Source of the DNA: Flavobacterium sp. IMCC34852
GTDB taxonomy: Bacteria > Bacteroidota > Bacteroidia > Flavobacteriales > Flavobacteriaceae
Direction of reading: 5' to 3'
Assembly (NCBI RefSeq): GCF_030643905.1
Contig: NZ_CP121446.1
Coordinates: 372,001-436,000, forward strand
Length of the DNA stretch: 64,000 nt
The notes beneath the pieces were generated by a model. The model saw nothing but the letters and a program-made list of their open reading frames with translations. It did not search any database and was not told where the DNA came from. Positions 1 to 64,000 of the stretch are shown here, piece by piece (the first letter of the stretch is position 1; each line of letters starts with the position of its first letter). A program made the translations under genes and the position numbers.

Positions 1-218
1 AGTTTTTCAAAAAAAACCACATCAATTTTGCCGCCAATTTTGCCAATGTGGAAGATGATTTGTTCCGAACAGGCAATTGGCTTTCCAAACCCACCTACAA
101 CGGTTATGCCATTGGCTATGCCTTGGAATCAGTCATCGGTCCGGTAGAAGTAAAATATACTTGGTCGCCCGAACTTACCCGAGGCTATACTTTTATCAGC
201 GTCGGTTTTTGGTTCTAA
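1..218 (+). CDS. C-terminal end of an outer-membrane beta-barrel protein, probably patatin-like phospholipase family (partial)
   Basis: The reading frame is open from the window edge (codons from base 3) to TAA at 216-218, giving the last 71 residues of a protein. The tail has alternating aromatic and polar residues and ends in GFWF, so it finishes in a C-terminal phenylalanine as many outer-membrane barrel proteins do. The run SVIGPVEVKYTWSPE resembles the last strands of the barrel attached to patatin-like phospholipases of Flavobacteriia. The patatin domain itself would lie outside the window, so the family name is an inference; the barrel character is more secure. Confidence 0.55.
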   Translation, partial: FFKKNHINFAANFANVEDDLFRTGNWLSKPTYNGYAIGYALESVIGPVEVKYTWSPELTRGYTFISVGFWF

Positions 219-248
219 AATTTTAATTCCATCTCAAAAAATATATTT

Positions 249-281
249 TTGCAATACGTGAAACATAAAAAACTATATTTG
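249..281 (+). promoter_or_regulatory. Bacteroidota-type promoter of the amino-acid permease gene
   Basis: TTG at 249-251 is followed after 22 bases by TATATTTG at 274-281, a full match to the TAnnTTTG -7 element. Transcription would begin near 286-288, about 20 bases ahead of the ATG at 308. Confidence 0.6.
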
Positions 282-307
282 AAAGCTATTAACTAAACGA
301 ACTATTT

Positions 308-1789
308 ATGTCAATTTGGAAAAGAAAACCCATGGCGCTATTATTAGCAGAAGCGTCAGAATCTGAAAAAGGATTGAAAAGAACATTAACCGCTTGGTCT
401 TTGGTTGCCTTGGGAATCGGAGCTATCATTGGCGCCGGTTTATTCGTTAGAACTGCCACTGCTGCTGCTCAAAATGCCGGACCTTCAGTAACCATTGGTT
501 TTATTGTAGCCGCTATCGGTTGTGCTTTAGCCGGATTATGTTATGCCGAATTGTCCTCTTCTATTCCCATTGCCGGAAGTGCTTACACTTACACCTATGC
601 CACTATGGGTGAATTCTTGGCGTGGATCATCGGTTGGGATTTAATTTTAGAATACGCTGTTGGAGCAGCTACTGTAGGTATTGCTTGGAGTGAATACCTC
701 AACAACCTGCTGGTCAATGTGCTCCATGTGAGCCCAATTCCGTATGAGTTTTGTCATTCCCCTTTCCAAACTTCTGTAGATGGCGTTAACGGAATCATCA
801 ATTTACCGGCTTTATTTATTGTTGGAGCCATTAGTTTACTTCTAATCAAAGGAACACAAGAATCCGCTTTTGTAAACGGAATCATTGTCGTTGTGAAAGT
901 GGCTATTGTAGTAATGATTATTGTTTTTGGTTGGAGTTTTATTGATGATGCCAATCATACGCCTTACATTCCTGAACCAAGCGTTTTTACTGATGAACAT
1001 GGAATCGGACATAGTTATGGTGGTATTTTAGGAATTCTCGGTGCTGCGGGAACAGTATTCTTTGCTTTCATCGGATTTGATGCCGTGAGTACAGCCGCTC
1101 AGGAAACCAAAAATCCAAAACGCGATATGCCAATCGGTATTTTAGGCTCATTGGCTATTTGTACCGTTTTGTACATTCTTTTTGCACACGTTTTAACCGG
1201 TTTAGAATCAGTAGAATTCTTCAGAACAGGAGGAAAAGAAGCCTCTGTTGCCAATGCCATTGCTTCAGCAATGCCGGGTTACGAATGGTTAGGTCAGTTT
1301 GTTACTGTGGCCATCTTAGCCGGATTCTCTTCTGTTATTTTGGTAATGTTATTAGGCCAATCGAGAGTTTTCTATTCTATGGGTAATGACGGATTGTTGC
1401 CAAAAGCTTTCAGCGAAGTACATCCTAAATACAAAACACCATACAAAGCCAACTTAGCTATCCTTGTGATTGTAGGCCTTTTTGCTGCCTTTGTTCCCGG
1501 AGATATTGTAGGTGATATGACCAGCATTGGAACCCTATTCGCCTTTATCTTAGTTTGTGTTTCTGTAATTGTTTTAAGAAAAACAGAGCCGAATATGAAA
1601 CGTGAATTCAAAACACCTTTGGTACCATTAGTACCAATATTAGGAATTTTAGTTTGCTTGGCTATGATTTATGGTTTAGGTTGGACCAATTGGTTAAGAC
1701 TACTTGGTTGGTTAGCCCTAGGCTTTATTGTTTACTTTGGTTACAGCAAAAAAAGAAGCAAGCTGAACAACCCAAATAATCAAGAATAA
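308..1789 (+). CDS. APC-superfamily amino-acid permease
   Basis: The 493-residue protein is a multi-spanning inner-membrane transporter of the amino acid-polyamine-organocation superfamily, closest in appearance to the cationic amino-acid transporter (CAT/YfnA) branch. After a hydrophilic N-terminus, residues about 36-46 carry the family motif GIGAIIGAGLF in the first membrane helix, and roughly 12-13 hydrophobic segments follow, ending in a basic tail. The conserved FFAFIGFDAVSTAAQETKNP segment, typical of helix 6 and the following loop in CAT-type members, lies in the middle. It probably imports amino acids by proton coupling; the exact substrate cannot be read. Its own promoter lies just upstream. 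Being next to tyrosine and tryptophan degradation genes makes an aromatic or general amino-acid substrate possible, but that is inference. Confidence 0.85.
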   Translation: MSIWKRKPMALLLAEASESEKGLKRTLTAWSLVALGIGAIIGAGLFVRTATAAAQNAGPSVTIGFIVAAIGCALAGLCYAELSSSIPIAGSAYTYTYATMGEFLAWIIGWDLILEYAVGAATVGIAWSEYLNNLLVNVLHVSPIPYEFCHSPFQTSVDGVNGIINLPALFIVGAISLLLIKGTQESAFVNGIIVVVKVAIVVMIIVFGWSFIDDANHTPYIPEPSVFTDEHGIGHSYGGILGILGAAGTVFFAFIGFDAVSTAAQETKNPKRDMPIGILGSLAICTVLYILFAHVLTGLESVEFFRTGGKEASVANAIASAMPGYEWLGQFVTVAILAGFSSVILVMLLGQSRVFYSMGNDGLLPKAFSEVHPKYKTPYKANLAILVIVGLFAAFVPGDIVGDMTSIGTLFAFILVCVSVIVLRKTEPNMKREFKTPLVPLVPILGILVCLAMIYGLGWTNWLRLLGWLALGFIVYFGYSKKRSKLNNPNNQE

Positions 1790-2194
1790 TTCGATTATAA
1801 AATTTACCTCAAAAGGATTAAAGTATCACTCAAAATGCTTTAATCCTTTTTTGTTTTTTTAAAAATTTGATAATTATCATTTTTGGAATTTATATTATTA
1901 CGATATTTGTATAGCAAAAAATCATGTTATGATAATACTATTGGCCATTATTGCCGCTTTTGGCATGGGAATCATTGTAGGTAAAAATCTTAAAGACAAA
2001 TAATCTCTCAGACATGACTTCGGCTTGGCAAGATTTATTGGCGCATTTAAAATTCCTCATCAAGAGAAATCCTGAGTGAGCGAAGTTTCTTTTATGCGAA
2101 TAATTACAAATTTGAATTCATTTTCAAATTATTTCATTTTCAAATTTTCACTCGAGGGCAATGCCCGAACTGAGCGAAGCTAAATTAAAAGATT
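1790..2194. other. Intergenic region with a possible micro-ORF and short repeats
   Basis: After the permease stop there is an AT-rich stretch with a T-run near 1851-1861, a 24-codon hydrophobic ORF (listed separately), and at 2107-2150 a cluster of AATTTGAA/TTCAAATT inverted repeats. Two related strings, GAGTGAGCGAAG and ACTGAGCGAAGC, near 2076 and 2171 look like remnants of an extragenic repeat. No convincing promoter for hmgA was found. Confidence 0.4.
1929..2003 (+). CDS. Possible 24-residue membrane micropeptide
   Basis: ATG at 1929 opens a 24-codon frame ending TAA at 2001-2003. The product starts MIILLAIIAAFGMGIIVGK and ends NLKDK, that is one hydrophobic segment containing small-residue GxxxG-like spacing, followed by a charged tail, as in single-pass micropeptides. 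There is no recognisable ribosome site, and chance cannot be excluded for so short a frame. Confidence 0.3.
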   Translation: MIILLAIIAAFGMGIIVGKNLKDK

Positions 2195-3352
2195 ATGCCA
2201 CTATATCATAAATTGGGAAATATTCCCCCAAAAAGACATACCATCTTCCGCAAACCTAACGGAGATTTGTACTACGAACAATTGTTCGGTACCGTTGGTT
2301 TCGACGGCATGTCTACCAATTCTTATCACGAACACCGTCCAACACAAGTCAAGGAAATCAGAAGGCAATACAGCGTAGCACCCAAGATTTCAAAAGCCAA
2401 TAACATTCAATCCTATCGCCTTCGCGGGTTTCAGGTCAATCCTGAAAACGACTTTTTGGAAAGCCGAAAAATCGTCTTAACCAACTCGGATTGTCACATT
2501 GTTTTGGCCGCACCTAAAAAATCAACCACCGAGTATTTCTATAAAAATACCGATTCCGATGAAATGATTTTCATCCACAAAGGTTCCGGAAAATTGAGAA
2601 CCATGTTGGGCAATATTGATTTCAAATACGGAGATTACCTAATCATCCCACGAGGTATCATTTACAAAATAGATTTTGATACCGAAGACAATCGCTTGTT
2701 CATCGTAGAATCACACCGACCGATTTATACCCCAAAACGTTACAGAAACTGGTTCGGACAGTTATTAGAACATTCCCCGTTCTGCGAACGAGATATCCGT
2801 CGTCCATACGAATTAGAAACGTATGACGAAAAGGGAGAATTTGTCATCAAAGTAAAAAAGAAAGACGAAATTTTCGATATGGTTTATGCCACACATCCTT
2901 TTGATGTTATTGGCTACGACGGTTACAATTATCCGTATGCGTTTTCAATCCACGACTTCGAGCCGTTAACCGGAAGAATCCACCAACCGCCTCCGGTACA
3001 CCAAACTTTTGAAACCGATGCATTTGTGGTTTGCTCTTTCGTACCGCGTTTATACGATTACCATCCGGATGCCATTCCGGCACCATACAACCACAGCAAC
3101 ATCGATTCTGATGAAGTATTGTACTATGTCGATGGCGATTTTATGAGTCGTAACGATATCGAAGCCGGACACATTTCACTTCACCCGGCCGGAATTCCAC
3201 ACGGTCCGCACCCGGGAGCTGCCGAGAGAAGTATCGGTAAAAAAGACACCCAAGAATTGGCCGTAATGGTAGACACGTTCAAACCGTTAATGGTCACCGA
3301 AGAAGCCATGAAAATTGCCGACGATAAGTATTATCAATCTTGGTTAGAATAA
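2195..3352 (+). CDS. hmgA: Homogentisate 1,2-dioxygenase
   Basis: This cytosolic non-haem iron enzyme opens the ring of homogentisate to 4-maleylacetoacetate in tyrosine and phenylalanine degradation. The 385-residue protein has the double cupin layout of the family. Likely iron ligands are H300 in the PYNHSN motif, E307 in DSDEVLYY, and H336 in the GIPHGPHPG motif, matching the His-Glu-His arrangement known for the human enzyme, though my alignment at the glutamate is by eye. It is shorter than the roughly 430-445 residues of the eukaryotic enzyme, as is usual for the Bacteroidota form. It sits 124 bases ahead of the hydroxyphenylpyruvate dioxygenase gene, which makes its substrate. Confidence 0.93.
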   Translation: MPLYHKLGNIPPKRHTIFRKPNGDLYYEQLFGTVGFDGMSTNSYHEHRPTQVKEIRRQYSVAPKISKANNIQSYRLRGFQVNPENDFLESRKIVLTNSDCHIVLAAPKKSTTEYFYKNTDSDEMIFIHKGSGKLRTMLGNIDFKYGDYLIIPRGIIYKIDFDTEDNRLFIVESHRPIYTPKRYRNWFGQLLEHSPFCERDIRRPYELETYDEKGEFVIKVKKKDEIFDMVYATHPFDVIGYDGYNYPYAFSIHDFEPLTGRIHQPPPVHQTFETDAFVVCSFVPRLYDYHPDAIPAPYNHSNIDSDEVLYYVDGDFMSRNDIEAGHISLHPAGIPHGPHPGAAERSIGKKDTQELAVMVDTFKPLMVTEEAMKIADDKYYQSWLE

Positions 3353-3355
3353 TTA

Positions 3356-3407
3356 GGAGCTGTTTCCCGCTTTCCGCGCTACATGGTAGCCAGCTGCAAT
3401 CGGGGCT
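3356..3407. repeat. Probable decayed extragenic repeat with a small hairpin
   Basis: Between hmgA and hppD lies a GC-richer stretch reading GGAGCTGTTTCCCGCTTTCC at its left end and CAATCGGGGCTA at its right end, which resembles repeated extragenic elements I have seen in Flavobacterium genomes. Inside it GCTAC (3378-3382) and GTAGC (3386-3390) form a perfect short hairpin. Copy number was not measured. Confidence 0.4.
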
Positions 3408-3476
3408 AAAAAAAGTAAACAAACAACTTCACGATAAGCATACAAAAACCTTGCATTCGTGACAAAAACAAATACC

Positions 3477-4637
3477 ATGAGTAAAGAAATAAAATCCGTA
3501 GAATACGGTTTAGAAAAAATATTCGAAGGCGCACAAGATTTTCTGCCGCTTTTAGGAACCGATTATGTAGAGTTTTACGTGGGTAACGCCAAACAAGCTG
3601 CCCATTTTTACAAAACCGCTTTCGGTTTTCAATCACACGCTTATGCCGGACTTGAAACCGGAATGAGAGATCGCGCTTCTTACGTTTTAAAACAAGACAA
3701 AATCCGTTTGGTATTAACAACCGCGCTGAATAGTGATTCTCCTATTGGTGAACACGTAAAAAAACATGGAGACGGCGTAAAAATTATTGCTTTATGGGTA
3801 GAAGATGCTCGCTCAGCCTTTGAAGAAACCATCAAACGTGGCGCCAGAGTTTACCTGGAACCCACCGTAGAAAAAGACGAACACGGCGAAGTAGTTCGCG
3901 CCGGAATTTATACTTATGGTGAAACCGTTCACATGTTTGTAGAACGCAAAAATTACCATGGTGCATTCTTACCGGGCTACAAAGAATGGAAATCCGATTA
4001 CAATCCGAAGCCGGTTGGTTTAAAATATGTAGACCACATGGTAGGTAACGTAGGTTGGAACGAGATGAATACTTGGGTAAAATGGTACGAAGACGTAATG
4101 GGATTTGTAAACTTCCTTTCCTTTGACGACAAACAAATTACTACCGAATATTCTGCCTTGATGTCAAAAGTAATGAGCAATGGTAACGGAAGAATAAAAT
4201 TTCCTATCAACGAACCGGCAGAAGGGAAAAAACGTTCACAAATCGAAGAATATTTAGATTTCTATGAAGGTTCCGGTGTACAGCACATAGCAGTTGCTAC
4301 CGATGATATCATCACTACCGTTGCCGATATGCGTGCCAGAGGAATCGAGTTCTTAACCACGCCGCCTCAAGCGTATTATGATGCGATTCCGGAAAGATTG
4401 AAAGACCATATGAGCAAATTCAAAGAAGACATCAATGAACTTCAAAAGTTAGGGATTATGATTGATGCAGATGATGAGGGTTACTTATTACAAATTTTTA
4501 CGAGACCGGTTGAAGACAGACCAACCTTATTCTTCGAAATCATTCAAAGAATGGGTGCCAGAGGTTTTGGCGCAGGAAATTTCAAAGCTTTATTTGAATC
4601 TATCGAAAGGGAACAAATGTTGCGAGGAACATTGTAA
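3477..4637 (+). CDS. hppD: 4-hydroxyphenylpyruvate dioxygenase
   Basis: The enzyme turns 4-hydroxyphenylpyruvate into homogentisate, the step before HmgA. The start was set at ATG 3477 (MSKEIKSVEY, 386 residues) rather than an upstream GTG at 3459, because the latter adds only six unsupported residues. Two vicinal-oxygen-chelate halves are visible: the N-terminal one begins around TDYVEFYVGNAKQAAHFY, and the C-terminal one holds the iron ligands H187 (YVDHMVGN), H270 (GVQHIAV) and E354 (TLFFEIIQR). All three ligands are present and length is normal. It forms a two-gene tyrosine-catabolism unit with hmgA; no separate promoter was seen in the 124-base gap. Confidence 0.95.
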   Translation: MSKEIKSVEYGLEKIFEGAQDFLPLLGTDYVEFYVGNAKQAAHFYKTAFGFQSHAYAGLETGMRDRASYVLKQDKIRLVLTTALNSDSPIGEHVKKHGDGVKIIALWVEDARSAFEETIKRGARVYLEPTVEKDEHGEVVRAGIYTYGETVHMFVERKNYHGAFLPGYKEWKSDYNPKPVGLKYVDHMVGNVGWNEMNTWVKWYEDVMGFVNFLSFDDKQITTEYSALMSKVMSNGNGRIKFPINEPAEGKKRSQIEEYLDFYEGSGVQHIAVATDDIITTVADMRARGIEFLTTPPQAYYDAIPERLKDHMSKFKEDINELQKLGIMIDADDEGYLLQIFTRPVEDRPTLFFEIIQRMGARGFGAGNFKALFESIEREQMLRGTL

Positions 4638-4723
4638 AAATTAAAATTTGTTAAACATAATTTAAAAAATAGCCTTAAAAATACCTGTGTTTTATTAATT
4701 TATTGTTAAAGTTGATTTTTTGC

Positions 4724-4755
4724 TTGCAATAATGCAACTGGTTGAATTATCTTTG
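4724..4755 (+). promoter_or_regulatory. Promoter of candidate small RNA
   Basis: TTG at 4724-4726, 21 bases, then TATCTTTG at 4748-4755, a full match to TAnnTTTG. No coding frame of useful length begins within the transcript it would drive. Confidence 0.6.
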
Positions 4756-4761
4756 CAGCAT

Positions 4762-4870
4762 CAAAAAAGAGGGGTGGTTCCCTCAACTTTTGGATAAATT
4801 TTCATAATTTATAGTTTTTTGGTTGGTTAATAGCATAAAAACTCAGTCATTAATTTGATTGGGTTTTTTT
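4762..4870 (+). ncRNA. Candidate ~110-nt small RNA with three hairpins
   Basis: Downstream of a full promoter the sequence folds into three successive stems: GAGGG/CCCTC (4769-4773 with 4780-4784), ATAAATT/AATTTAT (4794-4800 with 4806-4812), and a 10-bp terminator stem AAACTCAGTC/GATTGGGTTT with two G-U pairs (4839-4848 with 4857-4866) followed by a T-run. The next gene has its own promoter overlapping the terminator, so this cassette looks like an independent transcription unit. I do not recognise the RNA family. Confidence 0.5.
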
Positions 4871-4876
4871 GTTTTA
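4839..4876 (+). terminator. Intrinsic terminator of the candidate small RNA
   Basis: A 10-bp stem (4839-4848 with 4857-4866, including T-G and G-T wobbles) with an 8-base loop is followed by seven T, a G and four more T. Confidence 0.65.
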
Positions 4877-4885
4877 ATACTTTTG
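4855..4885 (+). promoter_or_regulatory. Promoter of the DUF3108-kynA-M23 operon
   Basis: TTG at 4855-4857, 20 bases, then TACTTTTG at 4878-4885. The start point would be near 4892, about 35 bases before the ATG at 4927. It overlaps the preceding terminator. Confidence 0.55.
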
Positions 4886-4926
4886 GAACAGATATTGCAA
4901 TCACAGTTTTAAAAAATCACAATTCA

Positions 4927-5703
4927 ATGAAAAAAGTTATCGTTTTAATTTTGTTTTTTATCACTGTCAGTTTTGATACTCAAAAACCGGAGGCCTATGA
5001 CGTTGGCGAATGGTTCAAGTTCAGAATCCACTACGGATTCATCAACGCCGGATATGCTACGCTGGAAATCAAAGAAGCCGTTAGAGAAAATAAAAAGGTA
5101 TATCATGTTATTGGTAAAGGCTACACCGTAGGAATGTCCCGCTTCTTTTTCAAAGTAGATGACAACTACGAAACTTATTTTGACAAAATCACCAATAAAC
5201 CCTACCAATTTGTCCGAAAAATAGACGAAGGCGGTTATACTAAAAATCAGGAAGGTTTTTTTAATCAGGCCACTAACAAAGTATTGGTTAAAAACTATAA
5301 AAACAATACCGAAAAAACATTTGCCGTTACTGAAAATGTGCAAGACATTTTATCAACCTTTTATTATTTGAGAAATCATCCCAATATTGATAAGCTTAAA
5401 GTGGGAGAATCTGTCGTGGTAGATATGTTTTTTGATGATGAAATTTTTAAATTCAAATTAAAATTTATCGGCAGAGAGCAATTAAAAACAAAATTCGGAA
5501 CGGCATCAACAATGATCTTTAGACCTTTTGTACAATCAGGTAGAGTATTTAAAGAAGAAGAAAGTCTGACCGTTTGGGTATCCGATGACGAAAATAAAAT
5601 ACCTTTGCGAATCAAAGCCAGTTTAGCCGTTGGCTCCATCAAAGCTGATTTGGACGGCTTCAAGGGATTAAAAAATCCTTTTATGGTTAAATTAAAAAAA
5701 TAA
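4927..5703 (+). CDS. DUF3108 domain-containing exported protein
   Basis: The start was placed at ATG 4927, which gives a clean signal peptide (MKKVIVLILFFITVSFDTQK); an upstream ATG at 4855 would lie inside the terminator/promoter region. The mature part of the 258-residue protein begins YDVGEWFKFRIHYGFINAGYA, the usual opening of DUF3108 proteins, and continues as a predicted beta-rich periplasmic or outer-membrane-associated domain with KVDDNYETYFD and WVSDDENKIPLRI motifs. No catalytic residues are known for this family. Its stop TAA shares a base with the ATG of kynA (5703), so translation is probably coupled. Confidence 0.85.
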   Translation: MKKVIVLILFFITVSFDTQKPEAYDVGEWFKFRIHYGFINAGYATLEIKEAVRENKKVYHVIGKGYTVGMSRFFFKVDDNYETYFDKITNKPYQFVRKIDEGGYTKNQEGFFNQATNKVLVKNYKNNTEKTFAVTENVQDILSTFYYLRNHPNIDKLKVGESVVVDMFFDDEIFKFKLKFIGREQLKTKFGTASTMIFRPFVQSGRVFKEEESLTVWVSDDENKIPLRIKASLAVGSIKADLDGFKGLKNPFMVKLKK

Positions 5704-6638
5704 TGAACAACAAAACAACAAACTACAACCAAGTCCTAACTGATTTAGAAGAAAAATTTGAGGCCATAAACCAAAAAACCGAAACCCATCTCGAAGGTTT
5801 GCTTTGGGCTAAACCCATAACCTATTGGGATTATATTCAAACCGATGCGCTTCTGAATCTGCAAACCCAAAGAACTGTTTTGCCCGACGAAATGGTCTTT
5901 GTTATGTACCATCAAGTCAATGAATTGTTATTCAAAATGATTTTATGGGAAATAAAACAACTTTGTCACAACGAAAAACCAAAAACTGATTTTTTTACTG
6001 AAAAACTTCGAAGAATCAGCCGCTATTTTGATATGCTTACCACTTCTTTCGATATTATGGGCGACGGAATGGAAGTAGAACAATACATGAAATTCAGAAA
6101 CACTTTAACTCCGGCCAGCGGATTTCAAAGTGCACAATATCGCTTGATAGAATTCTCTTCAACGGATTTAATCAACTTAATTGATTACAGATTCCGAGCA
6201 ACTATTGACCGAAATACACCTTATTCTCATGCTTTCGAACACTTGTATTGGCAAGCCGCCGGAAAAGATTATCAAACCGGTGAAAAATCATACCTGATTT
6301 TAGAATTCGAAAGAAAATACCGCGAAGAGTTTCTTCGATACATGGAAGAATACAACACCATCAATATTTGGCAAAAATTCAAACAACTTCCGTCAGAAGA
6401 CCAACAAAATCCAGAATTAGTTAAAGCCATGCGCCATTACGATTACACCGTAAATATCACTTGGGTAATGGGTCATTTAAACGCCGCCAAAAAATACATC
6501 GAAAGCGGTCAAGGTTCAGGCGAAGCTACCGGCGGAAGCGATTGGAAAAAATACATGCATCCCAAATACCAACGCCGCATATTTTTCCCTGAATTGTGGA
6601 GTGAAGAAGAATTAAAAAATTGGGGCGAAGGACTATAA
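5703..6638 (+). CDS. kynA: Tryptophan 2,3-dioxygenase
   Basis: This haem enzyme converts L-tryptophan to N-formylkynurenine, the first step of the kynurenine route. The 311-residue protein has the family hallmarks: WDYIQTDALLNLQ near the N-terminus, the substrate-pocket segment YHQVNELLFKMILWE with its distal histidine, the DGMEVEQYMKFRNTLTPASG region, and H258 in MGHLNAAKKYI, the probable haem-axial histidine. The KynA symbol is by function. It overlaps the DUF3108 gene by one base and is followed six bases later by an M23 peptidase, an arrangement I associate with Flavobacteriia. Together with hmgA/hppD it shows that this strain breaks down several aromatic amino acids. Confidence 0.92.
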   Translation: MNNKTTNYNQVLTDLEEKFEAINQKTETHLEGLLWAKPITYWDYIQTDALLNLQTQRTVLPDEMVFVMYHQVNELLFKMILWEIKQLCHNEKPKTDFFTEKLRRISRYFDMLTTSFDIMGDGMEVEQYMKFRNTLTPASGFQSAQYRLIEFSSTDLINLIDYRFRATIDRNTPYSHAFEHLYWQAAGKDYQTGEKSYLILEFERKYREEFLRYMEEYNTINIWQKFKQLPSEDQQNPELVKAMRHYDYTVNITWVMGHLNAAKKYIESGQGSGEATGGSDWKKYMHPKYQRRIFFPELWSEEELKNWGEGL

Positions 6639-6644
6639 GCAAGT

Positions 6645-7886
6645 ATGATGTCAAAAATCTTTCGAATCCTTTTTCCGACCTTGGTTGTCCTTTGTTTTGT
6701 AATCTCTTGTGATAAAACAAAAGAAGAACCATTTATGGCAGAAAAGCCCAAACCTAAATTGGTGGATTTTGGCTTTAATCTGCACGATTTTAATGTGGTC
6801 AATGACACTGTAAAATCAGGAGATACTTTCGGAAGCCTTATCGAAAAACAAAACTTAAACGGCAACGAAGTGTATGACATTGTAGCCAAAGTAAGAGACT
6901 CATTTGATGTCAGAAGCATCAGAATAGGCAAACCTTACACCATTCTTCGCAGTAAAAACAAAACCAATAAAATACAGTATTTCATCTACCAACCGGATAG
7001 AATGAACTATTATATCATCGATTTTAGAGATTCGATTGTTGCCCATAAAAAAACAAGACCTTTGACCTTTAAAACGAGAACAATCGCTGGTGCGCTTAAT
7101 GGTTCTTTATCCGAAACCTTGGCCAAAGACAACGTTGATCCGGCATTAGCTTCCAAGATTGCCAAAATTTACGCCTGGTCCATCGACTTCTTCAAGCTCC
7201 AAAAAGGCGATAAATTCGGCTTAACTTTTACCGAACGCTACATTAACGATACTATTTATGATGGCGTTGACAGTTTAAAAGCCTCTTTTTTTGAATACAA
7301 AGGCAAAAAAATTTACGCTTTCCCTTTCTCTCCTAATGAAAATTCGAAAAAACAAGAATACTACGATGAAGAAGGAAAAACTTTAAAAAACTTCTTCCTG
7401 AAAGCACCGTTAAAATTTGTCAATATCACTTCGAGATATTCCCGCAGCCGATTCCATCCCGTACAAAAAAGATGGAAAGCGCACAACGGAACTGATTATG
7501 CAGCGCCAACCGGAACACCAATCATGTCAACCGCTGCCGGCGTAGTAGAACAAGCGGGTTATACCACCGGAAACGGAAATTTTGTCAAAGTAAAACACGA
7601 CCGAACCTATTCCACCCAATACTTACACATGTCCAAAATCTTGGTCCGTCGCGGCCAAAGAGTTACCCAAGGACAAGTTATCGGTAAAGTAGGAAGCACC
7701 GGTTTAGCCACCGGACCGCACGTATGTTATCGCTTCTGGAAAAACGGCGTGCAAGTAGATGCTTTGCGCTTAAAACTACCAACTTCAACACCTATGGATG
7801 CTAAGTACAAACAAAAATTCTTAGAAGTCATTACGCCACTCAAAAAAGTATTGGACAGCACTGCAGAAGCCAAATTCAGAAAATAA
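6645..7886 (+). CDS. M23-family peptidoglycan endopeptidase, lipoprotein
   Basis: The 413-residue protein starts with a signal sequence and lipobox (VLCFVISC, Cys about 23), so it is probably anchored in the membrane facing the periplasm. Residues about 50-90 ([14 protein letters not shown]) look like a LysM/OapA-type cell-wall binding segment. The C-terminal LytM domain has H280 and D284 ([11 protein letters not shown]) and H328 (YLHMSK). The usual final H-x-H appears here as H359-V-C361, so the second histidine, normally a zinc ligand, is replaced by cysteine. Two adjacent ATG codons (6645 and 6648) are possible starts. It is the last gene of the DUF3108-kynA unit and probably trims cell-wall cross-links. 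Confidence 0.88.
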
Positions 7887-7946
7887 TTTTATTTTTTTTG
7901 CGTACTACAACGTTAGCGTAAAACACAGTCTGTTTTTTTACCAATC

Positions 7947-7954
7947 TATATTTG
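7947..7954 (+). promoter_or_regulatory. -7 element ahead of pgi
   Basis: TATATTTG, a full TAnnTTTG match, 26 bases before the chosen ATG 7981. No TTG lies at proper distance upstream, so only half of the promoter is visible. Confidence 0.45.
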
Positions 7955-7980
7955 TAAATTTGCCTATCAAATGTAAACAA

Positions 7981-9624
7981 ATGGCATTAGCGCAAATCAA
8001 TCCAACAAGTACCAACACTTGGGAAAAACTAAACCAACATTACGCTCAAATGAAACACGTTTCTTTAAAAGAAATGTTTGTCAATGACACTGCAAGAGCG
8101 GAAAAATTCAACATTCAGTGGCATGATTTTTTAGTCGATTATTCTAAAAACATCATCAATCCAGAGACTTTAAATCTGCTCCAAGACTTAGCCAAAGAAG
8201 CCCGTTTGGAAGAAGCCATCGCACAATATTTCAACGGTGATACCATCAATCAAACCGAAAATAGAGCCGTTTTACATACCGCTTTGCGTTCTCCCGAAAA
8301 TGCTACTGTTTTAGTCGATGGAGAAAATGTTATTCCGGAGATTTATACGGTAAAAAATAAAATCAAAATTTTCTCTAACGAAGTGATTTCGGGACAAAGA
8401 AAAGGCTTTACCGGTAAAGGCTTTACTGATGTGGTTAATATCGGAATTGGCGGTTCGGACTTAGGCCCGGCCATGGTCGTTGAGGCTTTACAGTTTTACA
8501 AAACGCAATTAACCGTTCATTTTGTGTCCAATGTGGATGGCGATCACGTGAATGAAGTCATCAAAAAACTCAACCCCGAAACGACTCTTTTTGTCATTGC
8601 TTCTAAAACGTTTACCACACAAGAAACACTATCCAATGCTGAAACCATTCGCGCTTGGTTTTTGAAATCAGCGAAACAAGAAGATGTGGCCAAACATTTC
8701 GTTGCCGTTTCTACTAATATCCAAAAAGTAACCGAATTCGGCATCAATCCCGATAACATTTTCCCAATGTGGGATTGGGTTGGCGGTCGTTTTTCACTTT
8801 GGAGTGCCGTTGGGTTGTCTATCAGCTTAGCCATTGGTTTCGACCATTTTGACAATTTATTAAAAGGTGCTCACGAAATGGATGAGCATTTCAAAACTGA
8901 ATCTTTTGATAAAAACATTCCGGTCGTTTTAGCTTTATTAAGCATTTGGTACAATAACTTTTTTGGTGCCGAAAGCGAAGCTTTGATTCCGTATACCCAA
9001 TATTTACAAAAGTTAGCGCCCTATTTGCAACAAGGCATCATGGAAAGCAACGGAAAAAGTATCGGTCGAGACGGAAAACCGGTAAACTACCAAACCGGAA
9101 CCATTATTTGGGGTGAACCGGGAACGAATTCTCAACACGCTTTCTTCCAGTTGATTCACCAAGGCACCAAATTGATTCCAACGGATTTTATTGGTTATGT
9201 AAAACCTTTATACGGTAACCAAGACCATCACGATAAATTGATGTCTAACTTTTTTGCCCAAACTGAAGCGTTGCTAAACGGTAAAACCGAAGCCCAAGTG
9301 AAAGCCGAATTTGAAAAACAAAATATCACCGGCGCAAAAGCAGACTATCTTTTACCATTTAAAGTTTTCGCCGGAAACAAACCCACGAATACTATTTTGA
9401 TTGAGAAATTAACCCCAAAATCATTGGGTTCATTAATCGCGCTTTACGAACATAAAATCTTTGTTCAAGGGGTAATTTGGAACATCTTCAGTTATGACCA
9501 ATGGGGTGTTGAACTGGGTAAACAATTGGCCAATTCTATCTTAGACGAAATTCATTCCGGAACGGTGAAACCACACGACAGCTCTACGGAATTTTTGCTA
9601 AAGCACTTTTTAAAAAATAAATAG
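7981..9624 (+). CDS. pgi: Glucose-6-phosphate isomerase
   Basis: This glycolytic enzyme interconverts glucose-6-phosphate and fructose-6-phosphate. The start at ATG 7981 ([14 protein letters not shown], 547 residues) is preferred to a TTG at 7960 because a -7 promoter element lies at 7947-7954, placing the transcript start near 7961. Family signatures are clear: [16 protein letters not shown] for phosphate binding, [23 protein letters not shown], the active-site stretch [12 protein letters not shown] with [18 protein letters not shown], and the C-terminal [11 protein letters not shown] with the catalytic lysine. Length is that of the long bacterial form. A terminator follows. Confidence 0.97.
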
Positions 9625-9640
9625 CTTAAACAGAACCCAA

Positions 9641-9667
9641 AACCTCGCTAATTCGTGAGGTTTTTTT
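9641..9667 (+). terminator. Intrinsic terminator after pgi
   Basis: AACCTCGC (9641-9648) pairs with GTGAGGTT (9655-9662) with one G-T wobble; seven T follow the stem. Confidence 0.75.
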
Positions 9668-9679
9668 ATGCCTTTTCTT

Positions 9680-9687
9680 TATATTTG
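9680..9687 (+). promoter_or_regulatory. -7 element of the 140-residue membrane protein gene
   Basis: TATATTTG matches TAnnTTTG and lies 19 bases before ATG 9707. No clear -33 TTG. Confidence 0.4.
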
Positions 9688-9706
9688 TTATTCTAAAAAA
9701 TAAACT

Positions 9707-10129
9707 ATGTACCACTTTATTCAAAAATTCCACTCAGGTTGGGCTTATTTAGCGCTGTTATTATTAGTTTTTGCTGTTGTTAATTCGTTTATGGGTATGT
9801 CCTCAAAAAGAGAGTTCACTGCCAAAGACCGAAAAATTGCCTTGTTTGGTTTGATTGCAACTCACGTACAATTATTAGTTGGATTGATTCTTTATTTTGT
9901 TTCTCCTCTTGGGCATGCTTTATTAGGCGAAATGAAAGATTCAGCTGCTCGATTAACTTCTTTAGAACATCCGTTAATCAATATCATTGCTATTGTTTTA
10001 ATCACTATAGGTTGGTCAAAACACAAAAAAGGAGAAACTAACACGGCCAAATTCAAATCGATTGCTGTTTTTTACGGCATTGGATTGCTTTTGATTTTGA
10101 GTCGAATCCCATGGAAAATGTGGTTCTAA
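9707..10129 (+). CDS. Four-helix inner-membrane protein of unknown function
   Basis: The 140-residue protein has four hydrophobic segments (about residues 14-31, 46-64, 90-104 and 120-135) and almost no soluble part. Several histidines lie near segment ends (FHSG at 9, THVQ around 53, SLEHP around 87, SKHKK), which suggests possible haem or metal binding; relatives in Flavobacteriia are, as I recall, sometimes labelled cytochrome b-like, but this is not proved by the sequence. It is flanked on both sides by intrinsic terminators and carries its own -7 element, so it is monocistronic. Confidence 0.75.
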   Translation: MYHFIQKFHSGWAYLALLLLVFAVVNSFMGMSSKREFTAKDRKIALFGLIATHVQLLVGLILYFVSPLGHALLGEMKDSAARLTSLEHPLINIIAIVLITIGWSKHKKGETNTAKFKSIAVFYGIGLLLILSRIPWKMWF

Positions 10130-10138
10130 AAAATAACT

Positions 10139-10162
10139 AAAGTCCTGAAAAGGACTTTTTTT
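10139..10162 (+). terminator. Intrinsic terminator
   Basis: AAAGTCCT (10139-10146), GAAA loop, AGGACTTT (10151-10158), then further T residues. Perfect 8-bp stem with a GNRA-type tetraloop. Confidence 0.8.
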
Positions 10163-10172
10163 ATCAAGGTAT

Positions 10173-10188
10173 GGTTTTTGCAAAAACC
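10173..10188. promoter_or_regulatory. 16-bp perfect palindrome upstream of rlpA-like gene
   Basis: GGTTTTTGCAAAAACC is self-complementary over its whole length and lies 25 bases before the ATG at 10213. It could be an operator; no partner protein can be named. Confidence 0.3.
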
Positions 10189-10212
10189 CATTTATTAATC
10201 AAAATATTCTTT

Positions 10213-10764
10213 ATGAATACCAAAATAACCTCTTTCTTGTTTGTCTTGATGACTTCCTTTTTTTTGTTAGCCTTTTCTTCTCGAAATCCGCAACAAAAAG
10301 AAAAGCCACAGGAAAAACCTAAAGAAAAAACAACCACAGTTAAAGACAATAAAGACAAAACCAAAACGGTTATCAAAACCGACACCGTTGCGGCAAAAGA
10401 AGTTCCGGTGATTAAAGAAACCGATACGCTTCAAATTGACCCAAATTCAAAACTAAAAATTTATAAAAAAAACGCTCACGCCTCTTACTATCACAATAAA
10501 TTCAACGGCAGAAGAACTGCCAGCGGCAAGCGTTTTGACAACAATAAATACACCGCCGCTCACAAAAAATTACCTTTCGGCACCATAGTAAAAGTAACTA
10601 ATGAGGCCAACGGAAAATCAGTTGTAGTAGAAATTACCGATCGCGGTCCTTTCTCCAAAGTACGTGAAATCGACTTAAGCCGCAGGGCTTTTATGGATAT
10701 TGCCAGCAACAAAAAATCAGGGATGGTAATCGTAAAAATCGAAGTGGTGGAAGAACCCAAATAA
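10213..10764 (+). CDS. RlpA-like double-psi beta-barrel protein
   Basis: The start at ATG 10213 gives a signal peptide (MNTKITSFLFVLMTSFFLLAFS); an ATG-like frame opening further up at 10171 overlaps a palindrome and lacks support. The 183-residue product has a lysine/glutamate/threonine-rich linker (about residues 25-75) and then an RlpA domain starting HASYYHNKFNGRRTASG, with the conserved TAAHKKLPFGTIVKVTN and ITDRGPF motifs. RlpA-type domains act on or bind peptidoglycan strands lacking stem peptides; lytic activity here is inferred from the family. The gene ends directly against the convergent CYTH gene. Confidence 0.85.
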   Translation: MNTKITSFLFVLMTSFFLLAFSSRNPQQKEKPQEKPKEKTTTVKDNKDKTKTVIKTDTVAAKEVPVIKETDTLQIDPNSKLKIYKKNAHASYYHNKFNGRRTASGKRFDNNKYTAAHKKLPFGTIVKVTNEANGKSVVVEITDRGPFSKVREIDLSRRAFMDIASNKKSGMVIVKIEVVEEPK

Positions 10765-11232
10765 CTACCAATCAGCAAACGGTTTTTTGCTCAAATATGC
10801 GTTATAATAACGCTCGTCATTGGTTACTTCTTGGCCCAACCAATTTGGTTTTTCAAAGGTTTCTGATTCCGATTCGAGCTCGATTTCGGCTATAACCAAT
10901 CCTTCATTGGCTCCCGAAAAAATATCGACTTCATAAATATGTTGACCGACTTTGACTTCGTAACGGACTTTGTCAATAATACCGCTTTCACAGATTTTCA
11001 GTAAGGCTTCGGCGTCTATCAAACTGATTTCCCTTTCCCATTCCAAACGCGTCATGCCGTTGGCGCTGCTTTTTCCTTTGATGGTTAAATACCCTTTATC
11101 GCCTTTAATTCGGATACGAACGGTTCTGTCGGGATTGGAACTCAAATAACCTTGTACTATTCGCTTTTGCGAAAAAGATTCGTTAATAAAATCATTAGAA
11201 AGCACTAAAAATTTACGCTCTATTTCAATCAT
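10765..11232 (-). CDS. CYTH domain protein (adenylate cyclase-like / triphosphate tunnel family)
   Basis: The start at 11232 gives MIEIERKFLV, the canonical ExExK signature at the very N-terminus of CYTH proteins; an upstream frame extension would overlap the divergent gene. The 155-residue protein continues with RTVRIRIKGDKGYLTIKG and LEWEREIS, charged strands that line the triphosphate tunnel, and ends with LGQEVTNDERYYNAYLS, as in bacterial class IV-like members. It probably hydrolyses or cyclises a triphosphate substrate; which one cannot be told. It converges with the RlpA-like gene with no gap and diverges from the Gcr-like gene across 89 bases. Confidence 0.88.
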   Translation of the reverse strand: MIEIERKFLVLSNDFINESFSQKRIVQGYLSSNPDRTVRIRIKGDKGYLTIKGKSSANGMTRLEWEREISLIDAEALLKICESGIIDKVRYEVKVGQHIYEVDIFSGANEGLVIAEIELESESETFEKPNWLGQEVTNDERYYNAYLSKKPFADW

Positions 11233-11321
11233 TCTTCGCTTATATTTTAGGAGCAAGTTAATAAATATATACCTTGAAAATTGTATTTTTACGAGAATCT
11301 TAATCGCCAAAATTTTTGGGA

Positions 11322-13349
11322 ATGAAATTGTACCGCCATAAAACGCCAATTTATAATTTAGCCGATTTATTTCGCTTGTACTTTGACCAAAACGGTTATC
11401 AATCGAATGATCGTTTGTTGTTTTTGGTGGATTTGGTGCAGTTTTTTCGACCCAATGATCCTAAGAAAGAAAATATTGTTTCCTTAAAATCGCTTTTAGA
11501 TTATTTAGAAGCGAATCCGGCCATGACCGAGCAATTGAAACTGTATTTAGCCGAAGTGCTTTTGCAAAGAAAATTCGGCAGAATGCTTTCTGACACCGGA
11601 ATTTTAAGAGATTCCGACTTTACCTACGAAGTCAAAAAACGCCTTTTTGCCAAAATACTCCCTTTCCAACCGGAAAAAGACACTTTGGAATTTGTTCTGA
11701 ACCAAGTATTCTTTAAAAGTTCCGACCCAATATGGATAGCCCGAATTCCGTTTGAAGAATTACAAAAACTCTTTGATATTATTGGTTTAGAAACCATTTA
11801 TGAATCGGTCGCCGAACAATCAGTATTGTCCGAAGTTATGAACGCAATGGGTTTAATTTCCCAAAGAATGAGCGGCAGAGCGATGGAAACCGATGTCATC
11901 AAAATGGTTCCGGAATACGACGATTTGGAAAGTCCGTTTGTGGCTTTTGAGAACGAGCTCAATTTTATTTTGGCCAAAATCAGAAACGGTGAAAATCATT
12001 TTATTGCTTCAGAAGATTTGAATTACAAACAATTGATGCTTCTTCACAAACAGTGTGAGGATTATGTTGATAAAGCCTTTGGCAACAGTTCTAAATTTGG
12101 AATCTCTTTAAAAGTAAATCAGAGTTTGCTTCGTATTCGCCAACAGTTACACCGAATGAAAGTGCTGATTTCCACTTTGGTCGTTAACAAACCTTCCGAT
12201 AAAAAAAACAATTCAATTTTATTGTTATTGCGATTGATTAAATACAACTGTCAGAAAAACAATGTACGGCAGCTAATCAATGAAAGTACCCAATTGATAT
12301 CTTATGAAATCACACAACATACTGCCAAAACAGGAGAACATTACATAACCGAAAGCCGTTCTGAATATTTTGCCATGCTTAAGGCAGCGGTTGGTGGCGG
12401 ATTCATAGTAGGGATTTTGTGCATCATTAAATTATTATTTTCTAAAATTGAAACCAGTGGTTTTGGCCATGCTTTTTACTACAGCTTGAATTATTCCTTA
12501 GGTTTTATCGCTATTTATTTGATGGGTTACACTTTGGCCACCAAACAACCGGCGATGACCGCAGCAACCTTAATAAAAGCCTTGGAAAGTGGGATGAAAA
12601 AGCACCACAACTCCGAAAACAAACACGGTTCTTTTGCCCAACTCTTTGCGCGCTTGTTCCGTTCCCAATTTATAGCCTTTGTAGGCAATGTTTTTATGGC
12701 TTTCCCCGTTTCGATGTTGGGCATTTGGTTGATTGATTACTTTTTTGACTACAATATTGCTTTTGAAAAGTCCTCAAAACTACTGTTTGATTTGTCGCCA
12801 ATACATTCTGCGGCTTTGTTTCATGCAGCCATTGCAGGTGTATTTTTATTCTTATCCGGAATTATATCGGGGAATGTTTCCAACAGAAATAAGCACAATC
12901 AAGTGTATTATCGCATCAAAGAACATCCGGTTTTAAAACAAAACTTAGGAATTGTCAGAACCAATGCTATTGCCAAATGGTTTGAAAACCATTGGCCCGG
13001 TGTGGTATCCAATGGGTGGTTTGGTGTTTTTTTAGGCAGCACGGCTTCACTGGGCATTTTTCTCGGATTGAACATTGACATTCGCCACATTACTTTTGCC
13101 AGCGGCAATTTTGCTTTGGGTTTGTACGGCGCCGATTTCTTTGTGGATTGGTCTACTATTGTTTGGGCAATTATCGGAATCGGGCTGATTGGTTTTGTCA
13201 ATTTCGCGGTCAGTTTTTCTTTGTCTCTCGGACTGGCTTTTCGTTCTCGAAATATTCCGCTCTCTGAATTGCGCTTTTTATTCAGTTCGACTTGGGTTTA
13301 TTTTAAAAGTCGTCCGACTGCTTTTTTCTTTCCGGTAAAAGACAAATAA
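11322..13349 (+). CDS. Gcr-type 'site-specific recombinase' family membrane protein
   Basis: The 675-residue product (ATG 11322 preferred to TTG 11316) resembles the family annotated as site-specific recombinase after Neisseria Gcr (COG4389). The N-terminal half is soluble and helix-rich (LLDYLEANP, LAEVLLQRKFGRML), while the C-terminal half from about residue 345 has around six or seven hydrophobic membrane segments, including GFIVGILCIIKLLF and the glycine-rich SLGIFLGLNIDI. No serine or tyrosine recombinase catalytic motif is visible, so the recombinase name is historic and should not be read as a proven activity. It lies one base ahead of dinB, implying co-transcription. Confidence 0.72.
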   Translation: MKLYRHKTPIYNLADLFRLYFDQNGYQSNDRLLFLVDLVQFFRPNDPKKENIVSLKSLLDYLEANPAMTEQLKLYLAEVLLQRKFGRMLSDTGILRDSDFTYEVKKRLFAKILPFQPEKDTLEFVLNQVFFKSSDPIWIARIPFEELQKLFDIIGLETIYESVAEQSVLSEVMNAMGLISQRMSGRAMETDVIKMVPEYDDLESPFVAFENELNFILAKIRNGENHFIASEDLNYKQLMLLHKQCEDYVDKAFGNSSKFGISLKVNQSLLRIRQQLHRMKVLISTLVVNKPSDKKNNSILLLLRLIKYNCQKNNVRQLINESTQLISYEITQHTAKTGEHYITESRSEYFAMLKAAVGGGFIVGILCIIKLLFSKIETSGFGHAFYYSLNYSLGFIAIYLMGYTLATKQPAMTAATLIKALESGMKKHHNSENKHGSFAQLFARLFRSQFIAFVGNVFMAFPVSMLGIWLIDYFFDYNIAFEKSSKLLFDLSPIHSAALFHAAIAGVFLFLSGIISGNVSNRNKHNQVYYRIKEHPVLKQNLGIVRTNAIAKWFENHWPGVVSNGWFGVFLGSTASLGIFLGLNIDIRHITFASGNFALGLYGADFFVDWSTIVWAIIGIGLIGFVNFAVSFSLSLGLAFRSRNIPLSELRFLFSSTWVYFKSRPTAFFFPVKDK

Positions 13350-13350
13350 A

Positions 13351-14433
13351 ATGGAATCCGAAGTCACTTATCGAAAAATTATCCACATCGATATGGATGC
13401 CTTTTATGCTTCTGTAGAGCAAATGGACAATCCTGAACTCAAAGGAAAACCATTGGCTGTTGGCGGAAGCGAAGTTCGTGGCGTAGTTTCAGCGGCGAGT
13501 TATGAAGCGCGAAAGTTTGGCGTTCGATCGGCTATGAGTGGGATTCAAGCCAAACGCAATTGCCCCGATTTGATTTTTGTCCGACCCCGATTTGACCGCT
13601 ACAAAGAAATTTCTAAAAAGATTCGGAAAATCTTTCACGAATACACCGATTTGGTCGAACCGCTATCATTAGACGAAGCTTATTTGGATGTAACCCAAAA
13701 TAAAAAAGGCAATCCCAGCGCGACTTTAATTGCTCAGGAAATCAGACAACGTATTTTTGAAGAAGTAGGTTTGACTGCTTCTGCGGGAATTTCGGTGAAT
13801 AAATTTGTGGCCAAAATTGCCAGCGATTACAACAAACCCAACGGGCAAAAAACGGTCAATCCCGAAGAAGTGGAATCTTTTTTGGAAAACTTAGACATCA
13901 AAAAGTTCTACGGCATTGGCAAAGTTACCACGGAGAGAATGTACCATTTGGGCATTTTTACAGGAAAGGATTTGAAATCAAAATCAGCCGAATTTCTGGA
14001 AGAACATTTCAGCAAAAGCGGTTTGCATTTTTACAACATTGTTCGCGGCATTCACAACAGTGCGGTGAAACCCAATCGCATCGCCAAATCAGTTGCGGCC
14101 GAACATACCTTTAACGAAAACCTGACTTCGGAAATCTTTATGGTGGAAAAGTTAGAACGCATCGCCAACGAGCTAGAAAACCGATTAAAGAAATACAACA
14201 TCTCCGGAAAAACCGTAACACTCAAAATCAAATACAGCGATTTTACAACCCAAACGCGCAGTAAGACTTTGCCTTACTTTATTTCGGATAAAGGATTGCT
14301 GTTAGAGACCGCCAAAGAGCTGTTGTTTCAGGAACGAATGAAAGAATCTGTACGACTGCTTGGCATTTCTTTGAATAATTTAAATACCGAAATCAAAAAG
14401 ACGGTTGTGGTACAATTGAAGTTTGAGTTTTAA
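13351..14433 (+). CDS. dinB: DNA polymerase IV (Y family)
   Basis: This translesion polymerase copies damaged DNA with low fidelity. The 360-residue protein has the Y-family palm motifs: HIDMDAFYASVE (metal ligand D14, with D16) and PLSLDEAYLDVT (D108, E109), the SYEARKFGVRSAM steric and fingers segment, helix-hairpin-helix thumb GIGKVTTERMYHLGI, and a little-finger domain ending in VVVQLKFEF. It has no obvious C-terminal beta-clamp QLxLF peptide, although the tail VQLKFEF is a plausible variant. It is probably transcribed with the preceding membrane-protein gene, and a bidirectional terminator follows. Confidence 0.95.
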   Translation: MESEVTYRKIIHIDMDAFYASVEQMDNPELKGKPLAVGGSEVRGVVSAASYEARKFGVRSAMSGIQAKRNCPDLIFVRPRFDRYKEISKKIRKIFHEYTDLVEPLSLDEAYLDVTQNKKGNPSATLIAQEIRQRIFEEVGLTASAGISVNKFVAKIASDYNKPNGQKTVNPEEVESFLENLDIKKFYGIGKVTTERMYHLGIFTGKDLKSKSAEFLEEHFSKSGLHFYNIVRGIHNSAVKPNRIAKSVAAEHTFNENLTSEIFMVEKLERIANELENRLKKYNISGKTVTLKIKYSDFTTQTRSKTLPYFISDKGLLLETAKELLFQERMKESVRLLGISLNNLNTEIKKTVVVQLKFEF

Positions 14434-14441
14434 GCCATAAA

Positions 14442-14470
14442 AAAACCAGCCCGAAAGCTGGTTTATTTTT
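14442..14470. terminator. Bidirectional terminator between dinB and the Bax inhibitor-1 gene
   Basis: AAACCAGC and GCTGGTTT (14443-14450 with 14457-14464) form a perfect 8-bp stem with loop CCGAAA; A-rich and T-rich flanks allow use on both strands between convergent genes. Confidence 0.8.
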
Positions 14471-14484
14471 ATATAAGTTGAGCA

Positions 14485-15249
14485 TTAATCTCTACTCGAC
14501 AATTTAGATAACAATCTCAAGAATTCGATGTACAACCAAACTAAGGTAATCATCAATCCCATGGCGCCATACCATTCCATGTATTTTGGCATTTTTTGTT
14601 CAACACCTTTTTCGATTTGGTCGAAGTCTAAAAATAAATTTAAGGCGGCAATTACAATTACAAATACACTAATTCCGATACTAATCATAGAATTCCCGTG
14701 GTGAACCGGTGTAAAACTGGTAAACATCGACAACAACCATGAAATCAAATAATAAGTCGCAATGGCTAAAGTCGCTGCCAAAACAACCGATCTGAATTTG
14801 TCATTCACTTTTACGATACCGTATTTGTATAATCCGAAACAAACCATAAACGTAACAAACGTACAACTCACGGCTTGAATTACGATTCCGGGATACATCA
14901 CTTCAAAAATAGCCGAAATCCCTCCAATAAAAAGGCCTTCAAATATGGCATAACCTGGTGCTAAATAAGTCGATGCTTGTGGCTTGAAAGTAGCAATCAA
15001 GACCAAAACGAATCCAACAATGGCACCGCCAATGGTTAATATCATTGGATTCTGACCATTAAAAGTCATAATCCATGTGATTGCAGCACTGGCAACCAAT
15101 AAAACCAACATCAAGAAACTCTTATTAATCGTTCCGGAAACGGTCATGGTTTGGCTGTAATCAATAATTCTTGCTTCGTGCACTACTTCATCGGCACGAG
15201 AAGTATTTGAAAAAGTTTTGTTTTTAAAAAACGGATTATTTGAATTCAT
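14485..15249 (-). CDS. Bax inhibitor-1 / YccA family membrane protein
   Basis: The 254-residue protein has a hydrophilic N-terminus of about 40 residues and then seven closely packed hydrophobic helices, the layout of the TMBIM/BI-1 family. Motifs include IFEGLFIGGISAIFE in the middle and LNLFLDFDQIEKG near the end, where the acidic residues of the pH-sensing pore region of characterised homologues (BsYetJ) occur. Bacterial members are thought to be pH-sensitive calcium leak channels; in this organism the role is inferred from the family only. It is followed on the same strand side by the pyk gene upstream. Confidence 0.88.
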   Translation of the reverse strand: MNSNNPFFKNKTFSNTSRADEVVHEARIIDYSQTMTVSGTINKSFLMLVLLVASAAITWIMTFNGQNPMILTIGGAIVGFVLVLIATFKPQASTYLAPGYAIFEGLFIGGISAIFEVMYPGIVIQAVSCTFVTFMVCFGLYKYGIVKVNDKFRSVVLAATLAIATYYLISWLLSMFTSFTPVHHGNSMISIGISVFVIVIAALNLFLDFDQIEKGVEQKMPKYMEWYGAMGLMITLVWLYIEFLRLLSKLSSRD

Positions 15250-15292
15250 AGTGTTTGTTTTTAAAAAAAATTAAAGTCTAAAAATACTAAAA

Positions 15293-16723
15293 TTATTCTA
15301 TTTCAGAGACTCTCAAGGTATTTACCATTCCTTTATCGGCTACCGGCATGGCGGCCAGGTTGATGAGCATATCGCCTTTTTTTACATAGCCCTTTTCTTT
15401 GGCAATATCATTAACATCGCCTACGGTATCATCAGTACTTACAAATTTGTCATAGAAAAATGCATTTACGCCCCAAAGTAAATTCAATTGGGTTAAGATT
15501 CTTTTATTTGAAGTATACACTAAGATATGCGCTTTAGGTCTCCAGGCCGAAATTTGGAAAGCCGTATAACCACTATTAGTCAAAGTAGAAATTGCTTTCG
15601 CCTTAATTTCATTCGCCATAATCGCTGCGTGATAACAAATCGACTTCGTAATAAAACGTTTTGTTCTAACGTGAGGTGGATTTTGCGGCACATTGATTAA
15701 TGGTGAATCTTCCACCGCTTCAATGATTTGGGTCATTTTTTCGATAACTTCCACCGGATAATTCCCTACTGACGTTTCTCCTGAAAGCATTACCGCATCG
15801 GCACCATCCATAACAGAATTCGCAACGTCATTTACCTCAGCACGTGTTGGTGTTAAACTGGTAATCATTGTTTCCATCATTTGTGTAGCTACAATTACCG
15901 GAATACGAGCTGTTTTGGCTCTATGAATTAATTTCTTTTGAATCAATGGCACTTCATGCGCCGGAATTTCTACTCCAAGGTCACCACGAGCTACCATCAA
16001 ACCGTCACAAAAGGCTACGATTTTATCAATATTTTCCACCGCTTCCGGTTTTTCAATTTTGGCCACAATCGGAATTTTATAAGAAGAATGTTTGGCAATC
16101 AAATCTTGTAATTCTTCTAAATCTTTTGGCGTTCTCACAAAAGAAAGCGCTATCCAATCTACTTCTTGTTCGATAGCAAATAAGGCGTCTTTAATGTCTT
16201 TTTTGGTCAATGCCGGTAAAGACACTTTGGTTTGCGGCAAGTTTACTCCTTTTTTGGATTTCAGCGGTCCTCCTTGAATTACTTTACAAATGACTTCGGT
16301 GGTACCGTTGGTTTCCAAAGCTTCAAAGATGAGTTTTCCGTCATCTAACAAAATTCGCTCTCCGGGATTCACGTCTTGAGGGAAAGATAAATAGTTCATA
16401 TAAACGCGCTCCTTGCTTCCCGGAACATCTTCGGCCGTTTGGAAGGTAATGATATCACCCGGATTTACTACTACATCTTCCTTCATCACCCCCACGCGAA
16501 GTTTCGGACCTTGTAAATCGGCCAAGATAGCCGTAGTATATCCAAACTCATCGTTCAATTCACGGATTATATCTATTCTTTCTTTTACATCGGCATAATC
16601 GGCATGGGAGAAATTGATGCGAAATACGTTCACTCCTGCGTCAATCATTTTTTTAATCACTTCTTTCGAACTACAAGCAGGACCAAGCGTGGCTACAATT
16701 TTAGTTTTTTTTCTTGTTGGCAT
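15293..16723 (-). CDS. pyk: Pyruvate kinase
   Basis: The final glycolytic enzyme transfers phosphate from phosphoenolpyruvate to ADP. The 476-residue protein has all expected blocks: KIVATLGPACSS at the N-terminus, FRINFSHADY, the B domain after ADLQGPKLRVG, catalytic VAKIEKPEAVENID, the MVARGDLGVEIP metal-binding motif, ATQMMETMI, and DVANSVMDGADAVMLSGETSVG. The C-terminal allosteric domain ends abruptly in RVSEIE. The gene lies five bases after the IPExxxVDY gene, a neighbourhood commonly seen in Flavobacteriia, and is probably co-transcribed with it. Confidence 0.97.
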   Translation of the reverse strand: MPTRKKTKIVATLGPACSSKEVIKKMIDAGVNVFRINFSHADYADVKERIDIIRELNDEFGYTTAILADLQGPKLRVGVMKEDVVVNPGDIITFQTAEDVPGSKERVYMNYLSFPQDVNPGERILLDDGKLIFEALETNGTTEVICKVIQGGPLKSKKGVNLPQTKVSLPALTKKDIKDALFAIEQEVDWIALSFVRTPKDLEELQDLIAKHSSYKIPIVAKIEKPEAVENIDKIVAFCDGLMVARGDLGVEIPAHEVPLIQKKLIHRAKTARIPVIVATQMMETMITSLTPTRAEVNDVANSVMDGADAVMLSGETSVGNYPVEVIEKMTQIIEAVEDSPLINVPQNPPHVRTKRFITKSICYHAAIMANEIKAKAISTLTNSGYTAFQISAWRPKAHILVYTSNKRILTQLNLLWGVNAFFYDKFVSTDDTVGDVNDIAKEKGYVKKGDMLINLAAMPVADKGMVNTLRVSEIE

Positions 16724-16728
16724 TATCC

Positions 16729-17214
16729 TTAAAAAATTAAATTATTTTTTGATTTTATTTTTTCAGCTTCTACGGCGTAAACCGTACTCACTCTGACTAT
16801 TTTTTTTACACTGCTGATTATTTTTGAAATATCAACTGCTACTTCGCCATTTTCGATTTTTAAAAAGTAATCCACTTTTTTAAACTCGGGAATCAGATAG
16901 ATTTTGGGCGTAAATTCGTTGCTGCTTTCGGCAAATAATCCTTGATTGTTATTTTCCGCTGCAACTACAGCATCATTTTGATTTTGAACCAAACTCCAGG
17001 CTATGTCCTTATCATCTTCAAAAAAAAACCTCGTTAATTGGGTTTCCCCGTCTTTGTTGCTGATGTGAATATCACAACTGCTTTTTTTGAGATTAATGGG
17101 TAAATTTTGATTGATGTAATAAGCTAACCGATAATCTTCTAACGGAGAATGTATCGCAATCAGTTGATAATCTATCTCATCAAACTCTTCAATAGGCAAT
17201 TTATGAACAGTCAT
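16729..17214 (-). CDS. IPExxxVDY family protein
   Basis: The 161-residue protein carries the signature that names this Bacteroidota family, IPEFKKVDYFLKIE, close to its C-terminus. The start at 17214 (MTVHKLPIEEFDEIDYQLIAIHS) is preferred; a longer frame opening at 17271 adds 19 residues over a region with palindromes. The protein is soluble and acidic with no known catalytic motif. It is almost always found next to pyruvate kinase and RNase III, as here, but its function is unknown to me. Confidence 0.9.
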   Translation of the reverse strand: MTVHKLPIEEFDEIDYQLIAIHSPLEDYRLAYYINQNLPINLKKSSCDIHISNKDGETQLTRFFFEDDKDIAWSLVQNQNDAVVAAENNNQGLFAESSNEFTPKIYLIPEFKKVDYFLKIENGEVAVDISKIISSVKKIVRVSTVYAVEAEKIKSKNNLIF

Positions 17215-17264
17215 ATTTTGCAATTTAAGTTGTAAATATACTATATCTGACACAGATTTTAACC

Positions 17265-17280
17265 AACTCAATATTGAGTT
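17265..17280. promoter_or_regulatory. 16-bp perfect palindrome between rnc and the IPExxxVDY gene
   Basis: AACTCAATATTGAGTT is fully self-complementary and is followed by two AACGTT copies (17281-17286 and 17300-17305). It sits 50 bases upstream of the IPExxxVDY start on the minus strand and could be an operator or an mRNA hairpin; it lacks a T-run. Confidence 0.3.
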
Positions 17281-17327
17281 AACGTTATTTTATGAACGAA
17301 AACGTTGTAGTTTTTTGAGAATCTGTA

Positions 17328-18071
17328 TTATTTTTTGTTAATTTTTTCCTGAAATGCAAAATAGGCTCTTTGGGAAGCCTTTTCTTCTGCTTTCTTTTTT
17401 GAAGTTGCTCTGGCTTTGGCCACAATTTTATTATCGATACTCAATTTTACGCCGAAGTATTTTTGACCGTCATTCCCATTGTCATCAAAAACATCATAGT
17501 GAAAAGTTTTCTTTTCTTTTTGACACCATTCAATGAGTAAACTTTTGTAGCTGATGACTTTACCTTCTAATTTGGCAATATCTACATAGGGAACAATAAC
17601 ACTTCTTTGGATAAATTTTTGACAAAATTCATACCCTTTATCCAAGAAAATAGCGCCGACTAAAGCTTCAAAAATATTCCCATGGATGTTTTCACCGAAA
17701 TGTTGGGTCGGTACTTTACTCTCTACAAAACGGATTAGATTTAAGTCTCTTCCCAATTCGTTTAAATGTTCTCTACTGACAATTTTAGAACGCATTTTGG
17801 TCAAATAACCTTCATCTCCTGCCGGTGCTTCGTTGTATAAATGAGCTGCAATTACAGCACTTAACATCGCATCACCAAGGAATTCCAGGCGTTCATAATT
17901 CATCGGATTGCCTTTCAAATCCATGCGATTAGTGGACCGATGCGTGAATGCTTTTTCGTAATAAATGATGGATTGGGGTTTAAAACCTATTACTTTTTGA
18001 ATTTCATTAAAAAAAATCCCGTCCTCTGATGAACGGGATTTTTTATTAAATATATTTTTTAGAATTTTCAT
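17328..18071 (-). CDS. rnc: Ribonuclease III
   Basis: This endonuclease cuts double-stranded RNA in rRNA precursors and structured mRNAs. The 247-residue protein has the nuclease signature NYERLEFLGDAMLSAV with catalytic acidic residues, a second acidic motif GNIFEALVGAIFLDKGYE, and a C-terminal double-stranded-RNA-binding domain beginning around SYKSLLIEWCQK and ending ARATSKKKAEEKASQRAYFAFQ. The start ATG 18071 is six bases after fabF. An unusual 12-bp perfect hairpin with a T-run lies inside codons 10-21 and is listed separately. The N-terminal residues it encodes (SRSSEDGIFFNEIQ) look like the normal family N-terminus, so a later start is unlikely. Confidence 0.96.
   Translation of the reverse strand: MKILKNIFNKKSRSSEDGIFFNEIQKVIGFKPQSIIYYEKAFTHRSTNRMDLKGNPMNYERLEFLGDAMLSAVIAAHLYNEAPAGDEGYLTKMRSKIVSREHLNELGRDLNLIRFVESKVPTQHFGENIHGNIFEALVGAIFLDKGYEFCQKFIQRSVIVPYVDIAKLEGKVISYKSLLIEWCQKEKKTFHYDVFDDNGNDGQKYFGVKLSIDNKIVAKARATSKKKAEEKASQRAYFAFQEKINKK
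18009..18044 (-). terminator. Terminator-like hairpin embedded in the 5' coding part of rnc
   Basis: On the minus (sense) strand an A-rich arm ending in TCCCGT pairs perfectly over 12 bp with an arm starting ACGGGA and running into T (18033-18044 with 18011-18022; loop of 10 bases), and eight consecutive T close the structure. It has all features of an intrinsic terminator although it encodes SRSSEDGIFF of RNase III. Confidence 0.55.
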
Positions 18072-18077
18072 CTAATA

Positions 18078-19331
18078 TTAGTCTTCAATTTTTTTGAATA
18101 AAACGCAAGCGTTGTGTCCGCCAAAACCAAAAGTATTACTCATCGCCACATTAACTTCTCTTTTTTGGGCTTTATTTAAAGTCAGGTTCAAAGAAGGATC
18201 AATGTTTTCATCAACCACTGTATGGTTAATTGTTGGAGGAACAATACCGTGTTTCATGGCTAAAATAGACGCAATCGCTTCAATCGCACCGGCTGCTCCC
18301 AGTAAGTGACCCGTCATCGATTTGGTTGAATTGATGTTGATGTTTTTTGCATGAGCACCAAAAACGGCACTAATTGCTTTCAACTCGGCTACATCTCCAA
18401 GCGGTGTTGAAGTTCCGTGTGTATTGATGTGGTCTACTTGTTCCGGTTTCATTCCGGCATCGCGCAATGTATTTTGCATAACCGCAATTACGCCAATTCC
18501 TTCAGGATGTGGTGCTGTTAAGTGATAGGCATCTGATGACATTCCGCCGCCACCGATTTCACAATATATTTTCGCGCCACGTGCTTTGGCGTGTTCATAT
18601 TCTTCTAAAACTAAGGCACCGGCACCTTCGCCTAAAACAAATCCGTCACGGGTTGCATCAAATGGTCTTGAGGCTGTTTCGGGACTGTCATTTCGGGTTG
18701 ATAAAGCTTGCATAGAGTTAAATCCGCCCATACCTGCAATAGTAACAGCCGCTTCTGAACCACCTGAAATGATGACGTCACACATTCCTAAACGAATGTA
18801 ATTGAAAGCATCAATCAAAGCATTGGCAGAAGAAGCACAGGCAGAAACAGTAGTATAATTTGGTCCCATAAACCCATTTCGCATCGAAATGTGAGCGGGA
18901 GCAATATCGGCAATCATTTTAGGAATAAAGAAGGGATTGAATCTTGGCGTTCCGTCTCCGGCTGCATAGCTCATTACTTCTTCTTGGAAAGTTTCCAATC
19001 CGCCAATTCCGGCACCCCAAATGACCCCAACTCTGTGTTTGTTCACATTGTCATTGGTAATTCCGGCATCTTTTATGGCTTCTTCACTAGCAGCAATGGC
19101 ATATTGTGCAAATTTGTCCATTCTGCGAGCTTCCTTGCGGTCCATAAAATCTTCTATGTTGAAGTTTTTGACTTCGCAGGCAAATTTTGTTTTGTGTTTT
19201 TCAGTATCGTAATAGGTAATCGGAGCGGCACCGCTTTTACCGTTTACCAGTGCATCCCAATATTCTTCAATAGAATTCCCTATTGGGGTTAATGCTCCTA
19301 AACCTGTTACTACAACTCGCTTTAATGACAT
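18078..19331 (-). CDS. fabF: Beta-ketoacyl-ACP synthase II
   Basis: FabF condenses malonyl-ACP with a growing acyl-ACP in fatty-acid elongation. The start at 19331 (MSLKRVVVTGLGALTPIGN, 417 residues) is the family start; the frame extends 10 codons upstream without support. The catalytic triad is present: C165 in VSACASSANAL, H305 in INTHGTSTPLGD and H342 in TKSMTGHLLGAAG. The gene follows acpP, its substrate carrier, across an intervening terminator-like hairpin and precedes rnc by six bases. The acpP-fabF-rnc order is widely conserved in bacteria. Confidence 0.97.
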   Translation of the reverse strand: MSLKRVVVTGLGALTPIGNSIEEYWDALVNGKSGAAPITYYDTEKHKTKFACEVKNFNIEDFMDRKEARRMDKFAQYAIAASEEAIKDAGITNDNVNKHRVGVIWGAGIGGLETFQEEVMSYAAGDGTPRFNPFFIPKMIADIAPAHISMRNGFMGPNYTTVSACASSANALIDAFNYIRLGMCDVIISGGSEAAVTIAGMGGFNSMQALSTRNDSPETASRPFDATRDGFVLGEGAGALVLEEYEHAKARGAKIYCEIGGGGMSSDAYHLTAPHPEGIGVIAVMQNTLRDAGMKPEQVDHINTHGTSTPLGDVAELKAISAVFGAHAKNININSTKSMTGHLLGAAGAIEAIASILAMKHGIVPPTINHTVVDENIDPSLNLTLNKAQKREVNVAMSNTFGFGGHNACVLFKKIED

Positions 19332-19467
19332 AATGTGTTTTTTACAATTGTATTTAAACAAATAATACCCATGTTTTCTTCAAATTTAATCATTAAAGAG
19401 ACAAGGGTATTTCAATATTTTTAGATTGAATATCAATCAAGATTTATTCTTTTCAGTAAAAATAATA

Positions 19468-19502
19468 AAAACCCGTGAAAAACTTACAGATTCTTCACGG
19501 GT
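19468..19502 (-). terminator. Intrinsic terminator after acpP
   Basis: ACCCGTGAA (19471-19479 on the plus strand) is complementary to TTCACGGGT (19494-19502). Read on the minus strand the stem is followed by TTTTTATTATT. It should separate acpP from fabF, at least partly, allowing high acpP expression. Confidence 0.75.
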
Positions 19503-19512
19503 GATTTATTTA

Positions 19513-19749
19513 TTATTTTTTTGCTTCTTCGATGTAAGAAATAGCTTGACCTACAGTAGCAATGTTTTCTGCTTGGTCGTCCGGAATTTGAATATCAAAT
19601 TCTTTTTCGAACTCCATAATCAACTCAACAGTGTCTAATGAATCAGCTCCTAAATCGTTAGTGAAGCTAGCTTCTGTTACAACTTCGTTTTCGTCAACGC
19701 CTAATTTGTCTACAATAATCGCTTTAACTCTTGATGCAATGTCTGACAT
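19513..19749 (-). CDS. acpP: Acyl carrier protein
   Basis: The 78-residue acidic protein carries acyl chains during fatty-acid synthesis. The phosphopantetheine attachment serine is S37 in the [15 protein letters not shown] motif, and the four-helix ACP layout is intact (start [18 protein letters not shown], end IEEAKK). It has a strong-looking promoter just upstream and a terminator just downstream, as expected for a highly expressed gene, and is followed by fabF. It diverges from purN. Confidence 0.98.
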
Positions 19750-19779
19750 AATTTCTAAATTTTAATTTTAAATTGTTGG

Positions 19780-19808
19780 CAAAAATAAAAAACTTTATTT
19801 TATAACAA
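19780..19808 (-). promoter_or_regulatory. Promoter of acpP
   Basis: On the minus strand TTG (19806-19808), 18 bases, then TATTTTTG (19780-19787), a complete Bacteroidota promoter, about 30 bases before the ATG at 19749. Confidence 0.6.
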
Positions 19809-19926
19809 CCTTTTTGTTACTAAATATGACTACGAAAGTAAAAAAATAATTTCAAAATCTTACATTTTTATGATTTAAAATCGCGTAAATATCCTTTTTT
19901 TTGTACTCTAAATTTTTGCGGAATAA

Positions 19927-20496
19927 ATGAAAAAAATTGTGCTGTTCGCTTCCGGAAACGGTTCTAATGTGGAGAATATTATTTGGTATTTCAAAAACAG
20001 TAATGTGCTTTCTGTAGTCGGAGTGCTTACTAACAATCTGCATGCCAAAGTTTTAGAGAAAGCACAAAAGCACAACATTCCGACTTTTGTTTTCAATAAA
20101 TCTGAACTAAATGAGGGATTTGTTTTGGATAAAATAAACGAATTGCAGCCCGATTTAATCGTTTTGGCGGGATTCTTACTCAAATTCCCTGATCACATTA
20201 TCTCAAAATACCCCCATAAAATCATCAATATCCATCCAGCTTTATTACCAAAATATGGTGGCAAAGGCATGTACGGGATGCATGTACACCAAGCCATTTT
20301 AGAAAATAAAGAAAAAGAAACCGGAATCACCATTCATTACGTTAACGAACATTATGACGAAGGTGAATTTATTTTTCAAACTTCGGTCAACATCGAAGAT
20401 TGCAAAACTCCGGAAGAAATAGCTGTTAAAGTTCATGAACTGGAACACCAACATTTTCCGAAGGTTATCGAAAAACTCCTAATCCCTAATCCCTAA
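19927..20496 (+). CDS. purN: Phosphoribosylglycinamide formyltransferase
   Basis: PurN transfers a formyl group from 10-formyltetrahydrofolate to GAR in purine synthesis. The 189-residue protein has the phosphate-binding ASGNGSNVENI loop, the catalytic N101 and H103 in INIHPALLPKYGG, and D144 in VNEHYDEGEFIFQ. The last codons (LLIPNP and stop) are encoded by a three-copy 7-bp tandem repeat (CTAATCC, 20479-20499), so the C-terminus is likely variable between strains. It faces acpP across a shared 177-base region and precedes rnhA by 11 bases. Confidence 0.95.
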   Translation: MKKIVLFASGNGSNVENIIWYFKNSNVLSVVGVLTNNLHAKVLEKAQKHNIPTFVFNKSELNEGFVLDKINELQPDLIVLAGFLLKFPDHIISKYPHKIINIHPALLPKYGGKGMYGMHVHQAILENKEKETGITIHYVNEHYDEGEFIFQTSVNIEDCKTPEEIAVKVHELEHQHFPKVIEKLLIPNP

Positions 20497-20499
20497 TCC
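20479..20499. repeat. Heptanucleotide tandem repeat across the purN stop codon
   Basis: Three perfect copies of CTAATCC (20479-20499). The repeat encodes the final residues and supplies the TAA stop (20494-20496) of purN. Confidence 0.85.
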
Positions 20500-20507
20500 C
20501 TTTTCAA

Positions 20508-20987
20508 TTGAGTCACCAAGTCCATATTTACACCGACGGCGCTGCCAAAGGAAATCCCGGAAACGGTGGTTATGGCGTAGTGATGGAAATGGTTGGCACC
20601 AATTATCGAAAAGAGTTTTACGAAGGTTTTCGCCATACGACCAACAACCGAATGGAATTACTGGCAGTTATAGTAGGTTTAGAAAAACTCAAAAACCCTA
20701 ATATGAAAGTCTTGGTGATTTCCGATTCGAAATATGTTGTTGATGCCGTCGAGAAAAAATGGGTTTTTGGTTGGGAAAAGAAAAACTTCGCCGGTAAAAA
20801 AAATCCTGATCTTTGGATGCGTTTCCTCAAAATTTATCGCCAACATCAAGTCGATTTTAAATGGATTAAAGGCCACAATAACCATCCGCAAAACGAACGT
20901 TGTGATGAATTGGCGGTTTATGCTTCAGGATTGGAGAAACTCTCTGTGGATACTTTTTATGAAAGAGAAGAAGGAAAATTGTTGTAA
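20508..20987 (+). CDS. rnhA: Ribonuclease HI
   Basis: This enzyme removes RNA from RNA-DNA hybrids. The 159-residue protein has the four catalytic acidic residues: D10 (IYTDGAAKGNPG), E50 (NNRMELLAV), D73 (VISDSKYVVD) and D133 (NERCDELAV), plus H123 in KGHNNHP. The only codon that can supply the N-terminus MSHQVHIYTDG is TTG at 20508; the next ATG is well inside the domain, so a TTG start is likely. It lies 11 bases after purN and is probably co-transcribed. Confidence 0.94.
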   Translation: MSHQVHIYTDGAAKGNPGNGGYGVVMEMVGTNYRKEFYEGFRHTTNNRMELLAVIVGLEKLKNPNMKVLVISDSKYVVDAVEKKWVFGWEKKNFAGKKNPDLWMRFLKIYRQHQVDFKWIKGHNNHPQNERCDELAVYASGLEKLSVDTFYEREEGKLL

Positions 20988-21030
20988 AACTTTAAACCTT
21001 AAACCATTTTAAACTTTTAAACTAAAACCC

Positions 21031-21038
21031 TATCTTTG
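21031..21038 (+). promoter_or_regulatory. -7 element of the PfkB-family kinase gene
   Basis: TATCTTTG matches TAnnTTTG 24 bases before ATG 21063. No -33 TTG in the preceding TTTAAAC-rich stretch. Confidence 0.4.
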
Positions 21039-21062
21039 CACCTTTAATTTGAATCCCTAAGA

Positions 21063-21989
21063 ATGAACAAATTACTTATAGTAGGAACAGTTGCTTTTGA
21101 CGCTATCGAAACGCCATTTGGCAAAACTGACAAAATATTAGGCGGTGCCGGAACTTTCATTGGTTTATCGGCCTCGCATTTTAACTTACAATCGGCCATT
21201 GTTTCCGTTGTTGGTGACGATTTTCCACAAGAATATATTGATTTATTAACAGCTAGAAACATTGATGTTTCAGGTTTGGAAATCGTAAAAGGCGGCAAAA
21301 CGTTCTTTTGGAGCGGACGTTATCACAACGACATGAACTCGAGAGATACTTTGGCTACCGAGTTGAATGTATTGGCTGATTTCAATCCAATTGTTCCGAA
21401 TCATTTTAAAGATGCCGATGTAGTAATGTTGGGCAACTTGCATCCTGTAGTACAAACGGGAGTTTTGAATCAAATGACCCAAAAACCAAAATTAGTAGTT
21501 TTAGACACTATGAACTTTTGGATGGATTGTGCCTTACCAGAATTATTAGACGTAATCAAACGTGTTGACGTTATTACTATCAATGATGAAGAAGCGCGTC
21601 AATTATCCGGAGAATATTCTTTGGTTAAAGCGGCAGCCAAAATTCATACCATGGGACCAAAATACGTGGTAATTAAAAAAGGAGAACACGGTGCGTTGAT
21701 TTTCCATGATGAGCATATTTTCTTCGCTCCGGCTTTACCATTGGCTGATGTTTATGATCCAACCGGTGCAGGCGATACTTTTGCAGGTGGTTTTGCCGGA
21801 TTTATTACCCAACAGGGCGATATTTCTTTTGATACCATGAAAACCGCTATCATTCAAGGTTCCAACTTGGCATCTTTTTGTGTAGAAAAATTCGGGACTG
21901 AGAGAATGCTTTCACTGACAAAAGAAGAAGTGAACGAGCGATTGAAACAATTCAAAGCTTTAACACAATTTGAAATAGAATTACAATAA
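21063..21989 (+). CDS. PfkB-family carbohydrate/nucleoside kinase
   Basis: The 308-residue protein is a ribokinase-like sugar or nucleoside kinase. It opens with LIVGTVAFDAIETPFGK and a GGAGTFIGLSASHF motif resembling the PfkB substrate-binding region, and holds the second PfkB signature DPTGAGDTFAGGFAGF with catalytic base D238 and the anion hole. The phosphate acceptor cannot be named from sequence. It is flanked by rnhA and purF and ends at an intrinsic terminator, so it does not share the purF transcript. Confidence 0.88.
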   Translation: MNKLLIVGTVAFDAIETPFGKTDKILGGAGTFIGLSASHFNLQSAIVSVVGDDFPQEYIDLLTARNIDVSGLEIVKGGKTFFWSGRYHNDMNSRDTLATELNVLADFNPIVPNHFKDADVVMLGNLHPVVQTGVLNQMTQKPKLVVLDTMNFWMDCALPELLDVIKRVDVITINDEEARQLSGEYSLVKAAAKIHTMGPKYVVIKKGEHGALIFHDEHIFFAPALPLADVYDPTGAGDTFAGGFAGFITQQGDISFDTMKTAIIQGSNLASFCVEKFGTERMLSLTKEEVNERLKQFKALTQFEIELQ

Positions 21990-21993
21990 CTTT

Positions 21994-22022
21994 ATGCCTC
22001 GAAACTTCGGGGCATTTTTTAT
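21994..22022 (+). terminator. Intrinsic terminator before purF
   Basis: ATGCCTCGA (21994-22002) pairs with TCGGGGCAT (22006-22014) with one T-G wobble, loop AAC plus T, then a T-run. Confidence 0.75.
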
Positions 22023-22068
22023 TATAAAATACACGAAACAAACAACTTACAACAACACAACAACAATT

Positions 22069-23967
22069 ATGAGCGACGCAATTAAACACGAATGTGGAAT
22101 CGCCCTTTTAAGATTAAAAAAACCGTTAGCATTCTACAAAGAAAAGTACGGTACGGCTTTTTACGGCATACAAAAAATGTATCTGTTAATGGAAAAGCAA
22201 CACAACCGCGGACAAGATGGCGCCGGTTTTGCTTCGATTAAATTTGATGTCGAGCCCGGAGAAAGATACATCAGCCGCGTGCGCTCGAACAAAGCGCAAC
22301 CGATTCAGGATATCTTTGCCCAAATCAACGAAAGAATTAATGAAGAGCTGTCTTTGCATCCCGAATACCAAGACAACGTTCAATTGCAAAAAGACCACAT
22401 TCCTTACATAGGCGAATTGTTTTTAGGACATGTTCGATACGGAACTTTTGGCAAAAACAGCCTTGAAAGCGTTCACCCTTTTCTACGTCAGAACAACTGG
22501 ATGCACCGAAACCTTATTGTTGCCGGAAATTTCAATATGACTAACGTAACCGAGCTTTTCAATAGTTTGGTAGAATTAGGCCAACATCCAAAAGAAATGG
22601 CAGATACAGTAACCGTTATGGAAAAAATAGGTCATTTCCTCGATGATGAAGTAACCGATTTGTACCAAGAATGTAAAAACAACGGTTTGTCTAAAAGAGA
22701 AGCCTCTCCGGTAATTGCCGAAAAATTAGACCTTGCTAAAATATTAAAACGCGCTTCTAAAGGTTGGGATGGCGGTTATGCCATGGCCGGATTATTAGGT
22801 CACGGCGATAGTTTTGTGTTCCGCGATCCTGCAGGAATTCGTCCGGCTTATTTTTATGAAGATGATGAAATTGTAGTCGTTGCTTCTGAAAGACCGGTGA
22901 TTCAAACTTCTTTCAATGTGCCATTCGAAAAAGTACAAGAATTACAACCCGGTCATGCTTTAATTATCAAGAAAAACGGGAATGTTTCTCAGCAAGAAAT
23001 CATTACACCTACAATTAAAAAAGCTTGTTCGTTTGAACGGATTTATTTTTCTCGTGGCAGTGATGCCGAAATTTATCAAGAGCGAAAAGAATTAGGAAAA
23101 TTGATTTTACCCGCCGTTTTAGAATCAATTGAAAATGATACTGACAATACCGTTTTCTCATTTATTCCGAATACTGCTGAAACTTCTTTCTACGGAATGG
23201 TGGAAGCTGCGAATGATTTTTTGAACCAAAGAAAGAACCAGTTCATTTTGAACAACCGTAAAACATTAACCAAAGAAAAACTGGAAGAAATCCTTTCGGT
23301 CAAAATCAGAACGGAGAAAATTGCCATTAAAGATGCCAAACTGAGAACCTTTATCACCGAAGACAGCAGTCGCGATGATTTGGTAGCGCACGTTTACGAT
23401 GTGACTTATGGCGTAATCAAACCAACAGATAACTTAGTCATCATAGATGACAGCATTGTTCGCGGCACTACTTTGAAGAAAAGCATTTTAAAAATGATGG
23501 ATCGATTGAATCCAAAACGCATTGTTGTGGTTTCTTCTGCACCGCAAATTCGTTATCCGGATTGTTACGGCATTGACATGGCCAAATTAGAAGGCTTAAT
23601 TGCTTTCCAAGCGGCAATTGAATTATTAAAAGAGCGAAATCTTTATAAAATTGTAGACGATGTTTACAAAAAATGTAAATCACAAGAAAAATTAAAAGAT
23701 GCTGATGTGGTGAATTATGTAAACGAAATCTATGCACCGTTCAGCGATACCGAAATTTCGAACAAAATAGCAGCTTTGCTGCATCCGGGCGATATCAATG
23801 CCGAAGTAAAAATCATTTTCCAAACCGTTGACAATTTACATATCGCTTGTCCGAAAAATCTAGGGGATTGGTACTTTACCGGTGACTATCCCACTGCTGG
23901 AGGTAACCGTGTTGTAAACAAGGCATTTATGAATTTTTACGAAGGGAAAGATGCACGTGCTTACTAA
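22069..23967 (+). CDS. purF: Amidophosphoribosyltransferase, long Bacteroidota form
   Basis: PurF starts purine synthesis by making phosphoribosylamine from PRPP and glutamine. The start at ATG 22069 gives MSDAIKHECGIALLRL; the upstream frame runs back into a terminator. C9 is the expected N-terminal nucleophile after removal of a short propeptide. The glutaminase domain shows EKQHNRGQDGAGFAS and LGHVRYGTFG; the phosphoribosyltransferase domain has the PRPP motif VIIDDSIVRGTT (D460-D461). At 632 residues it is longer than the roughly 470-505 residue enzymes of other bacteria, with a C-terminal extension after residue 570 that I recall as usual in this phylum. Confidence 0.92.
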   Translation: MSDAIKHECGIALLRLKKPLAFYKEKYGTAFYGIQKMYLLMEKQHNRGQDGAGFASIKFDVEPGERYISRVRSNKAQPIQDIFAQINERINEELSLHPEYQDNVQLQKDHIPYIGELFLGHVRYGTFGKNSLESVHPFLRQNNWMHRNLIVAGNFNMTNVTELFNSLVELGQHPKEMADTVTVMEKIGHFLDDEVTDLYQECKNNGLSKREASPVIAEKLDLAKILKRASKGWDGGYAMAGLLGHGDSFVFRDPAGIRPAYFYEDDEIVVVASERPVIQTSFNVPFEKVQELQPGHALIIKKNGNVSQQEIITPTIKKACSFERIYFSRGSDAEIYQERKELGKLILPAVLESIENDTDNTVFSFIPNTAETSFYGMVEAANDFLNQRKNQFILNNRKTLTKEKLEEILSVKIRTEKIAIKDAKLRTFITEDSSRDDLVAHVYDVTYGVIKPTDNLVIIDDSIVRGTTLKKSILKMMDRLNPKRIVVVSSAPQIRYPDCYGIDMAKLEGLIAFQAAIELLKERNLYKIVDDVYKKCKSQEKLKDADVVNYVNEIYAPFSDTEISNKIAALLHPGDINAEVKIIFQTVDNLHIACPKNLGDWYFTGDYPTAGGNRVVNKAFMNFYEGKDARAY

Positions 23968-24021
23968 AATTTTAACATTTTTTGTCTTTAAACGATTTTT
24001 GATGCAGTTCATCTGAATTTT

Positions 24022-24053
24022 TTGTTTTAAAATTGTTAATCAACTTACATTTG
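24022..24053 (+). promoter_or_regulatory. Promoter of tandem RNA unit 1
   Basis: TTG (24022-24024), 21 bases, then TACATTTG (24046-24053), a complete Bacteroidota promoter ending about five bases before the first conserved RNA base. Confidence 0.65.
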
Positions 24054-24057
24054 ACTT

Positions 24058-24132
24058 TACCATAGCATTAGTAGGTTAAGTTTATGGTAGATTTGGGGCA
24101 AAAAGGGTGAAAAGAAATTTTCACCTTTTTTA
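24058..24132 (+). ncRNA. Tandem small RNA, unit 1
   Basis: The unit opens with TACCATA (24058-24064), which pairs with TATGGTA (24083-24089) around an 18-base loop containing TAGGTTAAGTT. A conserved single-stranded stretch GATTTGGGGCAAA follows, then a terminator hairpin GGTGAAAA/TTTTCACC (24106-24113 with 24118-24125) with a T-run. The predicted RNA is about 75 nt. Family unknown to me. Confidence 0.7.
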
Positions 24133-24252
24133 TTTTCTACCCTCTTGAAATCCAACACCAAAGACCAATCTTTGATAAATCAACAAAAAAGGATTTTAAC
24201 GATTAAAATAGCTATTCGTCTATTTTTTTTTTAAAACACATACTTTCTCCTA

Positions 24253-24260
24253 TACATTTG
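24253..24260 (+). promoter_or_regulatory. -7 element of tandem RNA unit 2
   Basis: TACATTTG, identical to that of unit 1, ends three bases before the conserved RNA start. No TTG at proper spacing upstream, only a T-run. Confidence 0.55.
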
Positions 24261-24263
24261 AAG

Positions 24264-24338
24264 TACCATAGCATTAGTAGGTTAAGTTTATGGTAGATTT
24301 GGGGCAAAAAGGGCGAAAAGAAATTTTCGCCTTTTTTA
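24264..24338 (+). ncRNA. Tandem small RNA, unit 2
   Basis: The 5' stem (24264-24270 with 24289-24295), its 18-base loop and the GATTTGGGGCAAA stretch are identical to unit 1. The terminator stem differs by a compensated change: GGCGAAAA/TTTTCGCC (24312-24319 with 24324-24331), where T-A of unit 1 is C-G. This covariation argues for selection on RNA structure. Confidence 0.7.
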
Positions 24339-24443
24339 TTTTCTACCGGCCTGAAAGTCACTAAAAAAACAGATTTCACTCTCATTTGCCTATCATTCCA
24401 ATATAATTTCATTAAAAAAGCACGATATTCTATTTGATGTTAT

Positions 24444-24451
24444 TAGATTTG
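24444..24451 (+). promoter_or_regulatory. -7 element of tandem RNA unit 3
   Basis: TAGATTTG matches TAnnTTTG and ends three bases before the conserved RNA start at 24455. Confidence 0.5.
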
Positions 24452-24454
24452 CGT

Positions 24455-24532
24455 TACCATAGTATTTAGTGTAGGTTAAGTTTATGGTAGATTTGGGGCA
24501 AACAGGTGGAAGCAATTCCGCCTGTTTATTTT
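24455..24532 (+). ncRNA. Tandem small RNA, unit 3
   Basis: The same TACCATA/TATGGTA stem (24455-24461 with 24483-24489) encloses a 21-base loop that keeps TAGGTTAAGTT but differs on its 5' side. GATTTGGGGCAAA is kept. The terminator stem has an entirely different sequence, ACAGGTGGAA/TTCCGCCTGT (24502-24511 with 24516-24525), closed by a GCAA tetraloop, while structure is preserved. Confidence 0.68.
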
Positions 24533-24546
24533 TTATACCATTACCA

Positions 24547-24578
24547 AATAAAAAACCGATTGCTTTCACAATCGGTTT
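24547..24578 (-). terminator. Intrinsic terminator of sodA
   Basis: AAACCGATTG (24553-24562) and CAATCGGTTT (24569-24578) form a perfect 10-bp stem; on the minus strand it is followed by TTTTTTATTT-type sequence. Confidence 0.8.
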
Positions 24579-24600
24579 GTCTTATAAAAACTTTTACTTT

Positions 24601-25209
24601 TTATTTTTCTGTAGCATATAATCTGGCCACTTCTGTCCAGTTGATTACATTAAAGAAAGCTTCAATATAATCTGGACGACGGTTTTGATAGTGTAAGTAG
24701 TAAGCGTGTTCCCAAACATCCATTCCTAAGATTGGAAATCCGCCACAAGCTGTATCAGGCATCAAAGGATTGTCTTGGTTTGGTGTAGAACATACTTCCA
24801 ACTTTCCTCCTTTGTGTACACAAAGCCAAGCCCAACCAGAACCGAAACGTGTAGCACCGGCTTTGGCAAATTGCGCTTTGAACTCTTCAAACGATTTAAA
24901 ATCTCTTTCAATTGCTTCAGCTAATTCGCCTGTTGGCAATCCGCCGCCATTTGGCGACATTACTCTCCAAAACAAATTGTGGTTGTAAAATCCGCCACCG
25001 TTATTTCTAACGGCTGCATTTTTCATATCTAAATTGATTAAGATATTTTCAATAGTTAAACCTTCCAAATCTGTTCCGGCAATAGCTGCGTTTAGATTAG
25101 TTGTGTAAGCATTGTGATGTTTTGAATGGTGTATTTCCATCGTTCTGGCATCAATATGTGGTTCTAAAGCATCGTATGCATAAGGTAATTGCGGTAATTC
25201 AAAAGCCAT
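24601..25209 (-). CDS. sodA: Superoxide dismutase (Fe/Mn family, Mn-like signature)
   Basis: The enzyme disproportionates superoxide to oxygen and hydrogen peroxide in the cytosol. In the 202-residue protein the metal ligands are H27 (MEIHHSKHH), H77 (FYNHNLFW), D164 and H168 ([10 protein letters not shown]). The second-sphere glutamine Q145 in STPNQDNPL and the GGG before H77 fit the Mn-type rather than the Fe-type pattern, though cambialistic use cannot be excluded. It has a -7 promoter element and a terminator of its own. The three small-RNA units lie directly downstream, on the opposite strand. Confidence 0.96.
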
Positions 25210-25242
25210 GGTTATTGTATTTAAAGATTAATATTTGATGTT

Positions 25243-25250
25243 CAAATTTA
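25243..25250 (-). promoter_or_regulatory. -7 element of sodA
   Basis: On the minus strand TAAATTTG, a full TAnnTTTG match, about 34 bases before ATG 25209. No TTG at suitable distance. Confidence 0.4.
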
Positions 25251-25310
25251 TAAATTATAAATCGTTTTTACTTATAAAATTCACACAATCATTTATAACA
25301 TTTCAAAAAA

Positions 25311-26516
25311 TCATACTTCAACATATTGCAGTTTTCGTTCTAATTGGTAAGACAATAAGACACATAATAGAATCAAAGTAATACTGATATATCCTAAATA
25401 ATTGTAATTGTGAATAGAGAATTTAGCATCGCTGTAAGTTATCCAACCGCTCATTAAAGAAGCGAAACCCGTTCCCAACGATTGTACACAAGAATTCAAA
25501 CTCATAAAACTGCCTCGGGTTTGACTGGTTACGGCTTGGGTAATCATGGCTTGTCCGGGAACGGTTCTTCCGGTGGAGGAACTAAACCAAAATCCAAAAA
25601 TACCCAACACGATGAAAAGTTGCCAATGCGGCATATTAGTTATCAGTACCACAAAAAAGGTTGAAATCACTGCAGCCCAAACAAAAACGGTTCTTTTCCC
25701 GTAGCTGTCAGCTAATTTCCCTATAATTTGAGCAGAAATCAACGAACAAATTCCGCCAACCAAATAAATCAAAGGCGTGTATTCTTGAGGTACTCCAACA
25801 TTATAAACCAAATACGGGTTAATTAACGGCACTATGATAAAATGACCCGTAATCAATAAAAAACTAAAGCCTAAAGCGGTAATTTGGGCTTGGTTGCTAA
25901 AAATAGCATAGAAATTGGAGATGCGCTCCTTCAATTTTACCGGATTGGTCAAATGCGCATTGACATTGGGCACAAATCGAAATAAAAACGGCAACAACAA
26001 TACCCCAAAAATAGCTACTACTAAAAAAGGATAATACCAATCGTACGTATTGGCCAAAAATAATCCAAACGGTACTCCAATTACGGAAGCCAAAGCAAAT
26101 CCGCCCATTAACATGCCCATTGCTCTGCCGCGACGCTCATACGGAATAACATCGGCAATAATACTTAAGATTTGCGCACTGATTAAACCACCAAAAAGCC
26201 CTGTAAAGGTTCTGGCTAAAATCATCGAATAAGTGCCAAAGGCAAAAGCACAAGCAAAAGTTCCGATTAAAAATCCGGAATACCCAAAAAGCAACAATTT
26301 TTTTCGGTCGAATTTATCGGCAAAGAAAATGGCAAAAAAAGCACTCACAAAAGCCGCCAAAGAATAACTAGAAACAATAATAGAAAACTCAGAAGTCGTC
26401 AAATTCCATTTGGGCATCAAAATATTCCCCAAAGGCATCATGATCATAAAATCGAGTATATGGGTAAAATTGAGCAACGCCATGAGTGCTACCAAAATAA
26501 CTTCATTTCTTTTCAA
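25311..26516 (-). CDS. MFS transporter (DHA1-like)
   Basis: The 401-residue protein is a 12-helix major facilitator. It has the loop 2-3 motif FADKFDRKKLLLFGYSGF (a GxxxDRxxRR variant), an antiporter-type helix-5 region with GFALASVIGVPFG (motif C-like), and a mirrored DSYGKRTVF motif in the second half. This pattern fits drug:proton antiporters or sugar-efflux members; the substrate cannot be told. It lies about 100 bases upstream of sodA on the same strand, with a sodA -7 element between them, and diverges from the GNAT gene. Confidence 0.85.
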   Translation of the reverse strand: MKRNEVILVALMALLNFTHILDFMIMMPLGNILMPKWNLTTSEFSIIVSSYSLAAFVSAFFAIFFADKFDRKKLLLFGYSGFLIGTFACAFAFGTYSMILARTFTGLFGGLISAQILSIIADVIPYERRGRAMGMLMGGFALASVIGVPFGLFLANTYDWYYPFLVVAIFGVLLLPFLFRFVPNVNAHLTNPVKLKERISNFYAIFSNQAQITALGFSFLLITGHFIIVPLINPYLVYNVGVPQEYTPLIYLVGGICSLISAQIIGKLADSYGKRTVFVWAAVISTFFVVLITNMPHWQLFIVLGIFGFWFSSSTGRTVPGQAMITQAVTSQTRGSFMSLNSCVQSLGTGFASLMSGWITYSDAKFSIHNYNYLGYISITLILLCVLLSYQLERKLQYVEV

Positions 26517-26623
26517 AGCATTACATTTTAATGATGCCGCAAAATTACGGATTGAAAAATTCCTTTTTCTTAATAAAGAATTAATTAATTACATTAGTAG
26601 CATAAATAAAAACTATCGTTTCC

Positions 26624-27142
26624 ATGTTTGATTTACAACCCAAAAATCTGAAAAACGAACTTATTCAATTGATTCCGTTGCAAGAAACAGATTTTGAGGA
26701 ATTGTATGCCATAGCTTCTGATCCTTTGGTTTGGGAGCAACATCCAAACAAGTTGCGATACCAAAGAGAAGTTTTTCAGAATTATTTTGAAGGCGCAATG
26801 TTATCCAAAGGCGCCTTTTTAATTCGCGATACTAAAACCAACGAAGCAGTTGGCAGCAGTCGGTTTTATGACTTTAATGAAAAGGAAAACTCCATTCTAA
26901 TCGGCTATACTTTTATAGGGCGAAAATTTTGGGGCAACGGTTACAATAAAGCTTTGAAAAAAATCATGCTCGATTATGCTTTTCAGGAGGTAAATAAAGT
27001 GTATTTCCATATTGGCGCCCATAACATTCGCTCGCAAAAAGCCATTGAAAAAATCGGTGCCATTAAAGTGGATGAATTTGAAGTCGAATATTATGGCGAA
27101 GAGGCTAAGTTGAATTTTGTTTATTTAATCCAAAAAAACTAA
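26624..27142 (+). CDS. GNAT-family N-acetyltransferase (RimJ/RimL type)
   Basis: The 172-residue protein shows the acetyl-CoA fold: LIPLQETDFEELYAIASDP at the N-terminus, EAVGSSRFYDF in the central strands, the pyrophosphate-binding segment IGRKFWGNGYNKALKKIML, and the HIGAHNIRSQKAIEKIGA helix typical of RimJ/RimL-like members that modify protein N-termini or small amines. The substrate is unknown. Its TAA stop shares one base with the ATG of the addA-like gene, so the two are translationally coupled. Confidence 0.88.
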   Translation: MFDLQPKNLKNELIQLIPLQETDFEELYAIASDPLVWEQHPNKLRYQREVFQNYFEGAMLSKGAFLIRDTKTNEAVGSSRFYDFNEKENSILIGYTFIGRKFWGNGYNKALKKIMLDYAFQEVNKVYFHIGAHNIRSQKAIEKIGAIKVDEFEVEYYGEEAKLNFVYLIQKN

Positions 27143-30100
27143 TGCAGAAAACTGCTTTCTCTATCTACGACGCATCGGCCGGTTCGGGCAAAACTTATAC
27201 TTTGGTTAAAGAGTATTTGAAAATTATTCTCTTATCCAAAAAACCAGATGCGTATCGGAATATTTTGGCTATTACGTTTACCAACAAAGCCGTTCACGAA
27301 ATGAAAAGCCGTGTTGTGGAAAGTTTATCGGAGTTTGCCAAAGAAAAACCATCTGACAAAGCTTTGCAATTAATGCAAGACATTCAATTGGAAACTGGTT
27401 TATCATTGGCCACCATTACTGAAAAAGCGAAAAGCATCATCAAAAACCTGATTCACAATTACGCTTCGTTTGATATTTCTACCATTGACAAATTCACACA
27501 CAAAGTCATTCGTGCTTTTGCCCACGATTTGAATTTGCCGATTACGTTTGAAGTCTCATTGGATACTGAAAACCTATTGACCGAAGCCGTCGACGCCATT
27601 ATAGCCGAAGCCGGAAACGATGAAACCTTAACCAACTTGTTGGTCGATTTCACGATGGAAAAAACCGATGACGATAAATCTTGGGACATTTCACGCGAAA
27701 TCATGGAAACCGGAAAACTGATTCTAAACGAAAACAATCGTGAAGAAATCACCCATTTTCAAAACAAAACCATCGCCGAGTTTATAGAAATCAAAAACAA
27801 ACTAAAGGAACTCTGTGAGCAATTAGAAACCGAAACTGTGGCATTGGCTTCGGAAGCTTTGCTGTTGATTGAAAAAAAAGGAATCGATATTAAGTCTTTT
27901 TCTAGAGAAACTTTTCCAAACCATTTGAAAAGCATCGTTGACAAAAAATTCAACCCAAAAAATAAAACCTTTCATCAATTTGAAGATATTGCCATCAACA
28001 AAACCGCTTCAGACCGAACAATCATCGAAAGCATCATTCCCGATTTACTCGAAATATTAGCTTCGATTTATATAAAATTCGAAAAGAAAAATTTCTACGA
28101 AGCGTTTCTCAAAAACATCACGCCGCTTTCGTTGCTGAATACGGTAAGTAATGAATTGGGCAAAATTCAAAAAGAGCAAAATATACTTTCGATAGCGGAA
28201 TTCAATAAGTTAATCAACGAGCAAATTCAAAACCAACCGGCGCCATTTATTTACGAGCGTTTGGGAGAAAAATACCGAAACTTTTTTATCGACGAATTTC
28301 AAGATACATCCGAAATGCAATGGCAGAATTTGATTCCGCTGATTGACAACGCGCTTTCGAGCGAAGATTTGAACGGTGAACAAGGTTCGCTTATGATTGT
28401 AGGCGATCCGAAACAGTCGATTTACCGTTGGCGCGGCGGAAAAGCCGAACAATTTATCGAACTCAGTAAAGACAAAAATCCTTTTGTCAATCCGGATAAG
28501 CAGTTATTTTCTTTGGGAACCAATTACCGCAGTTACTCCGAAATCATTGATTTCAACAACCAACTCTTTGGTTTTCTATCCAATGAATTTGCCCATGAAG
28601 ATTACAAAGATTTGTACCAAAACCACAGCCATCAACAATTCAATACCAAAACGGGCGGTTATGTGAATATTGCTTTTGTACCAAAAGTCGAAAAAGCAGA
28701 CTTCGATGAAGAAGAAAATGTAGCCAAAAACGAACTCTATTTACAAGCCACTTTAGCCACGATTGAAAAAGTAAAACAAAACGGTTTCCGCTACAAAGAC
28801 ATCGTTATCCTAACCCGAAAAAAAACTCACGGAACAGAAGTCGCCAATTATTTAACCGAAAACGGCATTCCGATTTTGTCTTCTGAAAGTTTGTTGCTCG
28901 GCGCTTCGTCGGAAGTACAAGGTGTCATTCAGATTTTGCGCTATCTGAAAAACAATAACGATTTACAATCGAAAGCGAATTTCCTGTACTATTTGGCTTC
29001 GCAACAAGATCAATTACCGATTCACGATTTCATTGCGCAAGGCATGGAACAAAAGTCGGAACCCGAATTTCAAAAGTGGTTAACGACATTCCAAATTGAT
29101 TTCTCTTTCCAAAACATCCGTAAAAAATCGCTTTACGAAGCCACCGAAATCATCATTGCCAAAGTCATTCCGATGCACAAACGCAATGCTTACATTCAGT
29201 TTTTCCTCGATTTGATTTTGGAACACGATTTAAAAAAACAAGCCGGGATTTCGGATTTTCTTGCTTATTGGGACAATAATTCCGAGAAACTCAGCATTCC
29301 GTCGCCCGAAGGCAATGATGCCGTTCGCATTATGACGATTCACAAATCGAAAGGTTTGGAGTTTCCGGTGGTGATTTTTCCTTTTGCCGAAGAAGATTAC
29401 AGCAAAGGACCACGTGAAAAAATGTGGCTCAACGCCGATGAAGCAATCACGGGTTTACCCAAAGCATTAGTCGATAAAAGCAGTAAAGTAGAAGGTTATG
29501 GCGAAGAGGCGAATGTAATTTACCAACAAAAGAAACAGGAAGAATTGCTCGACAATATTAATGTGTTGTATGTCGCATTAACGCGTGCCGAAGAACAGTT
29601 GTATATCATTTCGGGCATGCAAAGCAGAAGCAAAACTACTGGAGAATACCCAAATAATATGGCGACGTTTTTTATCAAATTCTTAGAAGATAAAGGGTTT
29701 GACGAAAGTAAATTCGACTATTCATTTGGCGAAGCCAAAAAACTATCCGAAACCAAAGATACTTTAGACGAAACCGAAACCATTCCGCAATTGGCAGCCA
29801 CTTTGAATCCGAAAAACATCAAAATTGCCCAAAAAGAAAGTCTGATGTGGAACACGCAACAGCAGAAAGCGATTGAATTCGGGAACATTCTTCACGAAAT
29901 TTTATCGTTCGTCAAAACCAAAGACGACATCGATTTGGCCCTAACCAAAGCCATCGAAAACGGATTGATTGTCGCTTCCCAAAAAGCAGCAGTCGAGCAA
30001 ACGATTCAGCAAGTCGTAACGCATCCCGATTTATCTTCTTATTTCGCCATCGGCAACAAAATACTAAACGAAAAAACCATCATTCAAAAAGAAGGCAACT

Positions 30101-30294
30101 TGGTCAAACCTGATAGAATGGTCATCAATCAGAACCAAGAAATCTATTTACTCGATTACAAAACCGGAGCACACCAGGCCAAATACACTACGCAATTGGA
30201 AAACTATCAGAACGTCATTGAAAAAATGGGTTTTAAAGTAACTAAAAAAGCCTTGGTTTATATTGGGGAAAGCTTGGAAATAGTAAATTTGTAA
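27142..30294 (+). CDS. AddA-like UvrD-family helicase with C-terminal nuclease domain
   Basis: The 1050-residue protein is the helicase-nuclease subunit of an AddAB/RecBCD-type double-strand-break repair system. Walker A is DASAGSGKTYTLVKEY (K17); Walker B is FFIDEFQDTSEMQW; further SF1 motifs are VGDPKQSIYRWRGG, LGTNYRS, RIMTIHKSKGLEFPVVIFP and VLYVALTRAEEQL. A PD-(D/E)XK nuclease motif, YLLDYKTG with D1005 and K1007, ends the protein. The matching AddB-like gene lies 2.9 kb downstream, separated by kbl and an ompA-like gene. It overlaps the GNAT gene by one base. Confidence 0.92.
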   Translation: MQKTAFSIYDASAGSGKTYTLVKEYLKIILLSKKPDAYRNILAITFTNKAVHEMKSRVVESLSEFAKEKPSDKALQLMQDIQLETGLSLATITEKAKSIIKNLIHNYASFDISTIDKFTHKVIRAFAHDLNLPITFEVSLDTENLLTEAVDAIIAEAGNDETLTNLLVDFTMEKTDDDKSWDISREIMETGKLILNENNREEITHFQNKTIAEFIEIKNKLKELCEQLETETVALASEALLLIEKKGIDIKSFSRETFPNHLKSIVDKKFNPKNKTFHQFEDIAINKTASDRTIIESIIPDLLEILASIYIKFEKKNFYEAFLKNITPLSLLNTVSNELGKIQKEQNILSIAEFNKLINEQIQNQPAPFIYERLGEKYRNFFIDEFQDTSEMQWQNLIPLIDNALSSEDLNGEQGSLMIVGDPKQSIYRWRGGKAEQFIELSKDKNPFVNPDKQLFSLGTNYRSYSEIIDFNNQLFGFLSNEFAHEDYKDLYQNHSHQQFNTKTGGYVNIAFVPKVEKADFDEEENVAKNELYLQATLATIEKVKQNGFRYKDIVILTRKKTHGTEVANYLTENGIPILSSESLLLGASSEVQGVIQILRYLKNNNDLQSKANFLYYLASQQDQLPIHDFIAQGMEQKSEPEFQKWLTTFQIDFSFQNIRKKSLYEATEIIIAKVIPMHKRNAYIQFFLDLILEHDLKKQAGISDFLAYWDNNSEKLSIPSPEGNDAVRIMTIHKSKGLEFPVVIFPFAEEDYSKGPREKMWLNADEAITGLPKALVDKSSKVEGYGEEANVIYQQKKQEELLDNINVLYVALTRAEEQLYIISGMQSRSKTTGEYPNNMATFFIKFLEDKGFDESKFDYSFGEAKKLSETKDTLDETETIPQLAATLNPKNIKIAQKESLMWNTQQQKAIEFGNILHEILSFVKTKDDIDLALTKAIENGLIVASQKAAVEQTIQQVVTHPDLSSYFAIGNKILNEKTIIQKEGNLVKPDRMVINQNQEIYLLDYKTGAHQAKYTTQLENYQNVIEKMGFKVTKKALVYIGESLEIVNL

Positions 30295-30303
30295 TCTCAA
30301 TTA

Positions 30304-30345
30304 CAGCTAACAGCTAACAGCTAACAGCTAACAGCTAACAGCTAA
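30304..30345. repeat. Six-copy heptanucleotide tandem repeat
   Basis: Six perfect head-to-tail copies of CAGCTAA lie between the addA-like gene (stop 30294) and kbl (ATG 30381). Each unit contains AGCT. The array would change the spacing ahead of kbl by 7 bp per unit. Confidence 0.95.
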
Positions 30346-30380
30346 ACATCAAACACAAACTAAAATTCATAAACTACAAC

Positions 30381-31571
30381 ATGTACGGGAAAATTCAACA
30401 ACACTTACAAAATGAACTCAATACCATTGAACAAAACGGTATTTTCAAAAGAGAACGCATCATCACTTCGCCACAAGGCGCGGAAATTACAGTCAACGGC
30501 AAAACAGTTTTGAACTTTTGTGCCAATAATTATCTCGGTTTGTCCTCACATCCTGAGGTGATTCAGGCCGCTAAAGATGCTTTGGATTCTCATGGATTCG
30601 GAATGTCTTCGGTGCGATTCATTTGCGGAACGCAGGATATTCACAAAACTTTAGAAAAAAAGATAGCTGATTTTTACGGAACAGAAGACACTATTTTATA
30701 TGCAGCAGCTTTTGATGCAAACGGTGGTGTTTTTGAACCATTGTTAGGAGAAGAAGATTGTATTATTTCAGACAGTTTAAACCACGCTTCTATTATTGAC
30801 GGTGTTCGTTTGTGTAAAGCAGCGCGTTACCGCTATGAAAATTCCAATATGGAAGACTTGGAAAACCAATTGAAAAAAGCGGTAGAGGCCGGACATCGAT
30901 TCAAGTTAATTGTAACCGATGGTGTTTTCTCTATGGACGGATTAGTAGCGCCATTAGATAAAATTTGTGACTTAGCCGATAAATACGATGCTTTAGTAAT
31001 GGTCGACGAATGTCATGCGGCCGGTTTTATTGGAGCAACAGGAAAAGGAACGATGGAAGCCAAAGGCGTAATGGGTAGAGTGGACATCATTACGGGAACA
31101 CTCGGAAAAGCTTTAGGCGGCGCCATGGGCGGATATACCACTGCGAAAAAAGAAATTATAGAGATTTTGCGTCAACGTTCGCGTCCGTATTTGTTCTCCA
31201 ACTCATTGGCTCCGGCTATTGTTGGTGCGTCTATCAAGGTTTTTGAATTGTTGGAAAAAGACACCACACTTCGAGATAAATTGGAATGGAATACCAACTA
31301 TTTCAAAGAAGGAATGAAAAAAGCAGGTTTAGATATCATCGACGGTGATTCAGCGATTGTACCGGTTATGCTGTATGATGCCAAATTATCTCAAGTAATG
31401 GCCGACGAATTACTGAAAAAAGGCATCTATGTAATCGGGTTCTTTTTCCCGGTTGTTCCGAGAGACAAAGCCCGAATCAGAGTCCAACTTTCTGCTGCAC
31501 ATACCAAAGAACATCTTGATCAAGCTATAAAAGCCTTCGAAGAAGTGGCAAAAGAACTCCGTATTATCTAA
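30381..31571 (+). CDS. kbl: Glycine C-acetyltransferase (2-amino-3-ketobutyrate CoA ligase)
   Basis: The PLP enzyme cleaves 2-amino-3-ketobutyrate with CoA to glycine and acetyl-CoA in threonine breakdown. The 396-residue protein has the alpha-oxoamine synthase features: [30 protein letters not shown], the cofactor-contacting DECHAAGF and the Schiff-base lysine K243 in [14 protein letters not shown]. The length and the [10 protein letters not shown] segment fit Kbl better than BioF or the sphingolipid synthase, though these paralogues are similar. No threonine dehydrogenase gene is adjacent. A heptamer repeat lies in its upstream region. Confidence 0.9.
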
Positions 31572-31703
31572 AGAAGTAGTGATAGTTCTACGGTACAATG
31601 TTAATTGTTCTACAAAAAGAGCAAAGTTTATTGAATAATTATCATCAGGTTTTTAAAATTTACCGAATTCATTATATAATTTCCATATTTTAACAATAAG
31701 ATT

Positions 31704-31733
31704 TTGATATTATAGTAATAGGTATTACTTTTG
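31704..31733 (+). promoter_or_regulatory. Promoter of the OmpA-type porin gene
   Basis: TTTTG ending at 31706, 19 bases, then TACTTTTG (31726-31733): both elements match the Bacteroidota consensus with ideal spacing. The 5' leader would be about 30 bases to ATG 31770. Confidence 0.7.
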
Positions 31734-31769
31734 TTCTATTATAATTATTATAATTTAATCAATTTAAGT

Positions 31770-33164
31770 ATGAAACATCTTAACAAATTATTCGTTGCTA
31801 TGCTAATGTTAGCTGGTTTAAGCTCTCAAGCTCAAGACGGCAACAATCCTTGGGCAGTATCGTTTGGGGTTAACGCGGTAGATACCAGAGTAAGTGCTGC
31901 ATCAAAATTAGAAGATCAATTTTCTCAGTATTTTAATGCTACAGATAACTGGAATATTCTTCCTACTGTATCATTTGTAAGCGTATCCAAACACATTGGC
32001 GGTAATTTCACATTTGGAGTTACAGGTTCGATGAACAAAATCACTAAGTTCGTTTTACCAAGAGTTAATAACGGACCTTACGAAGTAGTTAATCCAGGCG
32101 ATTTAAACTATTATGCATTAGATGGTGTTATCACCTACAGTTTGATGAATTTAATTAATTCTAAAAAACTTGATCCATCTATCAATTTTGGTGGAGGTTA
32201 CACTTGGCTTGGTGACGAATCTAGCGCAGGTACTTTAAATGGTGGTTTAGGATTAACTTATTGGTTTACTGAAAACATTGGTTTATCTTACCGTACAACA
32301 TACAAACATTCTTTCGAAGATTCACGCGCTGACATGCCTTCTCACTCACAACACTTTGCAGGTTTAACTTTCAAATTTGGAGGTTCTGACAAAGACGGTG
32401 ACGGTATTTATGACAAAGACGATGCTTGTCCGGAAGAAGCTGGTTTAAAACAATTCAACGGTTGTCCTGATACTGACAGTGACGGAATCGAAAACAGTAA
32501 AGATGCTTGTCCGGAAATTGCCGGTCCTGCTGAATATAACGGTTGTCCTGATACTGACGGTGATAAAATCGCTGACAATGTTGATGCTTGTCCAGAAGTT
32601 GCCGGTTTAGCTGCTTTCGGTGGTTGTCCTGATACTGACGGTGACGGAGTTCAAGACAAAGAAGATAAATGTAAAGACGTTAAAGGTCCTAAAGAAAATG
32701 GCGGATGTCCTTGGCCAGATAGAGATGGTGACAAAGTATTAGACAAAGATGACAGATGTCCGGATGTAGCTGGTACTGTGGCAAACAATGGTTGTCCTGA
32801 AGTAACTGAAGAAGCTATCAAAAGATTGAACGACTATGCTAAAACTATCTTATTTGATAGCGGTAAAGCTTCATTCCAACAACAAACTTACCCTGTATTA
32901 CAAGCTATTGTAGCTATCTTGAAAGAGTATCCAAACTCTAACTTCTCAATCGAAGGTCACACAGATAGCGATGGTAAAGATGCTGCTAACCAAACCTTAT
33001 CTGAAAACAGAGCTGCTGCAGTTAAAAACTATTTAATTGAAAATGGTATTGCTGCTTCAAGATTGTCTTCAGCTGGTTTCGGAGAGTCTAAACCAATCGA
33101 TACTAACAAAACTAAAGCTGGTAAAGCTAACAACAGAAGAGTTGAAGTGAAATTAGTAAAATAA
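31770..33164 (+). CDS. OmpA-family outer-membrane protein with TSP3 calcium repeats
   Basis: The start at ATG 31770 gives a standard signal peptide ([22 protein letters not shown]); the frame extends 13 codons upstream across the promoter and is not used. The 464-residue protein has an N-terminal beta-barrel of about 190 residues, five thrombospondin type-3 repeats of the form DxDxDGxxDxxDxCP (about residues 210-350, cysteine- and aspartate-rich, calcium binding), and a C-terminal OmpA domain with [11 protein letters not shown] and [10 protein letters not shown], which binds peptidoglycan. It is probably an abundant structural porin, consistent with the strong promoter and terminator. Codon use is biased toward a narrow set, as in highly expressed genes. 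Confidence 0.93.
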
Positions 33165-33186
33165 TTTCTTTCCAAAATATTTCTAA

Positions 33187-33217
33187 AAAACGCTCCGAAT
33201 ATCGGGGCGTTTTTTTA
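33187..33217 (+). terminator. Intrinsic terminator after the OmpA-type gene
   Basis: AACGCTCCGA (33189-33198) pairs with TCGGGGCGTT (33202-33211) with one wobble, loop ATA, then seven T. Confidence 0.8.
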
Positions 33218-33227
33218 TTTTTATAAA

Positions 33228-35987
33228 ATGTCAAAACCCACATTTCTTTACCAACTCGCACAAGAAATTCTAAAAACACATTCCAATTCTCTATTGGATT
33301 TGGTGGTGATTTTACCCAACAAAAGAGCCAAAGTATTTTTGCTCGAAGAATTAAAGAAATCTGTTGCCAATAATGCCTTTGCCCCCAAAATTATCAGCAT
33401 CGAAGATTTTATACAAGATGTGGCCGGAATTCGGTCAATCGATAGTGTTGAATTGCTTTTCGAATTCTATGACGTTTATCTTACGGTTACCGAAAAAGAC
33501 CAACAAGAATCCTTCGAAACCTTTGCCAATTGGGCCAAAACCTTACTTCAGGATTTCAACGAAATCGACCGTTATTTACTAGATACTAATCATGTTTTAA
33601 ATTATCTTGAGAACATCAAAGAAATTGAACATTGGTGGGAAAAAATAGAAAACAAAACTGAATTAGTCGAAAAACATCTCGCCTTTTGGAAAAAACTCCC
33701 GGAATATTATCAATCACTTTATGATTATCTACTCAACAAAGGCGTCGGTTACCAAGGTTTGATTTATCGCGAAGCCGTGGGAAATCTGGATCATTTTTCT
33801 GAAAACAATACCAACCAATTTATATTCGCAGGTTTCAACGCATTAAACCAAGCAGAGGAAAAAATCATCCAACATTTATTGGCACTTGACAAAGCCAAAA
33901 TCTATTGGGATATCGACGAGACTTTGCTTCACGATTCCTTTCACGATGCGGGTTTGTTTCAAAGAAAATTCAAATCGGAATGGATTTACTACAAAACACA
34001 TCCTTACGAATGGATTGTCAACGACTTTACGGAAACCAAAAATATCCACGTCATTGCGACATCCAAATCTATCGGGCAAGCCAAAATCACCGGAAGTATT
34101 ATTGAAAAACATATCGCTGAAAACGACACCAATCTGCAAAACGTTGCCGTAGTTTTAGGCGAAGAAAATCTGTTATTACCTATTTTACATTCGTTACCCA
34201 ATAACGTAAACGCGTTGAACGTAACCATGGGATTTTCGAGTAAAAACAATCCCGCACAATTGCTAATCGCTAAATTGTTTAAGTTACATTATAATGCATT
34301 ATCCCGAAATCCGAGCAGTTATGTAATGTATTATAAAGATGTGCTCGACATTTTAACACATCCGCTGATTGAACCTTATGTTTACGCCGGCGAATTGGTC
34401 AACCGAATCAACAAAAACAATTATACTTTTATTACCCATAAAAAGCTTGAAGAATTATATACTCAGGAGAATGCTTTGTTCGGAATGTTGTTCCGAAAAT
34501 GGGATACAAGTTCTGTAAATGTACTTGAAAATCTGTCTCAGATTCTACTCCAAATCAAAGCCAACCTGAGTTACGACAATGAAGAAGAGAAAATCACCAA
34601 TGCTTTTGTCTATTCCGTCTTTAAAGTGATTAATAAAATGACTTCTTATTTTGGCCAACACCAAAACATAGACGACATCAAAACGCTGCACGCCATTTAC
34701 AAACAAGTGATTGACGTGGCTGAAGTTTCCTTTGAAGGCGAACCTTTAGACGGTCTGCAAATCATGGGTGTTTTAGAAAGCCGTGTGCTCGATTTTGAAA
34801 CCGTAATCATCACATCGGTTAATGAAGGCAAATTTCCGGCGGGAAAAAGCACCAATTCCTTTATTCCGTATGATGTGAAGCGAGAATTAGAGTTGCCCAC
34901 TTACAAAGAAAAAGATGCTATTTATACGTATCACTTCTACCATTTATTGCAACGTGCCAAAAACATTTATCTGATTTACAACGCCGACAGCGATGGTTTT
35001 GATGCCGGCGAAAAAAGTCGTTTTATCACTCAGTTGGAAGTCGAAAAACAACCGAAGCACAACTTAACCTTTCAATATTTTAATCCCAATGTGCCGAATA
35101 TTGCACACCAACCGATAATTGTTCCAAAAACCGAAAGTGTTTTAACACGCTTGCGCGAAATTGCCGAAAAGGGTTTTTCACCTTCGTCATTAACGACTTA
35201 TATCAGAAACCCGATTCAGTTTTATTTCCAACGCGTGTTGCGCATTTCCGAAACCGATGAAGTGGAAGAAAATATTGCAGTCAACACTTTGGGAACGATA
35301 ATTCACGGCGCTTTAGAAGCTTTATACAAACCATTTATCGGAAGGGTTTTAACGAAAGTTGATATCGAAAGTTGTTTCAAAAAAATAGATGACGAAGTGC
35401 TGACGCAATTCAAAGAAGTTTACAAAGAAGGTGAAATCAAAAAAGGCCGAAACCTATTGGCTTTTGAAGTAGCGAAACGGAATGTCTATAATTTTCTTAA
35501 GCTCGAATTAGAGTTATTAGAAAAAGGAGATGAAGTGCAAATCATCGCTTTGGAAGCGCCACTAAGCAGAACACTAAATCACCCTAATTTACCATTGCCG
35601 GTAACCATTGCCGGAAACGTGGACCGAATTGAGCTTCGCAACGGCAGAGTCAGAATCATCGATTATAAAACCGGTAAAGTTGAACAAAAAAGTGTCACGT
35701 TAAAAGACTGGAACGGCTTAACCGAAGATATTAAAAATGATAAAATCATTCAGATTTTGGCTTATGCTTTTATGTTTGAAGAACAAGCCAAAGGTCGCAA
35801 CATTGAAGCCGGTATCATTTCGTTTAAGAATTTAAAATCGGGGTTTTTACCGTTTAATTTTAAGCAAGATAAAGAAGTAACCGATAATGTTTCGCCTGAA
35901 ATTATGGAAGCTTATGTAGAGCAGATTGTGGTTTTGCTTCAGGCCATTTTCAATGTGGAAATGCCTTTTGAGGAGAAAGTAAACTAA
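33228..35987 (+). CDS. AddB-like PD-(D/E)XK nuclease subunit
   Basis: The 919-residue protein looks like the second subunit of an AddAB-type recombination nuclease. It begins LAQEILKTHSNSLLDLVVILPNKRAKVFLLEEL, a helicase-like opening without a proper Walker A, and ends with a PD-(D/E)XK domain: FSPSSLTTYIRNPIQFYFQ, GTIIHGALEALY, and the active-site IIDYKTGK with D812 and K814, followed by KIIQILAYAFMFE. No iron-sulphur cysteine cluster is evident. Its start is only 11 bases from the porin terminator, and no promoter is visible, so its expression may depend on read-through. It overlaps the convergent hydrolase gene by four bases. Confidence 0.85.
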   Translation: MSKPTFLYQLAQEILKTHSNSLLDLVVILPNKRAKVFLLEELKKSVANNAFAPKIISIEDFIQDVAGIRSIDSVELLFEFYDVYLTVTEKDQQESFETFANWAKTLLQDFNEIDRYLLDTNHVLNYLENIKEIEHWWEKIENKTELVEKHLAFWKKLPEYYQSLYDYLLNKGVGYQGLIYREAVGNLDHFSENNTNQFIFAGFNALNQAEEKIIQHLLALDKAKIYWDIDETLLHDSFHDAGLFQRKFKSEWIYYKTHPYEWIVNDFTETKNIHVIATSKSIGQAKITGSIIEKHIAENDTNLQNVAVVLGEENLLLPILHSLPNNVNALNVTMGFSSKNNPAQLLIAKLFKLHYNALSRNPSSYVMYYKDVLDILTHPLIEPYVYAGELVNRINKNNYTFITHKKLEELYTQENALFGMLFRKWDTSSVNVLENLSQILLQIKANLSYDNEEEKITNAFVYSVFKVINKMTSYFGQHQNIDDIKTLHAIYKQVIDVAEVSFEGEPLDGLQIMGVLESRVLDFETVIITSVNEGKFPAGKSTNSFIPYDVKRELELPTYKEKDAIYTYHFYHLLQRAKNIYLIYNADSDGFDAGEKSRFITQLEVEKQPKHNLTFQYFNPNVPNIAHQPIIVPKTESVLTRLREIAEKGFSPSSLTTYIRNPIQFYFQRVLRISETDEVEENIAVNTLGTIIHGALEALYKPFIGRVLTKVDIESCFKKIDDEVLTQFKEVYKEGEIKKGRNLLAFEVAKRNVYNFLKLELELLEKGDEVQIIALEAPLSRTLNHPNLPLPVTIAGNVDRIELRNGRVRIIDYKTGKVEQKSVTLKDWNGLTEDIKNDKIIQILAYAFMFEEQAKGRNIEAGIISFKNLKSGFLPFNFKQDKEVTDNVSPEIMEAYVEQIVVLLQAIFNVEMPFEEKVN

Positions 35988-36775
35988 ACCTTCTTCAAGA
36001 AATTCAACAACACTTTCAGCAATTCCTTTTCGTTTTCGATGTGGCTCATGTGTCCGTCGGGGAAAGTGGTGAGTTCGACTTTCGTGCCTTCAATTTGTTC
36101 GAGACAGTCTTCGTAATTTAATACGCCGTCTTTTTGACCCAAAACCAACTGCATCGGATAAGGCGCAAAATGCAGAATGACTTCGCGGTCTTTGCGGATT
36201 TTCATGCCTTCTAAAGCAGCTACAATACCTTGCAATGGTGTTTTTAGCGCTTGTTCTTTTACCTTTTCAATTTCATTGGCTAAGCGTTCGCGGTTGTCTT
36301 CGGCAAATAAATTGGCGATGGACATACTGACAAAAGCACCATAATTTTGTTTGACACAAACTACCGCTCGGTCGCGATTGGTTTTACGCTCGTCACTGTC
36401 CGCTCGAGAAGTGGAATTCAATAAGAACAAGCCTTTCATGTGATCGGGATACAATTCAGCGAAAGCCAAAGCCACATAACCGCCCATAGAATGTCCAACG
36501 AGCACTACTTTCCGAATTTTTAAATGCAAGAATAGTGCGAACAACATATCGGCTTGGTCTTCCATCACGTGCACATAACCGAGACATTCTGTATCGCCAT
36601 GACCGAGTAAATCGACCGTAATGACGCGGTGCTTCTTGGTCAATTCCGGCACAAAAGCGTTCCACATGGTTTTGTTTTCAAGAAAGCCATGCAATAACAC
36701 CACTGCTGTTCCTTTACCTTCATCAGTAAAAGAGATTTTAGTGTTTTTGTAAGTAATGTGTTTAGTCGCAGTCAC
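35984..36775 (-). CDS. Alpha/beta-fold hydrolase
   Basis: The 263-residue protein has the fold's standard parts: the oxyanion-hole HGFLENKTMW, the nucleophile elbow VGHSMGGY with S96, an acidic residue in LVLGQKDGVLNYED, and a C-terminal histidine in FPDGHMSHIEN. It is cytosolic, with no signal peptide. The family includes esterases, haloperoxidase-like and acyl hydrolases, so the substrate is not defined. Its 3' end overlaps the convergent addB-like gene by four bases. Confidence 0.88.
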   Translation of the reverse strand: MTATKHITYKNTKISFTDEGKGTAVVLLHGFLENKTMWNAFVPELTKKHRVITVDLLGHGDTECLGYVHVMEDQADMLFALFLHLKIRKVVLVGHSMGGYVALAFAELYPDHMKGLFLLNSTSRADSDERKTNRDRAVVCVKQNYGAFVSMSIANLFAEDNRERLANEIEKVKEQALKTPLQGIVAALEGMKIRKDREVILHFAPYPMQLVLGQKDGVLNYEDCLEQIEGTKVELTTFPDGHMSHIENEKELLKVLLNFLKKV

Positions 36776-36894
36776 AATCGAAATTTACAGTTCAAAAATA
36801 GTGTTTAGCCACCAATGCACGAATGTTTGTTGATAAATTATGAGATAAAGCAGGCGTTTATATGGGTTTGAGTCGAGATATACCAGACGTATAT

Positions 36895-36924
36895 ACGCTA
36901 TAAACACGCTATATATACGCTATA
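36895..36924. repeat. Three helically phased direct repeats ACGCTATA
   Basis: ACGCTATA occurs at 36895-36902, 36906-36913 and 36917-36924, exactly 11 bp apart, within an alternating TA-rich stretch between the hydrolase start (36775) and abiH (37059). Confidence 0.6.
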
Positions 36925-36987
36925 TATAGGTCGTATCTATGACGAATGTATGAAGGAAACAAAAAGAGAAGTATGCTCATCCACATG

Positions 36988-37014
36988 ATGAGATTCCTCC
37001 TTTCTCGGAATGAC
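36988..37014. repeat. Probable extragenic repeat fragment
   Basis: The stretch GAGATTCCTCCTTTCTCGGA followed by ATGACAA resembles short repeat fragments scattered in Flavobacterium intergenic DNA. It lies just upstream of abiH. Family copy number not checked. Confidence 0.35.
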
Positions 37015-37034
37015 AATACTAAACGTAAAATTCC

Positions 37035-37042
37035 TATATTTG
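37035..37042 (+). promoter_or_regulatory. -7 element of abiH
   Basis: TATATTTG matches TAnnTTTG, 16 bases before ATG 37059, implying a very short leader. No TTG upstream at the right distance. Confidence 0.4.
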
Positions 37043-37058
37043 AGAAAAGGATTTTATT

Positions 37059-38237
37059 ATGCCAAAAATACTAATTACTGGTAATGGTTTTGATTTATAC
37101 CATGGATTACCAACCAAGTATGGTCATTTTATGACTATCATGGAAACAATTGAAAATATATCTATTGAAAAAGACTTAAATTTTGATGAACTGTTTGGAG
37201 AAGAATTTAAAAGACAATTCATTGATGATTATCAAATATTGAAAAAACATTACAAAACGGATAACTTATTATTTACTATTAAAGATATTGGCAATATAAA
37301 AAGTGTTTTATCTAACGATTGGTATAAACTATTCAAAAAGATAAACACGTTAGACACTTGGATTGACTTTGAACAAGAAACAGCTGATGTGTTAGAACAA
37401 ATTTCATTAATTTTTGAATTATCCGAGCATTCACAACACAAATCTTCTTTTTCTCTTCGAGATACTGATGTATACGAAAGATTTGAAACCTTCAATTTCT
37501 GGACTTTCAATTCATATTATATTAGATTAAATTCAGATTTTTTTGATCATAGAAAAAACAGAATTAAAGAAAAAAAAATTCTTGAGTTAATGTTTAATTC
37601 TTTTTCCGAATTCACTTCTATTTTTAACAAATATCTTTCGATAATTGTTAGCAAATTTTATGAAAATTATTGTGGAGAAATTTATTTTCCTAAAGATAGT
37701 ATAGATAAAATTTTCAGCTTCAACTATACTCCTAGTATGGAGCTACTCTATAAAAAGGAAGGTGTCATTTACATACATGGGAAAATAAGTTTAAAAGAAG
37801 ATGATCAAAATATTATTCTTGGTGTGGATGAATTACCTGAAAAACTTAAAGAAAATAGAATGTTTGATTTCTTAAAGAACTATCAAAAAATTATAAAAAA
37901 ATCTAATGTTGAAATAATTCACATTTCCAATTGCAATTATGATATAGAAAATATTTTTTTCTTCTTTGGCCATTCTTTAGACGCTTCTGACAGAGAATAT
38001 ATTCAATCTCTATTCGATTTTTTAGAAAAAGATCCTAATAATCGAAGTAGGATAATTATTTTTTATAAAGATTTAAAAGATCATAAGAGAAAGCTTGCTA
38101 ATTTATTCAGCTATATGGAAAAAAATAAAATTGTACGTTTAGAAATGGAAAAGCGTATAGAATTCATTCAAATAAATAAAGAAAATTTAATGCTCTATTT
38201 TCTTATTACTCCTTGGGAAAAAGAATTTACTTTTTAA
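37059..38237 (+). CDS. abiH: AbiH-family abortive-infection protein
   Basis: The 392-residue protein has the diagnostic N-terminus of AbiH proteins, ILITGNGFDLYHGLPTKYGH, and further blocks usual for the family: FSFNYTPSMELLY, VIYIHGKISL, and FFFGHSLDASDREYI. AbiH was described in Lactococcus as a single-gene phage abortive-infection system; the mechanism is not established. The gene is much richer in A+T (AAT, ATA, TTT codons) than its neighbours, is monocistronic with its own -7 element, and sits between housekeeping genes beside repeat fragments, which suggests horizontal acquisition. No companion defence genes are present in the window. Confidence 0.85.
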   Translation: MPKILITGNGFDLYHGLPTKYGHFMTIMETIENISIEKDLNFDELFGEEFKRQFIDDYQILKKHYKTDNLLFTIKDIGNIKSVLSNDWYKLFKKINTLDTWIDFEQETADVLEQISLIFELSEHSQHKSSFSLRDTDVYERFETFNFWTFNSYYIRLNSDFFDHRKNRIKEKKILELMFNSFSEFTSIFNKYLSIIVSKFYENYCGEIYFPKDSIDKIFSFNYTPSMELLYKKEGVIYIHGKISLKEDDQNIILGVDELPEKLKENRMFDFLKNYQKIIKKSNVEIIHISNCNYDIENIFFFFGHSLDASDREYIQSLFDFLEKDPNNRSRIIIFYKDLKDHKRKLANLFSYMEKNKIVRLEMEKRIEFIQINKENLMLYFLITPWEKEFTF

Positions 38238-38268
38238 AACAAAACGACCCACTTTCGTGAGCCGTCTT
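38236..38268 (-). terminator. Probable terminator of the aminopeptidase P gene
   Basis: On the minus strand an imperfect 9-bp stem (38244-38252 with 38257-38265, two mismatches) around a GAAA loop is followed by TTTTGTTTTAAA. It lies between the convergent abiH and aminopeptidase genes. Confidence 0.5.
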
Positions 38269-38299
38269 ATCCCTTATTTCTTTTCCCTTATCCCTTTAA

Positions 38300-39592
38300 T
38301 TAGGAATTCATCAAACTCTCAATTTCCTCCACTTCTATCGGGATGTTTCTCATTAGGTTGAATGGTTCTCCTTTTTCCTGAATCACCACATCATCTTCTA
38401 AACGGATGCCAAAACCTTCTGCCGGAATGTAGATTCCAGGTTCAACGGTGAAGACCATATTGGCTTGCATTGGTTCGTGCAATAAACCGTAATCATGCGT
38501 GTCTAATCCCATGTGGTGTGAGGTTCCGTGCATGAAATATTTTTTATACGCCGGCCAATCCGGGTTTTCGTTTTGGACATCGGCTTTGTCGATTAGGCCT
38601 AAGCCTAACAATTCCGAGGTCATGATTTTGCCCACCTCAACGTGGTATTGTTTCCAGTAATTTCCGGGTACCAACATTTTTGTCGCTTCGTTTTTCACGC
38701 GCAACACGGCATTGTAAACTGCTTTTTGTCGGTCATTAAATTTTCCCGAAACCGGAATCGTTCTGGTCATATCGCTGGAATAGTTGGCATATTCGGCACC
38801 AACATCCAACAGCAATAAATCGCCGGTTTTGCATTGTTGGTTGTTTTCAATGTAATGCAACACATTGGCATTGTTTCCCGAAGCGATGATTGGAGTGTAA
38901 GCAAACCCTTTGGAACGGTTGATTAGGAATTCGTGGGCGAATTCGGCTTCGATTTCGTATTCCATTACGTTGGGTTTGGTAAAGTTCAGCACTCTGCGAA
39001 ATCCTTTTTCGGTGATGTCACAGGCTTTTTGGATTAAATCCAATTCTTCGCTTTCTTTTACCGAACGCAATCTTTGTAAAATTGGGTTGGATTTTTCGAC
39101 TTTATGCGCCGGATAGTTTTCTTTCCACCATTTGACAAAACGCGCTTCACGGGTTTCGGTTTCGATGGAAGCTCTGTAATGCTCATTGGTGTTGATGTAA
39201 ATCGTATCGGCATAAGCCATGATTTCTTTCAACGTTTTGTGAAAATCCTGCAACCAAATCACCGATTTGATACCTGATACTTCGAATGCTCTGTCTTTAG
39301 TAAGCTTCTCGCCTTCCCAAATGGCAATGTGTTCGTTGGTTTCTTTTAAGAATAAAATTTGTTTCAAATGCTCATAAGGCGCATCCGGAAAAAGCAATAA
39401 AATGCTCTCTTCCTGGTCAACACCCGATAAGTAAAAAATATCACGGTGCTGCGCAAACGGCAAAGTACTGTCGGCCGAAACCGGATAAATATCATTGGAA
39501 TTGAAAACCGCTACACTGTTTGGCTTCATTTGTGCGGTGAATTTGGCTCTGTTTTTTACAAACAAATCGCGGTCTATAGGATGGTATTTCAT
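38300..39592 (-). CDS. pepP: Aminopeptidase P family metallopeptidase (M24)
   Basis: The 430-residue cytosolic enzyme should remove N-terminal residues ahead of proline. An N-terminal creatinase-like domain (NSVAVFNSNDIYPVSAD, FAQHRDIFYLSGVDQEES) precedes the pita-bread domain, where the two-metal ligands are visible: the aspartates in LLLDVGAEYANYSSDMTRT, the histidine in HGTSHHMGLDTHDYG, and glutamates in FTVEPGIYIP and GIRLEDDVVI. Length matches bacterial PepP (about 440). It is transcribed alone toward abiH. Confidence 0.92.
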   Translation of the reverse strand: MKYHPIDRDLFVKNRAKFTAQMKPNSVAVFNSNDIYPVSADSTLPFAQHRDIFYLSGVDQEESILLLFPDAPYEHLKQILFLKETNEHIAIWEGEKLTKDRAFEVSGIKSVIWLQDFHKTLKEIMAYADTIYINTNEHYRASIETETREARFVKWWKENYPAHKVEKSNPILQRLRSVKESEELDLIQKACDITEKGFRRVLNFTKPNVMEYEIEAEFAHEFLINRSKGFAYTPIIASGNNANVLHYIENNQQCKTGDLLLLDVGAEYANYSSDMTRTIPVSGKFNDRQKAVYNAVLRVKNEATKMLVPGNYWKQYHVEVGKIMTSELLGLGLIDKADVQNENPDWPAYKKYFMHGTSHHMGLDTHDYGLLHEPMQANMVFTVEPGIYIPAEGFGIRLEDDVVIQEKGEPFNLMRNIPIEVEEIESLMNS

Positions 39593-39697
39593 TTTTAGAC
39601 TATGTTAGATTATTAGATTGTTAGACTTCTTAGATTTAGTTTACCAAAATTACGGATAAGTCTAAAGCGAATAGTAGCCAAATGGCGTTATTTTTTA

Positions 39698-40294
39698 TCA
39701 CCCTATATTTTTTCGGATGCGGCTCATGTGGCGATTGGAAATGCCGAGGAAAGACGCCAAGTAATGCAATGGCACTTCTTGTAAAAGTTTGGGTTCGGTG
39801 GCCAATAGTTTTTTATAGCGTTCTTCGGGAGTTAATGTCAGTAAATCAATGCGGTAATCGTCAATTAGCATGATTTGTCTTTCGATTAAGTTGTGGTAAA
39901 ACTGTTGGAACGCTTCGTTATTGGCTAACAAATCCTTGAAGCTATCCAAATCAATCACCCAAAGTTGGCAGTCAACTAGTGCTTTAATACTTTTCCGGGA
40001 CGGAATTTTATTGAGGAAACTGTTTAAAGACGAGGTAACCGAATTGCGCAAGGCTAAATAGGTGGTTTTTTCTTCGGCCTCGACTAAAATGGCGTGTTGC
40101 AAAATGCCGCTTTCGACATAACAGAAATAGGGACAACCTTGGTTTTCATCTACTAAAAGTTGGTTCTTTTTTAAAGTCAACACCTTGAAACGATTGGCTA
40201 TTTCGGGAAGTTGTTGTTCCAAATGCTTATCCGAATCATTAATAAAATGACGCAGATACTCTAAAAAAGCCGTATTGTCGATTGATGTTTTCAT
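39698..40294 (-). CDS. Crp/Fnr-family transcriptional regulator
   Basis: The start at 40294 (MKTSIDNTAFLEYL, 198 residues) is preferred over a 13-codon upstream extension. The N-terminal part is a cyclic-nucleotide-binding-type beta-roll (ANRFKVLTLKKNQLLVDENQ, CYFCYVESGILQ-like strands), then a long dimer helix, and a C-terminal helix-turn-helix with LASFLGISNRHMSRIRK. It lacks the cysteines of an Fnr iron-sulphur cluster and the conserved cAMP-contact PGE(L)(A)xxxxxxxRxA set, so the signal is unknown. It diverges from chaN, with a dyad between them that could be its operator. Confidence 0.85.
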   Translation of the reverse strand: MKTSIDNTAFLEYLRHFINDSDKHLEQQLPEIANRFKVLTLKKNQLLVDENQGCPYFCYVESGILQHAILVEAEEKTTYLALRNSVTSSLNSFLNKIPSRKSIKALVDCQLWVIDLDSFKDLLANNEAFQQFYHNLIERQIMLIDDYRIDLLTLTPEERYKKLLATEPKLLQEVPLHYLASFLGISNRHMSRIRKNIG

Positions 40295-40339
40295 GAATAA
40301 AGTGCAGTACAAAAATATTCTTTTTTGGGTCACATTTTT

Positions 40340-40361
40340 TTATTCGCTCATTAATGAATAA
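40340..40361. promoter_or_regulatory. Dyad between the Crp/Fnr regulator and chaN
   Basis: TTATTC (40340-40345) and GAATAA (40356-40361) are inverted, and a perfect 10-bp palindrome TCATTAATGA (40348-40357) lies inside. It is a candidate binding site for the divergent regulator; spacing is wider than a classic Crp box. Confidence 0.3.
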
Positions 40362-40381
40362 TTTTAAACAAAAATCCTCCC

Positions 40382-41233
40382 ATGAAAAAGGTTTCATTAT
40401 TCCTCGCATTATTGGTTTGTTTTGGTGTTTCGGCTCAAGACAAAAAAGCTTACCAATTATTTGACAAAAAAGGCAAAAAAGTAACCTACGGCAAACTGCT
40501 CAAAGCGGCTGAAAAGGCGCAAGTGGTTTTGTTTGGCGAATACCATAACAATTCGGTAGTGCATTGGCTACAATTGGAACTCACGAAAGATTTGGCTGAG
40601 AAAAAGCCGTTGGTTCTTGGTGCCGAAATGCTAGAAGCGGATAATCAAAAACAGCTTGACCAATACCTGAAAGGCGAAATCAATCAGAAGCAATTGGACA
40701 CGACAGCGCGCCTTTGGCCCAATTACAAAACCGATTACAAACCATTAGTTGATTTTGCTAAAGAAAATAAACTGCCTTTTATTGCCACCAATATTCCGAG
40801 AAGATATGCTTCTATGGTTTCCAAAAAAGGATTTGAGGCATTAGAAACTTTGACTGCAGAAGAAAAAACATGGATTGCTCCGTTACCCATTGCTTATGAC
40901 GAAAATTTACCGGGTTATGTTAATATGATGAAGATGATGGGCGATCATGCGAGTCCGAATATGCCTAAAGCGCAAGCCAGTAAAGACGCGACGATGGCTT
41001 ATTTTATTCAGAAGCATTTAAAACCGGATTCGATTTTTATTCACTACAACGGCACTTACCATTCCGACCACTTTGAAGGGATTAATTGGTATTTGAAAAA
41101 AAGCTCGCCTAATCTGCAAATAATTACCATTGCAACAATTGAGCAAAAAGATTTAGAAAAAATACCGGCAGAAGAATACAATAAAGCAGACTATATTCTC
41201 GTTATAGATGAAGATGTAACAAAAACGCATTAA
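40382..41233 (+). CDS. ChaN-family haem-binding protein
   Basis: The 283-residue protein begins with a signal peptide (MKKVSLFLALLVCFGVSAQ) and has the ChaN/DUF399 features: VVLFGEYHNNSVVHWLQLEL, LVLGAEMLEAD, and FIHYNGTYHSDHFEG near the end. Campylobacter ChaN is an iron-regulated protein that binds two stacked haems; the role here is inferred from that. No canonical lipobox cysteine is present, since the signal peptide ends SAQDK, so it is likely a soluble periplasmic protein. It diverges from a Crp/Fnr regulator. Confidence 0.85.
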   Translation: MKKVSLFLALLVCFGVSAQDKKAYQLFDKKGKKVTYGKLLKAAEKAQVVLFGEYHNNSVVHWLQLELTKDLAEKKPLVLGAEMLEADNQKQLDQYLKGEINQKQLDTTARLWPNYKTDYKPLVDFAKENKLPFIATNIPRRYASMVSKKGFEALETLTAEEKTWIAPLPIAYDENLPGYVNMMKMMGDHASPNMPKAQASKDATMAYFIQKHLKPDSIFIHYNGTYHSDHFEGINWYLKKSSPNLQIITIATIEQKDLEKIPAEEYNKADYILVIDEDVTKTH

Positions 41234-41316
41234 CAACGTCTTAACATTATCAATCAAAAATCAATCACCCGCTTCGTTGTCAAACTTTTTGGAACGTGGC
41301 AAAAATCAAAAATCAA

Positions 41317-42192
41317 ATGAAAAAAGTTTATATTCTTTTGCTCTTCCTCGTTGCCGCGATTCCGTTTTTTTCGTGTAGCAACGATGGTTCGCCGGAAGAA
41401 CCTATGCTGATTATCAAATTCAAATTTGATGAAAATCAGGTGCGTTTGAATAATTTGGGTCAACCTTCAGTTGTGGCTACGGGCAATGCGGCGCAATCTC
41501 CGGTTTTTAATACTATCTCTTCTCATTACATTGAATTGGCTCCGAATGCCAATACACAATTGGGCAGTGGAACTATTATTTATCATGCGCCCGAAACCAA
41601 TCTTGGTGGCACTACTGCTATCGATTTTAACCAATCTAAAATAGTAGCCGAAGGCGAAACTTTTCTGAAAATTCCATTAAGCCAAGTGGCTTCGGGAAGT
41701 TATGAATGGATGCGTGTTTCTTTATCTTATCAGAATTACCAAATCAATATTCGCCATCAGAATGTGGATTATACGGGAACTTTAGCCAGTTTTGTCGGTT
41801 TCAATACTTATATCACTGAGTTTAACATAGGCAATAATATTTTTCAAGTCAATGGCAACAGAGCGCAGGGTTATTGGGCCTTTGGGCTGAACAACCAACC
41901 CTATTCCGCTTCCGGACAAGCGCCTGCCGGAACAACAACAGTTCCCAATCCGATTGAGGCGACTTCTCCTATTCCAAGAAACTTAAACACTTGTGTAGTG
42001 ACCGGGAAATTTGCTTCTAATTTGGTCATCAACGGCAATGAAACGGATGATGTTGTGATTACACTTTCGCTTTCTGTGAATAACAGTTTTGAGTGGCAAG
42101 AAGTTACGGCTGACGGCAAATTTGAACCTTCCATCGGAGAAAATGTAGTTGACATGGGATTAAGAGGTTTGATTCCGAGCTATGTTCGATAA
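41317..42192 (+). CDS. Lipoprotein of unknown function
   Basis: The start at ATG 41317 gives a lipoprotein signal with lipobox PFFSC (MKKVYILLLFLVAAIPFFSC), rather than a GTG 21 bases upstream. The mature part of the 291-residue protein is rich in Asn, Thr and Gly, with predicted beta strands (FDENQVRLNNLGQP, SYQNYQINIRHQNVDYTG), no repeats and no catalytic motif. It may be a surface lipoprotein of the small beta-sandwich kind common in Bacteroidota. I do not recognise the family. Confidence 0.75.
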   Translation: MKKVYILLLFLVAAIPFFSCSNDGSPEEPMLIIKFKFDENQVRLNNLGQPSVVATGNAAQSPVFNTISSHYIELAPNANTQLGSGTIIYHAPETNLGGTTAIDFNQSKIVAEGETFLKIPLSQVASGSYEWMRVSLSYQNYQINIRHQNVDYTGTLASFVGFNTYITEFNIGNNIFQVNGNRAQGYWAFGLNNQPYSASGQAPAGTTTVPNPIEATSPIPRNLNTCVVTGKFASNLVINGNETDDVVITLSLSVNNSFEWQEVTADGKFEPSIGENVVDMGLRGLIPSYVR

Positions 42193-42291
42193 TTTTGTTT
42201 AAGTTTTTTTAGTCAAAAAAGCCTTTTAAACAACTGATAATCAACAACTGTTAAACTCACTTTAAATTCATTATAAATTAGAGCGAAAAGG

Positions 42292-42322
42292 TTGTAGTTA
42301 ATACCAAATAGCCTTATTTTTG
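42292..42322 (+). promoter_or_regulatory. Promoter of the sdhCAB operon
   Basis: TTG (42292-42294), 20 bases, then TATTTTTG (42315-42322). Leader of about 28 bases to the sdhC ATG at 42356. Confidence 0.65.
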
Positions 42323-42355
42323 TGTGATTTTTTTAAACAATTATACACAACAATT

Positions 42356-43195
42356 ATGGCAAAATCTGCACTTTTAAAGTCGTCCTTGGCAAAAAAATAT
42401 TGGATGGCTCTTACAGGTTTATTTTTATGCTTGTTTTTAGCGGGTCACTTAGCAGGAAATCTTCAATTAATTTTTAGCGATGCATCAGCGTTCAATAAGT
42501 ATGCGTTGTTCATGACCTCTAATCCGGCAGTAAAAATTCTTTCTTATCTCACTTACCTTTCCATTCTTTTTCACGCTGTTGATGGGTTTTTATTGACTTA
42601 TCAAAACGTAAAAGCACGACCGATTGGTTATGCTAAAAACAATCCTTCTAAAAACAGTAGTTTTTCTTCGAGAAACATGGCGGTTTTGGGAACTTTGATT
42701 TTGGTGTTTATTGTAACGCACATGGTAAACTTTTGGGCAGTAATGCATTTTGACGAAAAAATGCCGTTGCAAACCATTACGGTAGATCAAATGGGTCAAA
42801 AAATGGATTACTACATCACTACCGATAACGGTAAGTTTTTCCCGGTTGACACAACCCAATTGAAACAAATGGGCTTAGAAATCAGAAACAGAACAGAGTT
42901 TTACAACAAAGTAGCTAATGTAAAAATGGGGGATGGTTATAAAGACTTGCACAAAATCACGGTAGCCTTTTTTAAAGACCCTAAAACCGGTTTGATTGCC
43001 ACCATTGCCTATGTAATTGCTATGTTTGTCTTGGCTTTCCACTTACTTCACGGTTTCCAAAGTGCTTTCCAATCACTTGGTTTAAACAACCCTAAGTATA
43101 CTCCGGCCATCAAAGGCTTCGGAAAAGCATTTGCCATTATAGTTCCGCTATTATTCGCTGCCATTCCGGTTTACATTCACTTTTTCCTAAAATAA
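42356..43195 (+). CDS. sdhC: Succinate dehydrogenase cytochrome b subunit
   Basis: The start at 42356 (MAKSALLKSSLAKKYWMALTG, 279 residues) is preferred to an ATG-like frame opening at 42320 that lies in the promoter. Five hydrophobic helices are spaced as in the single-polypeptide b558-type anchor of Bacteroidota; histidines in helices (AGHLAGNLQ, LFHAVDGF, VTHMVNFWAVMH, FHLLHGFQSAFQ) are candidates for haem ligation. It anchors SdhA and SdhB to the inner membrane and passes electrons to menaquinone. First gene of sdhCAB. Confidence 0.93.
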   Translation: MAKSALLKSSLAKKYWMALTGLFLCLFLAGHLAGNLQLIFSDASAFNKYALFMTSNPAVKILSYLTYLSILFHAVDGFLLTYQNVKARPIGYAKNNPSKNSSFSSRNMAVLGTLILVFIVTHMVNFWAVMHFDEKMPLQTITVDQMGQKMDYYITTDNGKFFPVDTTQLKQMGLEIRNRTEFYNKVANVKMGDGYKDLHKITVAFFKDPKTGLIATIAYVIAMFVLAFHLLHGFQSAFQSLGLNNPKYTPAIKGFGKAFAIIVPLLFAAIPVYIHFFLK

Positions 43196-43213
43196 TCAAC
43201 ATCAGTATACATC

Positions 43214-45223
43214 ATGAAGTTAGATTCTAAAATACCAGAAGGTTCTATTTCAGAGAAATGGACTAATCATAAAAATCATTTAAAACTAGTTGCTCCCAAT
43301 AACCGTCCGAAAATCGATATCATCGTTGTCGGAACCGGTTTGGCCGGTGCTTCTGCTGCCGCTTCATTAGGAGAAATGGGATATAATGTAAAAGCATTTT
43401 GTTTCCAAGACTCTCCAAGAAGAGCACACTCTATTGCCGCTCAAGGTGGAATTAACGCCGCCAAAAATTACCAAAATGACGGCGACAGTACTTACCGATT
43501 ATTTTACGACACCATCAAAGGTGGTGACTACAGAGCCCGTGAAGCCAACGTTCACCGTTTGGCTGAAGTTTCGGCTAATATCATTGACCAATGTGTGGCT
43601 CAAGGCGTTCCTTTTGCCCGCGATTACGGCGGAATGTTAGACAACCGTTCTTTTGGTGGAACCCAAGTGCAACGTACGTTTTATGCAGCCGGACAAACCG
43701 GACAACAATTGCTTTTAGGTGCCTATTCAGCTTTGTCAAGACAAATCGGAATTGGTAACGTGCAAATGTTCAACCGTCATGAAATGTTAGACTTGGTAAA
43801 AGTTGACGGAAAAGCACGTGGAATCATCGCCCGTAACTTGGTTACCGGAGAATTAGAAAGACATTCGGCTCATGCCGTAATTATAGCTTCAGGTGGTTAT
43901 GGAAATGTTTATTTCTTGTCAACCAATGCCATGGGAAGTAACGTTACCGCCAGTTGGAAAGTACACAAAAGAGGCGCATTATTCGCCAATCCTTGTTTTG
44001 TGCAAATTCACCCAACTTGTATTCCGGTTCACGGAGTAAACCAATCGAAACTGACTTTGATGTCGGAATCGTTGCGTAACTCGGGTAGAATTTGGGTACC
44101 GAAGAAAAAAGAAGATGCCGAAGCGATTCGTGCCGGGAAATTAAAACCAACCCAACTGAAAGAAGAAGACAGAGATTATTTCTTAGAAAGAAGATATCCG
44201 GCTTTCGGAAACTTAGTCCCACGTGACGTTGCTTCGAGAGCGGCTAAAGAGCGTTGTGATGAAGGTTTCGGAATTGAAGCCAATGACACTAACGAAGGAG
44301 TTTATCTGGATTTCTCTACCGAAATTCAAACCAAAGGTCGCCAAGCGGCTTACTCTCAAGGAAACCATAATCCGTCAGCGGAAGAAGTGACCAAACTGGG
44401 TAAAAAATGGTTGGAAGAAAAATACGGGAACCTTTTTGCGATGTATGAAAAAATCACCGACGAAAATCCATACGAAACGCCAATGAAAATTTATCCGGCG
44501 GTTCACTACACTATGGGTGGTGTTTGGGTAGATTATAATTTACAATCCACCATTCCGGGTTGTTTCGTTGCCGGAGAAGCCAATTTCTCTGACCACGGAG
44601 CCAACAGATTAGGGGCTTCTGCCTTGATGCAAGGTTTGGCCGATGGTTATTTTGTATTGCCATACACGGTTTCTAACTATTTGGCTGACGAAATCAGAAC
44701 CGGAAAAATTTCAACCGAGTCTCCTGAATTCGCTGAAGCGGAAAACAGTGTGAAAGAAGCTATCAATAAATTCTTAAACAATAACGGAACCAAATCAGTA
44801 GACCATTTCCACAAACGTTTAGGGTTGATTATGTGGAACAAAGTGGGTATGGCTCGTAACGAAAAAGGATTGAAAGAAGCCATCGAAGAAATCGCTGCGC
44901 TAAAAGAAGAATTCTACAAAGACGTTTACGTTCCGGGAAGTTCAGACGAATTAAATCCTGAGTTAGAGAAAGCACTTCGCGTAGCCGACTTTATTGATTT
45001 AGGACAATTAATGGCGATGGATGCGTTGCAACGTAAAGAATCTTGTGGTGGTCACTTCCGTGAAGAATACCAAGATGCCGAAGGAGAAACGCTTCGTGAT
45101 GATGAAAACTTTGCTTTCGTAAGTGCTTGGGAATACATGGGCTACGACATCAGCAAAGAAAACCTTCACAAAGAAGAATTGAAATACGAGTTTATCAAAA
45201 TAGCCGCTAGAAACTACAAATAA
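43214..45223 (+). CDS. sdhA: Succinate dehydrogenase / fumarate reductase flavoprotein subunit
   Basis: The 669-residue subunit oxidises succinate to fumarate with covalently bound FAD. The dinucleotide-binding motif is [20 protein letters not shown], and H72 in [14 protein letters not shown] is the expected flavin-attachment histidine. Catalytic regions include HPTCIP and the [11 protein letters not shown] motif, followed by [18 protein letters not shown]. It is longer than the proteobacterial enzyme (about 588), as in Bacteroidota, where it belongs to the quinol:fumarate reductase-like type. It lies 18 bases after sdhC and seven before sdhB. Confidence 0.97.
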
Positions 45224-45230
45224 TTACATT

Positions 45231-45992
45231 ATGTCTGCAGCAAAAAACATCAATATAACCCTTAAAATTTGGCGTCAAAAAAACGCTAAAGCGAAAGGTC
45301 AAATAGAAACTTATAAATTAGATAACGTTTCTACTGCCAGTTCATTTTTGGAAATGTTAGACCAATTGAACGAGCAATTAATCAATGAGAAAAAAGAACC
45401 CGTAGCTTTCGACCATGATTGTCGCGAAGGTATTTGCGGAATGTGTTCTTTATACATCAACGGTCGCGCACACGGACCGGATACCGGAACTACGACTTGT
45501 CAGTTGCACATGCGTAAATTCAACGATGGCGACACCATTTACATTGAACCATGGAGAAGTAAAGCTTTCCCGGTGGTAAAAGATTTAGTGGTAGATCGTA
45601 GTGCCTTCGACAGAATCCAACAAGCCGGTGGTTTCGTTTCGGTAAATACTTCCGGAAGAACCATTGACGCTAACGCAACTCCGGTGCCAAAACACGACGC
45701 GGACAGAGCTTTTGAAGCGGCTGCTTGTATCGGTTGTGGCGCTTGTGTGGCTACTTGTAAAAACGGTTCGGCCATGTTGTTTGTAGGCGCCAAAGTGTCG
45801 CAATACGCATTGTTACCGCAAGGAAAAGTAGAAGCTACGCAACGCGTTCTAAACATGGTACGTCAAATGGACGAAGAAGGATTCGGAAACTGTACCAACA
45901 CCGGTGCTTGTGAAGTAGAATGTCCAAAAGGCATTTCTTTGGAAAACATTGCTCGCATGAACCGCGAATACTTAAAAGCAAGTTTGAAGTAA
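45231..45992 (+). CDS. sdhB: Succinate dehydrogenase / fumarate reductase iron-sulphur subunit
   Basis: The 253-residue subunit carries electrons from FAD to haem. Three clusters are marked: the plant-type [2Fe-2S] site with CREGICGMC and a later Cys in GTTTCQ, and the two ferredoxin-type sites [11 protein letters not shown] and [15 protein letters not shown]. All required cysteines are present. Last gene of sdhCAB, followed by a strong terminator. Confidence 0.97.
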
Positions 45993-46012
45993 TTCAACTA
46001 TATAAAAATAAG

Positions 46013-46045
46013 AAACGCATTCATTGATTTGGATGCGTTTTTTTA
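46013..46045 (+). terminator. Intrinsic terminator of sdhCAB
   Basis: AAACGCATTC (46013-46022) pairs with GGATGCGTTT (46031-46040) with one wobble, followed by a T-run. Confidence 0.8.
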
Positions 46046-46105
46046 TGGCGTTCCCCTTCGGGTCAGGCTGTCCGCAGTACACGGTACTTGCTCCCATCCT
46101 TAACG
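46046..46105. repeat. Probable extragenic repeat
   Basis: The GC-rich stretch GGCGTTCCCCTTCGGGTCAG continuing to CTCCCATCCTTAACGC is unlike the surrounding AT-rich DNA and resembles a dispersed intergenic element I associate with Flavobacterium genomes. It sits between a terminator and the next gene. Confidence 0.45.
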
Positions 46106-46125
46106 CAAACTTTGCTGAAAAGATG

Positions 46126-46133
46126 TATATTTG
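46126..46133 (+). promoter_or_regulatory. -7 element of the exo/endonuclease/phosphatase gene
   Basis: TATATTTG, full TAnnTTTG match, 18 bases before ATG 46152. No TTG at proper spacing. Confidence 0.4.
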
Positions 46134-46151
46134 ATACAAACAATATCTAGT

Positions 46152-46988
46152 ATGAAAACCTATTTAACCGGCTTGCTTTTGCTGCTTGTTTTTGCCAACA
46201 CAATTTCAGCACAAAAACTCAAGCTAATGACTTATAACATCCGATTAGATATCGCTTCCGACGGTGAAAATGCTTGGCCAAACCGCAAAGATTATTGGGC
46301 ATCTCAAGTAACTTTTTACACTCCGGATATTTTAGGGATACAAGAAGCTTTACCACATCAAGTCACCGATATCAAAACCTTATTGCCGGATTACCATTAT
46401 GTAGGCATCGGCAGAGATGGCATTGGCAAAGGCGAATCTTCCAATATTTTTTATAAAAAAGACCGATTCAAAGTCCTGCAGGAAAACACCTTTTGGCTTT
46501 CGGAAACTCCTGATAAAATCTCCAAAGGTTGGGACGCCGCGCTTAACCGCGTTTGTACTTATGCACTGTTCAAAGACCATAAAACCAAACAAACCTTTTG
46601 GGTTTTCAATACCCATTTAGACCATATGGGCGAATTGGCGAGAACCAATTCCATTCTTTTAATTCTGTCCAAAATCAGAGAACTAAATCCTAAAAACTAT
46701 CCGGTGTTTTTGATGGGCGACTTCAATTCGGAACCTAATGAAGAGCGAATCATCAACTTGAAAAAAGAAATGCTCGATAGTAAAGATATCACCCAAGAAA
46801 AACCTTTTGGCCCAAGCGGTACATTTAATGGGTTCAAACACAACGAAGCCGTTACCAAACGCATCGATTATATCTTTTTATCCAAAGACAATCCGTTTAA
46901 AGTTGTCAAATACGGAATTTTGAGTGATTCGAAAGACCTAAAATATCCTTCAGATCATTTACCGGTTTATATTGAACTTAAAATTTAA
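46152..46988 (+). CDS. Exported endonuclease/exonuclease/phosphatase-family protein
   Basis: The start at 46152 gives a signal peptide (MKTYLTGLLLLLVFANTISAQ). The 278-residue protein has the EEP fold motifs in order: LMTYNIRLDI, the metal-binding glutamate in ILGIQEALPHQV, VFNTHLDHMGE, FLMGDFNSEPNE, and the final IDYIF and SDHLPVY. The family covers DNases, sphingomyelinases and inositol phosphatases; in Bacteroidota exported members next to glycan enzymes are common. Here it precedes a GH92 mannosidase with its own promoter, so a shared role in glycan or phosphate scavenging is possible but inferred. Confidence 0.88.
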   Translation: MKTYLTGLLLLLVFANTISAQKLKLMTYNIRLDIASDGENAWPNRKDYWASQVTFYTPDILGIQEALPHQVTDIKTLLPDYHYVGIGRDGIGKGESSNIFYKKDRFKVLQENTFWLSETPDKISKGWDAALNRVCTYALFKDHKTKQTFWVFNTHLDHMGELARTNSILLILSKIRELNPKNYPVFLMGDFNSEPNEERIINLKKEMLDSKDITQEKPFGPSGTFNGFKHNEAVTKRIDYIFLSKDNPFKVVKYGILSDSKDLKYPSDHLPVYIELKI

Positions 46989-47001
46989 TCAAAGCATTTT
47001 C

Positions 47002-47009
47002 TATCTTTG
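47002..47009 (+). promoter_or_regulatory. -7 element of the GH92 gene
   Basis: TATCTTTG, full TAnnTTTG match, 20 bases before ATG 47030; no TTG at suitable distance. Confidence 0.45.
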
Positions 47010-47029
47010 GCATAACAACAACAAACATT

Positions 47030-49864
47030 ATGAGACTTCAGCTAACCAATCTTTTTTTACTGCTTACGCTTTCCGCTTTAGGACAAAATCTCCACCAACA
47101 CGTTAATCCCATGATTGGCACCGGTGGTCACGGTCATACGTATCCCGGCGCTACAGTACCATTCGGAATGGTGCAATTGTCACCCGATACCCGAATCGAC
47201 GGCAGTTGGGACGGATGTTCAGGCTATCATTACGACGACACTACTATCTATGGTTTTTCACATACTCATTTAAACGGAACCGGTTGCACTGATTATGGCG
47301 ACATCATGTTGATGCCAACCATGGGCAACCCAATGTTGAGCCCAAAAGACTACAGCTCCACCTTTTCACACGCCAACGAAAAAGCTTCGGCCGGATTTTA
47401 TTCGGTTAAACTCGACAAACACAACATCGCCGTAGCTTTGACTGCTTCTACAAGGGTTGGTTTTCACCAATATACTTTCAATACTGCCGGCCAAGCCAAT
47501 ATCATTTTGGATTTAAACCACCGCGATAAATTGTTGCAAGGAGAAGTGCGAATCATCAATGCGAAAACCATCGAAATTCTCAGAAGAAGCGAAGCTTGGG
47601 CGAAAGACCAATACGTTTTTGCCCGAATTGAATTCAGCCAACCGATGCAAATCAATAAAATCAGAAGTAATAACTCAGCTCAAGCTGCTGCTACTGACAA
47701 AGTATTTAAAGGAACGCAATTGGCCTTAAGTTTTTCTAAAAAAGTGAGTAAAGGTGATAAAATTTGGGTCAAAGTCGCTTTGTCACCAACGGGTTACGAA
47801 GGCGCCAAACTCAATATGAGCGAAATTCCGGGTTGGGATTTTAGTAAAGTTCAAAAAGCCGCTGAGCAACTTTGGGACCAACAATTAGCCAAAATAGAAA
47901 TCACCGAAACCAATAAAGACAGGCTGAGCATTTTCTACACCGCTTTGTACCATACGATGGCACAGCCAAATATCGCGCAAGACATCGACGGCAAATACCG
48001 CGGTCGCGACAATCAAATTCATAAAGCCGAAGGGTTTGATTACTATTCGGTGTTCTCTCTTTGGGATACCTTCCGCGGCGCGCATCCTTTGTATACTTTA
48101 ATCGAAAAGAAACGCACCGTTGATTTCATCAATACTTTTTTGAAACAATACGAGCAAGGCGGCAGATTACCGGTTTGGGAATTGGCGTCGAATGAAACGG
48201 ATTGTATGATTGGATATCATTCTGTTTCGGTAATGGCTGATGCAATGGCCAAAGGCTTGACCGGTTTTGATTACGAAAAGGCTTTTGAAGCGGCCAAACA
48301 TTCGGCTATGTTAGACCACCTAGGATTAGCAGCCTATAAAAATCAAGGTTTTATTTCGATGGATGACGAACACGAAAGCGTTTCCAAAACCGTGGAATAT
48401 GCCTATGACGATTGGTGTATTGCGCAAATGGCGATGATTTTAAACAAAAAAGACGAGTACGATTACTTCATGAAACGTTCCCAAAGTTGGAAAAATGTCT
48501 TCGATTGGACTAGCGGTTTTATGCGACCTAAGAAAAACGGCGGTTGGGACAAACCTTTTGACCCACGCGAAATCAACAACAATTTCACTGAGGGCAACAG
48601 TTGGCAATATTCGTTTTTTGTACCACAAGATATTCCCGGTATGATAGAAGCTTACGGCGGAGCCGACAAATTTGAAGCCAAACTAGACGAAATGTTTAAT
48701 AGCGAAAGCAAAACTACCGGTCGAGAGCAAGTTGATGTTACCGGTTTGATTGGTCAATATGCACATGGAAATGAACCCAGTCATCACATGACTTATTTGT
48801 ACAATTACATTGGTAAACCTGAAAAAACCCAAGCCAAAGTGCATTATATTCTAAACGAATTTTACAAAAACACCCCCGACGGGTTGATTGGCAATGAAGA
48901 TTGCGGTCAAATGAGCGCTTGGTATGTGTTGAGTTCGATGGGAATGTATTCGGTTACGCCGGGGATGGCCAAATGGGATGAAACCAAACCTCTTTTCAAC
49001 AATGTGAAAATCAATTTTGAAGACGGAACCTCAGCAATGCTTACGGAGACTTCAAACAAATCAAGGCTGGGAATTACTCAAACAAAATCTAATTGGATTA
49101 AACCATTGAGCAGTCCGAGTATTGTTCCAGTTCCTATTATTTTGGCGAAAAGCAAGTCATTTAAAGATTCTTTAGACATCGACTTTGATCATCCGCATCC
49201 GGATCATCTTGGTGCTTATTCTTATAGAATTGTTTACAATAATGAAAAAGGAGTCCCTTTTAAACAATACCAAGGAGAAAAAATTACCTTGAAAGAAACG
49301 GCTACCGTAGAAGTAAGATTTGCCGAAATGATTGACAATAAACCTTTTAGGAGCCAAATTATTTCGGGCAATTTCTTCAAAAAACCCAACAATTACACCA
49401 TCGACATTAAATCAACCTACAACCCGCAATACCATGCCGGCGGTCCGGATGGTTTATTAGATGGGATTAACGGTACGACCAACTGGCGCAAAGGCGATTG
49501 GCAAGGTTACCAAACTCAAGATTTTGAAGCGGTGATTGACATGCAAAAAGAGCAATCCGTGAGTGAATTTCACAGTACTTTTCTGCAAGACCAACGTTCT
49601 TGGATTTTGATGCCTACCAAAGTGGAATACTATGTTTCCTCCGACAATGTCAACTTTACTTTGGCCGGAACCGTGGATAACGACGTTGATCCAAAAACCG
49701 ATGACAATCAGATAAAAGATTTCAGCCTAACTGCTTCAAAAGTACTCAAAGGACGATATGTAAAAGTAAAAGCCTACAATTACGGCAAACTCCCGGAATG
49801 GCATTTAGGTTATCCTTATAATGGTGATGCTTTTGTCTTTATTGATGAAATCACCATTAAGTAA
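47030..49864 (+). CDS. GH92-family alpha-mannosidase with C-terminal F5/8-type domain
   Basis: The 944-residue exported enzyme (signal peptide ending ALGQ) should trim alpha-linked mannose from glycans in the periplasm or at the surface. GH92 motifs include VNPMIGTGGHGHTYPGA, PFGMVQLSPDT, YSVFSLWDTFRGAHPLYTL, NETDCMIGYHSVSVM, GNEPSHHMTYLYN and the catalytic-region NEDCGQMSAWYVLSSMG. A C-terminal discoidin (F5/8 type C) carbohydrate-binding module follows from about residue 800 (GLLDGINGTTNWRKGDWQGY to FVFIDEITI). No SusC/SusD pair is nearby, so this is not a classic polysaccharide utilisation locus. Confidence 0.93.
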   Translation: MRLQLTNLFLLLTLSALGQNLHQHVNPMIGTGGHGHTYPGATVPFGMVQLSPDTRIDGSWDGCSGYHYDDTTIYGFSHTHLNGTGCTDYGDIMLMPTMGNPMLSPKDYSSTFSHANEKASAGFYSVKLDKHNIAVALTASTRVGFHQYTFNTAGQANIILDLNHRDKLLQGEVRIINAKTIEILRRSEAWAKDQYVFARIEFSQPMQINKIRSNNSAQAAATDKVFKGTQLALSFSKKVSKGDKIWVKVALSPTGYEGAKLNMSEIPGWDFSKVQKAAEQLWDQQLAKIEITETNKDRLSIFYTALYHTMAQPNIAQDIDGKYRGRDNQIHKAEGFDYYSVFSLWDTFRGAHPLYTLIEKKRTVDFINTFLKQYEQGGRLPVWELASNETDCMIGYHSVSVMADAMAKGLTGFDYEKAFEAAKHSAMLDHLGLAAYKNQGFISMDDEHESVSKTVEYAYDDWCIAQMAMILNKKDEYDYFMKRSQSWKNVFDWTSGFMRPKKNGGWDKPFDPREINNNFTEGNSWQYSFFVPQDIPGMIEAYGGADKFEAKLDEMFNSESKTTGREQVDVTGLIGQYAHGNEPSHHMTYLYNYIGKPEKTQAKVHYILNEFYKNTPDGLIGNEDCGQMSAWYVLSSMGMYSVTPGMAKWDETKPLFNNVKINFEDGTSAMLTETSNKSRLGITQTKSNWIKPLSSPSIVPVPIILAKSKSFKDSLDIDFDHPHPDHLGAYSYRIVYNNEKGVPFKQYQGEKITLKETATVEVRFAEMIDNKPFRSQIISGNFFKKPNNYTIDIKSTYNPQYHAGGPDGLLDGINGTTNWRKGDWQGYQTQDFEAVIDMQKEQSVSEFHSTFLQDQRSWILMPTKVEYYVSSDNVNFTLAGTVDNDVDPKTDDNQIKDFSLTASKVLKGRYVKVKAYNYGKLPEWHLGYPYNGDAFVFIDEITIK

Positions 49865-49873
49865 ATAGGCAAA

Positions 49874-49942
49874 AGGCAATAGCCATAAGTAGCTAAAATT
49901 TAAAAATAAAATTATTTTATTAATCACTAATGGCTATTGCCT
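49874..49942. repeat. 13-bp inverted repeat with nested hairpin
   Basis: AGGCAATAGCCAT (49874-49886) is the exact inverse of ATGGCTATTGCCT (49930-49942). The 43-base AT-rich interior has its own AATAAAA/TTTTATT hairpin. It fills the gap between the GH92 and nitrilase genes. No T-run follows, so it is not an ordinary terminator. Confidence 0.8.
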
Positions 49943-49953
49943 AATGTCTTAAA

Positions 49954-50733
49954 ATGAAAGTCGCGCTAATCCAAACCCACTTAACTTGGGAAAACCCAAC
50001 GGAGAACCGAAGCCATTTGGCCCAAAAAATTACGGGTTTTATGGAAGAGGTTGATTTGATTGTACTGCCCGAAATGTTTTCATCTGGATTTACCATGAAT
50101 CCTAAAATAGTTGCAGAAACGATGCAAGGTGAGACGATATCGTGGCTCCAACATTTGGCGAAAGCCAAAAACTGTGCAATCACAGGAAGTTTAGTAATAG
50201 CAGAAAACGGTAATTTTTACAATCGGTTGGTATTTGTTTTTCCGAATGGTGACCTCCAAACTTATGACAAAAGACATTTGTTTACTTTGGCCGGAGAAGA
50301 CAAAGTGTATACTGCCGGAACCGAAAAAATACTCATTGAGTACAAAGGATTTAAGATTTGTCCGTTGATTTGTTACGATTTGCGTTTCCCGGTTTTTTCG
50401 AGAAATGTGGAAAATTATGATTTGCTGATTTATGTGGCCAATTGGCCTAAACCACGCATTAATGCTTGGAATATTTTACTTAAAGCCAGAGCCGTAGAAA
50501 ACATGAGTTATGCCATTGGCGTGAATAGAATTGGAATGGACAACAATAATTTGGAATACATTGGCCATTCTCAAGTCGTTGATTTTTTGGGAAATCATTT
50601 GGTAGAACCACAAGAAACCGATGGTGTTTTTATAGTGGAATTAGACCAAGAAAAATTACACGAAACCAGAAGTAAATTGGCTTTTTTAAACGACCGAGAT
50701 TTTTTTAATATAACACCACAAAGTAAAAAGTAG
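49954..50733 (+). CDS. Nitrilase-superfamily amidohydrolase (omega-amidase/YafV-like)
   Basis: The 259-residue cytosolic protein has the Glu-Lys-Cys triad: E40 (IVLPEMFSSGF), K106 (TYDKRHLF) and C140 (PLICYDLRFP). The overall length and the YDLRFPVFSR and NWPKPRINAWNILLKARAVEN motifs fit the YafV/NIT2-like omega-amidases, which hydrolyse alpha-keto acid omega-amides such as 2-oxoglutaramate or 2-oxosuccinamate in metabolite repair or methionine salvage. The exact substrate is inferred. Transcribed alone, after a structured intergenic repeat. Confidence 0.9.
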   Translation: MKVALIQTHLTWENPTENRSHLAQKITGFMEEVDLIVLPEMFSSGFTMNPKIVAETMQGETISWLQHLAKAKNCAITGSLVIAENGNFYNRLVFVFPNGDLQTYDKRHLFTLAGEDKVYTAGTEKILIEYKGFKICPLICYDLRFPVFSRNVENYDLLIYVANWPKPRINAWNILLKARAVENMSYAIGVNRIGMDNNNLEYIGHSQVVDFLGNHLVEPQETDGVFIVELDQEKLHETRSKLAFLNDRDFFNITPQSKK

Positions 50734-50828
50734 GATTTTGATATTTATACTAAAGTTTTTATTTTCGTAAAAAACAGATTACTAAGTAGTCAAATACTTT
50801 AGGAAATCTATGAACAGAAGCTTTGATT

Positions 50829-51617
50829 ATGGAAAACAATGTATGTTGTAATTGTGCGAACACAAATGTGGAAAATTATTGTGCTGTATGCGGTCAAAAA
50901 AAGTACCGAAGAATTGACAGCAAATATCTTGTCGAAGAGCTTCAATATACCTTTCTTCATGTGAACAAAGGTTTTTTATATACCATTAAAAGTATCATAA
51001 AAAATCCCGGAAAAACGGCTAAAGATTTTCTGGACGGTCACAGGGTAAATCATTATAAACCAATTTTATTAGCTTTTTTATTAGCGGGTATCTCTTCGTT
51101 TATATCTTTAAAGATTTTGGATTTTGAGAAGATTATGATGAGTAGTTACAGCAGTCCAAACCCAGAAGCTTCTAAACAATTCATGAGAGATTATTCGACC
51201 TTTGTGTCAAACTACAATTCTTTCTTAATGATGCTATTTATCCCTATAGTAGCGTTATTTACAAAATTGGTTTTTAACAGTAAAAAGCATAATTATTACG
51301 AACATGTAATCATGAATACCTTTGGTCAATCGGCCTATCTGTTGTTAATGATCTTTGTTTTTTATCCTATCTTTTATTTTTTAAAAGATGATCCCGGCGC
51401 CATTATTTCGTTGTCGTTTGTATCGTATCTTTTTGTACCGCTACTGATGTTTTGGTTTTACAAGAATGTTTATAACGAAATGAGTACAGGCTCAATAATT
51501 GTTAGGATTTTAGCCATTGTAGGATTAGGCATTGTAGTTTTTTTCGTCTTAATCTTAATTATTGTAGTTTTTATGATTGCTATAAATGGTCCGCAAGCAT
51601 TTATACAACAACGATGA
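50829..51617 (+). CDS. DUF3667 membrane protein with N-terminal zinc ribbon
   Basis: The 262-residue protein starts at ATG 50829 (a TTG six bases upstream is less likely). The N-terminus carries two CxxC-like pairs (CCNCANTNVENYCAVCGQK) forming a zinc ribbon, then the conserved DUF3667 segment FLHVNKGFLYTIKSIIKNPG with NPGKTAKDFLDGHRVNHYKP, and four to five membrane helices. Function of the family is unknown. It converges with the Ig-like lipoprotein gene with only one base between stop codons. Confidence 0.85.
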   Translation: MENNVCCNCANTNVENYCAVCGQKKYRRIDSKYLVEELQYTFLHVNKGFLYTIKSIIKNPGKTAKDFLDGHRVNHYKPILLAFLLAGISSFISLKILDFEKIMMSSYSSPNPEASKQFMRDYSTFVSNYNSFLMMLFIPIVALFTKLVFNSKKHNYYEHVIMNTFGQSAYLLLMIFVFYPIFYFLKDDPGAIISLSFVSYLFVPLLMFWFYKNVYNEMSTGSIIVRILAIVGLGIVVFFVLILIIVVFMIAINGPQAFIQQR

Positions 51618-51618
51618 T

Positions 51619-53217
51619 TTACTTAATTACAGAAAGGCTAAACGGCTGTTCGACATCCCAATTGGCACGCACATCAATTTCTTTGGGAAAATAAATGACT
51701 TCTTCGGTTTGGCGTTTTTCCATATAACTTCCGGTGTCCCAAACCTTGTTTTTGTTGTCGTCGTAAATAATGCGTAAAGTGTATAAAGCCGGTTCTATCG
51801 CATCAAAATTAATAGTTGCCGTTTCCGTGAATTCGGAATATTTTACTTTTCCTTCCTTATCCGTCAGTTGTACAATTACCGGAAACTTCTTGACATTTTC
51901 TAAAACAACCCTTAAATTTCCGTAATCCGAAAGGTTTTTAGTGTTGATTTTATAAGATAATGTATCGTTTTTATGATCGTAAAAATCAATCAAAGCGCCC
52001 GGCATGGCTTTAATGGTATATCTTTCCAAAGGTTCTTTTTTGAAATCTAAATAAAACTTTTGATTGAATTCATCATATTCAGTCGTGAAATCCACTGCCA
52101 CAGAATCTTTATTAATGATGCTTATTTTTGATTGGTCAAATTGCACTAAAGGAATTGAACTGCTCATCGAAAATCGTTCGCGTAAGGGTAAACTACCGTT
52201 AAAATCCGGATTTATGGTAAGTGTATCGGCTTTGGCTGCGTTTATTTTAACGATAAAATCTTGTTTAAAACTGTCTTTCTCAACATTGAGCTGAAGCGAA
52301 TCTGCTTTTACAGGTTTGAACCAAATTTGCAACGAGTCTTTTTTGGGCATTTGGGTAACCAAAGTCGGAATGGTTTCAGCACCGTTCTTGAGCGTTGCTT
52401 TGGTATTTCTCGGTTGTCCTTCGTAACCCATTAGCAATCTGCTTTTGGCGGCTAGTGAAGGTTTAAGAGCTTTAAATGGTAAAACTTCTTTAAACAATTC
52501 GACTTCAAAAATGGTATCATTCGGAATGGTGATGTATTGCTTTTGAAAACCTATTTTATCTGACTTCGGATTGTATTTGTTATTGCCATTGTCTTTCAAG
52601 GCGACCAAAAGATACTTTCCTGATTTTAAGTTTTCCAATTTAACCACTTCCAAACTGTCCAACGTATTGGTGATGTATCTCGGTGTTTCTTTATAAATGG
52701 TGGAATCGTTAAATTGCTCATTGATTTCATACAACATCACCGAGACAAAGTTGTCTGTTTTTTTCTCTAAAGCATCTTTTACCTTAACACTTAATGCCAA
52801 AGAATCGATAAAACTTCCGGTTGAAAAAACATATTTGAATTGCGAATAGGGATTGCCTTCGTTGTTGTCTTCTATGCTTTGGCCAAAATTAAAACTGTAA
52901 GTGGTATTGGGCTGCAGCGTATCTTTTATTTTAATCGTGAGTGTTTTACTCGCGGTATAAGGTAAAATCTCCGGCTGATTTTTCATTGGTGGAGAAATAA
53001 TCAACTGTTTGTTGGCGTTTTTTAGCTTTACATATTCGTCAAAAACCAATTTGATTTCCTTGCCGTTAAAATTGGTCGAGAAATTTTTGGGTAAACTCGA
53101 CTTTAACACCGGTGCAATTGAGTCTTTATCGCCGCCGGTAATTGAGCCGCGTTTGGCACAACCAATAATTACGAGTAGCAACAGTAAAGAAAAATATTTG
53201 AAGTTATATTTTGGCAT
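51619..53217 (-). CDS. Ig-like domain lipoprotein
   Basis: The start at 53217 gives MPKYNFKYFSLLLLLVIIGC, a lipoprotein signal with lipobox IIGC; a 10-codon upstream extension is unsupported. The 532-residue mature protein begins with AKRGSITGGDKDSIAPVLKSS and an Ig-like (Big_5/SbsA-like) domain of about 100 residues (NFNGKEIKLVFDEYVKLKNAN, NTTYSFNFGQSIEDNNEGN), followed by repeated beta-sandwich stretches ending with DNKNKVWDTGSYMEKRQTEEV. This is a common surface or periplasmic lipoprotein of Flavobacteriia; its role is unknown. Confidence 0.82.
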   Translation of the reverse strand: MPKYNFKYFSLLLLLVIIGCAKRGSITGGDKDSIAPVLKSSLPKNFSTNFNGKEIKLVFDEYVKLKNANKQLIISPPMKNQPEILPYTASKTLTIKIKDTLQPNTTYSFNFGQSIEDNNEGNPYSQFKYVFSTGSFIDSLALSVKVKDALEKKTDNFVSVMLYEINEQFNDSTIYKETPRYITNTLDSLEVVKLENLKSGKYLLVALKDNGNNKYNPKSDKIGFQKQYITIPNDTIFEVELFKEVLPFKALKPSLAAKSRLLMGYEGQPRNTKATLKNGAETIPTLVTQMPKKDSLQIWFKPVKADSLQLNVEKDSFKQDFIVKINAAKADTLTINPDFNGSLPLRERFSMSSSIPLVQFDQSKISIINKDSVAVDFTTEYDEFNQKFYLDFKKEPLERYTIKAMPGALIDFYDHKNDTLSYKINTKNLSDYGNLRVVLENVKKFPVIVQLTDKEGKVKYSEFTETATINFDAIEPALYTLRIIYDDNKNKVWDTGSYMEKRQTEEVIYFPKEIDVRANWDVEQPFSLSVIK

Positions 53218-53334
53218 AAAGCATTTTTTCAAAGCACAAAATAACAATTATATTTAGTGTGAATGAAATGTTTTAGCCGAAACTTAACAAATTGAATAGT
53301 ATTGGTTCCTAATCGTATTTCTTTTCCTTTGAAA

Positions 53335-53658
53335 TTAATTTGACAGCACTATAATATACATGCCGGAAAGAACGGCAATTACAGATAAAGGATAAACTAT
53401 CGTCTTAATTACTGAGAAGTTTCTTTTTTTGATGTTGGTAATGTCTTTTATAGGAACTTGTTTTTCCTCAAATTTTTCATTCACCAGTATAGTACTGTCT
53501 TTGATACCATGGAAAACCACTTTAGCGTATTTATGGTTCCGTTCAATCTTGTAGGTTTTACCTACTTCCATCTTTGACGGATCATTGTCCATTGCTTTAT
53601 AACTGAAACAACTTTGTAACGAAACAAGCATAGCGAGTAATAAAAAGATTTTTTTCAT
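53335..53658 (-). CDS. Small lipoprotein with C-terminal membrane segment
   Basis: Start at 53658 (MKKIFLLLAMLVSLQSC, lipobox LQSC, with an alternative ATG two codons upstream) gives 107 residues. The middle (VGKTYKIERNHKYAKVVFHG, DSTILVNEKFEEKQVPIKDI) looks like a small beta-barrel or stress-type domain, and residues about 84-104 are a hydrophobic helix (TIVYPLSVIAVLSGMYIIV). Having both a lipid anchor and a transmembrane helix is unusual. I do not recognise the family. Confidence 0.65.
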   Translation of the reverse strand: MKKIFLLLAMLVSLQSCFSYKAMDNDPSKMEVGKTYKIERNHKYAKVVFHGIKDSTILVNEKFEEKQVPIKDITNIKKRNFSVIKTIVYPLSVIAVLSGMYIIVLSN

Positions 53659-53729
53659 AAACACTTTATTTAAAGGTTAATCTGACACGAATATAAGAAA
53701 ATATATGTGTTTCTTACAATTTATATAAA

Positions 53730-54413
53730 TTAACTATGCGCCATCGCCATACAGACTATGCTGATTTTGGCATTGGGGATTTTGAGCAATTCTCTACTGC
53801 AAGCTTCTAGGGTTGAACCGGTTGTCATTACATCGTCTATGAGCAAAAAATGTTTGTCGTGGTGGTTTTCGGAAAAAGTAACCTCGAATATGGTCTTGTT
53901 GATATCAGCTCTGCCCAAAAGCGACTTTTTGGTTTGGGTTTTGGTGTACAATTTTCGTTGCAAAACGCTTTCCTCATAAGGAATGTTTAAATTTTGTGCC
54001 AATGATTTGCCGAAAGTCGTCACCTGATTGTAACCGCGTTCGCGAAACCTTCTTTTGTGCAGCGGAACCGGAATGATGTAGTCGATATTTTTCATCGGTT
54101 GCAAATCTTTTAATTCGGAAGCATACCAGTCGCCTACGATTGTCCCGATTTCTTGATTGCCTTTGTATTTTAGTTGGTGCATCATTTCCTGAACAATCCC
54201 TTTTTTGTGGAAATAAAACAACGCTGCGCCAAACTCGAGCGGAATTCTACCATAGAGCTTTTGGAAAATTTCATTCTCTTTTATATTGTGGTGGTTGGTG
54301 AGCGGAATTTCGTGTCGGCACTGCGTACAAATCACCTTTTCATCGCTTAGCAAAATAGCGTGACAACCGGCGCACGACTTCGGAAAAAATAAATTGACCA
54401 AGTGATTCCACAT
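53730..54413 (-). CDS. ComF-family phosphoribosyltransferase
   Basis: The 227-residue protein has an N-terminal four-cysteine zinc motif (CAGC, then CTQC in ICTQCRHEIPL) and a type I phosphoribosyltransferase domain with the PRPP-binding FLLIDDVMTTGSTLEA and the HKRRFRERGYNQ segment that is diagnostic for ComF. ComF proteins take part in DNA uptake in naturally competent bacteria, though many species carry them for unknown reasons. It stands alone here between envelope genes. Confidence 0.9.
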   Translation of the reverse strand: MWNHLVNLFFPKSCAGCHAILLSDEKVICTQCRHEIPLTNHHNIKENEIFQKLYGRIPLEFGAALFYFHKKGIVQEMMHQLKYKGNQEIGTIVGDWYASELKDLQPMKNIDYIIPVPLHKRRFRERGYNQVTTFGKSLAQNLNIPYEESVLQRKLYTKTQTKKSLLGRADINKTIFEVTFSENHHDKHFLLIDDVMTTGSTLEACSRELLKIPNAKISIVCMAMAHS

Positions 54414-54501
54414 AAAAAAGTAATTTTCTTACGTAAAATTATTATATTTGAATGGAATCTTATCTCTTTTTATTAAAATAATATTAAAAAATTAATTAAA
54501 A

Positions 54502-54954
54502 ATGAAGATGAAAACCAAATTAGTATCACTATGTTTAGTTGTATTGTTAACTGTTTTTTTAGGATGTAGTGAAGATATTTATGAAAATAGTGCCTCACAT
54601 TCAAATGCCCTAAAAGAAAAATATAAAATCTCATTTGCGCAATTTAAAAGAGAAAAAGGAATTAAAAACTTTGACCTGCTTAAGACAATAAAATCTACAA
54701 GTATCAATGCAAGAGAAGAAGGAACAGATGAAGGTTATGTTATAGATACAACAACAATCTACAGGTATACAACCCAAAACAATAAAATCACCTATTCATT
54801 TAAGATTTATCCAATCTATGAAGTGCTTGAAGACAAAGAATATTACAATCTTGTTTATGAAAAATATGGTGACGAATGGAATGAAATTATCTTTAAAAAC
54901 AGAGAGATTGATAGCGTTAATGTAGATACGTTAAAACTATTTATTCTGAAATGA
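54502..54954 (+). CDS. Exported lipoprotein, probably the N-terminal part of a split gene
   Basis: The 150-residue frame starts with a lipoprotein signal (lipobox VFLGC) and continues with KYKISFAQFKREKGIKNFDLL and TTTIYRYTTQNNKITYSFKIYP, then YYNLVYEKYGDEWNEIIF. In Flavobacterium I recall long lipoproteins with this opening followed without a break by a cysteine-rich module; here that module starts in the next frame. The stop TGA overlaps the following ATG (ATGA at 54951). The DNA is clearly more AT-rich than in neighbouring genes. Either a frameshift has split one gene or the two are translated by coupling. Confidence 0.7.
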   Translation: MKMKTKLVSLCLVVLLTVFLGCSEDIYENSASHSNALKEKYKISFAQFKREKGIKNFDLLKTIKSTSINAREEGTDEGYVIDTTTIYRYTTQNNKITYSFKIYPIYEVLEDKEYYNLVYEKYGDEWNEIIFKNREIDSVNVDTLKLFILK

Positions 54955-56396
54955 TATACAATAGAGGACTCAATTCATCTATAACATTGTCTGATTTTTG
55001 TCAAACTTACACTGTTAGTTTCCACTGCACGCAAGTTGCCCCTTGTAATGCAAACTATTGTGATGGTTTAGCTTGCCCAACCGGAGAGTGTTATACTGAA
55101 AGTATTTCCTATGCCTCTTGTGAAGTTCCTACAAGTATTGATCAAACAATAGGCACCTCAGGTGGAGGTTCAAGTGGAGGAGATGGAGTAGGCGGAAACT
55201 CTTTGGAGGGTATATATATCCCAAATCCCTATAACGGAGATGCCGATATTAATAATGCCGAGTTCATGTTAGCTGCCCAAGTAGCTGCCTATACCAATAC
55301 ATTATCTCAAAACTTTCCAAACATTCAAGCAACATTAACGTACAATTCTTGGATGTTTTCCAATATCATAAATTTTGTTAGAAACAATGGTAACGAATTA
55401 AACCCCAGAAATCAAAATGCGATTTTCTTTGTCTTGAATAATATTTCACCAATACTGAACTTCAATCCATCAAATTTTACTTTTGTAGAAATTAATCAAT
55501 TGCATTACAATTCATTTATTTATCTACTTAATAATCCTACAGCAGAAACGGTAAGTTTTAATCAGCAGTTTATAACTCAATCTCAATTAAACCCTGATTT
55601 AAATTTAGATTATTTGGCGTCATTAAAATCTCCATCCAATATTGACAGAAGTGCAATAGATACTTTAACCCCAGAAGGACAAAAGTTTAATTTGGTATAT
55701 GAAGAATTGTTGAAATCCCCTAAATTCAAAGAACTATTCATAGATTTATTTGAAAATAGTGATAGATTTAATGTTAAATTCCAAATAGGTACGGTAGCCA
55801 ATGGTGCTGATGGAAATACCGTAACGGATACTAACCTTGTAAATCCATCACTAAATACAATAACCATTTCACGTCAATTTTTATTGAATGGAAATAAAAT
55901 GGAAATAGCCAAAACAATAATTCACGAATGTATTCATGCCTTTTTAAATGTAAAATTATTAGACCCTAGTCAAGGGATGAGTATTCCTAACCTTAATAAC
56001 ATGGAATTTTGTGATATTGTAAACCAAGAATACAATGATTTAAGTCCCGGACAAAACCAACATAACTTTATTTACAATTATATGGTGCCTACTATGGTAA
56101 CCATACTTTCAGAAGTAAAAGATTTTTTGGTTTCAACTACTAATAATCAATTAATGTTGACAGATGTAGTTGTTCATATTCCTTTTGATAATTCTCCAGC
56201 AACACCATTTGTTTGGGCAGATTATTATTATAATTTGTCTTTAAATGGAATACAAAACTGTTCCTTTTTTCAAAATGAAATAGGTACAATTCAAGTTGTT
56301 AATGGTGTGCCAACACCAATAATTACAGTAAACCAAACCTTAATGCAAAGTTTTATTCAATATATCACTAGAGGTCATTGGAATATTACCAATTAA
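54951..56396 (+). CDS. Cysteine-rich protein with zincin-like HExxH domain (possible C-terminal part of split gene)
   Basis: The 481-residue frame lacks any signal peptide. It starts with a cysteine-rich segment (about residues 18-60: CTQVAPCNANYCDG, CPTGECYTES), a glycine/serine linker, a helical middle region, and a C-terminal zincin-like domain: H325-E-C-I-H329 in IIHECIHAFLNVKL with a likely third ligand H371 in GQNQHNFIYNY. Cysteine-rich and zincin features suit an exported protein, but export requires the signal of the preceding ORF. It looks like an effector domain at the end of a variable secreted lipoprotein; peptidase activity is inferred from HExxH only. Confidence 0.7.
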   Translation: MIYNRGLNSSITLSDFCQTYTVSFHCTQVAPCNANYCDGLACPTGECYTESISYASCEVPTSIDQTIGTSGGGSSGGDGVGGNSLEGIYIPNPYNGDADINNAEFMLAAQVAAYTNTLSQNFPNIQATLTYNSWMFSNIINFVRNNGNELNPRNQNAIFFVLNNISPILNFNPSNFTFVEINQLHYNSFIYLLNNPTAETVSFNQQFITQSQLNPDLNLDYLASLKSPSNIDRSAIDTLTPEGQKFNLVYEELLKSPKFKELFIDLFENSDRFNVKFQIGTVANGADGNTVTDTNLVNPSLNTITISRQFLLNGNKMEIAKTIIHECIHAFLNVKLLDPSQGMSIPNLNNMEFCDIVNQEYNDLSPGQNQHNFIYNYMVPTMVTILSEVKDFLVSTTNNQLMLTDVVVHIPFDNSPATPFVWADYYYNLSLNGIQNCSFFQNEIGTIQVVNGVPTPIITVNQTLMQSFIQYITRGHWNITN

Positions 56397-56406
56397 ATTA
56401 ATTATT

Positions 56407-57318
56407 ATGAAATCAGTTATTTTATTATTATTTATAAGTTTCAGCGTGTTTTGTCAAAATGACAAATTATATGATATTTCAAAATATGAATCAAATGATT
56501 TAGATAGAGAGGGAGAACATTTAAGAAAAATTTTAAATCTAAAAGAAGATGATGTAATAGTTAATTTAAACAATTCTAAATATGTCTGCTTAATCGATGA
56601 TAATGTTTTTTGTAAAGTAATATGCGGAAACAAATTAATAAATACTATAAAATTAGATATGGTTAAGTCTAATTTGTGTAAAGTATATATAAAAAAACTA
56701 GCTGAATTAAATCCGCCAGAATTGAAGTCTGAAGAAGGTAAAAATGGCAGCAGAATTCGAGTAGAAGATGGAGGTGAAATAACCATCAAAATTTATAAAA
56801 AAAACAAAAAACTAGTATTATATAGTTATGCACCAGATACGTATATTAGGGAGGAGGTTCCGTTCTTTGAAAAAAGAAAAATATTTGTGGAGTGTTATTC
56901 TCAATTATTAAGTTTTTTTTATGACGAAGAATTTTATCGAGTTAAAGCTTTAGACACTTTATATATTTATATTGAAAGGAGTAAAGAAGAAAAAAAGTTT
57001 GCAAATATTGAAATAATAAATAATACTCGTTCACAAGAGTATCAATTATCTTTTGGTAACTTATCGGTTAATTTTACTAATTTTTTTCAGAGAGAGAGTG
57101 TTGTATTAACTATGGATAAAAGAAAATTTTTGAAAAAAAATAATAAAATTATACGCCTAGAATATTTAAATAAATTTTGTGCATGCGATTTAGATAATTT
57201 AATAAGCACTAGGAGCAGACTTGTTTATTTAGTTGACAATAAAGATTCTACAAGAAGAAAAGTTAAAATAAAGAAAGTAATAGGAGGCTCTCTATTAGGA
57301 TGGAACTGTTATGATTAA
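56407..57318 (+). CDS. Exported protein of unknown function
   Basis: The 303-residue protein has a signal peptide (MKSVILLLFISFSVFCQ). The mature part is lysine-, isoleucine- and asparagine-rich, with strand-like stretches (KIYKKNKKLVLYSYAP, YQLSFGNLSVNFTNFFQ) and no recognisable catalytic motif. It follows the HExxH ORF by ten bases and shares its low GC, so they are probably one acquired unit. A role as a partner or protective protein of the putative effector is possible but unproved. Confidence 0.6.
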   Translation: MKSVILLLFISFSVFCQNDKLYDISKYESNDLDREGEHLRKILNLKEDDVIVNLNNSKYVCLIDDNVFCKVICGNKLINTIKLDMVKSNLCKVYIKKLAELNPPELKSEEGKNGSRIRVEDGGEITIKIYKKNKKLVLYSYAPDTYIREEVPFFEKRKIFVECYSQLLSFFYDEEFYRVKALDTLYIYIERSKEEKKFANIEIINNTRSQEYQLSFGNLSVNFTNFFQRESVVLTMDKRKFLKKNNKIIRLEYLNKFCACDLDNLISTRSRLVYLVDNKDSTRRKVKIKKVIGGSLLGWNCYD

Positions 57319-57429
57319 TAATCCTCAGGAGTTAAAGATCAATTGGTTTCACCAGCTGATTGAGTTATGGACTAACTGAGAAACCTTTCAAAAAACCATT
57401 TCAAAACATTATTTTACCACTGCTTTTTA

Positions 57430-57437
57430 TATTTTTG
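57430..57437 (+). promoter_or_regulatory. -7-like element very close to glyS
   Basis: TATTTTTG matches TAnnTTTG but ends only seven bases before ATG 57445, which would give an almost leaderless mRNA. No TTG at proper spacing, so it may be fortuitous. Confidence 0.25.
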
Positions 57438-57444
57438 CAGCATT

Positions 57445-58986
57445 ATGGCAAAACAAGAAGATTTATTTAAGAATGTAGTTTCGCATGCTAAGGAATATGG
57501 ATTCATTTTTCCTTCAAGCGAAATATACGATGGTTTGAGCGCAGTGTATGATTATGCGCAAAACGGAGTCGAATTAAAAAAGAACATTAGAGAATATTGG
57601 TGGAAAGCCATGGTGCAAATGCATGAAAACATTGTCGGTTTAGACGCCGCGATTTTGATGCATCCGACCACTTGGAAAGCTTCGGGTCACGTTGATGCGT
57701 TTAACGATCCGTTGATTGACAACAAGGATTCTAAAAAAAGATACAGAGCCGATGTTTTAATTGAGGATTATGCCGAAAAATTAAACCTGAAAGCCAAAAA
57801 AGAAATTGAAAAAGCCCGCGAGCGTTTTGGTGCTTCTTTTGACGAAGAGCAATACAAAACGACCAATCCGCGAGTGATGGAATACTTGGCCAAAGAGCGT
57901 GAAATTCTGGAAAGAATGGGTCGTTCATTGGGTGCCGGAGATTTGGAAGATGTAAAAGCCTTAATCGAAGAACTGGAAATTGCCGATCCGGAAACCGGTT
58001 CAAGAAACTGGACGGATGTGAAGCAGTTCAACTTGATGTTTGGCACCAAACTCGGAGCTTCAGCTGAAAACGCCATGGATTTGTACTTGCGTCCGGAAAC
58101 CGCTCAAGGTATTTTTGTGAATTTCTTAAACGTACAAAAAACCGGAAGAATGAAGATTCCTTTTGGAATTGCCCAAACCGGGAAAGCCTTCCGTAACGAG
58201 ATTGTAGCGCGTCAGTTTATTTTCCGCATGCGTGAATTTGAACAAATGGAAATGCAGTTTTTCGTCAAACCGGGGGAAGAAATGAAATGGTACGAATACT
58301 GGAAACAAACCCGTTTGAACTGGCATTTATCTTTAGGTTTAGGTGCAGCAAATTACCGTTTCCACGACCACGAAAAATTAGCACACTACGCCAATGCTGC
58401 TGCGGATATTGAGTTTAATTTCCCTTTTGGTTTCAAAGAATTAGAAGGAATTCACTCAAGAACCGATTTCGATTTGAAAGCACACGAACAATATTCGGGT
58501 AAAAAACTGCAATATTTTGACAACGAAACCAATTCGAACTATGTGCCTTATGTAGTGGAAACTTCGGTTGGTTTAGACCGTATGTTCTTGGCGGTTTTTG
58601 CTACTTCCTTAAAAGAAGAAACTTTAGAAGATGGTTCAACACGTACCGTTTTGCGTTTGCCATCTGTTTTGGCACCAACCAAAGCTGCCGTTTTACCCTT
58701 AGTAAAAAAGGACGGATTGCCGGAAGTGGCTCAAAAAATAATCGAAGATTTGAAATGGGATTTCAACGTGGCTTATGATGAAAAAGATGCGGTTGGTCGT
58801 CGTTACAGAAGACAAGATGCCTTAGGAACACCATTCTGTATTACGGTGGATCACCAAACTTTGGAAGATGAAACGGTAACCATTCGCCACAGAGATTCGA
58901 TGGCGCAAGACCGCGTTAAAATATCCGAATTGAGAAACCTCATCGGCAACGAAGTTTCTATGAGAAACTGGTTGATGAAAATGTAA
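57445..58986 (+). CDS. glyS: Glycyl-tRNA synthetase (dimeric, eukaryote-like type)
   Basis: The enzyme charges tRNA-Gly. The 513-residue protein is a class II synthetase of the alpha2 type, with no separate beta subunit in the window. Visible parts are FIFPSSEIYDGLSAVYDYAQNG at the N-terminus, motif 2 region with FRNEIVARQFIFRMREFEQMEMQFF, the EGIHSRTDFDLKAH segment and motif 3 VVETSVGLDRMFLAVF, followed by the anticodon-binding domain (APTKAAVLPLVKKDG to MRNWLMKM). Length and motifs are normal. Confidence 0.96.
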   Translation: MAKQEDLFKNVVSHAKEYGFIFPSSEIYDGLSAVYDYAQNGVELKKNIREYWWKAMVQMHENIVGLDAAILMHPTTWKASGHVDAFNDPLIDNKDSKKRYRADVLIEDYAEKLNLKAKKEIEKARERFGASFDEEQYKTTNPRVMEYLAKEREILERMGRSLGAGDLEDVKALIEELEIADPETGSRNWTDVKQFNLMFGTKLGASAENAMDLYLRPETAQGIFVNFLNVQKTGRMKIPFGIAQTGKAFRNEIVARQFIFRMREFEQMEMQFFVKPGEEMKWYEYWKQTRLNWHLSLGLGAANYRFHDHEKLAHYANAAADIEFNFPFGFKELEGIHSRTDFDLKAHEQYSGKKLQYFDNETNSNYVPYVVETSVGLDRMFLAVFATSLKEETLEDGSTRTVLRLPSVLAPTKAAVLPLVKKDGLPEVAQKIIEDLKWDFNVAYDEKDAVGRRYRRQDALGTPFCITVDHQTLEDETVTIRHRDSMAQDRVKISELRNLIGNEVSMRNWLMKM

Positions 58987-59008
58987 ACTTCTTTAAATTC
59001 CAATAATA

Positions 59009-59045
59009 AAATCCCAAACTCATATTGAAATTTGGGATTTTTTGT
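59009..59045 (+). terminator. Intrinsic terminator of glyS
   Basis: AAATCCCAAA (59009-59018) and TTTGGGATTT (59031-59040) form a perfect 10-bp stem with a 12-base loop, then a T-run. Confidence 0.8.
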
Positions 59046-59286
59046 TTTTGTGAGAATTATACCTGAATAAAATTCACATATTAACAGATTGAGGGATTCT
59101 GTCAACAATTTGAAATTCTCCAAAATTGATACTATAATTTCGTTACAACGAAAATCGGCTCTTTTGGTCGTTTTTATTTTTATGTTTTGTTTTTAATGAA
59201 CATATTTAGTTTAACAAAAAAGTTTCCCCAAAACTACCTGTTAATTTAATCAGAAAATGCTGTCCCTAAATCACGGATAAGCGTTA
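59046..59286. other. Leader region of the LytTR regulator gene
   Basis: AT-rich, no coding frame. It has a short perfect hairpin-like TTTCGTT/AACGAAA sequence near 59140-59155 and no full TAnnTTTG promoter that I can find. Confidence 0.35.
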
Positions 59287-60171
59287 ATGAGCCACACTTA
59301 CATAATTATTGATGACAACCAAGACGATGTCACGAAAACTCAGGCTATAGCTGAGCGCTTTCGTAACCTCTCATTTGTCGCATCGGCCAATAGTTATGAC
59401 GAAGGTGTTAACTTAATCTTAGAACACCAACCTCATCTTGTTTTTCTTGAAATTGACCCTTCGGATAAAAAGAGTAATTTATCCTTAGCCTTAATTAATG
59501 AATTGTATCGTTATTTGAGTGTTGTTCCCAAAATCATTATCATTACGGCCAAAAAGGATTTGGCTTATGAAGCCTTGAAATATGAAGTCGTTGATTATTT
59601 GTTAAAACCATTAGACATTAATGATTTCAGAAAAGCAATTTTAAAATTCGACCGTGCTATTAAATCTGATTTGCCACACATGGAAGTCAAAAATCCGGCG
59701 GCTACTTTTGAAGTCTTGGATGAAACCATAACGGAAGAATTAGAAACTGCCGAACACGATGTGGAAGTAAAAACCATACCTATAACTGCCGAAACACCGG
59801 TAATCGTTCAGAAACAGCAATCGTTGGTAATTTGTATAAAATCTTATGGCGATTACCGCTATATTGACTCCAATGATGTGCTTTATTTTGAAGCCGACAA
59901 CAACTCTACCGATATACATTTGAATAATGGTGAAATGATTACGGCGTTCAAGACTTTGAAACATTTTGAAACGGTTTTACCGCAAACCCAATTCCTTCGT
60001 ATTCATAACAGTTACATTATTAATGTCGACCAGGTTTCTAGGATTCACACCGGAAATACGGTTTGTTATATTAAAAACTCTACCACCAAATTACCGTTCT
60101 CCAAATCTTATAAAGACAATGTTGATTTGATTATTACTCGCATCGCCGGCGGAAATTATTTGGAAATATAG
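59287..60171 (+). CDS. LytTR-family response regulator with atypical receiver
   Basis: The 294-residue protein has an N-terminal receiver domain (IIIDDNQDDVTKT, switch threonine in IIIITAKKD, lysine in DYLLKPLD) and a C-terminal LytTR DNA-binding domain from about residue 180 (SLVICIKSYGDYRYIDSNDV to KLPFSKSYKDNVD), linked by an acidic stretch. The usual phospho-accepting aspartate is glutamate here (E55 in LVFLEIDPSD), although D57 is two residues away. It may therefore be always active or signal-independent. It is the first gene of a group with a NarL-type regulator and a sensor kinase. Confidence 0.88.
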   Translation: MSHTYIIIDDNQDDVTKTQAIAERFRNLSFVASANSYDEGVNLILEHQPHLVFLEIDPSDKKSNLSLALINELYRYLSVVPKIIIITAKKDLAYEALKYEVVDYLLKPLDINDFRKAILKFDRAIKSDLPHMEVKNPAATFEVLDETITEELETAEHDVEVKTIPITAETPVIVQKQQSLVICIKSYGDYRYIDSNDVLYFEADNNSTDIHLNNGEMITAFKTLKHFETVLPQTQFLRIHNSYIINVDQVSRIHTGNTVCYIKNSTTKLPFSKSYKDNVDLIITRIAGGNYLEI

Positions 60172-60206
60172 CAGAAAAGTAGTACGTTTACTAAAATTAT
60201 ATCTTT

Positions 60207-60863
60207 ATGGAAGTAAGCGTATTAATCATTGATGATCATTCTCCTATCATTGAAGGCTATAAATCGATACTGGCTTACAATCCTTATGGTTATAATTTAA
60301 CTATTCAAACTGCGCTTAGTTGTGAATCGGCTTATGAGTTGATTTCAACGACTACAACTTCTTTTGATGTGGTGATGATGGATTATACCATGCCGCCATT
60401 TCCGGAAAAAAATATCCATTCGGGCGCTGATTTGGTTCCGATAATCAGACAATATTTGCCTTATGCTAAAATCATGATGATGACTTCACATTCTTCATCG
60501 TTATTATTGTTGAAACTGATGGAGGAATGCAAACCCGAAGGTTTATTGGTTAAAAGTGATTTTTCAGCCCAAGAATTAATAATTGCCTTTGATGTCATAG
60601 TTAGAGGAGAAAACTACTTCAGCAGTACTATTCATGGCCTGATGAATGAAGCTTCAAAGAAGGTTAAGGTTTTAGACAGTTATAATCAGCAAATCATCTT
60701 GCTTTTATCAGAAGGCATCAAAACAAAAAATCTTCCGGATCACTTACACCTTTCTAAAAGTGCTATCGACAAACGCAAAGTGTTTATCAAAGAGTTTTTT
60801 GATTTAGAAAAAGGCTCCGATGAAGACATTATCAGAGAAGCCAGAAAACAGGGATTTATTTAA
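60207..60863 (+). CDS. NarL/LuxR-type response regulator
   Basis: The 218-residue protein has a receiver domain with the acidic pair D9-D10, phospho-acceptor D59 in VVMMDYTMPP, T in MMMTSHSS and K in GLLVKSDF, and a C-terminal GerE-like helix-turn-helix (YNQQIILLLSEGIKTKNLPD, LHLSKSAIDKRKVFIKEFF). It is probably phosphorylated by the HisKA_3-type kinase 0.7 kb downstream, since NarL-type regulators pair with such kinases. Target genes are unknown. Confidence 0.9.
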   Translation: MEVSVLIIDDHSPIIEGYKSILAYNPYGYNLTIQTALSCESAYELISTTTTSFDVVMMDYTMPPFPEKNIHSGADLVPIIRQYLPYAKIMMMTSHSSSLLLLKLMEECKPEGLLVKSDFSAQELIIAFDVIVRGENYFSSTIHGLMNEASKKVKVLDSYNQQIILLLSEGIKTKNLPDHLHLSKSAIDKRKVFIKEFFDLEKGSDEDIIREARKQGFI

Positions 60864-61174
60864 ACTTTTTCCTCTTTTTCTTCAAATTACAGAAAATGTA
60901 CACTTTTAGTGTAACAAAAAGTCATTCCAAGCCTTTACTTTTACTTCAATAAAAATTCAAGTTGTTTAATTGGTAAAGAAACAAGACTTACCATCTTGAG
61001 TAAGAAGCCGGATGAAAGTGGTATTTTATTTGGTGGAAAATTAATTGAAATTTTGTTCTGTTTATTTTGGGTTCGTTATTAAACAGGAGTATGCAAAAAC
61101 AACCACTAACAGCCCTTGCTTTGACGTTTTGGACGACTAAAAGCGGGGCTGTTTTATTTAAGTCAACTGATGTC
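60864..61174. other. Intergenic region with hairpins and a terminator-like stem
   Basis: It has TACACT/AGTGTA (60899-60904 with 60908-60913), GGTAA/TTACC arms near 60971-60991, and a long imperfect hairpin AACAGCCC/GGGCTGTT followed by TTTATTTA (61107-61159), just upstream of the next gene's signal-peptide start. No complete TAnnTTTG promoter was found; TATTTTGG near 61063 is a near match. Confidence 0.4.
61107..61159 (+). terminator. Terminator- or attenuator-like hairpin
   Basis: AACAGCCC (61107-61114) can pair with GGGCTGTT, with partial inner pairing of GCTTT and AAAGC, followed by a T-rich stretch. Its position only about 20 bases before ATG 61175 fits either a terminator of the regulator transcript or an attenuator. 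Confidence 0.4.
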
Positions 61175-61540
61175 ATGAAGCAACTTCTTCTTATTACTAT
61201 TATTCTTTTCTTACACATTAGTATAGCAATGGCTCAGGCCAAATACAAGCGTGAATCGACTTATTTGAAAGTCAGATCGGGTGAGGATATCACCACTTAT
61301 GAATTTCATTCTGTTCAGGATTTTGAGGAAAATTCGATGAAAATATTAGATGAAATTCCGGCAGCGAATCTTCCCGGAAAAAAAGAAAAAGATCAAGATT
61401 TAACTATTGAAATCAGCATCACTATAACATCAACAGATACTTCAATAACCATAACAGGCTCAGTCACTGCTCCTTCACAAACAATCATAGCGGCGGTAAA
61501 AAAACTGCAAAAACAATTGGTAGGTATAGCGATGGAATAG
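61175..61540 (+). CDS. Small exported protein of unknown function
   Basis: Start at 61175 (MKQLLLITIILFLHISIAMAQA) gives a signal peptide and 121 residues. The same frame is open upstream to 61067 and includes another ATG, but that part crosses a terminator-like hairpin and lacks a signal. The mature protein is short, with KYKRESTYLKVRSGEDITTY and a threonine/serine-rich strand region (ISITITSTDTSITITGSVTA) that looks like a single beta hairpin layer. It lies between the two response regulators and the sensor kinase, so it might be a sensor accessory; I do not know the family. Confidence 0.6.
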   Translation: MKQLLLITIILFLHISIAMAQAKYKRESTYLKVRSGEDITTYEFHSVQDFEENSMKILDEIPAANLPGKKEKDQDLTIEISITITSTDTSITITGSVTAPSQTIIAAVKKLQKQLVGIAME

Positions 61541-61590
61541 TTATTAAGGACTGTTTTAAAAAAAATAGGATTTTTACCTAAATTGGCTAC

Positions 61591-63600
61591 ATGAATAAAA
61601 ACATTTTATTTTCACTACTCTTTCTAATAATACTGTGCGGTTGCCATCAGTCAACATCAGTCAAAAACACTTCACCTGCCAACGATTCCATTCAAAAATA
61701 CCTTGCCTTGGCAGGGAATGATACTTTGCCTTTTGATAAAAGAATAAAGTATAATGACAAGGCGCTAAGTTTTGTGGATTTGGAGAGGAATGATAGTTTG
61801 AAAATAAGAACCCTTTACAACATTTCATATAAATACTATGAGCTAAATAAAAATAAGTGTTTAAAAAGAACTTCACAAACTCTTTTAATGTTATCAAAAA
61901 AAAAGAATGATTCAACAGGATTGGGATATGCTAATAGAATTCTAGGATTATATTACATGGGGAAATCTGATAATGAGAAGGCAATAGAACATCTTTTTAC
62001 AGCAAAAAAAATATTCAATTCTCAAAAAAATGAAAGTTATGTTAACAGAGTAACATTAGACATTTTATTAACTCAATCATATGCTTGTGATTATCTAGGA
62101 AGTAATAAAACTGCATTTGAGCTTTTAAAAAATAATGTAGCAAAAAGAGATTTGAGAATTAAGTACTTCTGCTACAATACAATTGCAAACAATTTATCAG
62201 GTCTCAAGTTGCATTCTAAGTCAATAGAATACTATTTAAAAGCAGAAAAAAATAGTTCGAATAAGAGCCAGAGGTATACATTGTATAATAATATTGCTCA
62301 TGAGTATATAAATTTAAAAAAACATCAAAATGCCATTTATTATTTATCAAAAATCTTATCATCAAAGTCTAACAAAAAAAAATTTCCTAATGAATATGCA
62401 ATTGCTGAATCATTATTTGCATTTAATGAAATTGAATCAAAAAATAGTACTAAAGTTTTAGAATTAATAAGAGATGCTGATTCGATACTTTCGGTTACAA
62501 ATAGCTTAAATGGATACAATTACAATTTGATAAATTTTTCGAAATTGTATAGTATCAAAGGAGATACTACCAAAGCAATTTATTTTGCCAAAAAAGCTTT
62601 AATGGTATCTGAGAGTTATAAAAATCCAACAGATATCTTGCTCAGCCTAACTCAATTAATAAAAATAGATAAAAAAAATGCACATGAAAATGGATTAAAG
62701 TATATTAAAGTAAATGACAGCCTTCAACTTAAGGAGCGTAGTTTCAGGGATAAGTTTGCACAAATGCAATTTGAAACAAATGAAATCAATCAACAAAAGG
62801 AAGACGCTTTAAGACAAAAAGCAATTGTTGTAGCCATTGCAATCACAATTCTTATTATTTCCATCTTAATTTTCATCATTTCTCGACAAAGACTAAAACA
62901 AAAAGAGCTTATATTAAAACAAGTAGAGCAAAAAGCCAACGAAGAGATTTTCCAATTAATGTTGGTTCAAAAAGCCAAAGAAGAAGAAGCAAGACAACAT
63001 GAAAAAAAACGAATCGGCAGAGATTTACATGACGGTGTTATGAACAGATTGGCCAGCACTCGCTTAAATCTTTCCTTGTTGTCGATTAGTCGTGATGATC
63101 AAACTATTGAAAATTGTTTAAATCACATACGCGACATTCAAAACATTGAAAAAGAAATCAGAAACATTGCCCATGATTTGAGCCAGGATTCACTATACGA
63201 TTTAGACAGTTTTGAACCTTTATTGAATAATTTATTGTCCAATCTAAACCAAACAAACATCACTCTTTTCAAATTGGAAATTAATCCTGACTTTAATTGG
63301 ATTAAACTTTCAAGCAATAAGAGAATGAATTTACTTCGCATTATTCAGGAAGCCGGCAACAATATTATTAAATATGCCAAAGCCCAAAAAGCAACCATTA
63401 GCTTTTTAATGGATGATAAAAATGCCTATCTTCTGATTGTTGATAATGGAATCGGATTTAAAAAGGGTGCTGTCCAAAAAGGCATTGGTATAAAAAACAT
63501 GAAACTTCGGGTAAAAATAATGAAGGGAAAATTTAACCTTACTTCAAAACACAACCTCGGCACTAAAATAAATATCTCCATTCCGCTAGACGAAGAATAA
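61591..63600 (+). CDS. TPR-containing sensor histidine kinase (HisKA_3 type)
   Basis: The 669-residue protein starts with a lipoprotein-like signal (LIILCGC), a TPR-like helical region (about residues 50-395) expected in the periplasm, a membrane helix at about 411-432 (AIVVAIAITILIISILIFII), a coiled coil, and a kinase core: H480 in RIGRDLHDGVMNRLAS (HisKA_3 dimerisation and phosphorylation helix), N-box IIQEAGNNIIKYAKA, G1 box LLIVDNGIGF and G2 GIGIKNMKLRV. NarL-type regulators are the usual partners, and one lies 0.7 kb upstream. The signal is unknown. The sensor half is AT-rich compared with the kinase half, as in fast-evolving sensors. Confidence 0.93.
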   Translation: MNKNILFSLLFLIILCGCHQSTSVKNTSPANDSIQKYLALAGNDTLPFDKRIKYNDKALSFVDLERNDSLKIRTLYNISYKYYELNKNKCLKRTSQTLLMLSKKKNDSTGLGYANRILGLYYMGKSDNEKAIEHLFTAKKIFNSQKNESYVNRVTLDILLTQSYACDYLGSNKTAFELLKNNVAKRDLRIKYFCYNTIANNLSGLKLHSKSIEYYLKAEKNSSNKSQRYTLYNNIAHEYINLKKHQNAIYYLSKILSSKSNKKKFPNEYAIAESLFAFNEIESKNSTKVLELIRDADSILSVTNSLNGYNYNLINFSKLYSIKGDTTKAIYFAKKALMVSESYKNPTDILLSLTQLIKIDKKNAHENGLKYIKVNDSLQLKERSFRDKFAQMQFETNEINQQKEDALRQKAIVVAIAITILIISILIFIISRQRLKQKELILKQVEQKANEEIFQLMLVQKAKEEEARQHEKKRIGRDLHDGVMNRLASTRLNLSLLSISRDDQTIENCLNHIRDIQNIEKEIRNIAHDLSQDSLYDLDSFEPLLNNLLSNLNQTNITLFKLEINPDFNWIKLSSNKRMNLLRIIQEAGNNIIKYAKAQKATISFLMDDKNAYLLIVDNGIGFKKGAVQKGIGIKNMKLRVKIMKGKFNLTSKHNLGTKINISIPLDEE

Positions 63601-63943
63601 TCTTTTTTCGTTTTCTAAAAAGATTACTGCCATAATGACTATTCCTTTTCCTTATGGAATTTTTATTTTCAAAAAGCTTAATTGACACTGCTGTGAAATA
63701 AGTTTATCAACACTTATACACAATTATCAACATTTTGGAGAAAATCGCCAAAATCATCCACCCGGATTTGACTATCATTCACTCACAAACGAGGTCATTC
63801 CACCATAAACACCAATATATATAGGGATTCACAGAGACATCCTTTTTAGTTTTACATCGTGAAAGTGTGAAAGCCCTCAAATCATTAAAAGCCCACACTT
63901 ATTAAAACGAAACAAAAACATTAACAATAAAAAGTCTCAAATT
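63601..63943. other. Intergenic region with DnaA-box-like cluster
   Basis: The 343 bases after the kinase gene have no coding frame. Three DnaA-box-like 9-mers lie at 63704-63732 (listed separately). Further on, AAGTGTG (63863-63869) and CACACTT (63894-63900) form a 7-bp inverted pair within the leader of the next gene. No TAnnTTTG promoter for that gene was found. Confidence 0.45.
63704..63732. promoter_or_regulatory. Cluster of three DnaA-box-like 9-mers
   Basis: TTATCAACA (63704-63712), TTATACACA (63714-63722) and TTATCAACA (63724-63732) lie in direct orientation, starts exactly 10 bp apart. The middle one fully matches TTATNCACA; the outer two differ from TTATCCACA by one base. Confidence 0.4.
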
Positions 63944-64000
63944 ATGAAAAAATTAGCAACAACATTCGGACTATTAGCTTTGATGCTTGTAGTTACATCT
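63944..64000 (+). CDS. Start of an exported protein (cut off by the window end)
   Basis: ATG at 63944 opens a frame of 19 codons reading MKKLATTFGLLALMLVVTS, a typical signal peptide start, and runs off the end. The product cannot be identified. Confidence 0.55.
   Translation, partial: MKKLATTFGLLALMLVVTS

Follow-up and report, generated by a model that had tools for sequence, protein, structure and literature searches.

Three small RNA units between purF and sodA

The window that we analysed is a stretch of 64,000 nucleotides of the genome of Flavobacterium sp. IMCC34852. Between purF and the facing sodA there is an array of three units of about 75 nt, spaced 206 and 191 bp apart (Table 1). 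Each unit has a box of the sigma-A type, TAnnTTTG, lying 3-4 nt ahead of TACCATA in all three cases, followed by a 5′ hairpin (ACCAUA...UAUGGU), the constant sequence GUAGGUUAAGUUUAUGGUAGAUUUGGGGCAAA and a terminator. TAnnTTTG is described as the sigma-A box of F. psychrophilum in the available text of PMC9723704. The original prediction, made from the letters of the window alone, had reported three units with this spacing, the -7 boxes and a constant TAGGTTAAGTTTATGGTAGATTTGGGGCAAA, and all are present as claimed. The units thus carry the signals of an own promoter and of an intrinsic terminator, as far as sequence signals go. Segment A is shorter in unit 3 than in units 1 and 2. The Pfam match of the upstream neighbour to class II glutamine amidotransferase is consistent with purF.

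An exact 32-mer of the units occurs only three times in the 3.17-Mb genome, once in each unit, and the 26-nt core with up to three mismatches is found three times in the window, where 0.00 occurrences are expected.

Table 1. The array and its neighbours in the window. The first position of each sRNA unit is its predicted start.
Feature	Positions	Strand	Description
purF, upstream neighbour	21994..23967	+	ORF; glutamine amidotransferase class II, 20.4 bits against a Pfam cut-off of 19.9 (just over)
Upstream site, unit 1	23987..24015	+	TTTAAACGA (23987-23995) and AGTTCATCTG (24006-24015), LytTR-like half-sites about 20 bp apart; from sequence
-7 promoter box, unit 1	24046..24053	+	TACATTTG; from sequence
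sRNA unit 1	24059..24134	+	5′ hairpin, constant core, terminator 24100-24131; covariance model 95.2 bits (unit 1 itself being among the sequences that built the model); fold z -3.45
Segment A, unit 1	24069..24082	+	TAGTAGGTTAAGTT, complement of the CAP start region
Segment B, unit 1	24087..24102	+	GTAGATTTGGGGCAAA, complement (1 mismatch) of the CAP leader hairpin
Upstream site, unit 2	24194..24221	+	TTTTAACGA (24194-24202) and TATTCGTCT (24213-24221); from sequence
-7 promoter box, unit 2	24253..24260	+	TACATTTG; from sequence
sRNA unit 2	24265..24340	+	Terminator 24306-24337; segment A 24275-24288; segment B 24293-24308; covariance model 95 bits; fold z -3.69
Upstream site, unit 3 (weak)	24406..24414	+	ATTTCATTA; TTCATT 36 bp ahead of the -7 box
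-7 promoter box, unit 3	24444..24451	+	TAGATTTG; from sequence
sRNA unit 3	24456..24530	+	Terminator 24500-24528; segment A 24471-24482; segment B 24487-24502; covariance model 77.6 bits; fold z -5.28
sodA, convergent downstream neighbour	24601..25209	-	ORF; Sod_Fe_N and Sod_Fe_C

Secondary structure and covariation

Fold prediction gives two stem-loops in each of the three units, with 7-8 bp in the outer stem of the 5′ hairpin. When each sequence was shuffled 200 times, only 0, 1 and 0 of the shuffles folded as well as units 1, 2 and 3, respectively. It had been proposed that the terminator stems change in sequence while remaining paired, and this is seen in all three units. The comparison was extended by pair counting to 34 of 46 units, leaving aside eight identical and four of the 38 distinct ones, and with some row ends set by hand. 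In this set 95.8% of cells are paired, a value reached by none of 500 shuffles, and pairing drops to 43-64% in the slid controls. Six pairs have changes on both sides, five in the terminator and one in the 5′ stem. None of the 500 shuffles reaches six; however, the control slid by -1 has eight such pairs (and 20 further pair types against 19), so the count of doubly changed pairs is not decisive by itself. Further rows (L042 and L147) pair ACTATA with TATAGT, which gives the 5′ stem another matched change. The core is nearly invariant across the family.

Distribution of the RNA and its genomic context

Homologues with preserved stems, on whose existence the original prediction had staked itself, are widespread. 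The covariance-model search that it called for, with a model built from 34 units, found the family in 240 of the 299 Flavobacteriaceae genomes sampled. In a sample drawn from the whole class, ten of 295 genomes match, six of them from the genus of the window (77.6 to 102.6 bits); in the same sample three genomes of the family are listed without a match to the model. The other four matches are weak, at 34-40 bits, and lie outside the family (G697, G760, G774 and G828). The 29-nt core with up to three mismatches is present in 26 of 60 genomes including our own, all of the same genus, and lies just 3′ of purF in all 26 loci read.

A further set of named loci comes from a scan of contigs with one exact 19-mer, and the counts that follow hold among the matches listed. 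These loci span Aquimarina, Winogradskyella, Formosa, Salinimicrobium, Lacinutrix, Aequorivita and many species of Flavobacterium. At 107 of the 118 loci purF lies just upstream, or sodA faces the units, or both. The 95 loci with purF upstream have one copy (37 loci), two (40), three (10) or four (8), with neighbouring copies separated by a median of 197 bp (86 intervals). Four of the other 11 loci are complementary leaders and not sRNA units; in two of the remaining seven (L093 and L111) the purF side is out of view. The last five, L035, L041, L074, L081 and L140, each have a single sRNA copy and no purF, with that side in view. At L105, a metagenome-assembled genome labelled Lentimicrobium carries two sRNA copies, sodA and a purF that is 86% identical to that of the window; the label looks wrong.

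An upstream promoter element

The original prediction held that conservation is confined to the transcript and the -7 box. This is not the case. A site upstream of the promoter recurs at a fixed distance: TTYRWC is found between -42 and -35 in 178 of 232 distinct units. These come from the 239 of 250 core sites that have a -7 box and sufficient upstream sequence. Aligned on the -7 box, TTYRWC begins at -37 in 142 units and at -57 in 103, with -38 (31) and -58 (20) as neighbouring offsets; every other offset is used five times or fewer. In the window, units 1 and 2 have TTAAAC/TTAACG about 57-58 bp and TTCATC/TTCGTC about 38 bp ahead of the -7 box, and unit 3 has a weak version only. Separate control of the copies in the array is only hinted at by this weak site.

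Promoters controlled by LytTR proteins have two direct half-sites of about 9 bp, approximately two helical turns apart. Forms of the upstream element such as ACCGTTCGTC (L145) resemble the AlgR consensus, given as CCGTTCGTC in the available text of PMC4064291. The 20-bp repeat together with this resemblance suggests a regulator of the LytTR family, and we regard the chances that the sRNA promoters are controlled by a protein of this type as about even. There are five LytTR matches in the genome. One (L306, approximately 744-1627) is a LytTR response regulator whose gene diverges from one that, from the look of its sequence, we take to be rpsF-like; the promoter element lies between the two, and this response regulator is a candidate. 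Within the window, a LytTR-domain response regulator at 59287-60171 (+) is followed by a second gene resembling a response regulator.

Complementarity to the leader of a CAP-domain mRNA

Prediction of targets with the constant segment, as had been suggested, led to the leader of a CAP-domain mRNA. The genome has two copies of a gene for a CAP-domain protein (PF00188), which we take to be a lipoprotein from its signal sequence and lipobox. The two proteins are identical, and both leaders are complementary to both constant parts of the sRNA. In the leader, two bases separate the end of AACUUAACCUACUA from the start codon, and two copies of UUUGCCCCACAUCUAC lie upstream. With up to two mismatches, the complement of segment A is found in the whole genome only in units 1 and 2 and in the two CAP start regions, AACTTAACCTACTACTA. 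If three mismatches are allowed, the total is 16, fewer than the 35 of the reversed control, and meaning can be given to the best segment A sites alone. The complement of segment B occurs, apart from the three units, at four sites with two mismatches in the two CAP leaders and at one at L197; with up to three mismatches there are 30 matches against six in the control. The duplex with the CAP leader has a predicted energy of -46.5 kcal/mol for units 1 and 2, where the duplex takes in the nearer segment B site and reaches as far as the start codon, and of -43.9 kcal/mol for unit 3.

It had been proposed that the units are sRNAs that act in trans from several copies and turn their constant GGTTAAGTTTATGG and GATTTGGGGC towards a target. 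This is borne out to the extent that both parts complement adjoining sites in one conserved mRNA leader, beside the start codon. Conserved complementarity to an mRNA encoded elsewhere, as expected of a trans-acting base-pairing sRNA, is present.

Conservation of the pairing

We read 30 loci with 33 CAP leaders among the 84 CAP-positive genomes of the genus, and 28 loci among 137 CAP-positive genomes of other genera, from which 27 leaders passed our filters. As controls we took 650 start regions, each belonging to a predicted ORF 100 codons or longer within the 118 named loci; most of them lie close to purF. The median duplex energy is -43.4 for the genus leaders against -17.8 for controls, and -25.1 for those of other genera against -17.4. 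The lowest control values are -31.8 (genus) and -33.5 (other genera), and the means for shuffled sRNAs are -15.1 and -16.1. The difference between leaders and controls has p = 2e-20 in the genus and 3e-15 in other genera, values that overstate the certainty since relatives are not independent. Duplex energies of the genus leaders are widely separated from the controls; those of other genera come closer to them but are still clearly distinct.

Individual sites were scored as well. Of the genus leaders, 15 of 33 combine CCAAATCT or TTTGCCCC with a second seed, as do 14 of 27 leaders from other genera and none of 650 controls; a simple test for the second seed is passed by 18/33, 19/27 and 32/650, respectively. 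Within the genus TTTGCCCC is present in 28 of the 33 leaders, lying in a small hairpin followed mostly by a CTTAACCTACT-like sequence and then ATG. It is found in none of the 27 leaders from other genera, where CCAAATCT (14/27) and the second seed (19/27) lie near the start codon, as in CCAAATCTAAATTTAACTTAACCTATG of L336; in some of these leaders, e.g. L323, pairing can include the AUG. The hairpin site is absent from two genus leaders and altered in two more (L282 and L288), and in eight others (L286, L289, L290, L293 and L295-L298) the hairpin site is kept but the one beside the start codon is decayed.

CCCC is unpaired (mean over 0.7) in all 29 genus leaders that hold it. A strict test, which required the whole of GCCCC to be unpaired in the loop, was passed by one genus leader of 33, L282, which lacks a proper site; the printed folds attribute the failure of the other 32 mainly to weak pairing of the G. 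The pattern TTAACCTACTN{0,8}ATGA was not enriched in 121 genomes of the genus (38 matches against 77 for the reversed control, by our own tally), and 11 of the 31 places read were CAP starts.

Co-occurrence and a shared promoter element

Among 37 genomes of the genus, 25 have both the sRNA and the CAP gene, one the sRNA only, one the CAP gene only and ten neither. The corresponding numbers for 198 genomes of the family sample are 132, 30, 6 and 30. The association has p = 3e-7 in the genus and 2e-13 in the family sample, the certainty again being overstated by the relatedness of the genomes. The 30 genomes, out of 162 bearing the sRNA, in which no CAP homologue was found indicate that either other targets exist or homologues were missed.

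The upstream element is found in the CAP promoters too. Using a loosened -7 box, the distance from site to box is 37 bp in 18 and 38 bp in nine of 32 regions from the genus, and 38 bp in 11 and 39 bp in seven of 27 regions from other genera. A site at 37-39 bp occurs in 12 of 634 control regions; in the sRNA promoters the distance is 37/38. Because both promoters have the element, and have it equally far from the -7 box, it is likely that one regulator serves the sRNA and the CAP gene. The element of the CAP promoter, ATTTCATCGATTTTATTTG, has 20 matches in the genome (L300-L319) against two for the reversed control. The places include both CAP genes, the rpsF-like gene and three genes for probable secreted proteins, whose signal peptides we presume from the look of the sequences; the remaining 14 of the 20 have no clear arrangement of this kind.

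A second leader and further possible targets

At the four named loci that are not sRNA units (L051, L082, L092 and L119), the strand opposite a neighbouring ABC-transporter gene carries a near-complete complement of the sRNA just before an ORF of 41 codons. The duplex with this leader is predicted at -51.4 to -55.5 kcal/mol, a further partial complement lies inside the ORF, and the upstream element is also recognisable in the sequence. As the exact 19-mer selected these loci, their strong pairing is no surprise, whereas the presence and position of the ORF and the presence of the element did not follow from the selection. We had taken these elements for sponge RNAs, and rejected this in favour of the leader of an ORF that is open for 41 codons in all four loci. 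Its second codon position differs least in six of six pairs, although the third does not consistently exceed the first, and a protein search found one homologue. The ORF is probably a second target; its status as coding sequence is less sure. The names ABC-transporter ATPase, scoB and those of their neighbours are presumptive, being given from the look of the sequences.

At L253 and L267, TTAACCTACT lies, in two genomes, just before the start of similar frames of at least 501 codons (with NPERGFYRY or NPDRGFYRY), with duplexes of -37.9 and -32.1 kcal/mol; these are a possible further target. Another possible one is at L248: AAAACTTAACCTACTGAACTATG stands before a frame of 443 aa whose start resembles a signal sequence, and the duplex has -34.8 kcal/mol.

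A model for regulation of the CAP gene

The computed family, anatomy, complementarity, its conservation and the shared element make it highly probable, in our judgement, that the units are an independently transcribed, multicopy trans-acting sRNA that blocks initiation of translation on the CAP mRNA, and that would likely be controlled together with the CAP gene; its transcription, direction of action and regulator we infer. One regulator, perhaps of the LytTR type, would turn on the sRNA and the CAP gene together. Segment A (UAGUAGGUUAAGUU, the loop of the hairpin with its flanks) would pair just before the start codon of the CAP mRNA, and segment B (GUAGAUUUGGGGCAAA, the stretch that links the hairpin to the terminator) with UUUGCCCC presented by the small leader hairpin. 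Segment B would contact the CCCC of this hairpin, the duplex would spread, and the long duplex formed by both segments would leave the ribosome unable to start translation. Of the possible directions of regulation, repression is the likeliest, given that the duplex lies right beside the start codon, and we hold it to be likely.

The sRNA might instead be a positive regulator, with pairing in the leader protecting the CAP mRNA from decay or remodelling it so that translation rises. The promoters of target and sRNA have the same element at the same distance, and both RNAs may be needed together; moreover, deletion of Rfp18 in F. psychrophilum lowered two of its target mRNAs, according to the accessible part of PMC9723704. 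Yet the duplex covers the bases just before the AUG, and may include the AUG itself in L323. The CAP start regions are only moderately open without the sRNA, with a median of 0.67 unpaired; taken together they are more open than closed, although not every leader is (minimum 0.25). We consider activation unlikely.

Somewhat less likely still is that the CAP leader acts as a sponge, titrating the sRNA away from other main targets. This would account for the two hairpin sites in the leader of our genome, and it fits with the 30 sRNA-positive genomes out of 162 in which no CAP homologue was found and with the second strongly complementary leader at four loci. But a sponge would not require pairing to be placed at the start codon, as it is in many leaders of this and other genera, and searches of our genome with the pattern of both segments found no comparable second mRNA, short seeds being beyond their reach. 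We consider it very improbable that the units bind and sequester a protein, the match in the CAP leader reflecting the same protein site: a core nearly invariant over the family would suit such a role, but the CAP leaders carry its reverse complement and not the same sequence. That the units are terminators of purF, debris of its 3′ untranslated region or short leader peptides is hardly credible, for although purF immediately precedes most of them, the -7 box is in place at 239 of 250 core sites, the upstream site is also conserved, and units occur without purF at five of the 118 named loci among the matches listed, with that side in view. A short coding frame starting at the ATG in the core was rejected, since the frame ends vary between copies and the core is unchanged at all codon positions.

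Translational repression of the CAP mRNA by the sRNA could be part of a feed-forward circuit found across the family, a tentative extension that may well not hold. In this, one LytTR-type regulator would drive the array and its targets. Contact would be reciprocal and at two points, the hairpin loop of the sRNA meeting the open start region and its open linker meeting the hairpin loop of the mRNA, with the numbers of sRNA copies and leader hairpins setting a threshold or a pulse of CAP expression. In some genera the gene for the 41-residue protein, with its two complementary sites upstream of and inside the ORF, would be wired in the same manner.

Flavobacteriaceae are central to the breakdown of polymers in the sea, soil and fresh water, and to our knowledge few pairs of sRNA and target are known from them. 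The sRNA described here occurs in the majority of the family's genomes that were sampled. Its target is predicted, with contact at two defined sites, it shares a promoter element with that target and its copies stand in tandem, so the system can be tested directly. It would provide a model of control by base pairing in bacteria whose translation mostly starts with no Shine-Dalgarno sequence, and a clue to what the CAP protein does.

Comparison with known RNAs

No Rfam family matches in the window at gathering score, nor at the arrays or leaders of 18 loci from relatives. The original prediction could not assign the units to a known family, and this stands after specific tests against FopS and Flavo-1. 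We found no report of the array in Rfam or in the literature searched, which was mostly without subscription journals. Candidate sRNAs have been reported in F. columnare (PMC5395568, available text). Multicopy trans-acting sRNAs are a known kind, whereas the family, target and wiring appear new.

The closest parallel in kind is with the multicopy sRNAs Qrr, LhrC and the Cia-dependent sRNAs, which like the array have near-identical copies acting on shared targets, in other phyla, and with FopS (RF04319), paralogous multicopy sRNAs of about 70 nt from Bacteroides that pair at the start regions of their targets (both from the available portion of PMC11697453). FopS shares with the array its occurrence in Bacteroidota, multicopy paralogues, promoters of the sigma-A type, a terminator and pairing at the mRNA start. 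As described there, FopS pairs through a single-stranded seed in its 5′ part, with targets of the SusC type (PMC11697453), and binding by RbpB is a further mark of it; the array differs in its 5′ hairpin, its second pairing segment, the CAP-protein mRNA as target and its tandem copies at one locus. Identity with FopS was rejected, the units scoring 17.7, 20.2 and 22.1 bits against a gathering cut-off of 56. Homology was rejected too: there are weak full-length matches, and AUUAG and AGGUUAA can be matched by eye, but the 5′ similarity is reached by 1178, 1200 and 294 of 2000 shuffles. Nor do the units have the FopS layout of a single-stranded 5′ part followed by a terminator, as they fold a 5′ hairpin.

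Rfp18 of F. psychrophilum is, like the array, a structured Flavobacterium sRNA kept across the genus; it is linked to secreted proteins and acts on protease mRNAs, pairing with those of metalloproteases through its third stem-loop (PMC9723704, available text). Each unit of the array has two stem-loops, a layout that pairing through a third one does not suit. In this the array differs from Rfp18 as described, although the two may yet prove to be the same RNA. Flavo-1 (RF01705), likewise an RNA of Flavobacteria, was checked as had been proposed, and the array is not Flavo-1: there was no match at the gathering score of 42 bits or at E 10, and the model does find Flavo-1 in L063 and L144. In these two loci Flavo-1 RNAs above the Rfam cut-off lie about 4 kb from an sRNA unit, at 496-595 (-) and 7547-7630 (-), respectively.

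When the FopS model was run on 247 genomes of the phylum, four matched at E 0.01, of which two passed the cut-off; none was of the genus of the window. Beyond the two genomes above the cut-off, FopS-like RNAs that score below it are found at L184 (G053, of the same order) with 43.9 bits and at L185 (G444, of the same class) with 36.4 bits.
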